Assembly (NCBI GenBank): GCA_003166025.1
Contig: PMWT01000066.1
Coordinates: 28,635-92,634 of the forward strand
Origin: Acidimicrobiaceae bacterium
GTDB lineage: Bacteria; Actinomycetota; Acidimicrobiia; Acidimicrobiales; Palsa-688
DNA: 64,000 bases
Direction: 5' to 3'
How positions within the stretch are numbered: the stretch's first letter is position 1; the number at the start of each line of letters is the position of its first letter. A model generated the notes under the pieces. It was not told the origin of the DNA, did no database searches, and saw only the letters and a list, made by a program, of their open reading frames with translations. Made by a program: the position numbers and the translations under genes. This document shows, in pieces, positions 1 through 64,000 of this stretch.

Positions 1-99
1 GTGCCCGAAGCCAGGCTCCAGGGGCCCGATGGCAAAACGTTGACGATTGTCTTCTTCTTCGCCGAGCGGTTCGACGGCAGGGCGTTGGATGATAAGCAT
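1..99 (-). CDS. rpoA: DNA-directed RNA polymerase alpha subunit, N-terminal fragment cut by window edge
   Basis: Reverse complement from CAT at 97-99 reads MLIIQRPAVEPLGEEEDNRQRFAIGPLEPGFG, the RpoA N-terminus; located after rpsD as usual. Confidence 0.9.
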   Translation of the reverse strand, partial: MLIIQRPAVEPLGEEEDNRQRFAIGPLEPGFGH

Positions 100-123
100 T
101 GCGGCTGCCCTCCTGGCAGAGCG

Positions 124-750
124 TTACTTTGAAAAGAGCTCGACGATCAGCGATTCACGCACGGGCACGTCGATGTGCTCGCGCATGGGCAGGTCGCGGA
201 CCGTGACCTCAAAACCTTCCCCCCCGGCGTCGAGCCAAGGCGGGATCTGACGACCCAGGGTATCGAGGTTGTGACGGACAACGATCATGCTGCGCGTCTT
301 GTCTTTGAGCGAGACCACGTCGCCTCGCCGCGCCCTGTAAGAGGGGATGGTCACACGCTTGCCGTTGACGAGGACATGGCCGTGGCGGACCAACTGACGG
401 GCCTGGGAGCGGCTGGCACCCCAGTTGGCCCGGAAGACTACGTTGTCGAGGCGCAACTCGAGCATGCGTAGAAGGTTCTCGCCGGTGATCCCCTGCTGGC
501 GGTTGGCCTCCTCGTAGTAGTTGCGGAACTGCTTCTCCAGGACGCCATAGATGCGACGCGCCTTCTGCTTCTCTCGCAGCTGGGTCAGGTACTCGGAGCC
601 TTGACGGGCCCGGTCCCGGCCGTGCTCCCCGGGTGGGTAGGGCCGGCGCTCGATCGGGCACTTCATCGAGTCGCACTTGGGGCCCTTTAGGAACAGCTTC
701 ATCTTTTCGCGCCGGCAGAGGCGGCACACCGGACCGATGTATCGTGCCAT
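124..750 (-). CDS. rpsD: 30S ribosomal protein S4
   Basis: MARYIGPVCRLCRREKMKLFLKG...; 208 aa; order. Confidence 0.97.
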   Translation of the reverse strand: MARYIGPVCRLCRREKMKLFLKGPKCDSMKCPIERRPYPPGEHGRDRARQGSEYLTQLREKQKARRIYGVLEKQFRNYYEEANRQQGITGENLLRMLELRLDNVVFRANWGASRSQARQLVRHGHVLVNGKRVTIPSYRARRGDVVSLKDKTRSMIVVRHNLDTLGRQIPPWLDAGGEGFEVTVRDLPMREHIDVPVRESLIVELFSK

Positions 751-754
751 TCGC

Positions 755-1153
755 TCAGACCCTCCGGCGCTTCTTGGGACGACAACCGTTGTGGGGTATG
801 GGAGTGACGTCCTTGATGCCCGCGACCTCGATCCCGGTGTTCATCAGGGAACGGACGGCCGTTTCACGACCGGAGCCCGGACCTTTCACCAGCACGTCGA
901 CCTTGCGTACCCCGTGCTCCATGGCCCGCCGGGCACAGGCCTCGGCAGCCAACTGCGCGGCGAAGGGCGTGGACTTGCGCGACCCCTTGAAACCGACGTT
1001 GCCCGCGGAGGCCCAGGCGAGCACATTGCCCTCCAGGTCGCTGATCGAAACAATGGTGTTGTTGAAAGAGCTCTTGATGTGCGCCACTCCGTAAGCGACG
1101 TTTTTGCGCTCGCGGCGACGAGGACGCCGACCGCCGGGCTTGGGTTTTGGCAT
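755..1153 (-). CDS. rpsK: 30S ribosomal protein S11
   Basis: [44 protein letters not shown] motif. Confidence 0.97.
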
Positions 1154-1156
1154 CTT

Positions 1157-1537
1157 CTAGTGCTTCCTTAGCTTCTTTTTGCCCGCCACGGTCTTCTTCG
1201 GGCCCTTTCGGGTCCGGGCATTGGTATGCGTCCGCTGGCCCCGCACCGGAAGACCACGCCTATGGCGAATGCCTTGGTAGGAGCCGATCTCGATCTTGCG
1301 CTTGATGTCCTGGGCCACGTCGCGGCGCAGGTCCCCTTCAACCTTTAGGTTGGCGTCGATCCACGCCCTGAGCTTGGCCACTTCCTCGTCCGTGAGGTCA
1401 CGTACCCGGGTGTCCCGGTTGACCCCAGTGGCCGTGCACACCTGGTTCGAGGTTGTCCGGCCGATGCCGAAGATGTAGGTGAGAGAAATCTCGAGCCGCT
1501 TCTCTCGTGGGATGTCAACCCCCGCGATACGGGCCAT
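1157..1537 (-). CDS. rpsM: 30S ribosomal protein S13
   Basis: Start trimmed to [29 protein letters not shown] at 1535-1537. Confidence 0.96.
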
Positions 1538-1548
1538 GCGCGGGCCTC

Positions 1549-1665
1549 CTAACCCTGCCGCTGCTTGTGGCGGGGATTGTTCTTGCAGATCACTATGACC
1601 CGGCCATGCCGGCGGATCACTTTGCAGTTGTCGCACATCGGTTTGACGCTGGGGCGTACTTTCAC
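1549..1665 (-). CDS. rpmJ: 50S ribosomal protein L36 (zinc-binding form, GTG start)
   Basis: (V)[37 protein letters not shown], 38 aa; GTG start at 1665. Confidence 0.95.
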
Positions 1666-1787
1666 AGGGTCTCTACCTCGGCTAATAGGGGTTTCAGGAA
1701 AAACCCCCCTAGAGCGGCCTTGCCCGTTGAGGCAGGCGTTGGGCGTCGGTGGACGCACTCGCCTAGCCCCGTGGGGGACGGGCTTAG

Positions 1788-1817
1788 ATGGTAGCGCACG
1801 CAGGCCGTACCGTCCAA
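1788..1817 (-). promoter_or_regulatory. Candidate promoter for the rpmJ-rpsM-rpsK-rpsD-rpoA segment
   Basis: Minus strand: -35-like TTGGAC (1812-1817), 18-nt spacer, -10-like TACCAT (1788-1793). Confidence 0.35.
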
Positions 1818-1891
1818 GCGTAGCCTGGCCGGGTGCCGCCCGTCCGAGTGCCGGCCCTCGCGACCTGAGCCCGTCCGGGCAGCGGCGCGGC

Positions 1892-2635
1892 TCAACCGGG
1901 GACGGTCAGGACCTCGGGACCGTCGTCGGTCACGGCGATCGTGTGCTCGAAATGCGCCGACAGGCTCCCGTCCACCGTTACCACGGTCCAGCCATCGTCC
2001 ATCACCACCGTCTCTTCACCACCCACGTTGACCATGGGCTCGACAGCGAACACCATGCCGGTGCGCAGCTTGGGGCCCGGGGTGCCGGGCCAGTAGTTGG
2101 GGACGGCGGGGTCTTCGTGCATCTGGGTCCCTATGGCGTGGCCCACGTAGCCCTTCACCACCGAGAAGCCGGCACCCTCGGCCACCGTCTGGACGGCGAG
2201 GCCCACATCGTGGAGACGGTTGCCTTCGACTAGTTGGGCTATGCCCGCTTGCAGCGCCTCTTCTGTCACCCGTATGAGCTTGTCGACCTTGGGTGGGACT
2301 TCCCCCACCGGCACCGTCACCGCCGCGTCACCGTGGTAGCCCTCGATGATGGCCCCGCAATCGAGCGAGATGATGTCTCCTTCCTGGACGACGTACGGGC
2401 CCGGTATCCCGTGGACGATGACATTGTTGGGGGACGTGCAGATGACCGCGGGAAAACCGTGATAGCCGAGGAAGTTGGAACGCGCACCTCGCCGTTCAAG
2501 CACTTCGCGGGCCAATTTGTCCAATTGCGCCGTCGTCACCCCCGGCCTGACGCCGCCGGAAGTGACTTCCAGCATCTCCGCTACCACCCGGCCCGCCTTG
2601 CGCATCTTGGCTATCTCGTCGGGCCGGCGCCTCAT
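1892..2635 (-). CDS. map: Type I methionine aminopeptidase
   Basis: [60 protein letters not shown] motifs. Confidence 0.96.
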
Positions 2636-3369
2636 GTCCCCAGGGTACCCTTGCCCTTGCTCTGGCTAGCGGCGCTCTTTTGACCGGCAGCCTTGGCCTG
2701 GCGGGCCCCCTCCACCGCGGCCACCACGCGGGCTGTGACAGCGTCCACATCGCCGACAGCATTGACCGCGACCAACAGGCCACGTTGCCGGTACCAGTCG
2801 ATGAGGGGGGCGGTGGTGGTCTCGTAGATCTCGAGGCGGCGGCGAATGGCGTCTTCGGTGTCGTCGTCGCGCTGTGCCAGTGACCCCCCGCAGGCGTCGC
2901 AGGAGCCGGGCACCTTGGTCGGGTTGTCGACAATGTTGTAGGTGGCGCCGCACTTGGTGCACACGCGTCTACCCGCCATGCGTTGCAGCACCTCCTCGGT
3001 ATCGGCCTCCAGGTCGATCACGATGTCGATGCCCCGCAAGCTGGCCATTTCAGCCAACGCCTCGGCCTGGGCCACGGTGCGTGGGAAGCCGTCGAGGATG
3101 AAACCGGCGGGTGCACCGGGCCCGAACAGGTGCTCCCTGATCACGCCCACGACAACGTCGTCGGGCACGAGCTCGCCCCTGTCCATATAGGACTTGAGGG
3201 TACGCCCGAGCTCAGAGCCACTGGCAGCTGCGGCGCGGAACGCATCGCCCGTCGAGACGTGGGGCGGCCCGTAGGTGGCCGATAGGCGGGCGGCCTGGGT
3301 CCCCTTGCCCGACCCCTGGCGCCCAAGGACCACCATGCGAAGAGTCGCGTCCGCGGCGGGCTCGGCCAT
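2632..3369 (-). CDS. adk: Adenylate kinase
   Basis: LGRQGSGKGTQAARLS P-loop, GFPRTVAQAEAL, zinc-type LID CTKCGATYN...CDACGG. Confidence 0.95.
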   Translation of the reverse strand: MAEPAADATLRMVVLGRQGSGKGTQAARLSATYGPPHVSTGDAFRAAAASGSELGRTLKSYMDRGELVPDDVVVGVIREHLFGPGAPAGFILDGFPRTVAQAEALAEMASLRGIDIVIDLEADTEEVLQRMAGRRVCTKCGATYNIVDNPTKVPGSCDACGGSLAQRDDDTEDAIRRRLEIYETTTAPLIDWYRQRGLLVAVNAVGDVDAVTARVVAAVEGARQAKAAGQKSAASQSKGKGTLGT

Positions 3370-4694
3370 TATCGGAGGAACCCTTCGTAGTTACGCAACA
3401 TGAGCTGGCTGTCTACCTGCTGCATGGTCTGCAGGGCCACGCCGACGGCGATGAGCAGCGTTGTGCCGGCAAAGGGGTAGTTCTGGATGTTCCAGATGGC
3501 GAGGAAGATCGAAGGGAGCAAGGCCACCAGGGCCAGGAACAACGCCCCGGGGAGGGTGATCCGGTAGAGGATGTTCTGCAAGTGGCGCTCGGTGGGGTAC
3601 CCGGGCCGGATGCCGGGGATGTAGCCGCCCTGTTTGCGTATGACCTCCGCCTGCTGGTGAGGGTCGAAGGTGATGCCGGCATAGAAGTAGGCGAACACCA
3701 AGATGAGGCCGCCGTACAAGAGCACGTAGACGATGTTGCTCGGCTGTGCCAGGTGGGTGCTGATCCATGTCTGGACGTCCTTGCCCCAGCCCGTGCTGGG
3801 GAAGACGTTGGATATGAGGATCGGGAAGTACAGGACGGAGGCGGCAAAGATGATGGGCACCACACCACCGGTGTTGAGCTTCATCGGGATGTAGGTGCTT
3901 TGGCCGCCGTACATTCGGCGGCCTACGACTCTCTTAGCGAAGGTCACCGGTATCCGGCGTTGGCAAAGCTCGACGAACACGATCGCCACCAGGAAGAACA
4001 GGGCCAACGCCACCAGGAACGTGAACTTGGGCCAACCAGCCGACTTGAGCAGGGCGTCGCCCTGGGTGGGCAGGCCGGAGATCACGTTGGTGAAGATGAG
4101 CACTGACATGCCCTGGCCGATCCCCCGCTGGGTGACGAGCTCGGCCAGCCACATGACGACCACGGTGCCGCCGGTCATCGTGAGCACGATCAGCAGGACC
4201 CGGGGGACGGTGAAGTCCGGGATGAGGTCCACGTTGAGCGGCGTTCCCCCGATCAGTCCCCCGCCGCCGTTGTGGAAGGCGTAGGCGAGCCCCGTCGACT
4301 GCATGATGGCGAGGGCGATAGTCATGTACCGGGTGACCTGGGTGAGCTTGCGCTGGCCGCTCGGGCCCTCTTCCCGCCATTGTTCGAACTTGGGGATGAC
4401 CACCATCAGCAGCTGGATGATGATCGAGCTGGTGATGTAGGGCATGATCCCGAGGCCGAACACCGCCATCTTTGTCAGGGCGCCGCCCGAGAAAAGGTTG
4501 AGGTAGGCGATGACGCCGCCCTTGTTGGCCGCCGAGGCGAGCGACTGAACCGCATTGAAGTCGATCCCGGGGCAGATGATGTTGTCGCCCAGCCGGTAGA
4601 CGGCGATGATGAACAGCGTGAAGATGATCTTGTTACGCAGGTCCCCGATCAGGAACGCGTTTTTCAAGTTCCGGATGCTGGTAGGTATTGGCAT
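3369..4694 (-). CDS. secY: Preprotein translocase subunit SecY
   Basis: 441 aa, NAFLIGDLRNKIIFTLFIIAVYRLGDNI...; GQGMSVLIFTNVISGLP; YPTERHLQNILYRITLPGALFL. Confidence 0.97.
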   Translation of the reverse strand: MPIPTSIRNLKNAFLIGDLRNKIIFTLFIIAVYRLGDNIICPGIDFNAVQSLASAANKGGVIAYLNLFSGGALTKMAVFGLGIMPYITSSIIIQLLMVVIPKFEQWREEGPSGQRKLTQVTRYMTIALAIMQSTGLAYAFHNGGGGLIGGTPLNVDLIPDFTVPRVLLIVLTMTGGTVVVMWLAELVTQRGIGQGMSVLIFTNVISGLPTQGDALLKSAGWPKFTFLVALALFFLVAIVFVELCQRRIPVTFAKRVVGRRMYGGQSTYIPMKLNTGGVVPIIFAASVLYFPILISNVFPSTGWGKDVQTWISTHLAQPSNIVYVLLYGGLILVFAYFYAGITFDPHQQAEVIRKQGGYIPGIRPGYPTERHLQNILYRITLPGALFLALVALLPSIFLAIWNIQNYPFAGTTLLIAVGVALQTMQQVDSQLMLRNYEGFLR

Positions 4695-4786
4695 AGCGGC
4701 GGTCCCGAACTACTCCTGTGTCCCAGTGGGCTGTGCCCAAGCGTCCGCGGAAGTCATTCTCGGTCCCCAGTCCTAGCAGTTCCCGG

Positions 4787-5275
4787 CTACCGACTGGTGA
4801 GCGCGTTGCCCCGGGCGGGCGGTCGGCCATGACCGAAAGGCGGCGGCAGGATCTCCACCGAACCGCCCGTGGCCTGGATGGCGGCCGCGGCCGAGGCCGA
4901 GAACGCGTGGGCGGAGACGTTGACATGCCGGGTGAGCTCCCCCCGGCCTAGGACCTTGACGAGGCCCTTCTTGGCCACGAGCCCAGCCTCGCGCAAGACT
5001 TCGGGATTGACCTCAGACGAACCGAGTTGCTCGATGGTCTCGAGGTTTACCACCACATACTCGACCCTGAAGGGGTTCTTGAAGCCCTTCAGCTTGGGTA
5101 TGCGCTGGGTCAGGGGCAGCTGGCCGCCCTCGAAACCGGGTTTGCTCTGACCGCGGGCCTTGTCGCCCTTAGTACCGCGACCCGCCGTCTTGCCACCTTT
5201 GCCGGCGATGCCGCGCCCGACGCGTCGGCGCGGCCGGGACGAGCCCGGAGCGGGCTGAAGATCGTGGACTTTCAC
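4787..5275 (-). CDS. rplO: 50S ribosomal protein L15
   Basis: [41 protein letters not shown]. Confidence 0.97.
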   Translation of the reverse strand: MKVHDLQPAPGSSRPRRRVGRGIAGKGGKTAGRGTKGDKARGQSKPGFEGGQLPLTQRIPKLKGFKNPFRVEYVVVNLETIEQLGSSEVNPEVLREAGLVAKKGLVKVLGRGELTRHVNVSAHAFSASAAAAIQATGGSVEILPPPFGHGRPPARGNALTSR

Positions 5276-5508
5276 TTACGTGCCCCTTTACGTCGTATGG
5301 TTCGCTCCGGTACCGCCCCTTCGTGGGGGGCAACCTCGACGAGGTGCGTCACCCGAGCCACCATTCCGCGAATTTCCGGGCGGTCCGGCAGGACCGCTGT
5401 CCGACCGATACGGCCAAGGCCGAGCGCGCGCAGCGTGCCACGGTGCTTGGGCGTGTTACCGATGCCCGACCGGACCTGCTTCACGTCGATGTGGCCCTCG
5501 GCCATCAC
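5272..5508 (-). CDS. rpmD: 50S ribosomal protein L30
   Basis: [53 protein letters not shown]. Confidence 0.95.
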
Positions 5509-6056
5509 GCCACCTCCGTGGGCATGTGCGCGGCCCGCTGGGCTTCGTTGTAGGCCCGCAGGACACCACTGGGAGTGATCTCCTCGGGGGACAGGCCGCG
5601 CCGACGCGCTATCTCGTCGGGGCGCATGAGCGCCCGCAGGCCGGCCATGGTCGCCTGGGCCACGTTGATGCTGTTGGACGACCCCAGCGATTTGGCCACT
5701 ACGTCGCGCACTCCGGCGAGCTCGAGGATGGGCCGCGCCGCACCTCCGGCTATGACCCCGGTACCGGGAGCGGCCGGCTTCAGCAGGACTCGCCCGGCAC
5801 CGGCCTCGCCTATGACGGGATGAGTTATGGTCGACCCGGCCAAGGGCACCCGGCAGAGGCTCTTCTTGGCCTCCTCGATCCCCTTTTGAACGGCCAGGCC
5901 TGCCTCTTTGGCCTTTCCGTACCCCAGGCCGACGGTGCCGGCGCCATCCCCGATCACCATGAGAGCGGCGAAACTGAAGCGGCGGCCGCCCTTTACGACC
6001 TTGGCTACACGGTTGACCTTGATCGTTCGGTCCTGGTATTGCTGCTGCTCGGCCAT
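5505..6056 (-). CDS. rpsE: 30S ribosomal protein S5
   Basis: [38 protein letters not shown]. Confidence 0.97.
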
Positions 6057-6061
6057 CTGCC

Positions 6062-6427
6062 CTAAAACTCCAGTCCGGATTCTCGAGCAGCGTCAGCCAG
6101 AGCGGCGACCCTGCCGTGGTACATGAAGCCGCCGCGGTCGAAAGCGACCTTGGTCACCCCGGCCGCTTTGGCTCTTTCTGCAACGAGCTTTCCTACGGCC
6201 GTCGCCGCGGCGCGGTTGCCGGTCGGGCCGGCGGCGCGTACAGGGGCCTCGAGCGACGATGCAGCCGCAAGGGTGCGCCCAGAGACATCATCAATGACCT
6301 GGGCTACAACGTGCTGGTTGGAGCGGAAGACGGCGAGACGCGGGCGCGCCTCGGTGCCGTGTACCTTTTTGCGCACACGGAAGTGCCGCCGAGTACGAGC
6401 GCTCTGCTTGTCCTTTACGTTGCTCAT
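6062..6427 (-). CDS. rplR: 50S ribosomal protein L18
   Basis: [20 protein letters not shown]...[26 protein letters not shown]. Confidence 0.96.
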
Positions 6428-6434
6428 ATGGTCC

Positions 6435-6974
6435 TCACTTCGCCGCCTTGCCGGCCTTGCGCCGGACCACTTCGCCTGCGTAACGCACGCCCTTGCCCTT
6501 GTAGGGCTCAGGCGGGCGGAGCTTGCGGATCTTGGCTGCCACTTCGCCCACGGCCTGCTTGTCGTTGCCGCGCACGGTTATGCGGGTGGCCGAGGGCGCC
6601 TCGAAGGTTATCCCCAAAGGAGCCTCCACCGTGATGGAATGGCTGTAGCCCAAGGCCAGTTCGAGGGTCGTAGGGCCCTTGGGCGTCACCCGGTAACCGA
6701 CCCCTACGATTTCCAGGTCCTTGGCAAAGCCATTGGTCACGCCCACGACCATGTTGCTGACGAGCGTGCGCGTAAGCCCGTGCAGGGACCGACTGCGCCG
6801 TTCGTCGTCGGGGCGCTCAACCACGAGCTCCTCGCCCTCTTGGCGCACGGTTATTTCCCCGGCCACCTCGTGGCTGAGAGAACCGCGCGGTCCGCTGACG
6901 GTGACGGAGCGGCCCTCGAGGGCCACCTTGACACCGGAGGGGACCGGCACTGGGGTCCTACCTATACGAGACAC
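6435..6974 (-). CDS. rplF: 50S ribosomal protein L6
   Basis: [15 protein letters not shown]...[17 protein letters not shown]. Confidence 0.97.
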
Positions 6975-7005
6975 GGGATGCTCCTCGACTCAATCAGAAC
7001 CATCA

Positions 7006-7410
7006 TCACCAGACGAAACAGAGGATCTCGCCACCGACCCGGCGCTTGCGCGCCTCGCGGTCGGTCATGAGCCCCTGGCTGGTGGACAAAACAGCAACGC
7101 CGAGCCCGCCGAACACCCGGGGCAACTTGTCGGCCCCGGTGTAGACGCGCAGGCCGGGCTTGGACACGCGCCGTAGCCCCGAGATGGTGCGAGTGCGGTC
7201 GGAGGCGTACTTCATCGTCACTTCGAGGAACCGCCCCGGCCGCTTGTCATCGCTCACGACCTTGAAGTCCGAAATATAGCCCTCCCGCAGGAGGATGGCG
7301 GCAAGCGCCTCCTTCAGCTTGGAAGAAGGCATCCGAGTCGTGTCATGGTGGGCCACGTTCGCATTGCGCAACCTGGTCAACATGTCGGCGACGGGGTCAG
7401 TCATCGTCAT
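7006..7410 (-). CDS. rpsH: 30S ribosomal protein S8
   Basis: [18 protein letters not shown]...[34 protein letters not shown]. Confidence 0.97.
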
Positions 7411-7421
7411 GGCGCAGCCTC

Positions 7422-7607
7422 CTACCAGCTCGACTTGGTGACGCCTGGGATCTCGCCGGCGTGGACGAGCTCACGCAGGCAGATACGGCAGAGCCCGAAC
7501 TTGCGCAGCACGGAATGCGGCCTCCCGCATCGCCGGCACCGCGTATAAGCCCTGACCTTGAACTTGGGTTTGCGCTGCGACTTTATTACCAAAGCCTTTT
7601 TGGCCAT
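7422..7607 (-). CDS. rpsZ: 30S ribosomal protein S14, type Z (zinc)
   Basis: 61 aa; [24 protein letters not shown], four-Cys zinc ribbon. Confidence 0.95.
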
Positions 7608-7658
7608 GTCGTCCTTGCTCCTAAGCCTGGCTCAGGACTGGTTCGAGAGGGGAACACA

Positions 7659-8419
<761 letters not shown>

Positions 8420-8420
<1 letters not shown>

Positions 8421-8725
8421 CAGAGACCCTCGCCGCAACGAACACAAACCCGGCTCTTGGAACCTTCGGTGACGCGGTACGCCACACGCGTGGGCGTGTG
8501 CTCCTTCGGGCAGACCAAAGCGACGGTGGAAACCGGCACAGCCAGGTCCTTTTCGATGATACCGGCGCGCTTGCGCACCTGGGTCGTGCGCTGGTGGCGC
8601 TTTACACGGTGTACGCCCTCGACGATGATGCGTCCTTCCTTGGGCAGGGCCCGGACGACCTCGCCGCGGCGGCCCTTGTCCTTGCCGGACAGCACGACCA
8701 CGTTGTCACCCTTGCGGATCTTCAT
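8420..8725 (-). CDS. rplX: 50S ribosomal protein L24
   Basis: [23 protein letters not shown]. Confidence 0.96.
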
Positions 8726-8728
8726 TCT

Positions 8729-9097
8729 CTACAACACCTCCGGAGCGAGCGAGACGATGCGCATGAAGCGCTTGTCCCTCAGCTCTCTGCCCACGGGCCC
8801 GAATATGCGCGTGCCCCGAGGCTGCAACTGGTCATTTATGAGAACTGCAGCGTTCTCGTCGAAACGGATGTAGCTGCCGTCCGGGCGCCGCTTTTCCTTC
8901 CTTGTCCGCACGACGACGCACTTGACGACGTCGCCCTTCTTCACGTTCGCACCGGGAATGGCGTCCTTGACGGTGGCGACGAAAATATCCCCTATGGACG
9001 CGTAGCGCCGACGGGACCCTCCGAGCACCTTGATGCAAAGGACTTCACGGGCGCCGGAGTTGTCGGCGATGCGCAAACGGCTTTCTTGCTGGATCAT
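8729..9097 (-). CDS. rplN: 50S ribosomal protein L14
   Basis: [28 protein letters not shown]. Confidence 0.97.
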
Positions 9098-9107
9098 GTC
9101 CGGCCCC

Positions 9108-9578
9108 CTATCGCGCCCGCTCGAGAACTTGCTCGACGCGCCAACGCTTCAGTTTGGACATGGGACGCGTCTCGGTCAGGCGCACGCGGTCGCCGACCTT
9201 GACGTCGTTGGCCTCGTCGTGGGCGTAGAGGCGCTTCGTGCGCTGCACCGTCTTGGCGTAACGGGCGTGCCGCACCCGTTCGACGACAACGACGATCACT
9301 GTCTTGTCCATAGCGTTCGAGGCGACAATCCCCTCGCGCACCTTGCGCCGTCCCGAGCGGGGCTCAGTCTCCGGGGCCGCTTGGCCCGGCCGGGCCTGGC
9401 CCGTGGGCGATGGCAGCTTGGGCGCGGTCGCAGCCTTCTGCTCGGCCACCGCGGGCGCCTTCACCGTGTCGGCAGGCGCCGACTCGGCCGACGCGTCCTC
9501 GACCGGCGCGCCCTCGACCGGCGCGCCCTCGGCCGGGGCCAGTTCTTCGGCTCCGCCGTCAGGGCTGGTATCAGCCAT
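9108..9578 (-). CDS. rpsQ: 30S ribosomal protein S17 with acidic/Ala-Pro N-terminal extension
   Basis: S17 core [46 protein letters not shown] after a ~75-aa low-complexity N-terminus. Confidence 0.93.
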
Positions 9579-9847
9579 CAGCGTGCCACCTTTCTCTTGT
9601 CGGCTCTCTTGTCGGCCTTCTTGCCCGCCCCGGAGGCAGCTACCGCTCGGGGGGCACCCGCTTTGCGCTCTGCCTGCAAGGTGAGAGCACGAGCCACCTC
9701 GCGGCGGACCTGGCCCATGCGCGCCGAATTGTCCTGCTTGCCCATGGCCAGCTGAAAACGCAGGTTGAACAGCTCTTCCTTAGCTTCGCCGAGCCGTTGC
9801 GACAACTCGTCGTCGTTCAATTGCCGAAGTTCGGAGGGGAGGCTCAT
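9578..9847 (-). CDS. rpmC: 50S ribosomal protein L29
   Basis: MSLPSELRQLNDDELSQRLGEAKEELFNLRFQLA. Confidence 0.96.
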   Translation of the reverse strand: MSLPSELRQLNDDELSQRLGEAKEELFNLRFQLAMGKQDNSARMGQVRREVARALTLQAERKAGAPRAVAASGAGKKADKRADKRKVAR

Positions 9848-10270
9848 TTACACCTCAACTTCTTCTTGACGGGCCCGGGTGACAAAGCGGGCCTTTATGG
9901 GCAGCTTCTGGATGGCGCGTTCCATGGCCGAACGGGCTAGCGCCTCGTTCACACCGGCCAGTTCGAACATGACCCGCCCCGGCTTTACCACCGCGACCCA
10001 GAACTCGGGGTTGCCCTTGCCCGAACCCATACGAGTCTCGGCCGGCTTGACCGTGACAGGCTTGTCCGGGAACAAACGGATCCACACTTTGCCGCCACGA
10101 CGCACGTGGCGGGTCATGGCGATACGAGCGGCCTCTATCTGACGGGCGGAAATCCAGCCGCACTCCAGGGCCTGGATCCCATAATCGCCGAAGGTGATCT
10201 CGGTCCCACCCTTGGACAGGCCCCCCATACGGCCACGTTGCTGTTTGCGGTGCTTTACCTTGCGAGGCAT
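9848..10270 (-). CDS. rplP: 50S ribosomal protein L16
   Basis: [36 protein letters not shown]. Confidence 0.96.
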
Positions 10271-10281
10271 CAACATGGCGG

Positions 10282-11211
10282 CTAATCCCTCGGGAAATGG
10301 GGGGTCTCGTGGTGGTCGCCGCGGGTACGGCGCTCGATCTCTTCTTCTTCTTGCAGCAGCCTCTCCAGCTCGGGGTCCACCGGGACGATCTCGAGCTCAG
10401 CCACCGCGGCCGGCTCCTTGTCGGCCACGACCACGGGGGCGGGAGTGGCACCGGGCTCGCCCATCTCGGGACGTCGGCGCCCCCCACCCGCGGTCACGAC
10501 GCGGCGAGGACCGCCCAGGCCCGAGGCTTCGCCCACCGCCATGGCCGCCTCGCGGCTGATCTTGTCCTCGGTCGAGACCTTGTAGGGCAGGATGTCGCCC
10601 TTGTAAATCCAGACCTTCACGCCGATACGGCCGTAGGTCGTCTTGGCTTCTCGGAACCCGTAGTCGATGTCGGCACGCAGCGTGTGCAAGGGCACACGCC
10701 CCTCGCGGTAGGACTCACGCCGCGACATTTCGGCCCCACCCAGGCGGCCTGAACACTGCACCCGCACGCCCAAGGCGCCCGCTTTTTGCACCGTCTGAAC
10801 AGTGCGCTTCATGGCGCGCCGGAAACTGACGCGCCCGGCCAACTGGTCGGCGATCCCCTGGGCCATGAGAGCAGCGTCCAGTTCGGGCTGCTTTATTTCC
10901 TGGATGTTGAGTTGCACCTTCGGGTTCTTGGTTATCTCGGCCAGCTTCGTGCGCAGACGGTCCGCCTCCGCCCCGCGCCGTCCGATGACTATCCCGGGCC
11001 GGGCCGTGTGGACGTCGATACGCAGGCGGTCGCGCGTGCGCTCGATCTCGACCCGGCTGACGGCGGCGCGCTCCAGTTCCTTGTTGAGGTAGTCCCTGAT
11101 GTGGATGTCCTCGATCAAATAGTTCTGGTAATCGCGGTCCGTGAACCATCTCGACTTCCAGTCGGTGGTATTGCCCAGGCGGAAACCGTACGGGTTGACC
11201 TTCTGGCCCAT
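10282..11211 (-). CDS. rpsC: 30S ribosomal protein S3 with C-terminal extension
   Basis: [23 protein letters not shown]...[13 protein letters not shown]; acidic C-terminal tail. Confidence 0.96.
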
Positions 11212-11993
11212 TAGCTGTCCTTCTCTTCGTCGCCGTCGGTCTCGGCTTGTGCCTCGGGAGGCTCTGGGGCTGGCGCAACCTCTGTTTCGGCGACCACAGG
11301 TTCTTCGGTCCCGCTCGCGCCCGCCGTCTCGGTGGTCTCAGCCGTCTCGGTGGTCTCAGCCGTCTCAGTCGCGTCGGTCGTCTCAGTCGCGTCGGTGGAC
11401 TCGAGCTCTTCGGTCGTCCCCAGGGTGCTCGCGGTTTCGGTCGTCTCAGCCGTGCCTTCGCCCTCGGTGGTCTCCGCCTCAGGAGCGGGGGAGGCCTCGG
11501 GGTGCCGGCGTTCTCTCCGGCTGGCACCTTCAGTCGTCTCGGCCCGGGCCTGGCGCGTAGCCTCGACCCGGCGTGCGCGCATGGCCAGGTTCTCGGCTCG
11601 CCTGCGAGCCTGGAGGCGGGCCAGCCGAGCTTCGGGCAGCCGGCTGACGATCACCGTGATATGGGCGGACCGCTTGCGGATCCGGGCCGCCCGGCCTCGC
11701 GCCCGGGGCCGCCAACGCTTGGCGGTCGGGCCCTCGTCTACATAACAGGCGGACACGAACAGCTCTTCGGGGTCGAGGCCGTCGTTATTCGCGGCGTTGG
11801 CCACCGCTGACGCCAGCAGCTTGCCCACGATGGACGCGGCATCCCTTTCGACAAACCGGAGCAGGTCGGCGGCTTCGTGGACCGGCTTGCCACGAATAGC
11901 GTCAACGACCTCGCGCAACTTGTACGGGCTCACCAGGCAGTGGCGTAGCACCGCTCGTGTACCCTCACGCTCGTTGGTCTTGGGGCCTGGCAT
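11211..11993 (-). CDS. rplV: 50S ribosomal protein L22 with ~140-aa Thr/Glu-rich C-terminal extension
   Basis: Start trimmed to [38 protein letters not shown] at 11993, overlapping the rpsS stop. Confidence 0.93.
11323..11394 (-). repeat. Four tandem copies of an 18-bp unit inside rplV
   Basis: Plus-strand units GCCGTCTCGGTGGTCTCA x2, GCCGTCTCAGTCGCGTCG, GTCGTCTCAGTCGCGTCG; encode ETTETA/DATETA/DATETT hexapeptides. Confidence 0.85.
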
Positions 11994-12271
11994 CAGCGCT
12001 TCGCCTGCCGCTCCTGGCCGGCGTGGTAGCGGAAAGTCCGCGTGGGAGCGAACTCGCCCAGCTTGTGGCCCACCATCGACTCGGTCACGTACACGGGGAC
12101 ATGCTTGCGGCCGTCGTGGACGGCAATGGTGTGGCCCACCATGTCGGGGATGATCGTCGACCGCCGAGACCAGGTCTTGATGACCCTCTTCTCGTTGCGG
12201 CTGTTGAGGTCGTCCACCTTTCGCAGCAGGTGGCCGTCCACAAACGGGCCCTTCTTGAGACTGCGCGGCAT
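11993..12271 (-). CDS. rpsS: 30S ribosomal protein S19
   Basis: [23 protein letters not shown]...[31 protein letters not shown]. Confidence 0.97.
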
Positions 12272-12274
12272 TCG

Positions 12275-13108
12275 TTACCTCCTGGCGCCGCGCCCACGGC
12301 GGCGGCGGATGATCAAGCGGTCTGAAGGCCGGTGGGAGTGGCGCGTGCGGCCCTCGGGCTGGCCCCAGGGGGAAACGGGGTGCCGTCCGCCCGAAGACTT
12401 GCCTTCGCCGCCGCCTAGCGGGTGGTCCACCGGGTTCATGGCTACACCACGGCTCTGGGGCCGGACGCCCTTCCAACGGTTACGGCCCGCCTTACCGATC
12501 TTTATGAGCTCAGCCTCGGCGTTGCCAACCTCGCCGATGGTCGCCCGGCAATCGATGGGCACCCGCCGCATCTCAGTCGAGGGGAGCCTCAGTGTGGCGA
12601 AGTCTCCTTCTTTGGCCACCAGCTGGATGCTGGACCCGGCACTGCGGCCAAGCTTGCCGCCACCACCCGGCTTCAGCTCGATGTTGTGCAGGACCGACCC
12701 CACCGGGATGAAGCGCATAGGCATGGCATTGCCGACCCGGATTTCGGCCCCCTGCCCGCTGCGCAGCACGTCCCCTACCGCCAGGCGGGCAGGCGCCAAA
12801 ATATAGCGCTTCTCGCCATCGTGGTAGTGCAGCAGGGCGATGCGGGCGTTGCGGTTGGGGTCGTACTCGATCGAGGCGACCGTCGCCGGGACGCCGTCCT
12901 TGGTGCGCTTAAAGTCGACGATGCGGTACTGGCGTTTGTGGCCGCTGCCCCGGTGACGGGCCGTTTTACGCCCGTAGGAGTTGCGCCCGCCGGTCCCCGG
13001 CTTGGGGACTGTCAACGACCGTTCGGGACGGTCCGTCGTGAGCTCGGTGAAGGCCGAAACGGTCTGGAACCGTCTACCGGCGCTGGTCGGTTTGCGGGAA
13101 CGAAGCAT
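12275..13108 (-). CDS. rplB: 50S ribosomal protein L2
   Basis: [28 protein letters not shown]...[30 protein letters not shown]. Confidence 0.97.
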
Positions 13109-13116
13109 CAGTACCC

Positions 13117-13410
13117 TCAGCTCGTCTCGAACAATGCGATCGACTGCCCGGCCGCCAGCGTCACTATCGCCCGCTTGGTGTCCGGCCGCTTCCCGAATGT
13201 CGCTTGCTTGCGGTTGCGCTTGCGCTTGCCGGGCCGGTTGAGGGTGTTGACGTTGATGACCTTGACATTGAAGACCCGCTCTACGGCGCGGCGGATCTCA
13301 ATCTTGTTGGTTTCGGGGGCTACCACGAAGATATAGACGCCCTTCTCGCTCAGCGAGTAGGACTTCTCGGACACCACGGGTCGTAAGAGCACGTCACGGG
13401 GATCGTCCAT
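13117..13410 (-). CDS. rplW: 50S ribosomal protein L23
   Basis: [46 protein letters not shown]. Confidence 0.96.
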
Positions 13411-14237
13411 CAGGCTTCTTCCTCCGTACCCGGCGCGAGCGCCGTCTCTTGTGCCGTACCGGCCCCAGCGGCCTCGTCGTCGGTGGCATCGTCGTCGGTG
13501 GCCTCCGCCGTGGCTACCTGGGCCTCGGGCTCAACGGGACGGCCGGCCGGCGCCTGTTTCAGGGTGAGCGCTACCGCCTCGGCCCAAGAACTGTCCCCGG
13601 GGAGGGTCTGGCGGGTGAAGATCAGCGAGTCGCTGCAGAGGACGTCGTAGGCGGCCAGCTCGCCGGAGAGGACGATGTCGACCTCGGAGAGGTTGCGGAA
13701 GGACTTAAAGGCCCGCTCGTCGCCTCGGGACAGGACGACCATCGCCTTACCCGTGATACCAAGGGCCTCCAGGGCGGCCCGGGCCGCCTTGGTGCTCGGC
13801 AGGTCGAAGTCCCAGCCTTCGACCACGAAGACCTGGCCGGCGCCGGCACGGTCGGACAGGGCTCCCCGTAGGGCCTGCTGGACCATCTTGCGCGGTGTCC
13901 GTTGCCGGTAGCTGCGCGGTTTGGGGCCCAGAGCCACGCCGCCACCGGCAAAGTGCGGTGCGCGGGTGCTCCCCTGGCGGGCACGGCCAGTGCCCTTCTG
14001 CTTGTAGGGCTTGGCGCCGCCCCCGGAAACCTCGGCCCTGGTCTTGGTGCTCTGGGTCCCGGACCGGGCTGCGGCCAGCTGGGCGGTGACGACCTGGTGC
14101 ATGAGCGGGATGTTGGGCTGCACTCCGAAGACCTCGGGGTCGAGGGTGACCGTGGCCGTCACGGTGCCGTCCTGAGACCGGACGTCGAGGGAAGTCGGGA
14201 CCGACGGGGTCGGGGCCGACTTAGGGCCCGGGGTCAT
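13410..14237 (-). CDS. rplD: 50S ribosomal protein L4 with acidic C-terminal tail
   Basis: [48 protein letters not shown] at 14237 overlaps the rplC stop. Confidence 0.95.
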
Positions 14238-14887
14238 TTGGCCCCCTTCACTGCGTCCCGGATGAGAACGAGGCCACCGCGAGGCCCGGGGACGGCGCCC
14301 TTCAGGAGCAGGAGGCTGCGCTCGGCGTCGGCCGAGACGACCTCGAGGTTGAGGGTCGTCACCCGGTCGTTGCCAAGCCGCCCCGCCATCCGAGTGCCCT
14401 TGAAAACCCGAGCGGGGGTGGCACACGCGCCTACCGAGCCCGGTGCCCGGTGGTGCTTGTGGTTGCCGTGGCTGGCGCCTTGGCCCTTGAAGTTGTGCCG
14501 TTCCATGGCACCGGCGAAGCCGCGTCCCTTGCTCGTCGCCGTGACGTCGACCTTGTCGCCGGCGTTATAAATGTCAACGCCGAGCTCCTGGCCGACCTCG
14601 TAGGACGAAGCGTCCTCGACCCGCAGCTCGACCAGCGCCCGGCCGGGGTCGACCTTGGCCTTGGCGTAGTGCCCGCCGAGGGGCTTGTTGACGGTACTCG
14701 GCCGGCGCGCGCCATAGGTCACCTGTAGGGCGGCGTAGCCGTCGGCGCCAGGTGTTTTCACCTGGACGACGCGGACGGGCGACACCCGTACGACAGTGAC
14801 CGCGACGGAGCGCTGGCTCTCGTCCCAGATCTGGGTCATGCCGACTTTCTCGCCGACAATCGCTCTTTTGGGGGCCTTCGCGGGCAT
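14234..14887 (-). CDS. rplC: 50S ribosomal protein L3; first gene of this r-protein operon
   Basis: [35 protein letters not shown]...[38 protein letters not shown]. Confidence 0.96.
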
Positions 14888-14911
14888 CCTGGGTCCTCTT
14901 ATACGCGGGAC

Positions 14912-14939
14912 GCTCCGCTCGGGGGTTCCCGGGCGGAGC
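14912..14939 (-). promoter_or_regulatory. Stem-loop in the rplC leader (candidate r-protein leader element)
   Basis: GCTCCGC/GCGGAGC outer arms plus CGGG/CCCG inner arms, 28 nt, just upstream of rplC. Confidence 0.5.
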
Positions 14940-15017
14940 TCGTTTCACGTTGTGCCACGGCGTCCCCGCTGTCAGCGACAGACGGGCGACCATGAACGTC
15001 GGTTAGACGGCCTCGCC

Positions 15018-15045
15018 AGTATAGCCAGCGGCGCACCCTGTGCAA
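15018..15045 (-). promoter_or_regulatory. Candidate housekeeping-type promoter for the rplC operon
   Basis: Minus strand: TTGCAC (15040-15045), 16-nt spacer, TATACT (15018-15023), ~120 nt upstream of rplC. Confidence 0.55.
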
Positions 15046-15065
15046 ACCGCGGCTGCCCTTTCCGC

Positions 15066-16355
15066 TTACGGGGCCGCCCCGTCCCTCCCGTAGACGTAGC
15101 GGTCCCACCAGGGGCCCAGGTCCTGCCCGCACCACTCGCCGAGGTGCCTGGCCAGGTCTTCCGTGCTCCCCGCGCCGCCCCCATGGGCCCCGTACCAGGC
15201 GGCCAGGGACGATCTGAGCTGAGCCGCCCCCCCGGCCATGTGGGCCACGCCCGAGAGCAGCCGGCTACCGGCCGTGTACGCCTCCCGCGGCGTACGGCGG
15301 CTCCAGGGATGGGCCGGGCACAGCACGCTGGGCTCCTCGTCCAGACCGAGCGGCTCCGCCTGGAAGCGCCCCGCCGGCGCCCGGCGCGAAGCGGTGGCCC
15401 AGCTGGCCATGGCCTCGTCGATCCAACCGTCGGAGGCGCAGGCGGGCTTGACGCCCCGCCCGAACCAAGTGTGGAAGACCTCGTGCTCGAGCGCCGGTGC
15501 GCTCGTGGTCGTGGCCGCGTCGTACTCCATGCCCCTCGGCTCGCCCCACAGGACGGCCAGGTAGTCGTCGGCCGGGAAGCGGCCGTAGCGGGCGGAGAAA
15601 TAGGCCAGCCACGCCGCCGTGTCCGCCACAGCCGCGTCCAAGTCGGTACCCGGACCGGCCAGGGCCGCCACTGTCAGGCCCAGGTGCTCCCCCCCGGCGA
15701 CCGCCTCGGTGCGGCGCACTTCCACCTCGTCGGCGGGCACCAGGACGAGCAAAGGTGAAAGGGACGTGTAATGGCTCGGGTAACGCACGGTCCAGCGGGC
15801 ACCGTCCCTGTGCTCCTCGAGCGCGCCATTGGCCAGGAGCACGTGGGGACGGTCCGTGCCCGTCACCTCGATGTCGAGCTCGATGCTCAGCGTGTCGTGG
15901 CACAGGTTCGCCGGGAACCACATCTCCAGGTACCGGCCAGGCTCCAGGTCGGACATGAGCAGGTCCCAGGAAACCCCCCCGGGCGACCAGCCCACACCGG
16001 GCGCTCCCGTCGCGTCGGGCGCCTCCAGGTGGTACCCGAGCTCAAGCAGATGAGGGGGACCATCGGAACAGCTGACGTCCACGACCCGCATCCGGGCCTC
16101 TTCGCCCGCCCCCATATCGCAGTAGCCCAGGGCGTCGGGCGGGACGGCTGACCCGTCCAACACCGCCGTGCCAATCGTCTGGCGCAGGTCGAAGACAGGG
16201 TGCCCGGACGGGCCGTCGAGGCGGAACTCGAGGCGGGCCGACACGTCGGCCACCCGGGACGCGACGTCGAAACGTACCGATGCCCTAAGCCGCTCGATGT
16301 CGATAGGTACCGCGAGGCGCCCGCTCAGAGCGACTGGTAGTGGCGCTGATGGCAA
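15066..16355 (-). CDS. M1-family (gluzincin) aminopeptidase-like protein
   Basis: HEVFH-x18-E: HEVFHTWFGRGVKPACASDGWIDEAMASW; upstream GMEYDAAT in GAMEN-like position; TTG start at 16355 inferred from GGGAGG upstream. Confidence 0.8.
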   Translation of the reverse strand: MPSAPLPVALSGRLAVPIDIERLRASVRFDVASRVADVSARLEFRLDGPSGHPVFDLRQTIGTAVLDGSAVPPDALGYCDMGAGEEARMRVVDVSCSDGPPHLLELGYHLEAPDATGAPGVGWSPGGVSWDLLMSDLEPGRYLEMWFPANLCHDTLSIELDIEVTGTDRPHVLLANGALEEHRDGARWTVRYPSHYTSLSPLLVLVPADEVEVRRTEAVAGGEHLGLTVAALAGPGTDLDAAVADTAAWLAYFSARYGRFPADDYLAVLWGEPRGMEYDAATTTSAPALEHEVFHTWFGRGVKPACASDGWIDEAMASWATASRRAPAGRFQAEPLGLDEEPSVLCPAHPWSRRTPREAYTAGSRLLSGVAHMAGGAAQLRSSLAAWYGAHGGGAGSTEDLARHLGEWCGQDLGPWWDRYVYGRDGAAP

Positions 16356-16486
16356 GAGGCCTCCCGGTCCGGGGCGGAGGTGACAGGTACGCTCGCTAAT
16401 AGAGACGTCAAGCGGTACCGGAGCCGCACAATACCGGAACGGCGCGTAGCTCCGGGCCCGCGATCTCCACCAATCGGGACGAGGCA

Positions 16487-18673
16487 ATGGACCAAGAGGA
16501 CAACCCCGAGGGACGCCAGACGAGGCGGCGCTGGGCCGTCGCCGCCGTTACCCTGGCCGTCAACCTGGGCAGTTTCTTGTTCCTGGTCCTGGTGGCCCGT
16601 TCGGCGGCTCCAGCGGTTTTCGGGGCGCTGGGGGCCCTGGCCGCCCTGACTCTTGTGTTCGAGGTGCCAGCCAACGCGCTGCAGGTGGCCGTGGGGCGGA
16701 CCGTGAGCGCCACCAACCCCAACGGGCGCGTGCCTCAGGTGGTGGCGGGGCCGCTCTTGATCGAAGCCAGCGCCTTCGGGGCCGGCGCCTGCGCCGTGCT
16801 GCTGGCGCTATCTCCTCTGGTGGAGAGCTTCCTGCACCTTCCCTCGATCACGAGCGCCCTCCTGCTGGGCGCCTACGCCCTGCCCGTCGGCCTTAGCGTG
16901 GTGCCCAAGGGAGTGCTGGCCGGCCAAGGCCGCTGGCCCGTGCTTTCTACCGGCCTCCTGGCCGGGATGGCGGTACGCCTGATAGTCGGCGTGGTCCTGG
17001 TGCGTCACGGGGGTGGGCTGGAAGGCGCCTTCGTAGCCATGGTATGGGGCGAGCTCGTGACGACTGTCATCGTGCTCGTCGGCTTCAGGCGGCTGGTCTC
17101 CCAGCCCGGGGGCTCCGGCCCGGCCGAACTTCCCGTCCCCCCGGCCGACGTTGTGGTGCCCCAGGCCAGCGCCCCCACGCGCCTCGCGTGGAGCCAGGCC
17201 AAGGTGGCCGCCGTCGCCTTCACCGGCTATTGGGCGCTTACGGCGGTAGACGTCGTACTGGCCCGCCACTGGCTCGGGCCCAACGCCTCGGGGTGGTACG
17301 CGGCGGCGGCCACAGTGGCCCAGATAGCCCTGCTGGCCCCGGGCGCGGTCGCGGCCGTCACGTTCCCTCGACTGCTCGGGGCGGACGTGCCCCGTCTGGT
17401 GGGACCGGACAGCAAACCCAACCAGCGCCTGATGTTCGCCGTGGGCTCGGCGGTGGTAGCCGTGACCGGCTTCGCGGCTGCCCTCGTCGTCACCCTGCTG
17501 GCGGCCCAGACGGTGAGGGCACTGTTCGGGCACCGGTACGCGCCAGCGGCGAGCGTGGTCGGCCTCCTGTCCTTCAGCGGCGCCCTCCTCGGCCTGGTCA
17601 CTGTGCTGTTGCACTACCACCTGAGCCGGGGGGGGCGGTTCACCGCCAGCCTGTGCTGGCCGGGGATCCTGGTGAGCATCGTGGGCGCCACGGTCTGGCA
17701 CCGTTCCATGACCGAGATCGCCCTGGTGATGGTGGTCACCAGTTCGGTGGTCTGTGCCGGCATGCTGGCCGTCGCCCTGGGCCACGCCGAAGGTGGGCGC
17801 GCCGATCTTGTCGAGCGAGCCAACCTGGCGCTGCTCGATGCCTCGATGGACCTCTCCGTCGTGGTCCCGTACTACAACCCGGGCCGCTTGCTCGTCCCCA
17901 CCATCGAACGCCTGCTTTCCGTTCTCGACGCCTCGGGGGCGTCCTACGAGGTCGTGGCGGTATCGGATGGCTCCACGGACGGCAGCGACCATGACCTCGA
18001 CGAACTTGCGGCCGGCCACCCCCAGCTCACCAACCTGGTCTTCGCCCAAAACCAGGGCAAGGGCGCAGCCTTGCGCATCGGGCTGGCCCGGGGACGGGGA
18101 CGGTACCTGGGCTTCATCGATGCCGACGGGGACCTGGACCCGATCCTGCTCGACTCGTTCCAGACCATGGTCCGCCTGTACAGCCCGGACATAATCCTCG
18201 GCAGCAAGCGCCACCCGCTCTCTGAGGTCGAGTACCCATTTCTGAGGCGCGTCTATTCGTGGGGCTACCAGCAGGTGGTTCGCGTGGGGTTCCGACTGAA
18301 CATCCGCGACACCCAGACCGGGATCAAGCTCATACGCCGGGACGTGCTCGCCGCCGTTCTGCCCCGCATGGTCGAGAAGCGCTTCGCCTTCGACCTCGAG
18401 CTTTTCGTGATCGCCCGTCGCCTCGGCTACAAGCGGTTCCTCGAGGCCCCGATCCGCCTACGCCACCAGTTCACCAGCACGGTCTCGTGGCGGTCGGTCT
18501 ATCGTTCGCTCCTCGACACCCTGGCCATCTGGTACCGGCTCCGCGTGCTGCATTTCTATGACGGCGACCAGGGCCCGGCGACCCCTGGAGGCGAAGGGCT
18601 GCGCATCGACCCGGTGGTACTCCGGGGCAGTGCCGGGCCGTCAGCGGCTGCCCAGCCCCCCGGGGCCCGCTGA
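16487..18673 (+). CDS. Fusion: polytopic polysaccharide/lipid flippase-like (MOP superfamily) domain + family 2 glycosyltransferase (dolichyl-phosphate mannosyltransferase-like)
   Basis: N-terminal ~430 aa hydrophobic multi-TM; C-terminal MDLSVVVPYYNPGRLLVPTIERLL...VVAVSDGSTDGS...NQGKGAALRIGLARGRGRYLGFIDADGDL...DTQTGIKLIRRDV. Confidence 0.82.
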   Translation: MDQEDNPEGRQTRRRWAVAAVTLAVNLGSFLFLVLVARSAAPAVFGALGALAALTLVFEVPANALQVAVGRTVSATNPNGRVPQVVAGPLLIEASAFGAGACAVLLALSPLVESFLHLPSITSALLLGAYALPVGLSVVPKGVLAGQGRWPVLSTGLLAGMAVRLIVGVVLVRHGGGLEGAFVAMVWGELVTTVIVLVGFRRLVSQPGGSGPAELPVPPADVVVPQASAPTRLAWSQAKVAAVAFTGYWALTAVDVVLARHWLGPNASGWYAAAATVAQIALLAPGAVAAVTFPRLLGADVPRLVGPDSKPNQRLMFAVGSAVVAVTGFAAALVVTLLAAQTVRALFGHRYAPAASVVGLLSFSGALLGLVTVLLHYHLSRGGRFTASLCWPGILVSIVGATVWHRSMTEIALVMVVTSSVVCAGMLAVALGHAEGGRADLVERANLALLDASMDLSVVVPYYNPGRLLVPTIERLLSVLDASGASYEVVAVSDGSTDGSDHDLDELAAGHPQLTNLVFAQNQGKGAALRIGLARGRGRYLGFIDADGDLDPILLDSFQTMVRLYSPDIILGSKRHPLSEVEYPFLRRVYSWGYQQVVRVGFRLNIRDTQTGIKLIRRDVLAAVLPRMVEKRFAFDLELFVIARRLGYKRFLEAPIRLRHQFTSTVSWRSVYRSLLDTLAIWYRLRVLHFYDGDQGPATPGGEGLRIDPVVLRGSAGPSAAAQPPGAR

Positions 18674-18684
18674 GCGCCCGGAGG

Positions 18685-19401
18685 TCAGGCGCCGATGTCC
18701 TCCCCGAGGTACGCCATGCGTACGCGATCGTCGCGCAACAGAACGTCCGCTGATGCCTGCAGCACGATCCTCCCGGTCTCGAGCACGTAGCCCCGGTCGG
18801 CCAGCTGGAGGGCCTTGGCCGCGTTCTGCTCGACCAGAAGAAGGGTGACGCCCTGGTCACGGATGTCCCTCAGAATTTCAAAGATGGTCTGGACGAACAG
18901 TGGGGCCAGCCCCATCGAGGGCTCGTCCAACAACAGGAGCCTGGGCTCGGCCATGAGCGCGCGACCTATGGCCAGCATCTGCTGCTCCCCGCCGGAGAGG
19001 TTCCCTCCCTGCTGCTTGCGGCGGTCCTTCAGGACCGGGAAGAGACCGAAGACCCGGTCGATCTTGGCGGCCTGGCCGTGGGGCTTGTTGTAAGAGCCGA
19101 TCTCAAGGTTCTCGAGCACGGTCATCTGCGCAAAGATCCGGCGTCCCTCGGGGACATGGCTGATGCCGAGCTGGACGGTCTTGTGGGCGGCGAAGTGGGA
19201 GATGTCGATGCCGTCGAAACGGACACTACCCAGCGATGCGTGGTGCAGGCCCGAGATCATCCGCAGCGTGGTCGTCTTACCGGCCCCGTTGGCACCTAGG
19301 AGGGTTACGATCTCTCCCTGTTCGACGGTGACCGTGAAATCGTGCAGGGCGGGGACGGCACCATAGCGGACCTCCACCCCCGTAACCTCGAGCAGGGCCA
19401 T
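18685..19401 (-). CDS. livF: Branched-chain amino acid-type ABC transporter ATPase
   Basis: LLGANGAGKTTTLRMISGL, LSGGEQQMLAIGRALMAEPRLLLLDEPSMGLAP. Confidence 0.92.
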   Translation of the reverse strand: MALLEVTGVEVRYGAVPALHDFTVTVEQGEIVTLLGANGAGKTTTLRMISGLHHASLGSVRFDGIDISHFAAHKTVQLGISHVPEGRRIFAQMTVLENLEIGSYNKPHGQAAKIDRVFGLFPVLKDRRKQQGGNLSGGEQQMLAIGRALMAEPRLLLLDEPSMGLAPLFVQTIFEILRDIRDQGVTLLLVEQNAAKALQLADRGYVLETGRIVLQASADVLLRDDRVRMAYLGEDIGA

Positions 19402-20333
19402 CAGAGCCCGTCCCCGCCCGCATCACTGCTCGTCCCCACGACCGGGCCATTGCCGACCGGGCCATTGCCCGCTCCGCCGTCGTCGACTGGGTCGTCGGTC
19501 TCGGCGGAGCCGAGGTAGGCATTTATTACGACCGGGTCCCGTTGGATCTCGGCCGGCGAGCCCTCGGCGATCACCTGGCCGAAGTTCAGGACGACGATCC
19601 GCTGCGCCACCGACATCACCAGCTTCATGTCGTGCTCGATCAACAGCACCGTGACACCAAGCTCGGTGTTGACTTTACGGATGAGCTCGGCTAGCTCGAT
19701 CTTTTCGGCCGGGTTGGTCCCCGCCGCGGGTTCGTCCAGCAGAAGCACTTCGGGGCCCGTGCCGAGCGCCCGGGCGATCTCGAGACGCCGCCGCTCGCCG
19801 TAAGGCAACGAGCTCGAAAGCTCGTTCGCCCGGCGGGTCAGGCCGACGAACCGCAAGAGCTCCAACGTCTTGAGGTCGCTCTCGTGTTCCTCGCGCCGGG
19901 TCCGGCGCAACCGGAGCATGGCACCGACAGGCCCGGTGTGCTGCTTGGACTCCGCCCCGATCTTCACGTTCTCGAAGGTGGTCAGAGCATTGAACATCCG
20001 GGACGTCTGGAAGGTGCGGGCCACCCCGGCCCGGTTGACCCTGAAGGGCTTGCGACCGATGACGCTCAAGGGCCGACCGTACTTCGGGGTGAAGATGATC
20101 GAACCCTCTTGGGGAGTGTAGACACCGGTCAGACAGTTGAACAACGACGTCTTTCCGGCGCCATTGGGACCGATGACCGACAGGATCTCACCCCGGTGAA
20201 GCACGAGCGACACGTCGCTGAGGCTGACTACCCCTCCGAAGCGCAGGGTCACGTGCTCGACCGAGAACAGGACACCGGTCGGACCGGGACCGGTTGCGCC
20301 GGGCGCAGGGACTGCGGGTGCCGGAACTGTCAT
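19401..20333 (-). CDS. livG: Branched-chain amino acid-type ABC transporter ATPase
   Basis: VIGPNGAGKTSLFNCLTGVY, LPYGERRRLEIARALGTGPEVLLLDEPAAGTNP; start trimmed to MTVPAPAVPAPG. Confidence 0.92.
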   Translation of the reverse strand: MTVPAPAVPAPGATGPGPTGVLFSVEHVTLRFGGVVSLSDVSLVLHRGEILSVIGPNGAGKTSLFNCLTGVYTPQEGSIIFTPKYGRPLSVIGRKPFRVNRAGVARTFQTSRMFNALTTFENVKIGAESKQHTGPVGAMLRLRRTRREEHESDLKTLELLRFVGLTRRANELSSSLPYGERRRLEIARALGTGPEVLLLDEPAAGTNPAEKIELAELIRKVNTELGVTVLLIEHDMKLVMSVAQRIVVLNFGQVIAEGSPAEIQRDPVVINAYLGSAETDDPVDDGGAGNGPVGNGPVVGTSSDAGGDGL

Positions 20334-22498
20334 TCTGTCTCCGGGCCTATGTAACCAGGCTCGTCCAGGGACAACTTCCCGTACGACGAGGGGAGCTTCT
20401 CCCCCATTGACGTGATCCTTACAGGACCGCCGGGAAGGTCTGGGGCGGAGATACCCTCCTCGGTCAACAGGAGCTCGCGCCGGCGACGGCGTGAGGGGAC
20501 CACGCCCTGAGGCCGGAAGATCATGAGCACGATAAGCAGCGCCCCAAGATAGATGAACTCGTCCTGGAACTGGTAGTCCTGGAACGAATGGATCTGCAGG
20601 TACTGGGGTAGCCACTGGATAAAGGCGGCCCCGATAACCGCGCCCGCGATCGACCCCATGCCTCCGAAGATCACAAACACGAGGATGAGTATCGAAGTTT
20701 GGACGATGAAATCGTTAGGCACCAGGCTCTGGACCTGGCTGGCGAAAAAGACCCCGGCAAAGCCGGCTGTCGAGGCTCCGATGGCAAAGGCCATGACCTT
20801 GTACTTCAAGGTGTTGATGCCGAGGGAATCGGCCGCGACTTCGTCCTCCCGGATGGCTGTCCACGACCGTCCGACTCGGGAGTGTTCGAGAAAACTGAAG
20901 GCGACAGTGAATATGACTGCCACTATTAATATCAAGTAATAATAGGGAAGGACTGTCCCCGTCCAGCGGTACTTGACCGAAAAGAGATGGACGGAAAACT
21001 GGGGTATAAAACCTGGCGTGCCCGCCGGTCCACCGGTCACGCCGTTGAGGTTGTTGGCGACGATCTCGATTATTTCCCCGAAGCCCAGGGTCACGATGGC
21101 GAGGTAGTCCCCCCGCAGCCGGAGCGTGGGGGTGCCGAGCAGGACACCGGTGAGCATGGCGGCCAAAATGGAAAACGGTATGACCCAGAACGGGTTGAGG
21201 ACGAACGGCGCCTTGATCGGGAGGGCGTCCGTGAAGAAGGCCGTGGTGTAGGCCCCGATGGCCCAGAAGGCTACGTACCCGAGGTCCAAAAGCCCGGCGA
21301 AGCCGACGACCACGTTGAGGCCCATAGCGAGAAGGACATAGATCGCCACCTGGGTGGTGAGGATCGACTGGATACCAGCGTTGAGGTGCAGCGGCCATTG
21401 GACCGCCACCAGGAGGGCGGCGATCGTGAGCGCGGTCTTGCCATACGCGAACCGGGCCTCTTTCGTGATCCCGGTGAACTCGTATTGGCCATGCTCGGGA
21501 CGTGAACCGCGGGTAGCGCCGACAAGGTCCAAGCCCACCCAGACGAGCGCGCCCACGATGACAAGGGCACCGAGGACCATAAGGACGGCACCGGCCGGAC
21601 GGTTGTGAGGCATGATCCCGATGGAAGCCAGCCAGTGGGCCAAAGAGCGGGGTGTCGACACCCGCCATTCGGACCAGGTCGTCCACATCAGCCACCCGTA
21701 GACCGCTAGGACAACGCCGCCCACCGTGCCCGCCCGGCGCACAGACCGGGCCGGTACCAACTTGCGGAGCTCGGCCAGGCCGAAGAGCACCGCTTCAAGC
21801 ACGCACAGGACAAGAGCGGCCCACAACACGGCCCGGCCCAAAGGCCTGTCGTGGGGCACAGCCCCGATGGAGTTGAGGTACCTGGAGACCGAGTTGTGCA
21901 TCCACGCCAACGCCCCGTACACGGCGACGACGGCGTACGCCGCCAACCTGGCGACGCGCAACGACCATCGCCCGAAGAGATAGACGAGCAGCTCCATGAC
22001 GGCGAACCCAAAACCGATCTCGATACAGACGCCGCCCTTCCAGGTGTCGTCGGGCGAAAGCCACGACACCCAAATCAAGCCGATCGCCACGACCGCCATG
22101 TCGAGGCCCAGGCGCACCCGTCGCGACGCCGTCACCTTGGCGACCGAAGCCCGCAGGCGGTTGGACTGTGACCTCAACCCCGCCCCGAACGAGTACCAGA
22201 CCGAGACGACCGAGAAGAGCACGGCGGCGAACCCCACGAACCAGAACAGTCTCGGGAACTGCAGGGAGCCGGTGAAGCCCGACGTCGGAGCCGAGTTGCT
22301 CCCCGCCGGGCCGGTCATGACAGCCACGACCAGGACGGCGCCCACGCATATGGCGAGACGACGGGCCCAGGCACTGCGGGCCAGGTCGGCCAGCGAGGCC
22401 CGGCGTGCCGGTCCCCCTGGCGGGCTCTTCACCGGCCCCCGGGAACCCGGCGCGCCCGGGCTGACGGGAGCACCGGGCCCGGCGGCGGTGGCAGTCAT
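20330..22498 (-). CDS. livM: Branched-chain amino acid-type ABC permease, LivM-like, with ~350-aa membrane N-terminal extension
   Basis: C-terminal half GLNVVVGFAGLLDLGYVAFWAIGAYTTA...LRLRGDYLAIVTLGFGEIIEIVANN is LivM; start MTATAAGPG at 22498 overlaps the livH stop. Confidence 0.9.
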   Translation of the reverse strand: MTATAAGPGAPVSPGAPGSRGPVKSPPGGPARRASLADLARSAWARRLAICVGAVLVVAVMTGPAGSNSAPTSGFTGSLQFPRLFWFVGFAAVLFSVVSVWYSFGAGLRSQSNRLRASVAKVTASRRVRLGLDMAVVAIGLIWVSWLSPDDTWKGGVCIEIGFGFAVMELLVYLFGRWSLRVARLAAYAVVAVYGALAWMHNSVSRYLNSIGAVPHDRPLGRAVLWAALVLCVLEAVLFGLAELRKLVPARSVRRAGTVGGVVLAVYGWLMWTTWSEWRVSTPRSLAHWLASIGIMPHNRPAGAVLMVLGALVIVGALVWVGLDLVGATRGSRPEHGQYEFTGITKEARFAYGKTALTIAALLVAVQWPLHLNAGIQSILTTQVAIYVLLAMGLNVVVGFAGLLDLGYVAFWAIGAYTTAFFTDALPIKAPFVLNPFWVIPFSILAAMLTGVLLGTPTLRLRGDYLAIVTLGFGEIIEIVANNLNGVTGGPAGTPGFIPQFSVHLFSVKYRWTGTVLPYYYLILIVAVIFTVAFSFLEHSRVGRSWTAIREDEVAADSLGINTLKYKVMAFAIGASTAGFAGVFFASQVQSLVPNDFIVQTSILILVFVIFGGMGSIAGAVIGAAFIQWLPQYLQIHSFQDYQFQDEFIYLGALLIVLMIFRPQGVVPSRRRRRELLLTEEGISAPDLPGGPVRITSMGEKLPSSYGKLSLDEPGYIGPETE

Positions 22499-23442
22499 GC
22501 CTCTCGCCCGAGGCGCTCGCCAAGGATGCCCGTGGGCCGGAAAAGCAAGAGCGTCACCAGCACGCCAAAGGCTACGACGTCCTGCCACTCCGCCGACATC
22601 CAGCGCAGCGGGATGCTCTCGAACAGCCCGAGCAGGAGACCGCCGATCATCGCGCCCCGGATATTCCCGATGCCGCCGAGGACGGCGGCGGTGAACGCCT
22701 TCAGCCCGGGGACAAAGCCCATCGTGTAGATGACGCCGAACTGGAGCCCGAAAAGGAACCCGGCGGCGCCGCCCATCAGCCCTCCGAGCACGAAGGTGAG
22801 CGAGATCGTCCGGTCGATGTGCACACCCATCAGGCTCGCCGTTTCCGCGTCCTGGGCGACGGCCCGGATGCCCTTGCCCAGCTTGGTCTTGTTCACCACC
22901 AGGTCGAGCACGACCAAAAGGACGAGGGAGACGACCATCGTCAGGATCCAGACAGACTGGACACCAACGCCGCACACCTTGAAGGCATCCCCGGTGACCA
23001 CGGTGGGTGCCGGGATGAAGGCGGTGTAGCGCCCGAACTCCTTGCCCGCCAGGTTGAAAATGAAGTACGAGGCCCCGATGGCGCTTATCAGGTACGTCAA
23101 CCTGGGCGCGTTGCGCTTTCGCAGTGGCCGGTAGGCGACCCTTTCGAGGACAAATGCGATCGCCCCGCCGGCAAGAGCACCGGCGACGATCCCGACGAGC
23201 ATGAACCCGATCGCCCAGAACCCGCTAGGAGTGGACGTGCCCAGCACCGCTCGCATGGCGAACAGCCCGCCGAAGCCCCCGGACATGACCACTTCGGAAT
23301 GGGCGAAGTTGATCAGCCTGAGGACGCCGTAGACCAGGGTGTACCCGAGCGCTATGAGCGCGTAAAGGAACCCATTGGCGAGCCCGCCAAGGATAAGCGA
23401 GACCCAGATGTTGTTGTTGGCGAGGAACCCGGGGCAGCTCAT
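22495..23442 (-). CDS. livH: Branched-chain amino acid-type ABC permease
   Basis: LGGLANGFLYALIALGYTLVYGVLRLINFAHSEVVMSGGF. Confidence 0.92.
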   Translation of the reverse strand: MSCPGFLANNNIWVSLILGGLANGFLYALIALGYTLVYGVLRLINFAHSEVVMSGGFGGLFAMRAVLGTSTPSGFWAIGFMLVGIVAGALAGGAIAFVLERVAYRPLRKRNAPRLTYLISAIGASYFIFNLAGKEFGRYTAFIPAPTVVTGDAFKVCGVGVQSVWILTMVVSLVLLVVLDLVVNKTKLGKGIRAVAQDAETASLMGVHIDRTISLTFVLGGLMGGAAGFLFGLQFGVIYTMGFVPGLKAFTAAVLGGIGNIRGAMIGGLLLGLFESIPLRWMSAEWQDVVAFGVLVTLLLFRPTGILGERLGREA

Positions 23443-23508
23443 GCGTCAGAGGAGTCTCATCGACCTTGACCAGCAAATCTAGTCAGTTAGGACCTGAGGG
23501 ACAAATGG

Positions 23509-23550
23509 AATGAGCCGGGCACCCCGCAATGGCGGAGCACCCGGCTCATT
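23509..23550 (-). terminator. Strong stem-loop between livK-like gene and livH
   Basis: AATGAGCCGGG ... CCCGGCTCATT perfect 11-bp outer arms, GC-rich inner stem; no clear U-tract. Confidence 0.6.
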
Positions 23551-23568
23551 CACAACTGGCTACTGGCG

Positions 23569-24789
23569 TTACGCTAGGCCGAGTTGGACTAAATTGCCGT
23601 TCACAACTTGGTTTATGTAGATGTCGGCACCGGCGATGTCGCCATTGGCCTGGAAGGAAACAACCTTCGTGAGCCCGTGGTAGACGATCTTGTGAAGGCC
23701 ATTGACAACGTTTATACGAGTGATGGCACCCGTACCGCCCTTGGTCTTCGACAGGATTTGCAGTTCGGCGATGATCGCGTTGGCCGCGTCGAACGCCTCA
23801 CCGGAATAGATCCCCACGGGGAACTTGGCCAGCTTCTTGAAGCCTGAGGCGAACGCCGTGTCGGCCTTTGTGGTGCCGAGGACCGCGCACGGGCAGCTGG
23901 CGTATATGCCGTTGGCGGCGCTGGGCGGGTTGGTGCCGGATATCAGCGCGGTGCTATCGCTGCCGTCCCCGCTAATGATCTTGCCCGTGTAGCCCGCCTT
24001 GGACAGCGCGCCGGCGAGCAGGCCGAGGTCGCAGTAATAGCCGCCGTAGAACAGCAGCTGGGGCTTGGCGCTCACCACGGTAGCGGCGTCGTCCGGGTAC
24101 TGCGTGGGGCTGGCCGTGCCGTCACTGCACTGGCTGGTGCCGGGGAACGTGCCCGTCGTCACCTTCGCCCCGTCCTTGGTCGCCTGGGCGGCAAAGGCGG
24201 CAGCGAGACCTTCGCCGTAGGTGCTGGCGTCATTGGAGACGTACAGGTTGGTCAGGTGGAGCTTTTGGACGACGTAGTTGGCGTCAGCCGGCCCTTGGAC
24301 GCTGTCGTCCGCCACGTCCCGGAAGAAGTTGCGCCATCCGGACGTCGCCAGAGCCGTGTTCGTGGCTGACGGGCTGACCGTCGCCAGGTTGTGGGCGCTG
24401 AAGGTGGGCTCGGCCGCCTTGGTGGCACCCGAGAAGGCTGGGCCCACCACGCCGATGACCGACGGGTTGGCGGTGAGTTCCTCGGCGTCGGTCGGCGAAA
24501 GTGTCGGCGAGCCCTGGTCGTCCTTGGCTACGTACTTGAGCGTGAACGGAAGAGGGCCGAACTGAGACTTCCCTGAGTTGGCTTGGTTGATGGCGTACTG
24601 GACGGCGTACGCCATGTTGAGGCCGAGCTGCGCGTTGCCGCCCGATAGCGGGCCTTCGTAGGCAAGGTCGAACGTCGGCTTTGTGTTGCTCGGCTGCTTG
24701 GCAACTGCGAATGCCGCTCCGCTGAAACCGGAGAGCACGACTGCCCCCGCCACGAGCGGCACGCCGGCCTTCATGAGCAATTTCCTCAT
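23569..24789 (-). CDS. Branched-chain amino acid-type ABC substrate-binding protein
   Basis: Signal peptide MRKLLMKAGVPLVAGAVVLSGFSGAAFA; periplasmic-binding-protein fold; operon context. Confidence 0.88.
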   Translation of the reverse strand: MRKLLMKAGVPLVAGAVVLSGFSGAAFAVAKQPSNTKPTFDLAYEGPLSGGNAQLGLNMAYAVQYAINQANSGKSQFGPLPFTLKYVAKDDQGSPTLSPTDAEELTANPSVIGVVGPAFSGATKAAEPTFSAHNLATVSPSATNTALATSGWRNFFRDVADDSVQGPADANYVVQKLHLTNLYVSNDASTYGEGLAAAFAAQATKDGAKVTTGTFPGTSQCSDGTASPTQYPDDAATVVSAKPQLLFYGGYYCDLGLLAGALSKAGYTGKIISGDGSDSTALISGTNPPSAANGIYASCPCAVLGTTKADTAFASGFKKLAKFPVGIYSGEAFDAANAIIAELQILSKTKGGTGAITRINVVNGLHKIVYHGLTKVVSFQANGDIAGADIYINQVVNGNLVQLGLA

Positions 24790-25080
24790 GAACTTTCCTC
24801 CTATTGGGTTTACACTCGGGGCAGGCGTTTGCCCCCAGTTCATCGGTGCAGTAACCTTATACACTCAGTCGTCTAATAGCCAGCCGGCCTAGGGTCTGCG
24901 ACTACGAGCCAGCCGGTTATTTGGCGCGATGTAACAGCTGCAAGTCGCTCATTGCCGCGCGGCTGGTATTCGCTTCTGCAGGGATCTCAATGTCTTCGCG
25001 CCGCTTTCTGCGTTGTCGTTGACCGTTCTCGTGGCCGTCCGGGCCGTGGGCGCCCTCCAGGTGGCAAGGTCTCAGCCCCG

Positions 25081-26085
25081 GTGGGCACTACCATCCTGGC
25101 GGTGGGACAAGACGTCGCCGTGGGCACTGGCGCCGCGCTACCGGCCGTCATCCATACCGAGCAGTTGACCAAGGTCTACAGCGGGGCTGACTTCGCCGCC
25201 GTAGACCGGCTCGACCTCGACGTACGGGCTGGGGAGATCTTCGGGCTCCTAGGCCCCAACGGCGCCGGGAAGACCACGACGGCCGGGATGCTCACGACTC
25301 GGGTCGTGCCAACGTCCGGCCGAGCCTTCGTGGGCGGGGTCGACGTGGCGGCCCATCCGGCCCTAGCCAAGCAGCTGAGCGGCATCGTGTCGCAGCAGAA
25401 CACCCTGGACCGCCAGCTCACGGTGTGGGAAAACCTTTACTTCCACGGCCGCCTGTTCGGCATCGGGGCCAAGGAGTCACGCCGTACCGCAGACCAGCTG
25501 CTGGCGCAGTTCCAACTCTCACGCTGGGCGAAGGCGTCTGTATATGCGCTGTCCGGTGGGATGGCCCAGCGCCTCATGGTGGCCAGGGCCATCTTCCACC
25601 GTCCATCCGTACTGTTCTTGGACGAACCGACGGCCGGCCTGGACCCCCAGAGCCGCCTGGCCCTGTGGGACCTGCTCGGCGAGCTCAATCAGGACGGCCA
25701 GACCATCCTGCTCACGACGCACTACATGGAGGAGGCGGACAAGCTCTGCCAACGGGTCGCCATCATGGACCACGGGAAGATCCTGGCTCTTGACACCCCC
25801 GCCGCCCTAAAGCAAGGCGTCGGGGCGGACACGGTCGTCACCATCAAGACGACGGGCGACCCGGGGGACCTCGGCGCGCTCCTGGCGGCAGAGGTCAGGG
25901 ACGTGACGCGCACCCGCATGAGCGAGGGGCACCTGCAGCTGCACGTGAAGGGCAGGAGCGGGCTGGTGTCGACGATCGTCGGCACCGCTGAACGGGGCGG
26001 GTTCGACATCCTCGACATCTCGATCGCCGAGCCCAGCCTGGAGACAGTGTTCATCAACCTCACCGGCAAGGAGCTGCGCGACTGA
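25081..26085 (+). CDS. ABC transporter ATPase, daunorubicin-resistance (DrrA)-like
   Basis: LLGPNGAGKTTTAGMLTTRVVPTSG, LSGGMAQRLMVARAIFHRPSVLFLDEPTAGLDPQSR; start position uncertain (ORF opens at 24952). Confidence 0.85.
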   Translation: MGTTILAVGQDVAVGTGAALPAVIHTEQLTKVYSGADFAAVDRLDLDVRAGEIFGLLGPNGAGKTTTAGMLTTRVVPTSGRAFVGGVDVAAHPALAKQLSGIVSQQNTLDRQLTVWENLYFHGRLFGIGAKESRRTADQLLAQFQLSRWAKASVYALSGGMAQRLMVARAIFHRPSVLFLDEPTAGLDPQSRLALWDLLGELNQDGQTILLTTHYMEEADKLCQRVAIMDHGKILALDTPAALKQGVGADTVVTIKTTGDPGDLGALLAAEVRDVTRTRMSEGHLQLHVKGRSGLVSTIVGTAERGGFDILDISIAEPSLETVFINLTGKELRD

Positions 26086-26975
26086 TGCCAGGGACGATGC
26101 CGGCGCCGACGGTCGCGCCCGAGCACCAGCACATCGGGGACCGGCCGTTGAGGCCGGTATATGCCGCCAGCGTGACCGCCCTAGGGGCGCTGCTGCTGCG
26201 CGACCTCGTCGTGCTGGGCAAGCACCTGTGGGAGTTCGTGCTGAGGACGCTCGTCCAGCCCTTCCTCCTGTGTTTCGTGTTCCTCTTCGTGTTCCCCAAG
26301 ATCGGCCAGGGCATCGGCGGCCAGGGCCCGAAGGCAGAATCAGCCTTCGCCACGATCCTCGTGCCCGGAGTGGTCGGGATCTCGGTCATGTTCCAAGGGG
26401 TGCAGTCGATCGCGCTGGCCATGGCCCAGGAGTTCGGGTTCACCCGCGAGATCGAGGACCGGGTCCAGGCGCCGTGCCCGATCTGGCTCGTTGCCGCGGC
26501 CAAGGTCCTGTCCGGGGCGGCGCAGGGAGTGCTGTCGGCGGCGATCGTGCTGCCGATCGCCTCGGTGGTCCACGCCTCGGGCGTGCGGGCGACAGTGTCG
26601 CTGCACTGGGCCATCATCCTCACCCTGGTACCGATAGCCACCGTGGCCATGGCCGGCCTCGGGCTCGTGCTCGGCACGAGTTTCGAGCCCCGCAACATCG
26701 GGCTCATGTTCGGTTTCATAATCCTGCCCATAACGTTCCTCGGCGGCACCTACTACGGCTGGACGCGCCTCGCACCTGTCAAGGTCGGAGGTTTCCATTG
26801 GCTCCAGACCCTGGTCCTGGTCAACCCCCTCATCTACGTCAACGAGGGTATGAGGGCAGCCTTCACCGCCGCGCCCCACATGCACCTGTACGTCGTCTAC
26901 CCCGTCTTGATCGGCTTCGCCGTCGTGTTCCTCGGCCTGGGGCTGCGCAACTTCCGCCGACGCGTGCTTTCCTAA
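26085..26975 (+). CDS. ABC-2 type permease, DrrB-like
   Basis: Multi-TM protein starting on the ATPase stop (ATGATG overlap); ILPITFLGGTYYGW motif. Confidence 0.85.
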   Translation: MPGTMPAPTVAPEHQHIGDRPLRPVYAASVTALGALLLRDLVVLGKHLWEFVLRTLVQPFLLCFVFLFVFPKIGQGIGGQGPKAESAFATILVPGVVGISVMFQGVQSIALAMAQEFGFTREIEDRVQAPCPIWLVAAAKVLSGAAQGVLSAAIVLPIASVVHASGVRATVSLHWAIILTLVPIATVAMAGLGLVLGTSFEPRNIGLMFGFIILPITFLGGTYYGWTRLAPVKVGGFHWLQTLVLVNPLIYVNEGMRAAFTAAPHMHLYVVYPVLIGFAVVFLGLGLRNFRRRVLS

Positions 26976-26997
26976 ACGAGCACGTTGCGGCTCGCGC

Positions 26998-27237
26998 TCA
27001 AGAAGGGCTGAGGCCGGGCCCGGCGAGGAAGGCGTTGTGCCTGTTGCTGGCCGCGATGGCCGCCCACACCATCGATGCCGGCCAGACGAAGATCAAAACG
27101 TAGCCCAGGGTGGGTACGACGCCGACAGCAGCCAGCACCACCAGAGCTACCGCGCCCGTGGCGCTGGCATAGAACAAGCCCAGCGGGCCAAAAAAGAAGG
27201 TCAGGACGAGTGCCACGAAAACCGACTTGTCTTTCAT
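26998..27237 (-). CDS. Small two-TM membrane protein (TM2-like)
   Basis: MKDKSVFVALVLTFFFGPLGLFYASATGAVALVVLAAVGVVPTLGYVLIFVWPASMVWAAIAASNRHN. Confidence 0.65.
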   Translation of the reverse strand: MKDKSVFVALVLTFFFGPLGLFYASATGAVALVVLAAVGVVPTLGYVLIFVWPASMVWAAIAASNRHNAFLAGPGLSPS

Positions 27238-27355
27238 CGCGTTCTCCTCTGCGAGAGAGCCACTTCGGCGAGCGTGGCACCTTCCCTCCGGCCCCCAGTA
27301 GGGCCGTAGGGCCCAACGTGGGCTCACCGACGGCTCTTCGGGAGGTGTACCTCTC

Positions 27356-27820
27356 CTAGAGGTGGAGCGGCCGGCTAGGGCTCAGTACCAGCTCGGGGTG
27401 TTGGGCCCAGTCCATGCCGGGGACGTCGATGTACAACTCGATCTCGTTGCCGTCCGGGTCCAGTACGTAGAGGCTGTGGGTCACGGTATGGTCGCTGGTC
27501 CCGACGATCGTCACGCCTGCATGCTGGACCTTCGCCAACGCCTCCCGCAGCTCGTCGTCGGTGGTGCCCACCTTGAGGCCGAAGTGGTAAAGGCCCACGC
27601 GCCGGCCCCGTGGGAGGGCGGCGGCGTCCTCTCCGACTTCGATCAAGAGCAGCTCATGGTGGGTGCGGTTAGACGGCGCCGAAAACGCGGCGGCCCGGAA
27701 CGGCACGCCGGCGAGGTCGGGGCCGATCATCCGCCACCCAAGGACATCCCGGTAGAACGCAACGGAACGGTCCAGGTTGCGCACGTACAGGACCAGGTGC
27801 CCGAGTTCCTTTACTTCCAT
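27356..27820 (-). CDS. VOC (glyoxalase/bleomycin resistance/dioxygenase) family protein
   Basis: LGHLVLYVRNLDRSVAFYRDVLGWRM...LYVLDPDGNEIELYID. Confidence 0.88.
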   Translation of the reverse strand: MEVKELGHLVLYVRNLDRSVAFYRDVLGWRMIGPDLAGVPFRAAAFSAPSNRTHHELLLIEVGEDAAALPRGRRVGLYHFGLKVGTTDDELREALAKVQHAGVTIVGTSDHTVTHSLYVLDPDGNEIELYIDVPGMDWAQHPELVLSPSRPLHL

Positions 27821-27924
27821 CGTCGGCCTCCTGCTCGCTCTTCGTCCATCAGTGCGAACGCCGCGCTGTTCCCGGCTGTTCCCGTGGCATACTGTTGCAC
27901 CTTGGCTGGGGGGGTGCGCCCGGG

Positions 27925-28695
27925 ATGACGGTGACGGAGCTCCTCGACGGCGTGTGGCTCCATACGAGCAAGCGGGCGACGACCACGACGACCGTGCTCG
28001 CGCTGGGCGAGCACGAGTGCATGGTCGTCGATCCCGCTATGGAGCCGTCGGATCTAGTCGATGTCTCCGCGCTCGTCCGAGAGGTTGGTCGGACGGTGAC
28101 GCTCGGATGGTCGACGCACCCACATTGGGACCATGTCCTTTGGTCGTCCGAGCTCGGAGCCGAGGTCGTCAGGTTCGCGACGCGTCGGAACGCCGAGTTG
28201 TGTGCCGCGGAGCAGGCGGAGCTCGAGGCCTATCTCGAAAGCGAGTGCCCCGGGCATGAGACCGGGCTCTGCGGGCGCCTGACGCCGCTCGAAGATGGCG
28301 AGGGGCGATGGCCCACCTCGTGCCGGGTGATCGCCCACGACGCGCATGCCCCCGGCCACGGTGCGCTCTGGGTGCAGGACAAGGGGCTGCTAATCGCCGG
28401 GGACATGGTGTCGGACATCGAAATCCCGACGCTCGATCTCGAGTCCCCGGGCCCGGTTAGCGACTACGAAGAGGCGCTCAACCGCTACGAGGAGATCGCC
28501 AGCGACGTCGTCAGCTTCGTTCCCGGGCACGGCGCGCCGGGCGACGGGACCGAGTTGCGACGCAGACTTGCCCTCGACAGACGGTACCTCGCAGGTCTCG
28601 TCTCCGGGCGGCCTATCCCTGACGATGGGCGTTGCACCGAACCCTGGCTGCAGGCTCAGCACCAACTGCAGGCCGCTTGGTGCGCCGAGCACTAG
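27925..28695 (+). CDS. MBL-fold metallo-hydrolase
   Basis: STHPHWDHVLWSSELGAEVV (HxHxDH), HDAHAPGHGALWV, FVPGHGAPGDG. Confidence 0.85.
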   Translation: MTVTELLDGVWLHTSKRATTTTTVLALGEHECMVVDPAMEPSDLVDVSALVREVGRTVTLGWSTHPHWDHVLWSSELGAEVVRFATRRNAELCAAEQAELEAYLESECPGHETGLCGRLTPLEDGEGRWPTSCRVIAHDAHAPGHGALWVQDKGLLIAGDMVSDIEIPTLDLESPGPVSDYEEALNRYEEIASDVVSFVPGHGAPGDGTELRRRLALDRRYLAGLVSGRPIPDDGRCTEPWLQAQHQLQAAWCAEH

Positions 28696-28707
28696 CACCA
28701 TCAACGC

Positions 28708-30186
28708 CTACTCTGCGTGCCAGCCCTTTTCGTCGACGCCGCCCGGGATATCTGCAGCCCTGTCGTAGGGCTTTCTCGTGAAGACAAACGAGGCGATGTC
28801 CAAATGGGTGAGCGACCCGTCGCTCCGTCGGCAAGGTGTGAGGCGTTCTCCGTCGAAATAACCGGACTCGCCCACATAGCTGCCGTCGTCTCTGGGCCGG
28901 AACGTGCAGTCCCGACCGTCGGGGACACCCCCCAGTTCGAGTCGGCCGTCCTGACGAAGGTTTAGGCGGTACTCCACTGGCCCCCAATACCACGTCCCCA
29001 CAATCTGCAGGGCCCGCTCGTTGGCACCCGCGGGGCTCGGCTGGAACGGTGACTTCTCCCGAGGCTGTTGCGAGGCCACCAAGGAGAGCATCTCGGCGAA
29101 GAAGCCGGGCCGGAACCCTCTGTACGTCGAGTTGGCCAGGGCCACCACGACGTCCTTGGTCGCCTCATCCACGAGCACCATCGCCCAGTAGCCGGGCATG
29201 GCACCTGAATGGCCGTACCGGCGGGCCCCGCCTTGGTTCCACACCTGCAGCCCAAGCCCGTAGGCGCCGCTCCAGGGCTGGCCCGGCATGTCCATCAGTG
29301 CGATGGGCTCGGCCATCTCAGCTACAGATCGTGGGCTCAGCACCTCCGGACGCCCTCCCGCGAGCACGTCAGACCAGCGGGCAAGGTCCTCGATCGTCGA
29401 CCACAGCTGGCCTGCCGGTGCCATGGCCAGAGCATCGTGCTCGGGTTCGTCCATGACGAGGTCGGCGTGGGGGTGGACGGCGAGGCCCCGGACGTACGGA
29501 GGCTCCGGTCGCAGGGTCGTACGCCGCATGCCCAGGGGCTCCAGCAGTTCGTTGCGGACGACATCGCCAAGCGGTGCCGAACGGACGCGGGCGACGAGTT
29601 CCCCCAGGACGGCATAGCCCGGGTTGGAATAGTGGAAGCGCCGACCAGGTCGCCACAGTAGGTCGTCCCGCCGGAGCGAGGAGGACACAAGCTCGCGGAA
29701 AGGGACGCCTGGCGTACGCTCCCACCAAGGCCCCGGCGTCTCGGCGCGCAAGCCGGAAGTGTGGGAGAGCAACTGGCCGACCGTAACTGGGAGTTCTGCA
29801 AGCTCGGAGATGTGTTCGCCCACGGCGTCGCTCAGGTCGAGAGCGCCCTCGTCTCGCAGCCGCAGGACGCTGACAGCCACGAACGTCTTCGTGATCGAAC
29901 CGATCCGGTACTGCGTGGCCGTCGTTGGCGAGCCTCCTCCGCCGCTCGCGGTCGACCCCCGGGCCCCCCGCCAGACGATGGTGCCGTTTCTAACGATCCC
30001 GGCCACAAGTGTCGGCAGCCGGCCCTTTATTTGCTCCTCGCCCAGGCGCTCTTCGAGTTGGCGGACCAAATCGTCACGAAGCAGCTGCGGCTCCGCACGG
30101 CCCACACCAGGGCCCACACGGTCCGACAATGACATCCTCCGCCTCCCTAACCTCGGTCGTGATGCCATCATCTTGCCTCGGGCCAC
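28708..30186 (-). CDS. Serine beta-lactamase-like / class C-type hydrolase
   Basis: YRIGSITKTFVAVSVLRLRDEG (SxxK = SITK), YSNPGYAVLGELV (YxN). Confidence 0.85.
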   Translation of the reverse strand: MARGKMMASRPRLGRRRMSLSDRVGPGVGRAEPQLLRDDLVRQLEERLGEEQIKGRLPTLVAGIVRNGTIVWRGARGSTASGGGGSPTTATQYRIGSITKTFVAVSVLRLRDEGALDLSDAVGEHISELAELPVTVGQLLSHTSGLRAETPGPWWERTPGVPFRELVSSSLRRDDLLWRPGRRFHYSNPGYAVLGELVARVRSAPLGDVVRNELLEPLGMRRTTLRPEPPYVRGLAVHPHADLVMDEPEHDALAMAPAGQLWSTIEDLARWSDVLAGGRPEVLSPRSVAEMAEPIALMDMPGQPWSGAYGLGLQVWNQGGARRYGHSGAMPGYWAMVLVDEATKDVVVALANSTYRGFRPGFFAEMLSLVASQQPREKSPFQPSPAGANERALQIVGTWYWGPVEYRLNLRQDGRLELGGVPDGRDCTFRPRDDGSYVGESGYFDGERLTPCRRSDGSLTHLDIASFVFTRKPYDRAADIPGGVDEKGWHAE

Positions 30187-30283
30187 GACCTAGGTAACCG
30201 CGAGAGGGGGGCGCCGGCTCCTGGGGCATGGAGCTGCGGTTATACGCGGCGACCAACCGAATGAAAATGAAGTCGCAGGCAGC

Positions 30284-30343
30284 GCAACCGTGGCCAGTGC
30301 AACCGCGGCCGATGCAACCGCGGCCGATGCAACCGTGGCCGAT
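30284..30343. repeat. Four tandem copies of a 15-bp unit (GCAACCGYGGCCRRT)
   Basis: GCAACCGTGGCCAGT / GCAACCGCGGCCGAT x2 / GCAACCGTGGCCGAT, contiguous, between the beta-lactamase-like gene and the WYL regulator. Confidence 0.9.
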
Positions 30344-30534
30344 GACCTAGGAGGGGCACGCGCCACCGTCGCGCCCGAGCCGGCGAGGGCTGCGCCCGGC
30401 GGCGCTGCTCGGCCGCTACCCGCAGGAGATCCTCGTGGCGAGCTTGGGCAAGGGCTTGGACCATGGCTGGCGATGTCATAGGCGTATAGTCCCCGACGAC
30501 TAGGACGGGATCTGTCCGCAAGAAGAAAGAAAAT

Positions 30535-31707
30535 GTGGTCGTGGCAGACAGTGCAGCTCGGCTCCTCAAACTCCTCGCCCTGCTGCAGCGGCGACCGTCC
30601 TGGACCGGCGCCGAGTTGGCCCAACAGCTCGGCATCGATGCTCGCACGGTCCGTCGGGACATCGAGCGGGTACGGGACCTCGGCTACGAGGTGACCAGCA
30701 CACCGGGTTCGGCGGGGGGCTACAAGCTGGGCGTTGGGGCCGACATGCCACCTCTCCTGCTGGATGAGCAGGAGGCAATGGCAGTCGCCGTGCTGCTGGG
30801 CGCTTCCGCCGGGATGGCGCTGCCCGGGATAGAGCGCGCCACCCTGGCGACGCTGGCCCGCATAGACCGCCTGCTGCCGTCCCGGCTGCGGGGGCGGGTG
30901 AAGGCGCTCCGGGCGGCGACCGTCCCTCTGCTGGCGACACCGGTGGCGGTGCCGGCCGAAAACCTGGCCCGTCTGGCCGAAGGCTGCGAGCCCACTGAGC
31001 TGGCCCACTTCGATTACAGCTCCAGGGAGGGTCACAAGACCTCCCGCCGCGTGGCGCCGTACCGTCTCGTAGCCGCGGAGCGGCGCTGGTACCTGGTGGC
31101 CTTCGACCTGGACAGGAAGGATTGGCGCACGTTCAGGGTCGACCGGATAGCAAAGGTCCGCCTTACCGGCCACACGTTCGCCCCGAGAAAACTCGACGAT
31201 GCTGCACGCCTGGTGAGCGAGGCCATCAGCGCCGCTCCGTACCGCTATCAGATAGTGGTACGGGTCGACGCTCCCGCCGCCACTGTCCGCCGGGCCGTTT
31301 CACCGAGCGTCGCCACCGTGGAAGACGCCGGTGACCACGTCCTCCTGCGGGTCGGGGCCGACGAAATGCACTGGGCGGCCGGCTACCTGATCGGGCTGGG
31401 CTTCCCCTTTGCGGTTCTCCACCCGCCCGAACTGGGCCAATGGTTGTGCGCGCTAGGCGACCGGCTCATTGCCACGCATTCGCAAGGCCAACCCCCCCCC
31501 AAACCGGGCGGGGCTTGGGCCAGACGACGTCGTATACACCAGCCCCTGAGGCACCCGGCCACGGGCGCCCGCGTCAGGCCGCGCTCGAAGGCCGGCGGTG
31601 CCCGAGCCGCCAGGCCGCCCGTCCGATGGCGAACAGCGCAGCCCCGAGCAACAAGGCGAACAGTATGGGGCCGGCCAAGCGCACCACGCCCTCGCCACCG
31701 GCGATGA
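30535..31707 (+). CDS. HTH-11/WYL-domain transcriptional regulator (C-terminal ~65 aa doubtful, after a C9 tract)
   Basis: RLLKLLALLQRRPSWTGAELAQQLGIDARTVRRDIERVRDLGYEV; RWYLVAFDLDRKDWRTFRVDRI. Confidence 0.85.
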   Translation: MVVADSAARLLKLLALLQRRPSWTGAELAQQLGIDARTVRRDIERVRDLGYEVTSTPGSAGGYKLGVGADMPPLLLDEQEAMAVAVLLGASAGMALPGIERATLATLARIDRLLPSRLRGRVKALRAATVPLLATPVAVPAENLARLAEGCEPTELAHFDYSSREGHKTSRRVAPYRLVAAERRWYLVAFDLDRKDWRTFRVDRIAKVRLTGHTFAPRKLDDAARLVSEAISAAPYRYQIVVRVDAPAATVRRAVSPSVATVEDAGDHVLLRVGADEMHWAAGYLIGLGFPFAVLHPPELGQWLCALGDRLIATHSQGQPPPKPGGAWARRRRIHQPLRHPATGARVRPRSKAGGARAARPPVRWRTAQPRATRRTVWGRPSAPRPRHRR

Positions 31708-32611
31708 AGCCGTTCACAGCTCCATGCCACGCCTTGTCCAGCCCGGACTGCGGCCTGGGGGGCGGAGGAGCGACGACCTTCTGGGTGACCGTGACGGCCA
31801 AGGTGGCGTACGTCGTCTCGCTGTTGAGGACCCGTAGCTGGCCCTGGAGCTGATCGAGCTGGCTCTGGAGGGTGTCCAACTGGGACTGCACAGACAAGAT
31901 GCCCCCGATCGTCGTCGCCTTGGTCATGATGGTGAGGTACTGCTGACGACTGTCCTGCAGGGCCGTGATCTGGGCCTGGAGGTCGACGTACTGACCAGTG
32001 ACGTCGGTCGCTTGAGTGGTGAGCGACGCCACCCTGCCGTAGCCCTTGACAGCATTGAGGACCTGGTCGAAGCTGGCTTCGGGCACCTGCAAAGTCACCG
32101 TTGACTGGGCCGGCGAGCCCGGCGAAGCCGTTTGGGCCTGGGTACTGGCCACGAAGCCGCCGTAAGCCGCGACCAGGTTCATGAGCGCGGTCGTATCGGA
32201 TTGGATGTCCGCTCCGGCCACGACCTCAGTGATGGCACCGGTCTCCTCGATGAGCGCGCCCTCGCCTGCACCCGACGCGGACGGCGGAGCGGACGCCTGT
32301 GCCCCGCCGTTGACGACGAGCCCGGCACCACCACTGAGGCCAGCAGTGCCACCCACCACAGAGGCTCTAAGGCTCCTGGGCAAAGCCGCTGCCGCCGGCG
32401 CACCGACAGCGTAGAGGGCCGCACTGTGGGAGCCAGACAATTGGGAGCCAGACAATGTGGCCGTGGTGCCATGGGTGGCGAAGGCGCCCGCCAAGCCGGT
32501 CGCACCCACCAGGCCCACGACGAGCACGGCGGCGGCGCACCGTGCTCGCCGTCCGCTCAGGTCCCAATGCGATGGTGCGGCGGCTACGGGCAAAGGCGCG
32601 ATCTGGTCCAT
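31574..32611 (-). CDS. DUF4349-type membrane-anchored protein
   Basis: VPEASFDQVLNAVKGYGRVASLTTQATDVTGQYVDLQAQITALQDSRQQYLTIM...IGGILSVQSQLDTLQSQLDQLQGQLRVL plus C-terminal TM; start MDQIAPL. Confidence 0.8.
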   Translation of the reverse strand: MDQIAPLPVAAAPSHWDLSGRRARCAAAVLVVGLVGATGLAGAFATHGTTATLSGSQLSGSHSAALYAVGAPAAAALPRSLRASVVGGTAGLSGGAGLVVNGGAQASAPPSASGAGEGALIEETGAITEVVAGADIQSDTTALMNLVAAYGGFVASTQAQTASPGSPAQSTVTLQVPEASFDQVLNAVKGYGRVASLTTQATDVTGQYVDLQAQITALQDSRQQYLTIMTKATTIGGILSVQSQLDTLQSQLDQLQGQLRVLNSETTYATLAVTVTQKVVAPPPPRPQSGLDKAWHGAVNGFIAGGEGVVRLAGPILFALLLGAALFAIGRAAWRLGHRRPSSAA

Positions 32612-32674
32612 GCCTCTAAGTGAGGCTTGCCGCCCAATATCAACCGTTGGCCCCAAGATCCTCGGGGCCGAACC

Positions 32675-33778
32675 TTAGCCGGGGGCCCTGCGGTCCGGCC
32701 GACTGGAGACCTCGAAATCGTCCAAGGCCAGGCGCGCCGGGACGCCGGCGGGGGCTTCCGCGTACCAATAGGCCACGGTGGCGATGTCATCGGAACGGGC
32801 GAGGTAGCGCCCGTCCGACCGCCATCCGAGATCCTGGATGGTTACCCGCAGCTCAGTCTCGAAGCTGATCGGGTCGGGAAGGTGCCAGCGGTACATGCCA
32901 AACCGGGTCTGCGCCCGGTAGAGACCATCCGGTTTTATCAGCTGGTGAACGCCGAGGTAATTGGAGCTGTAGGTCGAGTACCCCTGCCCGGGAACGTCGA
33001 AGTCCCAGGCACCGCCGAAGTAGTCTTCCGTGCCCGTGCCGCAGATGGTGGGGTCGGCCTCACCGTCCAGGAAGAACTTGACCTCCCCCTCGCCCCACCA
33101 GCCCGGCCCATTTATACCTATGGCCATATAGGTGCCGACGTAGCTACCGCGGCCCGCAGCGCCTTCCAAGATCGTATGGACCTGCCCGGCAGCCACGGGG
33201 TTTGACCGCTCCCAATGGGCGTGGAAATAGCCCATGTCCGGTGGTACTTCACACAGCGCGTAATCGACCTGGTAATAGACGACCTGGTCGACGGCGCTCA
33301 TGTTTTCAAGGCTGAGGCGGGCGGACCTGCGGAAGGGCATGGGGAAATAGGAGTTGAGGCCGCCGTAAGGGGCAACGACTATGGGCTCGGACATAAGCGG
33401 CGCGTACTCGGCCCACCCCTGGCAGAACAAGTCCCCCACGGGCAGGGCCACGGCCGGGTCGCCCTCGTGGTCCTCCCAGGTGATCCGCAAGACCAGGGTA
33501 CGCCAGGCCTCCGGGCGCATTGTCAGCCACAGGTGCCGGATTACGCCGGCGCCTTCTATTTCCGCTAGGTCGGCTCGCTCTCCGGCGCCGATCACCCGGC
33601 TCGGGGACACCTTCCAACCCAAACCGAGGTCACGCGCCGCTTTGGCGCCCGTGCCCTCGGTGGCCCGTGCCCCTGCGCCCCGGGCTCCGGTTGGGTTCTC
33701 GGCCGTGATGGCCCGGCTCTCCGATACCGGTAAGCGGGCTACGTCCAGCCGAGCAGGGCCATCAGATATTCGCGGCAT
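32675..33778 (-). CDS. DUF2961 / glycoside hydrolase family 172-like protein
   Basis: GAGVIRHLWLTM, WEDHEGDPAVALPVGDLF, GLNSYFPMPFRRSARLSLEN, GEGEVKFFLDGEADPTICGTGTEDYFGGAWDF. Confidence 0.85.
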   Translation of the reverse strand: MPRISDGPARLDVARLPVSESRAITAENPTGARGAGARATEGTGAKAARDLGLGWKVSPSRVIGAGERADLAEIEGAGVIRHLWLTMRPEAWRTLVLRITWEDHEGDPAVALPVGDLFCQGWAEYAPLMSEPIVVAPYGGLNSYFPMPFRRSARLSLENMSAVDQVVYYQVDYALCEVPPDMGYFHAHWERSNPVAAGQVHTILEGAAGRGSYVGTYMAIGINGPGWWGEGEVKFFLDGEADPTICGTGTEDYFGGAWDFDVPGQGYSTYSSNYLGVHQLIKPDGLYRAQTRFGMYRWHLPDPISFETELRVTIQDLGWRSDGRYLARSDDIATVAYWYAEAPAGVPARLALDDFEVSSRPDRRAPG

Positions 33779-33782
33779 GCGG

Positions 33783-34592
33783 TCAAGCCTCCCCGGTCAG
33801 ATCATAGGTTGCCCCGGCGACGAGCAGGCCTGGCGTCGGGGGTCGTAGGACCGACCCCCCGATGATCGCCCGCTCCACCCGCACCGAACCGTAAGCGACC
33901 TCCAGCTGGGCGCTCCAGGTACCCGGCGAGCCACCCGACTGGCGCAGTGTGCCCCAGGCCTGGCCCGTGGACCAGAACCAACACGACGGACCTTTGGCGT
34001 CGGCGAACTTGATCACGCCATGGCGGCCGTCGTAGTCAAACCCGGTGAGCCCGACGATCAGGCCCCAGCTCGCCATGGCCCGGGCGTAATGGTGCCCGCA
34101 CTCCGCCTCGTCGTAGGGGTTGCGCCTGACCCCGGAGAAGCTCCAGACCTCGCACCAGTAGGGCATCGGGTGCTGGGGGAGGCCCTTTGGGTATGACAGC
34201 ACGATGTGGCCCCGCTCGCCGTGCACGGCGTAGGTGCGCATGTAGTTCGTCCACTCCCCTAGGTCCTCCACGTAGTTGAGGCGGTGGACGCTGTCCAGCG
34301 CCTGCTTGACGTGGCCTACGTCGAACACCGGGCCCAAGCCCACCAACCGGGCGTAAGTGTCCCCCACGGCTTGGTCGATCAAACAGCCGTCGCCGATCTG
34401 GAACTCGGGGTCGTCAGCCTGCTCGGCCCCCATGCTCCCGTCGCGCAGGCGGGGGGCGACGTTGGCAAAGTTCCCGGGCGGCACGATCTTTTGCTCGTAG
34501 TACTGGCTGTTGAACAGCTGAGCCTCCGTCGCCGCCGCGCCCGAGGCGTAAACCCGCCCCGGTACGTGCGGGCCGGTGGCCAGCTCGACGTC
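33783..34592 (-). pseudogene. C-terminal remnant of a GH116-like (GBA2/DUF608-type) glycosidase; N-terminal portion missing
   Basis: DVELATGPHVPGRVYASGAAATEAQLFNSQYYEQKIVPPGNFANVAP...GDGCLIDQAVGDTYARLVGLGPVFDVGHVKQALDSVHRLNY; in-frame TAG at 34593-34595 upstream with no credible N-terminal domain. Confidence 0.65.
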
Positions 34593-34659
34593 CTATCTGA
34601 AAAAGACATGTCGTGTCCTATCCTTCTGTGCCCAAGATCCAATTGACCATGCTCTGCCC

Positions 34660-35295
34660 TCAGTTCAAGCGGCCACGAAGGAGCGTTACCCCCTCGCCGC
34701 TCAGGTCGCTGAAGGCAGCACCACGACCGAGCAGGGCAAGAGCAAGGGCCTCGCTTGGGCCTTGTACCTCGGCGCCGTCGCCGTACGACCACTCCTGGTC
34801 GGTGGCCAGGACGCGGAGCCCGTTAGTGCGACCTTTTGGCACGAAGCCGCGCGACGCCATCGGCGACGTGAGAAAGGTGAGCACGACCTTCCAGGTGGAG
34901 AGCGGCGCCGAAACGTCGAGGCCGAGCGGCCGCGCGATGTCGCGTGTGTGGACCGAGATGTCCGTCAGCGGGGCCATCGGCCCGTTCCCGGGCGGTGTGA
35001 AATGACTTTCGGCGTTCTTGCGCAGAATGGCCGTGAGCTCGCCAACGGGCCTCTGTCCCAACTGGCAGGCGGCCTTCACCGAGTACTTGTCGAAACCACC
35101 CGAGAGCATGGAACCCAAGGCGAACCGCGGCACGCTCACGCAAAATGGGCTCACCAGGTGCCCGGCCATGTCGTGTACGGTCCACGCAGTGCAGAGGGAC
35201 TGTACGGCAAGTTGCTCTTCGTTCAACTGGTCGAACAGGTCGGCCGCCCTTCGCCGTCCAGCAGCGATGAGGCTGAACATCTCGTCTTCGTTCAT
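34660..35295 (-). CDS. Maleylpyruvate isomerase-type mycothiol-dependent/DinB-like family protein
   Basis: MNEDEMFSLIAAGRRRAADLFDQLNEEQLAVQSLCTAWTVHDMAGHLVSPF...DISVHTRDIARPLG. Confidence 0.8.
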   Translation of the reverse strand: MNEDEMFSLIAAGRRRAADLFDQLNEEQLAVQSLCTAWTVHDMAGHLVSPFCVSVPRFALGSMLSGGFDKYSVKAACQLGQRPVGELTAILRKNAESHFTPPGNGPMAPLTDISVHTRDIARPLGLDVSAPLSTWKVVLTFLTSPMASRGFVPKGRTNGLRVLATDQEWSYGDGAEVQGPSEALALALLGRGAAFSDLSGEGVTLLRGRLN

Positions 35296-35309
35296 ACAGC
35301 TGTCAAATA

Positions 35310-37277
35310 CTAGCCCTGTGGTTGGTCGTCGTGGCCTTGGTCGACTGTCAGGTCGACCACGCAGCGGAAACCAACCGTGGAGCAGCGGTCGACGCCCGGT
35401 GCGAAGAGCATGAACTTCGCGCTGCGCTCGGGCCCCAGCGGCCCGCCCTCCGCGTACCAACCTGAACCACCGAGCACCAGGTCGGGCCCGCCCTTGAGGA
35501 TGACGAAGCGACTGTGGCCATCGGAATGTTCGCTCTCCGTCCACTCCCAGACCCGCCGCCGGCCATAGAGGGCGTAACCCTCGGACACTCCCACCTGCCA
35601 CTCATCTTCGGTGGGGAGCCTTTTACCGGCCCAAGCTGCGTACGCCCTAGCGTCGCCCAGGTCAACGAACGTCACGGGCCAATCGGCTTGCTCCGGCGGT
35701 GGGCCACCGCTGACCCAGTGGTCCAGGAAGCGATGGGACATCTTTGGTACGTAGCCGGTCGATCGCAGGAAACGCCGGAACTCTTTGTTGCTGACCGGCA
35801 ACTCGTCGATTGCCAGACCGTCGACGTCCAATGCGCGCGGGCTGGACCGCTGCTGTTCTTGGTCTGGAAAATCCTGGTTCAGGTGATCAGCGCGCACGTA
35901 GGTCCCGCACTCGCGCAACTGGAACACTGACCCAAACGAACGGGGCCCGGGAGCGACAACACGCATGCTGGGCGAGAGGGTACGGGAAGCCGATTTCTCG
36001 ATCGGGCGTCGCAACGGCGGCTCGACCGAAGTGGTCGTCTCGGGAAAGGCGGTGCCGGCACGGGGGCGCTCAGGGCGGGCATACTCGATCGCCGACCAGA
36101 TCTCGCTCTCGGTTTTTTCGCTAATGGTGACGAGGCTGGCGATACCGCGAGCGGGGACCGTCACGATGGGCGCGCGTGGGTCGATCCTCCGGCCGGCGAG
36201 GACGTCGACAGCCACTGCCCCGGGCGTGAGAGCAAAGGAAACATCTGTTCCGGTGACGTCACGTTCGGAACAGTTAGCAAGCGCCCACAGTACTGTCCCG
36301 CCGCTTTCCCATCGGCTCGCGCGCAAGCCCTGGCCAGGCATGGGGACAAAGGGCGTCCAATCCCCGAGGCTTAGCAAGTCAGAAAAGGTCCTTTGGACCC
36401 TGAGCATGGACTTGAGCAAGAGCTTGTCCCCGTCGTTCCACGGGTACCAGGAGCCGAAAACGTTCTCCCAAACGACGACGCCCGCACCGTTGAGCCAGGC
36501 GGTCAGCAGCTCGTCACGGTGCTTGTCGTGCCATCGCCGTACCAGGTGTTGCATGTGCCGCTGCTCAAACCAGTGGTCCCGCATGAGGAACCGCTCTTTG
36601 AGGGGCTCGGTGGATTGCACCCAGGACATCAGATGGTCCCTCACGCCCGCTAATGGCACGACCCCTTCGGACTGGAAGACATTGGCAGGCGAAGCCTTGT
36701 CGATCTCGCCACGGAGGTCACCAGGTGCGTTAGCCAGGGTATCAAGGAATATGCCATCAGGCCCTACGGTCGAGACCAGCTCGGCCAGTGCCTGGGCGTC
36801 GGCCACAGGTTCTCGCCGCGTCTCGAGATCCCAGGGGTTGTAGTCAATGATCGCTCGCACCCCGCGCCGGTGTAAGCGCGCGATTATGTCGGCGAGCGCG
36901 GTTAGGCCTCCCGGTATGTCTCTGTAGAAGTCGTACTGGTTGCGTTCGTCAAAGCCGATCCGTGGGTAGGCGTGCCAAAGGATAAGTACGTCGAAGCCGC
37001 CAAAATCTCGCTCAGCATTGTCGAGGTACTCTTCGACGAGGAAGCTGTCAGAACCGGGGTCGTAGAAACTCTCGTCCCACAACATGACCAGCCCGCAGAC
37101 AAAGGCTTTGCGAGCCCACTGAGATGCCGCCACGTCGTAGCGCGTGTCGTCGCTCAGGTACTTCTCCCGGGCCTTTTGGCGCCACCCCGTAATTTCTTTG
37201 ACCCAAGCTGACCAGTCCGCCTCGTCGCCCGGCGCCGTCTTCAGGGCCTCGAACTGCTGTTCCAGCTCTGATGGCAT
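35310..37277 (-). CDS. Fusion: putative glycosidase-like (alpha/beta-barrel) N-terminus + formylglycine-generating-enzyme-like (FGE-sulfatase) C-terminal fold
   Basis: N-term FDVLILWHAYPRIGFDERNQYDFYRDIPGGLTALADIIARLHRRGVRAIIDYNPWD...GIFLDTLANA; C-term DELPVSNKEFRRFLRSTGY...WPVTFVDLGDARAYAAWAGKRLPTEDEWQ...VGFRCVVDL. Confidence 0.75.
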   Translation of the reverse strand: MPSELEQQFEALKTAPGDEADWSAWVKEITGWRQKAREKYLSDDTRYDVAASQWARKAFVCGLVMLWDESFYDPGSDSFLVEEYLDNAERDFGGFDVLILWHAYPRIGFDERNQYDFYRDIPGGLTALADIIARLHRRGVRAIIDYNPWDLETRREPVADAQALAELVSTVGPDGIFLDTLANAPGDLRGEIDKASPANVFQSEGVVPLAGVRDHLMSWVQSTEPLKERFLMRDHWFEQRHMQHLVRRWHDKHRDELLTAWLNGAGVVVWENVFGSWYPWNDGDKLLLKSMLRVQRTFSDLLSLGDWTPFVPMPGQGLRASRWESGGTVLWALANCSERDVTGTDVSFALTPGAVAVDVLAGRRIDPRAPIVTVPARGIASLVTISEKTESEIWSAIEYARPERPRAGTAFPETTTSVEPPLRRPIEKSASRTLSPSMRVVAPGPRSFGSVFQLRECGTYVRADHLNQDFPDQEQQRSSPRALDVDGLAIDELPVSNKEFRRFLRSTGYVPKMSHRFLDHWVSGGPPPEQADWPVTFVDLGDARAYAAWAGKRLPTEDEWQVGVSEGYALYGRRRVWEWTESEHSDGHSRFVILKGGPDLVLGGSGWYAEGGPLGPERSAKFMLFAPGVDRCSTVGFRCVVDLTVDQGHDDQPQG

Positions 37278-37646
37278 CTGTTGTCCTCAATCCCCACCGT
37301 GGGCATGTCGGTAGACTAAGTCAGGCGGGACGTCCCTCCGCAAGTTCCGCCTTCGGGAAGTTCGGCTACCCTCGGTGGGGCCTCTTAGGCTTCGGCATTG
37401 CAGATCGCCCCATCTGCGCATGATGCGAGACCCGAAAACAGCCATTGAAGCCGCCCGTAGCGAGACGGATCGCGAAGCCGACGCCGAGACCCGGTGGCGG
37501 GTCCTGACCGCACCGAACTGCATGCAGGCCGTCTTCGCCGCCGCCCGGCGCTATGTGCTCGCCTTTCTACCTTTGGCCAGCTCGATTAGCGTGCGAGCGA
37601 TCGGGTACGGAGCAACCCTTCGACACACCCTCGAGCGCAATACAGA

Positions 37647-38075
37647 ATGTTCGCCATGAGCAGCACCGCCAACGACGGTCGCGCGAACTCGCCCATCGAG
37701 GTCCCGGAGGACATCTTCGGGCGGGTCAACACGCTATGTCTGGCGCTGCCAGAGGTGAAGGTGCGGGTAGACGCCTCACTAACCAGAGCGAGATCGACGG
37801 CTCACTCGTTCGACATCCGCCGGAGGTCGTTCTGCCTGCTCGTGGCACGGGAGGGCCGTACCGGCAAGCCCGTTTCGCTGCTCGTGTTGCGTGCCGACCC
37901 AGACGAACGCGACGCTCTGCTCTCCATTGGCCACCCGTTCTTCGCCTCGCGAGCCGGCCGTGATCGCATCGGGGCCCGGCTCACAGATGGCACCGACTGG
38001 GAAGAGATCCGTGAACTCGTGACCGAGAGCTACCGGAGGCTCGCGCCGAAGAAGCTCACCGCCTTGCTCGACTAG
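37647..38075 (+). CDS. MmcQ/YjbR-family protein
   Basis: CLALPEVKVRVDASLTRARSTAHSFDIRRRSFCLLV...LTDGTDWEEIRELVTESYRRLAPKKLTALLD. Confidence 0.7.
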   Translation: MFAMSSTANDGRANSPIEVPEDIFGRVNTLCLALPEVKVRVDASLTRARSTAHSFDIRRRSFCLLVAREGRTGKPVSLLVLRADPDERDALLSIGHPFFASRAGRDRIGARLTDGTDWEEIRELVTESYRRLAPKKLTALLD

Positions 38076-38191
38076 CAACGCCGTCAGTGATGCAGCGCGT
38101 ATCCCAGATCACGCGCCCATAGCGCCCGGCGTCATCGCTGGCGCCGAGGCGCGGGCCCGCAGTTCTGGCGGGGCGTTCCGGGGCCCTGAGA

Positions 38192-38944
38192 TCAGATCTC
38201 ATCTGGGGCAACGCCACCGCGGTGGCCTCGCTCGCTCGTCACCTCCGGTGAGCAGTTGTGGGCCCTACTCCTCGATGGCGAGGCTGCCGTACCTGGGCAC
38301 GCCTCCGGTCTCGTAGGCGAGGTGGAGCGTGCCGTTCGGGTAGGTGAGCGATTCGGTGAGGCGCAGCGCCGTGGGCACTTCACCCAGTCGACATCAGACC
38401 ACCGGAGGGCGCAAAGCTCGCCCCGGCGGGCGCCCGTGACGGCGCCGAGCGCAATGGCAGCCGCCAGCACGGCATCGAGCGTCTCGGCGGAGCTGATGAG
38501 GCGTTGGACCTCTTTGACGCTCGGGGCGGTCACAGTCGACCGGGTGGTGCCCGGCGGCGTCGCCCGGTCGGCGGGGTTGCTTGCCGCTATGCCCCACTCG
38601 ACGGCGTGGTCGAGGGCAGCATGGAGAATGGAGTGGTGACGGCGCACGCTGGCCGGCGACAGCCCTCGCCCGAGCAGCTCCCGGTAGAGCTGGTCCAGGT
38701 CTCGCGCGCTCAGCCGGTCGAGGGGGAACGCACCGATGGCCGGTTTGATGTCCCGCTCGACCGAACAGCGATGTTCCCTCATGGTGTAGGCGGTGCGCGT
38801 CGGCGTGATGTCGTCGAGCCAGCGGTCCACCAGGTCAGCTACGCTGCCTGCGTGGCTTTTGGCCACCTGGCCGGTCTCGACTTCGGCTGACCAGTTACCC
38901 AAAGAGTTACCCAAGGCCATGTTGCAGTAGGAGGAGCAGACCAA
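38192..38944 (-). pseudogene. Degraded tyrosine recombinase/phage-type integrase, frameshifted in the catalytic domain
   Basis: SVADLVDRWLDDI...LGRGLSPASVRRHHSILHAALDHAVEWGIAASNPAD...AIALGAVTGARRGELCALRWSDVDW; afterwards the in-frame product is low-complexity while another frame reads LRLTESLTYPNGTLHLAYETGGVPRYGSLAIEE*; HxxR and Tyr box absent. Confidence 0.8.
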
Positions 38945-38966
38945 ACTAGCAGCTCACAGTACACAC

Positions 38967-39039
38967 GCCCGGGTAGCTCAGACGGCAGAGCGACGCACTC
39001 GTAATGCGTAGGTCAAGGGTTCGATTCCCTTCTCGGGCT
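38967..39039 (+). tRNA. tRNA-Thr (anticodon CGT)
   Basis: GCCCGGGTAGCTCAG...ACGCA-CTCGTAA-TGCGT...GGGTTCGATTCCC...CTCGGGC-T; cloverleaf pairs; no encoded CCA. Confidence 0.93.
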
Positions 39040-39103
39040 CGGCGACGTCTACGCATTTGGGGCGTCATCATCGTTGACGCCCTCGTCGAAGGAGGCACGC
39101 CCA

Positions 39104-39715
39104 ATGGACTACAGCCGGCTGTCGATGTCTCTCGGTGAGGCCATATTCACGCAGCGTTCAATCCGGCGGTTCCGCCCCGACCCGGTCCCTCTCACGGACA
39201 TCCGTCTCATGCTCGAAGCCGCAGTGAGAGCGCCAAACGGGAGCAACCAACAAATCGCGCGGTTCCTAGTCGTAAACGATCGCGCCACCATCCGGGAGTT
39301 CGGCACGCTCTACCACGAGGCGTGGTGGGCAAAGCGTCGCGACGAGGGGTTCCAACAACGTGAAGATCTCCCCCCCCACTTTCATGCCTCAGCCGGACTG
39401 GCCGACACCATGACGGAGGCACCCTGCATCGTGTTCGCGTTGGCACTGGACAACGGGCCAGCCAATTGTGTCATTCCCGCCGTTCAAAACCTGATGCTCG
39501 CGGCGCGGGCCATCGGGATCGGTTCGGTGCCGACGACGCTTCACCCATCCGTAATGGCCCGCTTCCACGCCATGTTCGGTATCCCCGACGATGTCAGCTT
39601 CCATTTCTGTGTGCCGCTCGGCTATCCGCAGGGCAATTTCGGGCCGAACTCTCGCAAGCCGACCTCGGCGACGACCTATCTCGGCCGGTGGGACGCTCCC
39701 GTACCATGGGAATGA
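39104..39715 (+). CDS. Nitroreductase family protein
   Basis: EAIFTQRSIRRFRPDPVPLTDIRLMLEAAVRAPNGSNQQIARFLVV...PAVQNLMLAARAIGIGSVPTT. Confidence 0.88.
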   Translation: MDYSRLSMSLGEAIFTQRSIRRFRPDPVPLTDIRLMLEAAVRAPNGSNQQIARFLVVNDRATIREFGTLYHEAWWAKRRDEGFQQREDLPPHFHASAGLADTMTEAPCIVFALALDNGPANCVIPAVQNLMLAARAIGIGSVPTTLHPSVMARFHAMFGIPDDVSFHFCVPLGYPQGNFGPNSRKPTSATTYLGRWDAPVPWE

Positions 39716-39778
39716 GGGGCGCTTCGTCGAGTACTCGCTCAGTCAGAATTATCCTCATCGCGACACTGTGAAAGGGCT

Positions 39779-41266
39779 CTAAACCGCTGCCGGCTCGAGT
39801 TCGCTCCCGGCCGCCGCCACTTCGGCGTGCAGCTCGGGCCGCCCGAAACGCACCAGTGCCACGAGCAGGGCCCCGGCGAGGGCCACGCCCGCCCCGACCC
39901 GGAAGACCAGGACTGCGCCGTTGGTGGACGCAGCGGAGACTGCAACCCCGTGGGCCACGGCCGTGTTGGCATGGCGGAGAGCCAGGGTTGCCAGCACTGC
40001 CAAGCCGACCGCCCCACCCACCTGCTGGGCCGTGTTTTGGATGCCCGACGCCAAGCTGGCGTCCTCGCCCGACACTCGGTGGACAGAAGCTATGCCGAAG
40101 GCGGCGAAGTTGATACCCGACCCGAGTGCCATAACCACCATGGCGGGGAAGGAGTGCGTCCAATACGAGCCGTGCACCGTGATCCGGGACAGGAGCAACA
40201 CCCCGCCCCCGAACAACAGAGCGCCGGCGCAGAACAGCGGCTTCACCCCGATCTTGGGGGCGAGCTGGCTGGCCAGCCCGATCCCGACGCTGATCACAAT
40301 GCCGAAGGGTAGGTAGGCCAGGCCGGTCCGGATGGCCGAGTAGTGCTCGACCTGCTGGAAGTACAGGGTTAGCAGGAAGAACACGGTGAAGAACACGCTG
40401 GCGAACAGGACCGCAGAGACGTTTGAGGTCACTCGGGCCCGGTTGCGGAGAAAACCGGCAGGCACCAGCGGTGCCAAGGCCGTCCGCTCCCGGACCACGA
40501 ACGCCACGGCCGCCACTGCCCCTACGGTCAAGGCACCCCAAACCTGGTCCGCGCCCCACGAATGGTTGGCGGCAGCAATGAACCCGTAGACGATGGCAAC
40601 CAAGCCGGCCGTGCCCAATACGGCCCCGGCCAGGTCGGCGCTCTCGCCGCGTTCGGCCGCGCCCCGGCCGAACGCCAGACGACTGGAGGCGCGGCTTTCG
40701 GCCACCAGCCGGGACACGGCCAGGATGGCGATCACGGCTACTGGGATGTTTACGTAGAAGATCCACCGCCACGAGGCGACCGAGATCAGCAGTCCGGAGA
40801 TCACCGGTCCGAGGGCCCCACCGAGGCCGGCAACCCCGCCGTTGATCCCGATGGCGGTGGCCCGCTCCTTGGGATCGGTGAACAGCAGCGCCACCAGGCC
40901 GAAGGCGGCCGGGGTGGCGATGGCCTCACCCATACCTTGTAGGAAGCGGCTGGCCACCAGCATGGCCGAGTCGACGGCGGCACCGCTGAGGGCTGAGGCG
41001 ATGGCGAACACGGTCACCCCGATGAGGAACATCCGCCTGCGACCCAGGAGATCGGCCAACCGGCCGCCCAGGAGGAGAAGCCCACCGGCCGTGAGGACGT
41101 ACCCGTCCACCACCCAGGCCAGGCCGGCCCGGCTGAAGTCCAGGCTGGTCTCTATGCGGGGAAGAGCAACGTTCACGACGGTGATATCGAGCACGATGAT
41201 GAACTGGACGAGGGCGATGACGGCCAGAGCGGCCCACCGCTTGCTGTGTTGCTGATCTGCTGTCAT
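39779..41266 (-). CDS. MFS drug-efflux transporter, DHA2 (EmrB/QacA-like)
   Basis: VLDITVVNVALPRIETSLDFSRAGLAWVVDGYVLTAGGLLLLGGRLADLLGRRRMF; 14-TM length. Confidence 0.9.
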   Translation of the reverse strand: MTADQQHSKRWAALAVIALVQFIIVLDITVVNVALPRIETSLDFSRAGLAWVVDGYVLTAGGLLLLGGRLADLLGRRRMFLIGVTVFAIASALSGAAVDSAMLVASRFLQGMGEAIATPAAFGLVALLFTDPKERATAIGINGGVAGLGGALGPVISGLLISVASWRWIFYVNIPVAVIAILAVSRLVAESRASSRLAFGRGAAERGESADLAGAVLGTAGLVAIVYGFIAAANHSWGADQVWGALTVGAVAAVAFVVRERTALAPLVPAGFLRNRARVTSNVSAVLFASVFFTVFFLLTLYFQQVEHYSAIRTGLAYLPFGIVISVGIGLASQLAPKIGVKPLFCAGALLFGGGVLLLSRITVHGSYWTHSFPAMVVMALGSGINFAAFGIASVHRVSGEDASLASGIQNTAQQVGGAVGLAVLATLALRHANTAVAHGVAVSAASTNGAVLVFRVGAGVALAGALLVALVRFGRPELHAEVAAAGSELEPAAV

Positions 41267-41329
41267 AGGAATGACGGTAAAGGCCTATGCGGACAGAACC
41301 AGTCCTAATAATGAAAGAATCTGGACGGT

Positions 41330-42322
41330 ATGGGCGACACCCCGGGACGCATGCTCCGCCTCCTCGGCCTCCTGCAGGCCCGCGCTTCGTGGGGCGGCGC
41401 CGAACTAGCCGAACGGCTGGAAATCACCCAACGGACCGTCCGACGTGATGTCGATCGCCTGCGAGAGCTGGGTTACCCGGTCGAGGCCGAGCCCGGTCGC
41501 CACGGCGGGTACCGCCTGGGCCGGGGCGGCCGCCTCCCACCGCTCCTGCTCAACGATGAGGAAGCCGTCGCCGTCGCTATCGGTTTGCGCTGTGCAGTCG
41601 ACGGCACCGTCGCCGGCCTCGAGGAGTCCGCCATCTCCACGTTGGCCAAGCTCGACCACCTCCTCCCGGCCCACCTAGCCCGGAGAGTACGCAGCCTGCA
41701 CGAGAGCACTGCGTCGATGCTGTGGTCGGACGCGAGAGCGGAAAGGGTCGACGCCACCCACCTGCTGGTCCTTGCCAACGCCTGCTCGACGCATGAGCGG
41801 GCCCGTTTCGCCTACACCGACCGGGGCGGCAGGTCCTCCAAACGCTTGGTCGAACCCCTTCGCCTGGTCCGAAGCGGACCTCGCTGGTACTTGGTGGCCC
41901 GGGACATCGACCGGGCGGACTGGCGCACGTTCCGGCTCGACCGCGTCAAGTCGCCCGAGCCCGTCGGCACCTACTTCGAGCACAAGGGCCCTCCGGACCC
42001 GGTCGCTATGGTTACCGAGGGCGTGACGGCGCGTAGCTACCCGTACCGGGCCCGGATCCGGATCCCCCTGCCGGTCGAGCAGGCCGTACGGGTGGTGCCC
42101 CGGACGCTCGCCGTCATCGAAGAGGGCGAGGACGCCAACTCCACGATCGTGGAGCTTGGCTCCACGGGCATGTACCGCATGGTCGGCTACCTGGCCGGCC
42201 TCTACCCGCCATGCGAGGTCCTCGGTCCACCCGAGCTCCGCGACACCCTTCGGGCCCACGCCGAAGCCGTCGCCCAAGCCAACGCTTCCTCGACCAACCA
42301 GCCTCAGGGTTGGTGCAAGTAA
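41330..42322 (+). CDS. HTH/WYL-domain transcriptional regulator
   Basis: RMLRLLGLLQARASWGGAELAERLEITQRTVRRDVDRLRELGYPVEAEPGRHGGYRLG; RWYLVARDIDRADWRTFRLDRV. Confidence 0.9.
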   Translation: MGDTPGRMLRLLGLLQARASWGGAELAERLEITQRTVRRDVDRLRELGYPVEAEPGRHGGYRLGRGGRLPPLLLNDEEAVAVAIGLRCAVDGTVAGLEESAISTLAKLDHLLPAHLARRVRSLHESTASMLWSDARAERVDATHLLVLANACSTHERARFAYTDRGGRSSKRLVEPLRLVRSGPRWYLVARDIDRADWRTFRLDRVKSPEPVGTYFEHKGPPDPVAMVTEGVTARSYPYRARIRIPLPVEQAVRVVPRTLAVIEEGEDANSTIVELGSTGMYRMVGYLAGLYPPCEVLGPPELRDTLRAHAEAVAQANASSTNQPQGWCK

Positions 42323-43134
42323 AACGGGGTGCCCTGGTCGTCCGCGCACAACGACTCCAGGCCATAAGGCCGTTTGGCAACTTCCCGAGCGGCCCCGCCG
42401 GCGTCCCGTACGCGTTGGACGGCCGCCCTGATGTCGTCGACCCGGTAGCAGAGGGTCACACGAGGCGTCGCCGGTCCGGCCTCCGGCTTGGTAGTCATAC
42501 CGAGCTGTGGCGCCACGCCGCTGACCTGCGCCCCCCCCAGCCGGCCCACATTGACCGTCCACCCGAGGACGCCGGCATAGAAGGCCTGTGCGGCCTCAAG
42601 ATCGGAGACCACCATGGTCAGATAGGACACGTCGCCTTGGACTTCTCCGTTGTGAAAGTCTTCGCTCATAGAGGTCGGACCTCCCGCGACGGCCGGCAAC
42701 TCGTGGAGGCAAAACGGCGTTCCCTGGTCGTCGTGGCCCTCGGCGGCCAGGCCGTACGGCTCGGGGTGGGGATCGGTCATGGTGCCCCCGTGCGCTCGGA
42801 CGGCAGCCACCGCCGCAGCTATGTCAGCGACGCGGTAGCCGAGCACGGCTCCGCGCACTTGGGCGCCGGTCGGGCCCGCGCCGGCCCACAGGCCCATCAT
42901 CGGGACAACATCGTCGACCTGTACGCCGTGCTCGCTGTTGCCCGGGCTGAAGCGCCAGCCCAGTACGGCTCCGTAGAAAGCCTGGCCGCAAGCCAGGTCA
43001 GGCAAGCCGAGGGTCACATAGGAGATGTCGCCGTGGTGGACGCCATTACGGGCGCGGGCAGTCGTCGCAGCTCTCAAAGTTAGCTCGTCCAAGTAGGTAA
43101 GGACACGGCTCACGTACCCATCATCGTTCGGCAC
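42304..43134 (-). CDS. Two-domain VOC (glyoxalase-like) protein
   Basis: Tandem domains GDISYVTLGLPDLACGQAFYGAVLGWRF... and GDVSYLTMVVSDLEAAQAFYAGVLGWTV...; start approximate. Confidence 0.85.
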   Translation of the reverse strand: MPNDDGYVSRVLTYLDELTLRAATTARARNGVHHGDISYVTLGLPDLACGQAFYGAVLGWRFSPGNSEHGVQVDDVVPMMGLWAGAGPTGAQVRGAVLGYRVADIAAAVAAVRAHGGTMTDPHPEPYGLAAEGHDDQGTPFCLHELPAVAGGPTSMSEDFHNGEVQGDVSYLTMVVSDLEAAQAFYAGVLGWTVNVGRLGGAQVSGVAPQLGMTTKPEAGPATPRVTLCYRVDDIRAAVQRVRDAGGAAREVAKRPYGLESLCADDQGTPFYLHQP

Positions 43135-43340
43135 CGTCCAACTCCGACGCGGCCGAGAAAGATTGGCCGGCGACCGGCCAGTGCGTAACCAAGGCGACGG
43201 CTGCTGGTTGGGATCGCCAGAAAAACCCACTGCCGGGGCACCCGAGGGGTCGCCGCTACACGCCAGCTCCGCCCCGAACACGCAGGGTCATGGACAGTTA
43301 CGCCCTAAAACCGGATCCCCGCGCTTACCAGCCGCAACGG

Positions 43341-43715
43341 TTAGGCCAGCCTCTCTCGCAAGGCCCCCAGGGCTACCAATCGGCGCTCCAACTTGGCCGC
43401 GTCACCCGCCGCGTCGCGGGTACGGATGCGTTGCTCGAGCTGGTCGAGACGCTGTGACTCTCTGCTGGCCAGAGCCGCCCGTTCTGCTTCGGGGCGGCTG
43501 CGCAGTACCCGGACGAAGGCGGCGTGGGCATCCGTGGTCCGCTTGAGCCCGAGAGCGCTTGCCACAGCGGCGTAACTCTTGCCTCGTTCGCGCATCGATA
43601 CGACTTCCTCGTCGATGTTGCGGCGGGGTTGTCGGGGCCCACCCTCGCCCTGGGCGCGCTCGGGGGACGACCGCCTAGAGCGCGACTTGTCATCGTGCAA
43701 ATTACCTCTGGGCAT
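43341..43715 (-). CDS. Conserved-looking small protein of unknown function
   Basis: MPRGNLHDDKSRSRRSS...NIDEEVVSMRERGKSYAAVASALGLKRTTDAHAAFVRVLRSRPEAERAALASRESQRLDQLEQRIRTRDAAGDAAKLERRLVALGALRERLA; HTH-like centre and coiled C-terminus. Confidence 0.6.
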   Translation of the reverse strand: MPRGNLHDDKSRSRRSSPERAQGEGGPRQPRRNIDEEVVSMRERGKSYAAVASALGLKRTTDAHAAFVRVLRSRPEAERAALASRESQRLDQLEQRIRTRDAAGDAAKLERRLVALGALRERLA

Positions 43716-43957
43716 ACCTCGCCCTGTCCTTTCGCTGGCGCATTTGGGGAGTGCCACAGACGTAACAGCTACAACCATGGCGAGCCGGCCGGCCTGCGTA
43801 CCGGGCCGTCGGATCCCCTCCACGTTACCAGGCACCCAAGCCGAGACGCGCCCGGCCTGAGGCCCCCGTTGTCGCCCACGGCCCGCAGCGCCCGAACGGT
43901 CCGTGCGGGCGGAGAGCTGTCCTTGCAGGCCCCCGTCGCGGCTGCCAGGATGTCGGC

Positions 43958-44329
43958 ATGCTTGATCATCTGTCGGTCCAGTGCGCCGACGTCGGCAAGA
44001 GCGCCGCCTTCTACGAAGCGGTTTGCGTCCCCCTCGGCGCCGGGCGAGTGATGGACTTCGGTGAAGTCATCGGTTTCGGCGTGGGGGCCAAGCCAGAGTT
44101 CTGGATTGGGCCCCAGACGAGCGGAGAAGGGTTCCGGGAGTCCCACATAGCCTTCGTCGCGCCCAGCCGGGCCGCCGTCAATGCCTTCTTCGAAGCGGCG
44201 GTGGCAGCCGGCGCCGAGGTCTTGAACGAGCCGAGACTATGGCCCGAGTACCACCCCAATTACTACGGCGCCTTCGTGCGAGACCCGGACGGCAACAACG
44301 TCGAGGCCGTCTGCCACGCGCCAGAGTAG
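43958..44329 (+). CDS. VOC family protein
   Basis: MLDHLSVQCADVGKSAAFYEAVCVPLG...GAFVRDPDGNNVEAVCH. Confidence 0.88.
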   Translation: MLDHLSVQCADVGKSAAFYEAVCVPLGAGRVMDFGEVIGFGVGAKPEFWIGPQTSGEGFRESHIAFVAPSRAAVNAFFEAAVAAGAEVLNEPRLWPEYHPNYYGAFVRDPDGNNVEAVCHAPE

Positions 44330-44379
44330 CCCGGGAGCTTCTCCGCCGGACGGACCGTTGGGGAGGACGATGCGAGTGC

Positions 44380-45831
44380 CTAGCCCAGCCGGAAGGCCGA
44401 CTTGGGCAGCCGGTAGGCAAAATCGGTGGCCAGCTCGGCGGCATCTGCGCCCTCGAGCCGGTGCTCGGCCACCAGACGGGCGAGGAAGGCACAATGCGCC
44501 CGGCGGGCCAGGTCATGGCGCGCCGGTACCGAACAATAGGCACGAGTGTCGTCCACGAACCCGGCCGACTTGGCGAAACCCGCGCTCTCGGTGATCGCGC
44601 CCCAGAACCGGGTCATGGCGTCAGGCGAGTCGAGGAACCACCACGGCGCCCCCAGCCACAGGCCCGGGTAATAGCTCGCCATCGGGGCCAGTTCCCGGGA
44701 GAACACCGTCTCGTCCACGGTGAAGGCCACCATCCGGAAGCCGGGATGAGAACCGAAACGGTCCAGCAAACGCTGCAGGGAGGCGGTATAGCCCGTGGCT
44801 ACGGGGAAATCGCCTCCGATGTCGGCACCATAACGGGTCAGGGCAGCCGTGTCATGGCTGCGCCACACCCCGGGGTGCAGCTGCATCACGAGGCCGTCCT
44901 CGGCTGACATGCGGGCCATCTCCATGATCATGTGGGCACTGAAATTGGCGACATCAGAGGCGTCGTGGGGCCCGGTCCGTAGACGGTCGTAGAGCCGGGA
45001 CGCCTCCCGCTCGCTCAGCTCCAAGGCTTCGGGCCAAAGGTGGCCGTGATCAGTGGCGGTGGCCCCCAGATCCTTGAAGGCGGCTCGGCGCGACTCGAGA
45101 GCAGATATGTACCCGCGGTACGTCGTGGTGTCGGTACCTGAGACGTCCGCCAACGCCTCCAGTTGCTCGGCCCACCGGGCGGTGCGGGAGGGGTCTATTA
45201 CCATGTCGGGCCGGAAGGTGGGGATGACCCTGCCTTCCCAGGTCGGGTCGTCGCGAAGGACCTTGTGGGCGGACAGGTCGGCCAGGGGCGAGTCGGTCGT
45301 GGCCAGGACTTCGAGGCCGAAGCGCCCGTATAGCGCCCGGGGGCGGAACTGGTCCGAGCCGAGCTCGGCGGTGATGTGGTCGTATGTCTCGTCGGCCGTA
45401 CCCTCGGTGAGCGGCTCGGTGATGGCGAAAAGGCTGGCCAGCTCATCCTCAAGCCAAAGCCGCATGACCGTCCCGCGAAAGACCGGCCAGTAACGGCACA
45501 ACCGGCGCCAGACTTCCCGCGGCTCGGCCACCGGGCCCGTCTCGCCCGGGGCACGAAAACCGAGGTCGGCATAGGAGGCCCCATGGGCATGAAGCAGCCG
45601 AAGGACGTAGTGGTCCGGTCTAACCAGTAGCTCCACCGGGTCGGCATAAGCCCTGTCGTCGGCCAGGACGGCGGCATCGACGTGACCGTGTGGCGATATG
45701 AGCGGGAGCTCGGCCACCTGGCGGTAAAGCCCGAGAGCCACCTCTCGCACCGCCGGCTCGACCGGCATCAACCGGTGCGGGTGAGGGAACGTCGGGTGCG
45801 GGCGAAGGGTCACCCTCAGACGGTACCGCAC
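44380..45831 (-). CDS. uxaC: Glucuronate/uronate isomerase
   Basis: PLISPHGHVDAAVLADDRAYADPVELLVRPDHYVLRLLHAHG...VIPTFRPDMVIDP...WWFLDSPDAMTRFWGAITESAG...FVDDTRAYCSVPARHD. Confidence 0.88.
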   Translation of the reverse strand: MRYRLRVTLRPHPTFPHPHRLMPVEPAVREVALGLYRQVAELPLISPHGHVDAAVLADDRAYADPVELLVRPDHYVLRLLHAHGASYADLGFRAPGETGPVAEPREVWRRLCRYWPVFRGTVMRLWLEDELASLFAITEPLTEGTADETYDHITAELGSDQFRPRALYGRFGLEVLATTDSPLADLSAHKVLRDDPTWEGRVIPTFRPDMVIDPSRTARWAEQLEALADVSGTDTTTYRGYISALESRRAAFKDLGATATDHGHLWPEALELSEREASRLYDRLRTGPHDASDVANFSAHMIMEMARMSAEDGLVMQLHPGVWRSHDTAALTRYGADIGGDFPVATGYTASLQRLLDRFGSHPGFRMVAFTVDETVFSRELAPMASYYPGLWLGAPWWFLDSPDAMTRFWGAITESAGFAKSAGFVDDTRAYCSVPARHDLARRAHCAFLARLVAEHRLEGADAAELATDFAYRLPKSAFRLG

Positions 45832-45866
45832 CCGCCGCGGTGGCGGCCGGGAGTGGGGACGGCCAG

Positions 45867-46490
45867 TTATTCGAGGGGACCGGGGTAAGCGGCTTCGGCT
45901 TTGTCGGCCAGGGCGTTGACCTGTTTTCGCACCACCACGACCAGGGCCACGACCACGGCTATGGCCACGGCGCCGACGACGATATCGATCGTCCCCGACG
46001 CTTTTTTCAGTGTGTTGGCTGCATTATATGAAAGAGCCGTATAAACGGCAGCCCATATGACGGCGCCGGCAGCGCTGGCCACAGTGAACCTCTTCCACTC
46101 CATATGCACGGTGCCGGCGAGGAAGGAAATATAGGTGCGCAAAACCGAAACAAAACGCCCGAAGAAGACCACCTTTCCACCCTGGCGGTCGAGCACGTAC
46201 CTTCCCACTTTGAGCTTGCGCTCGTCCAGGCGGACCTTGCTCCCATAACGGCGGGCCAGGGCGAAGCCGCCCTTCATACCTATAAGGTAGCCGGCGACGT
46301 TCCCCGCCACAGCCGAAACCGCTGCCACCGCGAATATGGCCCACGGGTTTAGATGGTGCGTGTGGCCGGCATAGGCCCCCGCGGCTATAAGGGCCGTCTC
46401 GCCCGGGATCGGGACCCCGAGGCTCTCGGCGGCGATGAACGCGAAGATGGCCCAGTAGCCGTAGGAGCTGATCAGATGAGAGGTGCTCAT
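45867..46490 (-). CDS. DedA-family membrane protein
   Basis: AAESLGVPIPGETALIAAGAYAG...GYLIGMKGGFALARRYG...FFGRFVSVLRTYISFLAGTVHMEWKRF. Confidence 0.88.
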   Translation of the reverse strand: MSTSHLISSYGYWAIFAFIAAESLGVPIPGETALIAAGAYAGHTHHLNPWAIFAVAAVSAVAGNVAGYLIGMKGGFALARRYGSKVRLDERKLKVGRYVLDRQGGKVVFFGRFVSVLRTYISFLAGTVHMEWKRFTVASAAGAVIWAAVYTALSYNAANTLKKASGTIDIVVGAVAIAVVVALVVVVRKQVNALADKAEAAYPGPLE

Positions 46491-46555
46491 TGCCGGGCTG
46501 GGAGCCTACTCTTCAGCTACCGGTCAACGCGGGTGGGACGAGTACTGTCGTGGGC

Positions 46556-48745
46556 ATGGGCAGCCCGGGCCGTGGCGGCGAGGTGCGCCTGGGAGTGCTG
46601 GCCTCGGGTAGCGGGACGGTCCTGGAGGCCATGCTGAGCGCCGGTACCGACGTCTGCGTGGTCCTGGCTGATCGCCGCTGCCGGGCACTTCAGGTGGCGG
46701 CGGAGGCGGGAGTGCCCGCCGAACTGCTGCTCCGCGGGGAGTACGGGAAAGACTTCGACCGCGCCGCTTATACCCGGCAGCTGGTCAAAGTGCTCGAAGG
46801 CTACGGGGTGGACGTGGTGGCGATGGCCGGCTTCGGCACCATCTTCAGTCCCGAGATCTTCGCCGCCTTCCCGGGACGCGTCCTCAACACCCATCCGGCC
46901 CTCCTTCCCGCGTTCAAGGGCTGGCACGCCGTGCGGGACGCGCTGGCCGCGGGCGTGACCGTAACCGGTACGACCGTCCACCTGGCAACCGAGCGAGTGG
47001 ACGACGGGCCTGTCCTGGCCCAGCAGGAGGTCCCTGTCCTTCCCGGCGACACAGAGCAGACCCTTCACGAGAGGATCAAGGCCGTTGAGCGCCGGCTCTA
47101 CCCCCAAACCATCGAGCGCTTCCTGGCCCAGCTCCGACAGAGCCAGGTGAGGCCGGTGACGACAACAGGAGGCACTGGTGTGAAGGCACTGCTTTCGGTT
47201 TACGACAAGACCGGGCTGGAGGATTTCGCCGCCGCGCTGGTGGCCTCCGGGTACGGGCTGGTGGCCAGCGGGAAGACGGCGGCTGCTCTCGAAGCAGCCG
47301 GCTTGCCTCACGAGACCGTCGAAGCGGTGACGGATTGGCCGGAAATGCTGGGCGGCCGGGTGAAAACCCTCCACCCTCGCCTCCACGCGGGCATCCTGGC
47401 GGACCTGGACGACCCCAGGCACCGCGACGACCTGGCTCGGCACGGCATCGACCCGATCGGCCTGGTCGTGTGCAACCTGTACCCGTTCCGCTCCCAGCCT
47501 TCGGTCGAAATGATCGACATAGGCGGGGTCACGCTTTTGCGGGCTGCGGCCAAGAACTGGGCTCGCGTCGCGGTCGTCGTGGACCCCGCCGACTACGCCT
47601 TGGTGACGGGGAAGGTGCACGAGGGCGGACAAGCCCTCGACGATGACCTCAGGCTATACCTGGCCCGCAAAGCCTTTGCCCACACGGCGGCATATGACGC
47701 CAGCATCGTCAGCTGGCTCGACGATGTCGCGGGCGCGGCTGCGAGCGCGGGGCCGCCGGCGGAAAACGTCGGGGCCGACGGGCACCAACGTCGGCTGCCA
47801 CCGACCCTGCACCTGTCCCTCGAGCTCGCTCAGCCGCTGCGCTACGGCGAGAACCCCCACCAGTCCGGCGCCCGTTACCGCAACACGGGACAAGCAAGCT
47901 GGTGGGACGACGTCGTCCAGCACGGAGGTATGGAGCTCTCCTATCTCAACCTTTATGACGCCGACGCCGCCTGGAGGCTCGTCCACGAGATCGCCGACCT
48001 CAGCCCGGCAGCGGCCGTGGTGGTCAAGCACGCCAACCCGTGTGGGGCGGCGGTGGCGGCCGGCCTGCTCGATGCCTACGAAGGTGCCTTCGAGTGCGAC
48101 CCTATGTCCGCCTTTGGAGGGATCGTCGCTCTTTCGGCACCGGTGGACGAACAACTGGCGGCGACGATGGTGGCCAACGCCAAAGCCGACGTGGTCATCG
48201 CCCCGGGGTACAGCGACGAGGCGCTCAGGCTGTTCGCCACCAAACGTAAGAACATGCGGGTCCTCGCCGCGCCGGCGCCCGGCACGGACGCGTGGCACGT
48301 GCGCCAGGTGAGCGGGGGATGGCTGGTGCAAACCCCGTACCGCCTGGAAAGAGGCCCCGAGAAGTGGCAGGTGGTGACGTCCGCCCAACCCAGCGAGGAC
48401 AACTGGCAGGACCTGCAGTTGGCGTGGAGGGTGTGCGCCGCCGTCAAGTCCAACGCCATCGTGCTGGCGGCTAACGGCAAGGCGGTGGGCATCGGGGGCG
48501 GCCAGCAAAACCGGGTCTCCCCCGGAGAACTGGCTGTGGCCCGGGCCGCCGGCAGAGCGGTGGGAGGCGCCGGGGCGAGCGACGCTTTCTTCCCCTTCCG
48601 GGACGGCCTGGACATGGTCGCTGCCGCCGGCGTGAGCTGTATCGTGCAGCCCGGTGGTTCCGTCCGGGACGCCGAAGTCATCGCCGCCGCCGAGGAGCAC
48701 GGGATTGCCATGGTTTTCACCGGCGAGCGCCAGTTCCGGCATTGA
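46556..48745 (+). CDS. purN-purH: Fusion: phosphoribosylglycinamide formyltransferase (PurN) + AICAR transformylase/IMP cyclohydrolase (PurH)
   Basis: N-term RLGVLASGSGTVLEAML...VLNTHPALLPAFKGWHAVRDALAAGVTVTGTTVHLATERVDDGPVLAQ; C-term VKALLSVYDKTGLEDFAAALVASGYGLVASGKTAAAL...LRYGENPHQSGARY...KHANPCGAAVA...FFPFRDGLDMVAAAGVSCIVQPGGSVRDAEVI; one uninterrupted ORF. Confidence 0.92.
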   Translation: MGSPGRGGEVRLGVLASGSGTVLEAMLSAGTDVCVVLADRRCRALQVAAEAGVPAELLLRGEYGKDFDRAAYTRQLVKVLEGYGVDVVAMAGFGTIFSPEIFAAFPGRVLNTHPALLPAFKGWHAVRDALAAGVTVTGTTVHLATERVDDGPVLAQQEVPVLPGDTEQTLHERIKAVERRLYPQTIERFLAQLRQSQVRPVTTTGGTGVKALLSVYDKTGLEDFAAALVASGYGLVASGKTAAALEAAGLPHETVEAVTDWPEMLGGRVKTLHPRLHAGILADLDDPRHRDDLARHGIDPIGLVVCNLYPFRSQPSVEMIDIGGVTLLRAAAKNWARVAVVVDPADYALVTGKVHEGGQALDDDLRLYLARKAFAHTAAYDASIVSWLDDVAGAAASAGPPAENVGADGHQRRLPPTLHLSLELAQPLRYGENPHQSGARYRNTGQASWWDDVVQHGGMELSYLNLYDADAAWRLVHEIADLSPAAAVVVKHANPCGAAVAAGLLDAYEGAFECDPMSAFGGIVALSAPVDEQLAATMVANAKADVVIAPGYSDEALRLFATKRKNMRVLAAPAPGTDAWHVRQVSGGWLVQTPYRLERGPEKWQVVTSAQPSEDNWQDLQLAWRVCAAVKSNAIVLAANGKAVGIGGGQQNRVSPGELAVARAAGRAVGGAGASDAFFPFRDGLDMVAAAGVSCIVQPGGSVRDAEVIAAAEEHGIAMVFTGERQFRH
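47167..47182 (+). promoter_or_regulatory. Internal ribosome binding site + GTG at the purN/purH junction
   Basis: AGGAGG (47167-47172), 7-nt spacing, in-frame GTG (47180) opening VKALLSVYDKTGL. Confidence 0.6.
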
Positions 48746-48809
48746 GCACCGAGGTCCTGGAGACGTCGAGGCCGTGGCACGTCGAGCCTGAGATTCGAGG
48801 AGGTCCGAT

Positions 48810-49679
48810 TTGAGCGCCATCGTGATGTCCGGCGCGCCTGTCGCCGAATCCGTGTTGGACGACGTGCGCGCCCGGGTGGCTGCCCTCGGCCGCGCCGGCA
48901 AGACCGTGGGCCTGGGGACCATCCTGGTGGGCGACGACCCGGCCAGCGCCCATTACGTGGCCCGCAAGCATGAGACCTGCCAGCGCTTGGGCATCGCCTC
49001 GGTTGACATCCGTATCGCCGCCGGCGCTGGTCAGGAGGACCTGATCGCGGCCATCGACCAGCTTAACTCCGACCCGGCCGTCGACGGCTTCCTGGTCCAG
49101 AACCCGGTGCCCGCCGGCTACGACTACGCCGAGGCCCTGACCCGCGTTTCACCGGCCAAGGACGTCGATGGGCTCCACCCCGTCAACCTCGGCTACCTGG
49201 CGCTCGGTGAGGCAGGGCACCCCCGTCCGTGCACGCCTCTCGGCATCAAGGCCATGCTGGCTCACTACGAGGTGCCGGTGGAGGGGCGGTCGGTGGTCGT
49301 CGTGGGACGGGGCCCGACTCTGGGGCGCCCCCTGGCCCTTCTCCTGTCCCTGAAGGAGCCGGGGGCCAACGCCGCTGTCACGGTGGTCCACACGGGCGTG
49401 ACGGACTGGCCCGAGCACACCCGCCGGGCCGACATCGTCGTGGGCGCCGCCGGCGTCCCCAACATGATCACCCCGGACGTCGTGGCCCCAGGCTCGTGCG
49501 TGATCGGGGGCGGCATGACCTGGGAGGGGCGCAAGGTGCTGTCTGACGTCGATGAACGGTGCGCCGAAGTAGCAGCGTTCGTCACTCCCCGCCTCGGGGG
49601 CGTGGGGGTGACGACCGTGGCCATGCTCATCTCCAACACCGTGGCGGCGGCGGAGACGTCCCTCGGCCTTATCCTTTAG
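48810..49679 (+). CDS. folD: Methylenetetrahydrofolate dehydrogenase/cyclohydrolase
   Basis: DPASAHYVARKHETCQRLGI, GFLVQNPVP, DVDGLHPVNLGYL, VVGRGPTLGRPLALLL, GGVGVTTVAMLISN. Confidence 0.93.
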   Translation: MSAIVMSGAPVAESVLDDVRARVAALGRAGKTVGLGTILVGDDPASAHYVARKHETCQRLGIASVDIRIAAGAGQEDLIAAIDQLNSDPAVDGFLVQNPVPAGYDYAEALTRVSPAKDVDGLHPVNLGYLALGEAGHPRPCTPLGIKAMLAHYEVPVEGRSVVVVGRGPTLGRPLALLLSLKEPGANAAVTVVHTGVTDWPEHTRRADIVVGAAGVPNMITPDVVAPGSCVIGGGMTWEGRKVLSDVDERCAEVAAFVTPRLGGVGVTTVAMLISNTVAAAETSLGLIL

Positions 49680-49681
49680 TG

Positions 49682-50551
49682 ATGGCGACCGTCTCCGAGC
49701 TCCTGGCGGCGGGGAAGACCTACTCCTTCGAGTTTTTCCCGCCCAAGAACGACGCCGAGCAGGCCCGCCTGGTGGAAACGCTCCTCGACCTCCAGCCCCT
49801 CCGGCCCTCCTTCGTGTCGGTCACGTACCGGGCCGGGCCGTCGTCCCGCCAGCGCACGACCGACCTCGTGTTCTCCATGCTGCGCCTGACGGCGCTCAAC
49901 CCGATGGCCCATCTGACCTGCACCGGCCACAGCCGCCTCGAGCTGGCCGACATCTTGGTGAGCTTTCGCAAGGCCGGGGTGGAAAACCTGATGGCGCTGG
50001 GCGGCGACCCGCCCAGCGACGCCTCCGTAGGGCCGGGCGAACTGGCTCACGCCCAGGAACTGGTGGAGCTGGCCCGTGCCATCGGTGGTTTCTGCATCGG
50101 GGTCGCCGCCCACCCGGGCCGGCACCCACGGTCGCGCAGCCTGGCCAGCGACCGACGTTTCCTGGCCCAGAAGCTAAAGGCCGCCGACTTCGCCGTGACG
50201 CAGTTCTTCTTCGAGCCGGCCGACTACTTCTCCCTGGTGGACGACCTGGCCGCCCGGGGCGTCGACAAGCCCGTCCTGCCGGGCATACTGCCGGTGACCA
50301 GCCTGTCATCGGTCCCTCGCATGGCCGAGATGGGTTGCGCCGCGCCCGCCCACCTCGTCGAACGGCTTGAGGCGGCGCAAGCCCGGGGCGGCCGCCAGGA
50401 CATGGTCAAGGCGGGGGTGGACGCGGCCACGGAGCTGTGCTCGGCCTTGCTGGACCAGGGGGCGCCCGGCCTGCACTTTTACACTTTCAACCGGTCCGAG
50501 GCGACGCGGCGCATCCACGCCAACCTCGGCCTGTCGGTCGCCGCCGGTTAG
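49682..50551 (+). CDS. metF: Methylenetetrahydrofolate reductase
   Basis: SFEFFPPKNDAEQARLVETL, FVSVTYRAGPSSR, HLTCTGHSR, NLMALGGDPP, HPGRHPRSRSLASDRRFLAQKLKAADFAVTQFFFE, GLHFYTFNRSEATRRI. Confidence 0.92.
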   Translation: MATVSELLAAGKTYSFEFFPPKNDAEQARLVETLLDLQPLRPSFVSVTYRAGPSSRQRTTDLVFSMLRLTALNPMAHLTCTGHSRLELADILVSFRKAGVENLMALGGDPPSDASVGPGELAHAQELVELARAIGGFCIGVAAHPGRHPRSRSLASDRRFLAQKLKAADFAVTQFFFEPADYFSLVDDLAARGVDKPVLPGILPVTSLSSVPRMAEMGCAAPAHLVERLEAAQARGGRQDMVKAGVDAATELCSALLDQGAPGLHFYTFNRSEATRRIHANLGLSVAAG

Positions 50552-51417
50552 CGGGGCGCTGAGGAGCTGAGGCGCTCGTTGGTGATCCTTACGGCATCGG
50601 GGTTGTCATCGACCAGCAAATAGCGCCGCCCCAACCCCTTGGCCGCCACTCCCGTCGTCCCGCTGCCGCAGAAGAAGTCGGCTACCAGTTCGCCCGGGTT
50701 GCTGGAGGCCCGGACTATGCGTTCGAGCAGCTTGAGCGGCTTCTGGGTGGGGTAGCCGGTCCGCTCGGCACTGTTGGTCGGCACGATGGTGAGCCACCAG
50801 GTGTCGGTGGGGAGCTTCCCCCGGGACGCCTTGTCCGGCCCCACCAGCCCTGGTGCCATATAGGGGATGCGGTCGATGTCGGCCACGTTGAATGTCCAGC
50901 GGGCGGATTTCGAGTACCACAAGATGTTGTCGTGCTTGCGGGGCCAGCGGTCTTTCGCCCTACCGCCGTAGTCGTAAGCCCAGATGACCTCGTTGAGGAA
51001 GCGTTCCGGGCCGAAGAGCTCGTCGAGCAACACCCGGGCGTAGTGGGCGGCGTGAAAGTCGAGGTGCAAGTAGAGCGACCCGGTCGGACGAAGCACCCGG
51101 TGCACCTCCGACAGGCACTGGCGCAGGAACTCGAGGTACTCCGACAAGCTCATGTCGTCGCGGTAGCGGTAGTCGGAGACGACCTCGAACGGGTAACGCC
51201 GGCCACCGAAGCCCACCCGTTCCCTGGTGCCCACGCCGGTGCGGATGGAACCCAGGCGACGGACCTGGCCGGTGCCGAACGGGGGGTCGATATAGACCAG
51301 GTCGATGCAGCCGTCGGGCAGGCCGGCCAGGACCTCCCGGCAATCGCCGAGGACGACGCCCTCGGGCACGGCACCAGGGCCCGGCACCGCCGTCATCGCG
51401 GACAGGGCCGCGCCCAC
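50548..51417 (-). CDS. Site-specific DNA methyltransferase (beta-class motif order)
   Basis: GDCREVLAGLPDGCIDLVYIDPPFGTG (motif IV) near N-terminus, VADFFCGSGTTGVAAKGLGRRYLLVDDN (motif I) near C-terminus; TQKPLKLLERI. Confidence 0.88.
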   Translation of the reverse strand: MGAALSAMTAVPGPGAVPEGVVLGDCREVLAGLPDGCIDLVYIDPPFGTGQVRRLGSIRTGVGTRERVGFGGRRYPFEVVSDYRYRDDMSLSEYLEFLRQCLSEVHRVLRPTGSLYLHLDFHAAHYARVLLDELFGPERFLNEVIWAYDYGGRAKDRWPRKHDNILWYSKSARWTFNVADIDRIPYMAPGLVGPDKASRGKLPTDTWWLTIVPTNSAERTGYPTQKPLKLLERIVRASSNPGELVADFFCGSGTTGVAAKGLGRRYLLVDDNPDAVRITNERLSSSAPR

Positions 51418-51543
51418 ACTGGGCAGATCGCGCCTGGTTCCACAGGGGAAGGCTACGGCTTGGTGGGCACCCGGACAGGGACCTAACCCCGGGGTGTAGT
51501 CGGCTTCGTCTGGCCGGTGGCGGGGGACATAGGCTGGCCCGCC

Positions 51544-52746
51544 ATGGCAGACAAGATCACGATGGGGCCGGACGGGGACCTTCGGGTCCCGGACGAGCCC
51601 ATAATCCCTTTTATCGAAGGCGACGGGACAGGCGTGGACATCTGGCCCGCGGCCCGGCGGGTAATAGACGCCGCCGTGGCCAAGCAGGGCCAGGGCCGCA
51701 GCATTGCCTGGACGGAAGTGCTGGCCGGGGAGAAGGCGTTCCGGGAGACGGGCAACTGGTTACCCGAAGAAACGCTCGGTGCGTTCCGTCAGTACCTCAT
51801 CGGCATCAAGGGACCTCTGACGACACCGGTGGGCGGAGGCTTTCGCTCGCTCAACGTCGCCCTGCGCCAGCTGCTCGACCTCTATGTCTGCCTACGACCG
51901 GTCCGGTGGTACGAGGGCGTGCCCTCCCCCGTCAAACACCCCGAGCTGGTCGACATGGTCATCTTCCGGGAGAACACCGAGGACATATACGCCGGCCTCG
52001 AGGTCGAGGAGGGCACAGCGGAGGCCAAGCGGCTCATCGAGTTCCTGCACGAGGAGCTGGGCTGGCACGTCCGGCCCGACTCGGGCATCGGCATCAAGCC
52101 CATATCCGTGACGGCCAGTAAGCGCCTGGCCCGGGCCGCACTGCAGTATGCCGTGGACCACAGCCGCAAGTCGGTGACCCTGGTGCACAAGGGCAACATC
52201 CAGAAGTACACCGAAGGTGCGTTCCGCAAGTGGGGCTACGAGGTGGCCCGCGACGAGTTCGCCGAAGTGGCCGTCAGCTGGGAGGAATGCGGAGGCCGGC
52301 CCGGCGACAAGATCCTCGTGAAGGACAACATCGCCGACATAACTTTGCAACAGGTCCTCACCCGGCCCGAGGACTTCGACGTCATCGCCACCACCAACCT
52401 CAACGGCGACTACCTCTCCGATGCCATCGCCGCCCAGGTCGGCGGGATCGGTATCGCCCCGGGGGCCAACATCAACTACGAGACCGGTCACGGGATTTTC
52501 GAGGCGACGCACGGCACCGCTCCGAAATACGCCGGCCAGGACAAGGTCAACCCCGGTTCGGTCCTGCTCTCTGGCGTCCTGATGCTCGAGCACCTGGGCT
52601 GGCAGGCGGCCGCCGACGACATTGTGAGAGCGCTGCAGCAAACCATCGCCGACCGGGTCGTCACCTATGACTTCGCCCGCCAGATGGAGGGTGCCAAAGA
52701 AGTCAAGACGTCCGAGTTCGCCGATGCCATCATCGAGCGGTTGTAG
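51544..52746 (+). CDS. icd: NADP-type isocitrate dehydrogenase
   Basis: [109 protein letters not shown]. Confidence 0.95.
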
Positions 52747-52758
52747 GGCCGGCCCGCC

Positions 52759-53793
52759 ATGTCCGATCCCAAGCCCGATCTCGCTCCCGGCCCCCTCCGG
52801 CCCATCAACGTCGCGATCACCGGGGCCGCCGGCCAGATCGCCTACAGCCTACTTTTCAGGGTCGCCAGCGGTTTGATGCTCGGCCCGCAACAGCCTGTCG
52901 CCTTGCGCCTCTTGGAGGTGCCGGCCGCCATGGGCGCCCTGAAGGGCGTCGTCATGGAGCTCGACGACTGCGCCTTCCCCCTGGTTTCGAACATCCTCGC
53001 AAGTTCCGACCCGAACGAAGCCTTCGGGGATGCCGAGGTCGTCCTGCTGGTCGGGGCCCGGCCCCGGAGCAAGGGCATGGAGCGCCGTGACCTCCTGGAA
53101 GCCAACGGGGCTATCTTCAGCGTGCAGGGCCGAGCCCTGGCCGCCAGCGCCAGCCGCGACGTACGGGTGCTCGTAGTCGGCAACCCGGCCAACACCAACT
53201 GCCTGATAGCCGCCCACAATGCCGGAACGGGCCCGGCGGCCTTGTCCCCCCGGCAGTTTGCCGCCATGACCCGTCTCGACCACAACCGGGCCGTCGCCCA
53301 GGTGGCGGCCAAGGCGGGCGCCCCGGTGACGTCGGTGACCAACCTTTCCATCTGGGGCAACCATTCGGCTACCCAGTACCCGGACATCTTCCACGCCAAG
53401 GTCGACGGCCAGCCCGCTCTCGACCGGGTCGGCGGACCGAAATGGGTCGAGGACTACCTGCTGCCCACGGTCCAGCAGCGGGGGGCGGCCATCATCGAGG
53501 CCCGGGGCGCGTCCAGCGCGGCGTCGGCCGCCAACGCCGCTGTCGACACCATAAGGGATTGGTACCTCGGTACTAGGCCTGGGGACTGGACGTCGATGGC
53601 CGTGAGCTCCGACGGCTCGTACAGTGCCCCGGAGGGTATCTACTGCTCTTTCCCGGTGACGACAGGCCAGGGGAGCTACGAGGTCGTGCCCAACCTCGAC
53701 ATAAACGATTTTTCCCGCCGACAGGTCGACCGGAGCACCGCAGAGCTGGTCGAGGAACGCGACAGTGTCGCCAGCCTCGGCCTCCTCGCCTGA
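52759..53793 (+). CDS. mdh: Malate dehydrogenase
   Basis: [60 protein letters not shown]. Confidence 0.94.
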
Positions 53794-53810
53794 CAGCGGC
53801 CTGCCTCACA

Positions 53811-53842
53811 CCGCCCGCCGGGCCGGTTTGCGGCCCGGGCGG
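53811..53842 (+). terminator. GC-rich hairpin downstream of mdh, between convergent genes
   Basis: CCGCCCG(ccg)GGCC-ggtttgc-GGCCCGGGCGG; 11 bp pairing with a 3-nt bulge. Confidence 0.5.
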
Positions 53843-53876
53843 CCTACTGAGCGATGGCCGGGCTACGGGCGCGACC

Positions 53877-54092
53877 TCAGTGCGTCAACGCCGGAGGGCT
53901 CACTAACCCGAGCCGATGGAGGTACGACAGCTTGCGCTCTACCGCCGCTCGCCATGCGTGCAAGTCCGTGTCGAAGTGAGCTCGGTCGCCGTCCTCGTAG
54001 GCGTGCTCGAGTTCGTCGAACGCCTCGTCCTCTGCGTCGAGCAGGGAACGGTACTTGGTTAGGAACTGGTCGTCCACAACGTCGCAGAGCAT
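53877..54092 (-). CDS. Small hypothetical acidic protein (71 aa)
   Basis: MLCDVVDDQFLTKYRSLLDAEDEAFDELEHAYEDGDRAHFDTDLHAWRAAVERKLSYLHRLGLVSPPALTH; protein-like composition. Confidence 0.5.
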   Translation of the reverse strand: MLCDVVDDQFLTKYRSLLDAEDEAFDELEHAYEDGDRAHFDTDLHAWRAAVERKLSYLHRLGLVSPPALTH

Positions 54093-54264
54093 TTTGCGCC
54101 TGCACCTCCAGTTTCCGGTAGCGGGGGGGTGTTTAACCTAGAACTACCACTATCGCTCTTTGGACGCTCGAAGTTCAACTGGTTCTGAGGCTTTCTTCGC
54201 AGTTCCCTAGGTTCAACCGCGAAGGCCGCAAAGGCACCGGGCCGCCGGCAGCACCGAGGGTGGC

Positions 54265-55146
54265 TCAGAGCACGGGCGACTGCTCCAGGCGGCACACGTC
54301 CAGTCGGAGGTTGGCGCTAAACCTGTCCGCCAGGGCGGCCTGGTGGACGGCGTCGCCATGGGCTTGGACCGCCGCCAGACGGGCCTCGCCCGGGAGCGAG
54401 CGCGGGACAAGACGCCCGCCGGAGCGGACGGCGGGGCCGACGATGGCCGCATAGCGCCGTTGGGCGGCGGTAAAGTTCTGCCAGGTTTGCAGCCATTCTT
54501 CGACGGGCCCTTCGATCCCCCGGCCCGTGGGGACGGCACTGAGGCGTTGGCGCAACCGGTCGACCTGGTCGGCGGCGGCAAAGATGCTGGGACCATCGAT
54601 GTCGTCGGCCAGTACCGTCCGGTACTTCGGCAAGGTCGCCTGGCACTCCCGGCCGGCCAGGGCGGCAAACTCGGCCAGGGCTCGGGCGTTGGCGTCCATC
54701 ACTGTGCCGGGGGCTCGGTAGGGTGCCATGACCGCCACGCTCGAGACAACTACGGCGACAGCGATCACGACCATCGAGACGATGACGAGAAGGGGCCTGC
54801 GGGCCGGCCCCAGATTCGGCGGGGGTTGCCATCCGGGTGAGCGAGAGGACCGCGACCACGGCCCGGAAGTGGAGCGCCGCGCCTGGTCGGACCGCCGGGC
54901 AAGGCCCAGAAGGGACCACTCCCGAGCCGCGCTGAAGGCGTGCTCGCGCATCTGTTGGGGATGGACCGGCCCCTCGACGGAGCGGTCGACCTCGCTATAG
55001 TCGACCTCGAGCTCGTCAGCCCTCGAAGTCCACGGCGGGCGGGCCCGCGAGCGCCCCGTCCAGGAACCCCCGTCCCAGTAGCGCAGGGCTCCGGGGTCGT
55101 CGGGGCTTACGTACCAACCCGGTTGAGCGGGCCAAGGTCGTCCCAT
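54265..55146 (-). CDS. DUF2510-domain single-pass membrane protein
   Basis: N-term PAQPGWYVSPDDPGALRYWDGGSWT; TM LLVIVSMVVIAVAVVVSSVAVM. Confidence 0.75.
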   Translation of the reverse strand: MGRPWPAQPGWYVSPDDPGALRYWDGGSWTGRSRARPPWTSRADELEVDYSEVDRSVEGPVHPQQMREHAFSAAREWSLLGLARRSDQARRSTSGPWSRSSRSPGWQPPPNLGPARRPLLVIVSMVVIAVAVVVSSVAVMAPYRAPGTVMDANARALAEFAALAGRECQATLPKYRTVLADDIDGPSIFAAADQVDRLRQRLSAVPTGRGIEGPVEEWLQTWQNFTAAQRRYAAIVGPAVRSGGRLVPRSLPGEARLAAVQAHGDAVHQAALADRFSANLRLDVCRLEQSPVL

Positions 55147-55156
55147 GTCGCCCCAC

Positions 55157-55570
55157 TCAGAAGCTCGTGCTCGCCCGGACCGACGCTGGCACGAGGTCCA
55201 GAGATCCCAGCGCCGCCTGATGGACAGAAAGCGCGGCCGTGTTGCCAGTGATGTGTGCCCGTCCCGAAGACATGGCGTCCAGGGCCGAGATCCGGCCCGA
55301 AGCGATACCGGCCATGGTGGGGTAGTCGGCGCTCAGTACCACCTGCGCCGTCCTGCAGGCGTCCGGTCCGGCAAGGACAACGGCCTTCGGTCCGCTCACC
55401 GCCACCTGGTAGCGCACTACCCCGGCGGCCGCCCGGGGCACTGAGGTCACGGCCACTCCCACGACCAGGTCAGGGGGCGCAGCAGAGCCAGGCACGCTTT
55501 CGAGAGGGCCGGCCTCAAGCTCGCCCGCCCGAAGCTCGGCGAACCACTCGGGCGACAAGAAACGAGCCAC
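55157..55570 (-). CDS. SCP2/sterol-carrier-like small protein
   Basis: FLSPEWFAELRAG...RTAQVVLSADYPTMAGIASGRISALDAMSSGRAHITGNTAAL. Confidence 0.6.
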   Translation of the reverse strand: MARFLSPEWFAELRAGELEAGPLESVPGSAAPPDLVVGVAVTSVPRAAAGVVRYQVAVSGPKAVVLAGPDACRTAQVVLSADYPTMAGIASGRISALDAMSSGRAHITGNTAALSVHQAALGSLDLVPASVRASTSF

Positions 55571-55640
55571 CCCAACATATCTACCAGCTACAGAAGGGGA
55601 AGGTTTGCAAAACTCGCCCGCGGCCGCCGTACCCGCCTCC

Positions 55641-57959
55641 TCATTCCCCCCTCGCCATGGCGCCCCGGCCCCTCAAAGGGCTCTCGCCCCCAGCCGTGAT
55701 AGAGCTCTCGTAGCGATTGCGCACCAGCTCTGTGCCCCCTGCCCACCGGAGCTCGAGCTCAAGGACGAGGGGCCAGGACGCGACGGCGCCGGCCCCGCCA
55801 GGCGGAGCGGGCAGGCGCGCGAGCGACGGCAGTGCCGCCTTCAGGCGCCCAACGAAAGTGCAATCCCGCCCGCCGACCTCCCCCCCGAACTGCCAGCGCC
55901 GGCCTCCGCCCGGCCACCTCAAGGTGGCCTCGACCTTGGCCCCGGCCAGGGCCTGGCCCAGGTCGTTGACGACGTGGACCTCAAGGACCAGGTCCGACGA
56001 CGAGGCGTAGCTCGCGGCCGGCCACTGTGCGACGACCAGCACGGGCGCGCAGGCGGCTTGCAGAGCACCGTAGGCCGCCTTGGGCCGACGGTCATGGTCG
56101 AGGACGGCGGCGCTGACGGCGGGCTGGGCGTCGCTGAGGCAGAAGACGGCAAAGCCGCCCACCGGTCCGGAACGCAGACGGCGCAATGCCTCGACCTGGG
56201 CCCGCACCAGGTCTGCCTGGTAGGCCTGCGTGGCCTCCCGCCACATCTCGAATGTGGGGTACTGAGCCGGAGGAACGCGCTGGTCGAAAATCTCCTTTTC
56301 CAGGCAATGGTGTTCGACCAGGTGGTCCCAGTCGAGGTCAGGCCAACGCTCGGGTCTCATAAACGACGCCGTGCCCGGTACCGCCTGCGCCCCCAGCTCA
56401 CTGACAAAACGAACGGCTGCGGGCCAGAGGGCGGCCGCCCGTGACAGGTCTCGCAGGCCGCCATGACGCCAGCCGAAGTAAAGATGACTGTCCGTGCCCC
56501 ACGCCGGGTGCGGCAACCTGCCCGAGTGGGCTACTGCGGGCCGGGAAGGGTCAGCCTTTTCGAGCGTCCGCCGGACGCTGTGGTCCAGGACCGTTTTGTT
56601 CCAACTGGGCAGGACCTGCCCGGCCGCCCACCTGAGAGCTGTGCCCGCCGCCAGCCCCGTCCGGCCCGGCGGGGCGGCGCCCGTCGCGGCGCGCCGCCGG
56701 GGAGAAATGGTGGAAAAGGGCTCGTTGTGGCCACACCACACGACTATGGACGGGTGGTGCGCAAGAAGGTCCACCGCCGCCGCCGCCTGGCGGACGGCCT
56801 GGCTACGGGCGCCCTTGAAAGTGCCCTGCAAGGGCATGTCCTGCCAAATGAGCACGCCCAAGCGGTCGGCCGCCTCGTAGACCTCGGGGCGGGCCACGTG
56901 GCTATGGGCCCGCAGCAGGTTGAGCCCTGCGTCCCGGGCGAGTGCCACGTCTGCCGCCACCTCCCCAGGGCTGGCATAGGCGGGATCCGGGCGCGTTGGC
57001 AGCAGGTTGGCGCCTTTCAAGAACAACCGCTCACCGTTTACGGCCCATACGAAATTGTGCATCCGTACCTGGCGCAGCCCGGTCCGCAGCACCTTCCCGT
57101 CGCTGCGCCCACCATCAACTTCGATCTCGACGTCGATGTCGTGCAGGACCTGGTCACCCAGGCCTACGGGCCACCACAAGCGGGGTTCGAGGACCTCGAC
57201 CTGCCAGCGGACACGGTTGGGCCCCTCGGCCAGTGGCTGGCGCTTGTCCATCACGGCGCATGGCGCTTCCCCGCTCAGGCCGCTCACCCGCGTGCGCAAC
57301 ATCGCCGTGAGGGGCCCGGAACTATCCAGCATGGCGAAGAAATCGAGCACGGCCCGCTGCGGGCCGGCCTCGGTACAAATGGCTCTGAGCGACGATATCC
57401 GCACCGGCCCGCTGCGCTGGGCCCGGACCGGCGCCCATATCCCCCCCGGGTTCCGCGCCGGGTCTATGCCGGCCGAGCTGGCGAACGCCCCGAGCAGGGA
57501 GCGCGTGGTCGCCCCCCGGGCCCGCCGTTCGCAACCGACCTCGATTGCCAGTAGATGTTCGGAGCGGGCGTTGACGGCCAAGGTCACGTCGAAGCTGTGG
57601 GAGAAAAAGTAGCCCTCGGTGTCGCCTAGGTAGGAGCCGTCCAGCCACACGTCCGACTGGTAAAAGATGCCGTCCATGACCAACCACGCCCGCTCAGCCT
57701 CGGCCAGCGGGGCCATCTCGAAACGCCGCCGGTATAGCAGAGGACCGTCAGAGGTGGCGAAAGCCGGCTCCGCCTGCCAGTGGCCGGGGACCCGGACCGG
57801 TTGCCAGGCGCCATCGTCGAAATCGGGGCGGGGAAAGCTGCGTCGCAGGTCCTCGTCGGCCTCTATGGCCACCCATTGGCCGCCCAGGTCCATCACCTCG
57901 TTGTCCGGGCCCACCACGTTCCTGCCCGGAGCCACCACCTGGCCGCCTAGATCCGTCAC
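55641..57959 (-). CDS. Glycoside hydrolase family 2 (beta-mannosidase/beta-galactosidase-like)
   Basis: DGIFYQSDVWLDGSYLGDTEGYFFSHSFDVT; NGERLFLKGANLLPTRPDPAYASPGEVAADVALARDAGLNLLRAHSHVARPEVYEAADRLGVLIWQDMPLQGTF; WCGHNEPF. Confidence 0.88.
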   Translation of the reverse strand: MTDLGGQVVAPGRNVVGPDNEVMDLGGQWVAIEADEDLRRSFPRPDFDDGAWQPVRVPGHWQAEPAFATSDGPLLYRRRFEMAPLAEAERAWLVMDGIFYQSDVWLDGSYLGDTEGYFFSHSFDVTLAVNARSEHLLAIEVGCERRARGATTRSLLGAFASSAGIDPARNPGGIWAPVRAQRSGPVRISSLRAICTEAGPQRAVLDFFAMLDSSGPLTAMLRTRVSGLSGEAPCAVMDKRQPLAEGPNRVRWQVEVLEPRLWWPVGLGDQVLHDIDVEIEVDGGRSDGKVLRTGLRQVRMHNFVWAVNGERLFLKGANLLPTRPDPAYASPGEVAADVALARDAGLNLLRAHSHVARPEVYEAADRLGVLIWQDMPLQGTFKGARSQAVRQAAAAVDLLAHHPSIVVWCGHNEPFSTISPRRRAATGAAPPGRTGLAAGTALRWAAGQVLPSWNKTVLDHSVRRTLEKADPSRPAVAHSGRLPHPAWGTDSHLYFGWRHGGLRDLSRAAALWPAAVRFVSELGAQAVPGTASFMRPERWPDLDWDHLVEHHCLEKEIFDQRVPPAQYPTFEMWREATQAYQADLVRAQVEALRRLRSGPVGGFAVFCLSDAQPAVSAAVLDHDRRPKAAYGALQAACAPVLVVAQWPAASYASSSDLVLEVHVVNDLGQALAGAKVEATLRWPGGGRRWQFGGEVGGRDCTFVGRLKAALPSLARLPAPPGGAGAVASWPLVLELELRWAGGTELVRNRYESSITAGGESPLRGRGAMARGE

Positions 57960-58030
57960 GCCGGGCCCATCAGCGCGGTGGCCTCTTCATAAGGGCAAAG
58001 TAGCGCTGTCGGCGAAGGTACGGTTTGACC

Positions 58031-59455
58031 ATGGCCGCAGCTCCCCTTTCTTTGTGTTCGACCCTCGGTCAACTCCGGGCTTCCGGCTGGCGTTCACGCC
58101 CGGTCAAGCAGGAGGTCAGGGCCAATGCTGCGGCGCGCATCGCGGCCGGGCAGCCGGTGGTCGGCGGCCTGGTGGGTTATGAGAGCACCGTCCTGCCCGC
58201 GCTGGAAAACGCCCTTCTGGCGGGGCACGACATAATTTTCCTTGGCGAGAGAGGCCAGGCCAAGACGAGGATCATGCGCGGCCTGGCCGACCTGCTGGAC
58301 GAATGGCTGCCCATCATTGCCGGTTCAGAGGTGCTCGACGACCCCTACCAGCCCATTTCCCGCTACGGGCGCGAGCTTGCGATCGCAAAGGGTGACGAAT
58401 GCCCCATCGAGTGGGTGGGCCGCGACCAGCGCTTCGGCGAGAAGTTGGCGACTCCGGACACATCGATCGCCGACCTCATAGGCGAGGTCGACCCCGTCAA
58501 GGTGGCCGAAGGGCGCTACCTGTCAGACGAGCTCACGCTTCACTATGGCCTCGTGCCGCGCACGAACCGGGGCATCTTCGCCATAAACGAACTACCCGAC
58601 CTGGCCGAACGGATCCAGGTCGGCCTTCTCAACGTTCTCGAAGAGAGAGACGTCCAGATCCGTGGCTACAAGATCCGCCTACCTCTCGATATTCTCCTGG
58701 TCGCCTCGGCCAACCCGGAGGACTACACCAGCAGAGGGCGCATCATCACGCCGCTGAAAGACCGCTTCGGGGCACAGATCCGCACCCATTACCCCCTCGA
58801 CACGGCCACCGAGATGGAGGTCATCGTCCAGGAGGCTGTCCCTGCCGACCTGGAAGGGCTGCGCGTCGACGTGCCCACCTACATGGCCGAGATCGTTGCC
58901 ACCCTCTCCCAGCTGGCCCGCCAGAGCCCTCAGGTCAACCAGCGGTCCGGGGTCTCGGTCCGCCTCGGTGTGGCGAACTACGAAACCCTGGTGGCGGCGG
59001 CGGCGCGCCGCGCCCTGCGCACCGGCGAGGACGAGGCGGTGCCCCGGGTCAGCGACTTGGCCGCCCTGGTGTCCTCGACGGCGGGGAAGGTCGAGCTGGA
59101 CTCGCTGGAGGACGATGCCGAAGGTGAGGTGGTCGCCCGGCTGACGCGTCAGGCCGTGCTGGCCGTGTTCAGGGACCGGGTCGACCCGGCGGAGCTGGCC
59201 ATGGCGGTGGCCGAGCTGGACGACGGCAAAGCCGTGGAGGTGGGCGACGACCTGTCCTCGTCCTCGTACGTCGTCACGCTGGGGCGCCTTGCGGGGCTCC
59301 GGGCACCAACCCTGAAGCTGGCCGGGTCCGAAAGCCCAGCCGCACTGGCTGCGGCAGCCGAACTGGTCCTCGAAGGGCTCCATCTGTCCAAGCGCCTCAA
59401 TAAGCACTCCACCGCCCACGGGGCGCGCTACCAATCCAGACGGACCGGCAACTGA
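58031..59455 (+). CDS. MoxR/Mg-chelatase ChlI-like AAA+ ATPase
   Basis: IIFLGERGQAKTRIMRGLADLLDEW; GLVPRTNRGIFAINELPDLAERIQVGLLNVLEERDVQIRGYKIRLPLDILLVASANPEDYTSRGRIITPLKDRFGAQIRTHYP. Confidence 0.88.
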   Translation: MAAAPLSLCSTLGQLRASGWRSRPVKQEVRANAAARIAAGQPVVGGLVGYESTVLPALENALLAGHDIIFLGERGQAKTRIMRGLADLLDEWLPIIAGSEVLDDPYQPISRYGRELAIAKGDECPIEWVGRDQRFGEKLATPDTSIADLIGEVDPVKVAEGRYLSDELTLHYGLVPRTNRGIFAINELPDLAERIQVGLLNVLEERDVQIRGYKIRLPLDILLVASANPEDYTSRGRIITPLKDRFGAQIRTHYPLDTATEMEVIVQEAVPADLEGLRVDVPTYMAEIVATLSQLARQSPQVNQRSGVSVRLGVANYETLVAAAARRALRTGEDEAVPRVSDLAALVSSTAGKVELDSLEDDAEGEVVARLTRQAVLAVFRDRVDPAELAMAVAELDDGKAVEVGDDLSSSSYVVTLGRLAGLRAPTLKLAGSESPAALAAAAELVLEGLHLSKRLNKHSTAHGARYQSRRTGN

Positions 59456-59457
59456 GC

Positions 59458-61167
59458 ATGGCGCGGGCGAGTTACTCCCGCTGGGACGGTAGCCAGGAGC
59501 ACGGCGACCTCGACGGTGACGACGTCCTGCGTCGTCTGATGGACGACCTGCTCGAGCATGGTGATGCCGACCAAGCCCTGCGTCGCTTATTGCAACAGGG
59601 GTTCAGGGACCGTGCCGGCCGGGACGTAGCCGGGCTGCGGGAGCTTCTCGACCGCGTCCGCCGGCGGCGGACGAAGCTGGCCCGCAACGCCTTCTCCGAG
59701 CTCCAGGCGGCTATCTCCAACACTCCGCCCGAGGTGCTGGAGCGGGCGCGGCAAATGTTGGCCGAGCTCAACCGGATGGTCGAGCGCCGTGAACGGGGCG
59801 CGGACGTCCAGGCCGACTTCGACCAGTTCATGGAGCGTTACGGAGACCTCGTCCCAGGCCACCCGGCCGACCTTGACGAGCTGTTGGCCTCATTGGCTCG
59901 CCAGATGGCGGCGGCGCGGGCGTTGCTCGGCTCCCTCAGCCCGGAGCAGAGAGCCAAGCTGGCCGAGCTCTCCGAGGCGCTCCTGGAGGGCGATGCGGCT
60001 CTACGCACGGAGCTCGAGAAGCTCCTCGGTCACCTGGAAGGAGAACCAACCGACGAGGACCTGCTCGGGCTGCCCTTCAGCCTTGGGCCGGCCAACACCG
60101 CCGCCGGTGAGCTGTCGGACCTCGACCAGCTCGAGCAATTGCTGGCGGGCGCGCCCAGCCCGGGCGCCCTGGCCGAGGTGGACATCGACCGTGCGCGCCA
60201 GTTGCTGGGGGAGGAAGACGCGCGGTCCCTGGAGGCGCTGGGGCGGCTTTCCCGCCAACTGCGCGAGTCAGGTCTGGTGGAGCAGAAGGAAGGGCGCATG
60301 CGCCTAACCCCGCGGGGCCTGCGCCGCATCGGGGACCAGGCCCTGGCCGATCTCTACACCAGGCTGCAGCGCTATCGGAGCGGCCAGCACCCCGTGGGCG
60401 CGGCAGGCGGCGGCCATGAACGGGCCGGCGAGACAAAGCTTTACGAGTGGGGCGACCCCTTCAACCTGTCCATCCAGCACACCGTCCGCAACGCTCTGGC
60501 GCGGCGCGGCCCGGGCACGCCCGTCCAGCTGTCACCGGAGGACTTCGAGATAGAGCGGACCGAGGCGCTGACGCGCTCGGCGACGGTGATCATGCTCGAC
60601 CTGTCGCTATCGATGCCGATGAGGGGGAACTTCGTCGCCGCCAAGAAGATGACAATGGCTTTGCACTCGCTCATATCCGGCCGTTTCCCTTCCGACTACC
60701 TCGGGATAGTGGGTTTCTCGCGTTCGGCCCGGGAGGTTAGTTTCCGCGACCTTCCCGAGGTGTCGTGGGATTACGACTGGGGCACCAACATCCAGCACGG
60801 CCTGGCGGTGGCGCGCCAGCTCCTCTCGCACCAGCGGGGCACAAAGCAGGTGATAATGGTGACGGACGGCGAGCCCACGGCCCACTGGCCGGTAGGCGCC
60901 CGCGAGCCCGTGTTCGCCTACCCGGCTACACAGGAAACCGTCGATGCCACCCTGGTAGAGGTGGCGCGTTGCACTCGGGACCGCATACGCATCAATACGT
61001 TCGCGCTCGATGCCACCGGCTACCTGCGGCACTTCGTCGAGCAAATGACGCGCCTCAACCACGGGAAGGCCTTTTTCACCACACCGGAGACTCTGGGCGA
61101 CTACGTGCTGGTCGACTTCATCGAGTCGCGCATGGCGTCGCGCCGGCGGGGCCGCCGGCTCGCCTGA
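59458..61167 (+). CDS. VWA-domain protein paired with the upstream ATPase
   Basis: TVIMLDLSLSMPMRGNFVAAKKMTMALHSLI (MIDAS DxSxS), VIMVTDGEPTAHW; starts 2 bp after the ATPase stop. Confidence 0.88.
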   Translation: MARASYSRWDGSQEHGDLDGDDVLRRLMDDLLEHGDADQALRRLLQQGFRDRAGRDVAGLRELLDRVRRRRTKLARNAFSELQAAISNTPPEVLERARQMLAELNRMVERRERGADVQADFDQFMERYGDLVPGHPADLDELLASLARQMAAARALLGSLSPEQRAKLAELSEALLEGDAALRTELEKLLGHLEGEPTDEDLLGLPFSLGPANTAAGELSDLDQLEQLLAGAPSPGALAEVDIDRARQLLGEEDARSLEALGRLSRQLRESGLVEQKEGRMRLTPRGLRRIGDQALADLYTRLQRYRSGQHPVGAAGGGHERAGETKLYEWGDPFNLSIQHTVRNALARRGPGTPVQLSPEDFEIERTEALTRSATVIMLDLSLSMPMRGNFVAAKKMTMALHSLISGRFPSDYLGIVGFSRSAREVSFRDLPEVSWDYDWGTNIQHGLAVARQLLSHQRGTKQVIMVTDGEPTAHWPVGAREPVFAYPATQETVDATLVEVARCTRDRIRINTFALDATGYLRHFVEQMTRLNHGKAFFTTPETLGDYVLVDFIESRMASRRRGRRLA

Positions 61168-61217
61168 GCACCGGCTCAGCGCTCCCTCGGGGCACCGCCG
61201 CTCTCAAACCGCCGCTG

Positions 61218-62039
61218 TTATACGGCATGTTCACCGCGATGAGGGGCGCGGGCGGACAGCTCCACGAGCAGGGCCTGCGCCGTTGCGGTCACGCCGAACA
61301 ACCCGCCCGCCATCTCGACCATGCCCAACGCACCGGCGGCCAGGTCGGGCTCGAAGGGGGCACAGGCGTCGGCCACAAGTAAGCACTCCCAACCCCGGTC
61401 ATTGGCCGTACGCAGGGTCGAATGAACCGGTCCTTCCAGGCCAAAACCGGCCACGACCAGGTGGGTCGTGCCGAGCCCCCGCAACCCCTCGGCTAAAGGG
61501 CTGGCACTAAAACCGTCCACGCCATAGGCCAGGGCCACCAGATCACCGGGGAGCCTTGCCGCCGGTCCCCGTTCCGGGCCGTGCGCCGGAGGCAGTACCG
61601 TGCAGGCGGCGTTGGCCGGTGAACGGGCATGGCGGGCCCAGGCGATCTTCGCCCCCCAAGACCGCAGGGCGACGACGAGGGTACTTATGGTCTCCCAGAC
61701 GTAGGAGGCGCCGACGCACTGGCTGGCGACAGCCCGCTGCGCCCCTACGACCAAAAGGGCCGTCGTCTCGGGCTGCGCCGCCCCCGCGGCCGGCCAACGA
61801 TGGGGACGGGCACCCGCCACAACCAGGCCGCGCTCGGCGTAGCGGGAGCCAAAAGCCTTGCTCACGCCAAACAGACGAGGCCTGGGGCCAGGCAGGTCGC
61901 ACCCACGGGCAAATCTGAACATCGACGGGTTACCGTCTTGTATCACTTCGGTTACGAGCGTGATAACGGGCCCGGCGCAAGCCCTGCCGCCAGTAGAAGT
62001 AACACGGGCGAAACAGTGGCCTGACAGCCCCGCCGCCAC
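61218..62039 (-). CDS. Isochorismatase-like (cysteine hydrolase fold) protein; canonical catalytic Cys not seen
   Basis: TTHLVVAGFGLEGPVHSTLRTANDRGWECLLVADACAPFEPDLAAGALGMVEMAGGLFGVTATAQALL; start uncertain. Confidence 0.65.
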   Translation of the reverse strand: MAAGLSGHCFARVTSTGGRACAGPVITLVTEVIQDGNPSMFRFARGCDLPGPRPRLFGVSKAFGSRYAERGLVVAGARPHRWPAAGAAQPETTALLVVGAQRAVASQCVGASYVWETISTLVVALRSWGAKIAWARHARSPANAACTVLPPAHGPERGPAARLPGDLVALAYGVDGFSASPLAEGLRGLGTTHLVVAGFGLEGPVHSTLRTANDRGWECLLVADACAPFEPDLAAGALGMVEMAGGLFGVTATAQALLVELSARAPHRGEHAV

Positions 62040-62123
62040 CGCAGCTCCCAGGACCAGCGCCGGGCTTAACCACCCGGAACTTTCCTCTTGCGGTAAACGT
62101 CAGGATGAGGGAAGATGACAGGG

Positions 62124-62150
62124 ATGTAACTACGGCCTAAGTAGTTACAT
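62124..62150. promoter_or_regulatory. Perfect inverted repeat upstream of whiB-type gene (IR1)
   Basis: ATGTAACTAC-ggcctaa-GTAGTTACAT. Confidence 0.75.
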
Positions 62151-62156
62151 TGGTGC

Positions 62157-62177
62157 TATCCTGGGAACCCCAGGATA
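62157..62177. promoter_or_regulatory. Second perfect inverted repeat upstream of whiB-type gene (IR2)
   Basis: TATCCTGGG-aac-CCCAGGATA. Confidence 0.75.
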
Positions 62178-62214
62178 CGCCCGTCCGAGATATCACAAGC
62201 GATGGGAGCCGCCG

Positions 62215-62529
62215 GTGAACGACATCGTGCGCTTTTTGCGCCTACCGGCCGATGCGAGCGGGCTCCGCTGGGATAGCGAAGTGCCGACATGGCAACGGTC
62301 CGCGAACTGCCTCGGCGTCGATCCCGACCTCTTCTTCCCCGAGCGGGGAGGGTCGACCCGTGAGGCCAAAGAAGTCTGCCGCGGCTGCGTCGTGCGCAAG
62401 GACTGCCTCCAGTACGCCCTGGACAACAGCGAAAAGTTCGGCATCTGGGGCGGCCTCTCGGAAAGGGAACGCCGCCGTCTCCGGCGCCGCCGCAACGGAG
62501 CACCCTACCGGGTCAGCCAGGCCTCCTGA
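62215..62529 (+). CDS. WhiB-family Fe-S transcriptional regulator
   Basis: ANCLGVDPDLFFPERGGSTREAKEVCRGCVVRKDCLQYALDNSEKFGIWGGLSERERRRLRRRR; four Cys, GIWGG turn. Confidence 0.95.
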   Translation: MNDIVRFLRLPADASGLRWDSEVPTWQRSANCLGVDPDLFFPERGGSTREAKEVCRGCVVRKDCLQYALDNSEKFGIWGGLSERERRRLRRRRNGAPYRVSQAS

Positions 62530-62581
62530 CTCAGGACGGCCCGGCCTACACCCCCTGCAGGACTTCCCCCGGTGAGGCTCG

Positions 62582-62600
62582 CCTCAGCTCATAGCTGAGG
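62582..62600 (+). terminator. Short hairpin downstream of the whiB-type gene
   Basis: CCTCAGCT-cat-AGCTGAGG; no U-tract. Confidence 0.4.
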
Positions 62601-62637
62601 GCCTGAGGCGTGCCTCGCCGTTAGTCGTGCCTCGTCG

Positions 62638-63471
62638 CTATTTGTCCCTCGCCGCCAACCTGTGCTCGATAGTCCGCTCCGGAGCGAGGTCGAGCTCTGG
62701 CCAACGTCTTTCGGGGATGGCACGCAGTACGTCGTCGGGGACCAGGCCGACCAGTTCGCAACGCTCTATGTCCGCCCAGCGGGCGACCTGGTCCCGCACT
62801 TGCTCTGGCCCCACCGAGAAGGGTTGGACCAGGTTGCAGGAAACCTGGACGTGGCCGTCCAAGCCAAAGCCCAAGGCCCGCACCGCAGGCGAGCGTATGA
62901 CGGCCGCGATCGACCGAGCTCGGGCCAGGTCCCTCCCGCCCAGCCAGAGGTTGTAAGCAACCATCAAGGGCCGGCACCCCACCGCGACTGAACCCGCCGA
63001 CGGGTGAGGAGCATGGGGGCCGGCATCGGGGACAAGACCCCACCACGCCTCCCGGCGGAGCTGAGGCAGGGAGCGCTCGGGCCCGTAGAGGAACACCGGC
63101 AGATCCAGCTCGACCGAGGCCCATAGAGCGAAGCGGTCGCGCGCCTCTTGCGCCCGTTCGGCCCCGGACGTACCGGCGGTGGCGTCTCGGACCGGCCAGC
63201 CTTCCAAAGCCACCCAGGGCACGACGTCCAGCACTCCGAAGCGGGGATGAACGCCGCTGTGCCCGCTCAGGTCGAGGAGGGAAACGGCTGTGCGGGCAAG
63301 GTCGCGCACGGCGCCCTCCACCACCTCGTCGTCGCCGGCCATGGTGAGCACGGCGCGGTGATGATCGCCGTCGGCGTGCAGGTCCAAAAGGCAGGCACCG
63401 CAGGCTTGCGCCAGGAGCGCCAGAGCGCCGGCGTCCCTGCCCTCGCTGATATTGACCACGCACTCCAGCAC
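62638..63471 (-). CDS. Glutamate formimidoyltransferase-like protein (FTCD N-terminal type)
   Basis: LECVVNISEGRDAGALALLAQACGACLLDLHADGDHHRAVLTMAG...HSGVHPRFGVLDVVPWVAL...PHPSAGSVAVGCRPLMVAYNLWL; GTG start at 63471 inferred. Confidence 0.85.
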   Translation of the reverse strand: MLECVVNISEGRDAGALALLAQACGACLLDLHADGDHHRAVLTMAGDDEVVEGAVRDLARTAVSLLDLSGHSGVHPRFGVLDVVPWVALEGWPVRDATAGTSGAERAQEARDRFALWASVELDLPVFLYGPERSLPQLRREAWWGLVPDAGPHAPHPSAGSVAVGCRPLMVAYNLWLGGRDLARARSIAAVIRSPAVRALGFGLDGHVQVSCNLVQPFSVGPEQVRDQVARWADIERCELVGLVPDDVLRAIPERRWPELDLAPERTIEHRLAARDK

Positions 63472-63592
63472 GAAGTCCCTCCTGGGCCCGGTCGTCGTGG
63501 TCCGGTCACCCTGGTACGGGCCGGCGGCGTAGCTCGGCCGGGGCGATCGGTAGGATAGGTCTAAATAAGCTTGCGCGCCAGGGAGGTCTGTG

Positions 63593-63976
63593 ATGCTTGC
63601 CAACATCTTCGGTGACTGGTACTGGCTCGTCCTGGTCGTCATCGTGCTCTTCGGAGGCAGTCAACTGCCCAAGTTGGCGCGCAACAGCGGCGAGGCGCTC
63701 AAAGAGTTCAAGAAGGCCCACGATGAAGCGACCGGGGCGGCGCCACCGGTGGGGCCGGTGGCCGGCCAAACCGCGCTCACGGGTACGGCGAACACCGCCG
63801 CTCCGGCCTATCCGCAAGCTGAGACGGCTCAAGTCGTTGTGCCGGCCGCCCAAGTGGTCCCCCCGACCGCCGAGGAACGCATCACACTCTCCAGAGCAGA
63901 GCTCGATGCTCTCCTGGCCGCCAGGGAGGCACAGATCAAGGCCGACGAGGCCAGCGGGACAAAGCCCCAGGCCTGA
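63593..63976 (+). CDS. tatA: Sec-independent protein translocase TatA
   Basis: NIFGDWYWLVLVVIVLFGGSQLPKLARNSGEALKEFKKAHDEA. Confidence 0.92.
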   Translation: MLANIFGDWYWLVLVVIVLFGGSQLPKLARNSGEALKEFKKAHDEATGAAPPVGPVAGQTALTGTANTAAPAYPQAETAQVVVPAAQVVPPTAEERITLSRAELDALLAAREAQIKADEASGTKPQA

Positions 63977-64000
63977 CCCCTGCCTGTCCTAGAGACCCTG

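Follow-up and report, generated by a model that had tools for sequence, protein, structure and literature searches.

An inverted repeat upstream of an acidimicrobial whiB gene as part of a probable operator for a MerR-family repressor of the McdR/BldO type

Published work describes the control of whiB genes by two comparable regulators. In mycobacteria, McdR represses whiB2 via the motif AATnACAnnnnTGTnATT, which lies at or around the whiB2 start point (PMC9040748), and the M. tuberculosis protein, ResR/McdR, binds the whiB2 promoter with a Kd of 0.33 uM (PMC10336103). In Streptomyces, BldO, a member of the MerR family, protects TGxAATTxCA, a hyphenated repeat that spans the -10 element and start point of whiBp2 (PMC5485038). 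The motif published for WhiB2 itself is cGACACGc (PMC9040748). We use the term class II WhiB as defined in PMC6282962.

We analyzed a stretch of 64,000 nucleotides from an Acidimicrobiaceae bacterium (the window), for which a sequence-only reading had reported a palindrome in front of a whiB-type gene and had proposed it as the operator of a dimeric regulator. The repeat, ATGTAACTAC-GGCCTAA-GTAGTTACAT at positions 62124-62150, has exactly the perfect 10-bp arms and N7 loop described, and its end lies 65 bp upstream of the GTG start codon at 62215, in agreement with the ~65 bp given. The exact 27-bp palindrome occurs once in the window, with no matches in 100 shuffles, and there is no other exact copy in the 5.3-Mb genome. 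The window holds four perfect inverted repeats whose arms are 10 bp or longer and whose loops span 3-20 nucleotides, compared with a mean of ~2 in 12 Markov controls, although arms as AT-rich as those at 62124-62150 were found in none of these controls. By length alone, the palindrome is not exceptional. The number of inverted repeats of such length, being close to random expectation, is what a functionless chance palindrome would lead one to expect, but both sequence and promoter position are conserved in relatives, and we rejected this explanation as having a negligible probability. It is the conservation at the same promoter position, and not a palindrome statistic, that marks the palindrome as functional. 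Of uniqueness and lack of conservation, which the sequence-only reading had named among the features counting against function, only the first was observed, i.e. the exact 27-mer is unique but the box is conserved in relatives.

The palindrome had not been recognized as a standard actinobacterial box, but the site proved to correspond to a described one, i.e. the McdR/ResR motif and the BldO site. Its best match to the motif of PMC9040748 (GATGACAGGGATGTAACT compared with AATnACAnnnnTGTnATT, forward strand, 62114-62131) has 2 mismatches in 14 positions, and the centres of the window's cores are GT/AC where the BldO form has AT, a difference also seen in many relatives. On comparison of the sequences, the McdR/ResR motif and the BldO site are both recognizable as versions of a single unit, ACA-N4-TGTARYTACA-N4-TGT. 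MerR, the family of McdR and BldO, was among the three candidate regulator families that had been suggested. The proposal that whiB has an operator bound by a dimeric regulator is supported; it is the 27-bp palindrome as the whole operator that is not, since the best motif match lies half upstream of the palindrome and overlaps the predicted -10 element.

What is conserved is one near-palindromic core flanked by ACA and TGT; the perfect inverted arms are particular to the window's genus, and the repeat at 62124-62150 forms the middle of a compound site. This site overlaps the -10 element and start point predicted for a gene of the WhiB2/WhmD type. Within the palindrome are two cores 15 bp apart: core 1 (GTAACTAC, 62126-62133), whose distance from the -10 element equals that of the lone core in other genera, and core 2 (GTAGTTAC, 62141-62148), an extra core that is restricted to a subgroup of the family. 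The site has thereby been enlarged in the window's lineage, where two cores 14-15 bp apart create three dyads, namely ACAGGGATGT of the ACAnnnnTGT type at 62118-62127, a weaker middle dyad between the cores (TACGGCCTAAGTA, 62131-62143), and ACATTGGTGC of the ACAnnnnTGy type at 62147-62156. The palindrome arms are the two adjoining cores, one with AC and the other with GT at its centre, and the perfect inversion results from a flip of one central dinucleotide. In 7 of the 9 two-core relatives both cores are of the GTAGTTAC type and share one orientation, and most genera have only one core; we therefore rejected the idea that the unit is one large palindrome. A second inverted repeat, TATCCTGGG-AAC-CCCAGGATA (62157-62177), lies in the leader directly after the operator; its CCTGGG/CCCAGG stem is kept in one genome of the same genus (G001) and not in another genome (G002).

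Alignment of orthologous promoters predicts that the -10 element and start point of whiB overlap the site. The predicted -35 element, TTGCGG (forward strand, 62088-62093), aligns with a cTTGCG that most promoters of orthologous whiB genes in the order have, and the predicted -10 element, GAAGAT, follows after 17 bp (forward strand, 62111-62116) at a conserved position (nAnnAT) that precedes the first core by 9 nt in relatives. The start point is predicted at ~62123-62125, about the first bases of the palindrome. A generic promoter scan with an E. coli-type consensus called no promoter element here, the -35 element included. A ribosome binding site, GGGAG (62204-62208), precedes the gene predicted to be regulated (62215-62529), both on the forward strand; the gene encodes a class II WhiB of the WhiB2/WhmD type with 104 amino acids (Pfam PF02467, E 4e-26) and is the genome's best match in both the order and the phylum whiB searches. 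In most of the genomes listed the best match is likewise a class II-type gene, well separated from its paralogues. The predicted target of the site is a class II WhiB (WhiB2/WhiB/WhmD), and none of the six other WhiB genes in the genome has a box upstream. A second WhiB gene (G000:C120:92732-92920) lies on the opposite strand ~100 bp past the window's right end, with tatA (63590-63976) shortly before it, so that two whiB genes flank this stretch.

Conservation of the box was extensive. Within the order, 72 of the 79 orthologous whiB genes had GTARYTAC/TGTANNTACA in their upstream regions, compared with 0-2 in Markov controls, and a collection of GTDB contigs, mostly Acidimicrobiales and overlapping the first set, gave 72 of 77 whiB upstreams, those without the box having mostly one-base variants. 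In close relatives the element precedes the orthologous whiB and most often consists of two GTAGTTAC cores that point the same way. Elsewhere in the order a single core is found, arranged as cTTGCG - 17/18 bp - nAnnAT - nACAnnnnTGTARYTACAnnGGTG. Outside the order, where we used the published AATnACAnnnnTGTnATT motif and not the order-derived box model, 50 of 54 whiB upstreams matched it with two mismatches or fewer, compared with a mean of 0.35 in controls. In one family (f83) the 7-10-Mb genomes carry TGTAATTTCA, and in another (f88) most of them carry AATCACATCAGTGTCATT or a close form; from genome size and site sequence we infer that the former is Streptomyces-like and the latter Mycobacterium-like. 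Four loci from assemblies titled Patescibacteria, Bifidobacterium breve and Candidatus Saccharibacteria in GTDB (L329, L336, L337 and L371) contain whiB genes of acidimicrobial type, three of them with the box, and are probably from mislabelled or contaminated assemblies.

The palindrome could alternatively act as RNA, i.e. as a 5'-terminal hairpin of the whiB mRNA that makes the transcript more stable or regulates its translation. Transcription is predicted to start where the palindrome begins, the 5' leaders of all 9 two-core relatives fold into a hairpin of 11-13 bp (G-U pairs counted), and two of its pairs are changed on both sides among the nine sequences. However, two adjoining near-palindromes will always pair as a hairpin, and the covariation is equally expected of a symmetric DNA operator. 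Pairing was found only in the two-core subgroup and not across the whole range of the element: elsewhere in the order and across the phylum the single core is conserved without a hairpin, and the box at the mcdR and ribonucleotide reductase (RNR) promoters is also a single core. We therefore rejected the hairpin as a general function for the wider set. As neighbouring near-palindromic cores always fold, and the single core is conserved regardless, a role for the RNA would be at most an addition in the two-core subgroup, and we regard it as an unlikely explanation of the element.

The reading that we favor, an operator for a MerR-family repressor, requires the regulator to be present, and the window's genome does encode an McdR-type MerR protein (G000:C167:12441-13007), which has a MerR_1 domain and 62% identity to an acidimicrobial relative. 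NCBIfam gave this protein no specific name, and a PDB sequence search with it returned distant MerR-type matches only. Just upstream of its gene is a bifunctional-nuclease gene, as in relatives, and this pair of genes is also adjacent in M. tuberculosis (Rv1829-Rv1830). An McdR ortholog was found in 61 of the 63 good genomes of the order, and all 43 genomes tested in the phylum set had an McdR match, one of them marginal. BldO is probably the McdR ortholog of Streptomyces, judging from family, site and genome content. The box also occurs in 29 of 33 mcdR upstreams (a few loci being counted twice). In the window's genome, the mcdR promoter carries ACACTGATGTAACTACCCCCGTGT and, shortly after it, a further GCAACTAC (G000:C167:13062-13087; locus L102, box at 2068) and may also be a multi-core site. 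Because the mcdR promoter carries the box, McdR probably represses its own gene (contig C167).

Repeats bound by BldC or MtrA have periods of ~9-11 bp, shorter than the 14-15 bp here, which counts against both as regulators of this site. The wider suggestion that the operator belongs to another protein, e.g. BldD-(c-di-GMP), BldC, MtrA or WhiB itself, draws on reports that BldD likewise represses Streptomyces whiB (PMC5485038) and that BldC binds direct repeats as multimers (PMC5859096). Against this, the sequence agrees with BldO/McdR sites that were footprinted or mutated and that occupy the corresponding place in the promoter, the box tracks the promoter of the mcdR gene itself, and, in the case of WhiB, the published WhiB2 motif is different (cGACACGc). 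We consider such a regulator very improbable, even more so than the RNA hairpin.

We used a box model, built from 55 sites of the same order on which it was run, to look for further sites. In the window's genome the top match was the mcdR promoter (E 3.8e-4), and the window's own whiB site was a weak match (E 1.3) because its two-core layout is altered. A further match, at C199:40030, was dismissed as chance because it lies within the coding sequence of GAPDH. The best 29 matches in the order that were made into loci were nearly all at whiB or mcdR. An early search with a short pattern gave counts similar to those of the reversed-pattern control and served only to pick candidate loci. In several genomes of the order the box precedes RNR genes, either class II nrdJ or class I with an ATP cone; Pfam confirmed the class II genes at L083 and L094 and the class I genes at L409, L414 and L417. 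It was also seen before RNR genes, recognised by sequence only, at L082, L088, L089, L090, L413, L420 and L421. These positions suggest a link between McdR and RNR, of which we found no mention in the literature passages available.

Taken together, the evidence points to the element being an operator through which the cell-division regulator gene whiB would be shut off by a repressor of the MerR family, an ortholog of McdR/ResR (Rv1830) and probably of BldO; we put the probability of this at about 0.86. This rests on sequence, conservation, position relative to a conserved promoter, the presence of the ortholog and the ortholog's own box, from which we infer binding, repression as the direction of the effect, the start point and the signal. 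Dimers would bind dyads of the ACA-N4-TGTnRYT type on the predicted -10 element and transcription start, and because of this position the bound protein would block RNA polymerase and initiation, as for BldO and McdR. In the window, the three successive dyads would probably accommodate two or three adjacent dimers, and the two-core operator could give tighter or more graded repression of whiB.

The palindrome, previously unexplained, would thus belong to a known class of switch, and what is new is its acidimicrobial form, i.e. the duplicated core, the probable self-control of mcdR and the candidate RNR targets. We give even odds to a broader proposal, in which one ancient switch (BldO in Streptomyces, McdR/ResR in mycobacteria) controls WhiB throughout Actinomycetota, is negatively autoregulated in Acidimicrobiia, where it would also govern RNR genes and so couple division to nucleotide supply, and has had its whiB operator rebuilt as a three-dyad array in the window's lineage. 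This suggests that the Streptomyces sporulation brake and a tuberculosis antibiotic-resilience locus are one phylum-wide division control older than both; our literature search found no paper naming McdR and BldO together. The boxes at mcdR and RNR genes provide testable targets.

Among known systems, BldC direct-repeat arrays share a MerR-like DNA-binding domain and repeated AT-rich elements with this site, but appear to differ in spacing and half-site. The mycobacterial McdR/ResR operator has the same target (whiB2), a position at the start point that corresponds to the one predicted here, an ACAnnnnTGT dyad and AT-rich outer flanks, and the system as a whole is similar in that the window's genome has an mcdR ortholog with an adjoining bifunctional-nuclease gene. 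It differs in that the window has two cores and three dyads, and in that RNR genes are among the box sites of the window's relatives. In addition, mycobacterial mcdR is published as activated by WhiB2 at cGACACGc, whereas in acidimicrobial genomes the box at the mcdR promoter is of the McdR type; GACAC was considered as the WhiB2 motif of such a feedback loop, but by itself is too short a pattern to be informative. The BldO operator of Streptomyces whiB is similar in its MerR-family repressor, its target, its core over the -10 element and start (here the predicted ones), and its form TGTARYTACA, whereas the window has the duplicated cores GTAACTAC and GTAGTTAC. In S. venezuelae whiB is the only target of BldO; here, the box is also at mcdR and, in relatives, at RNR genes.
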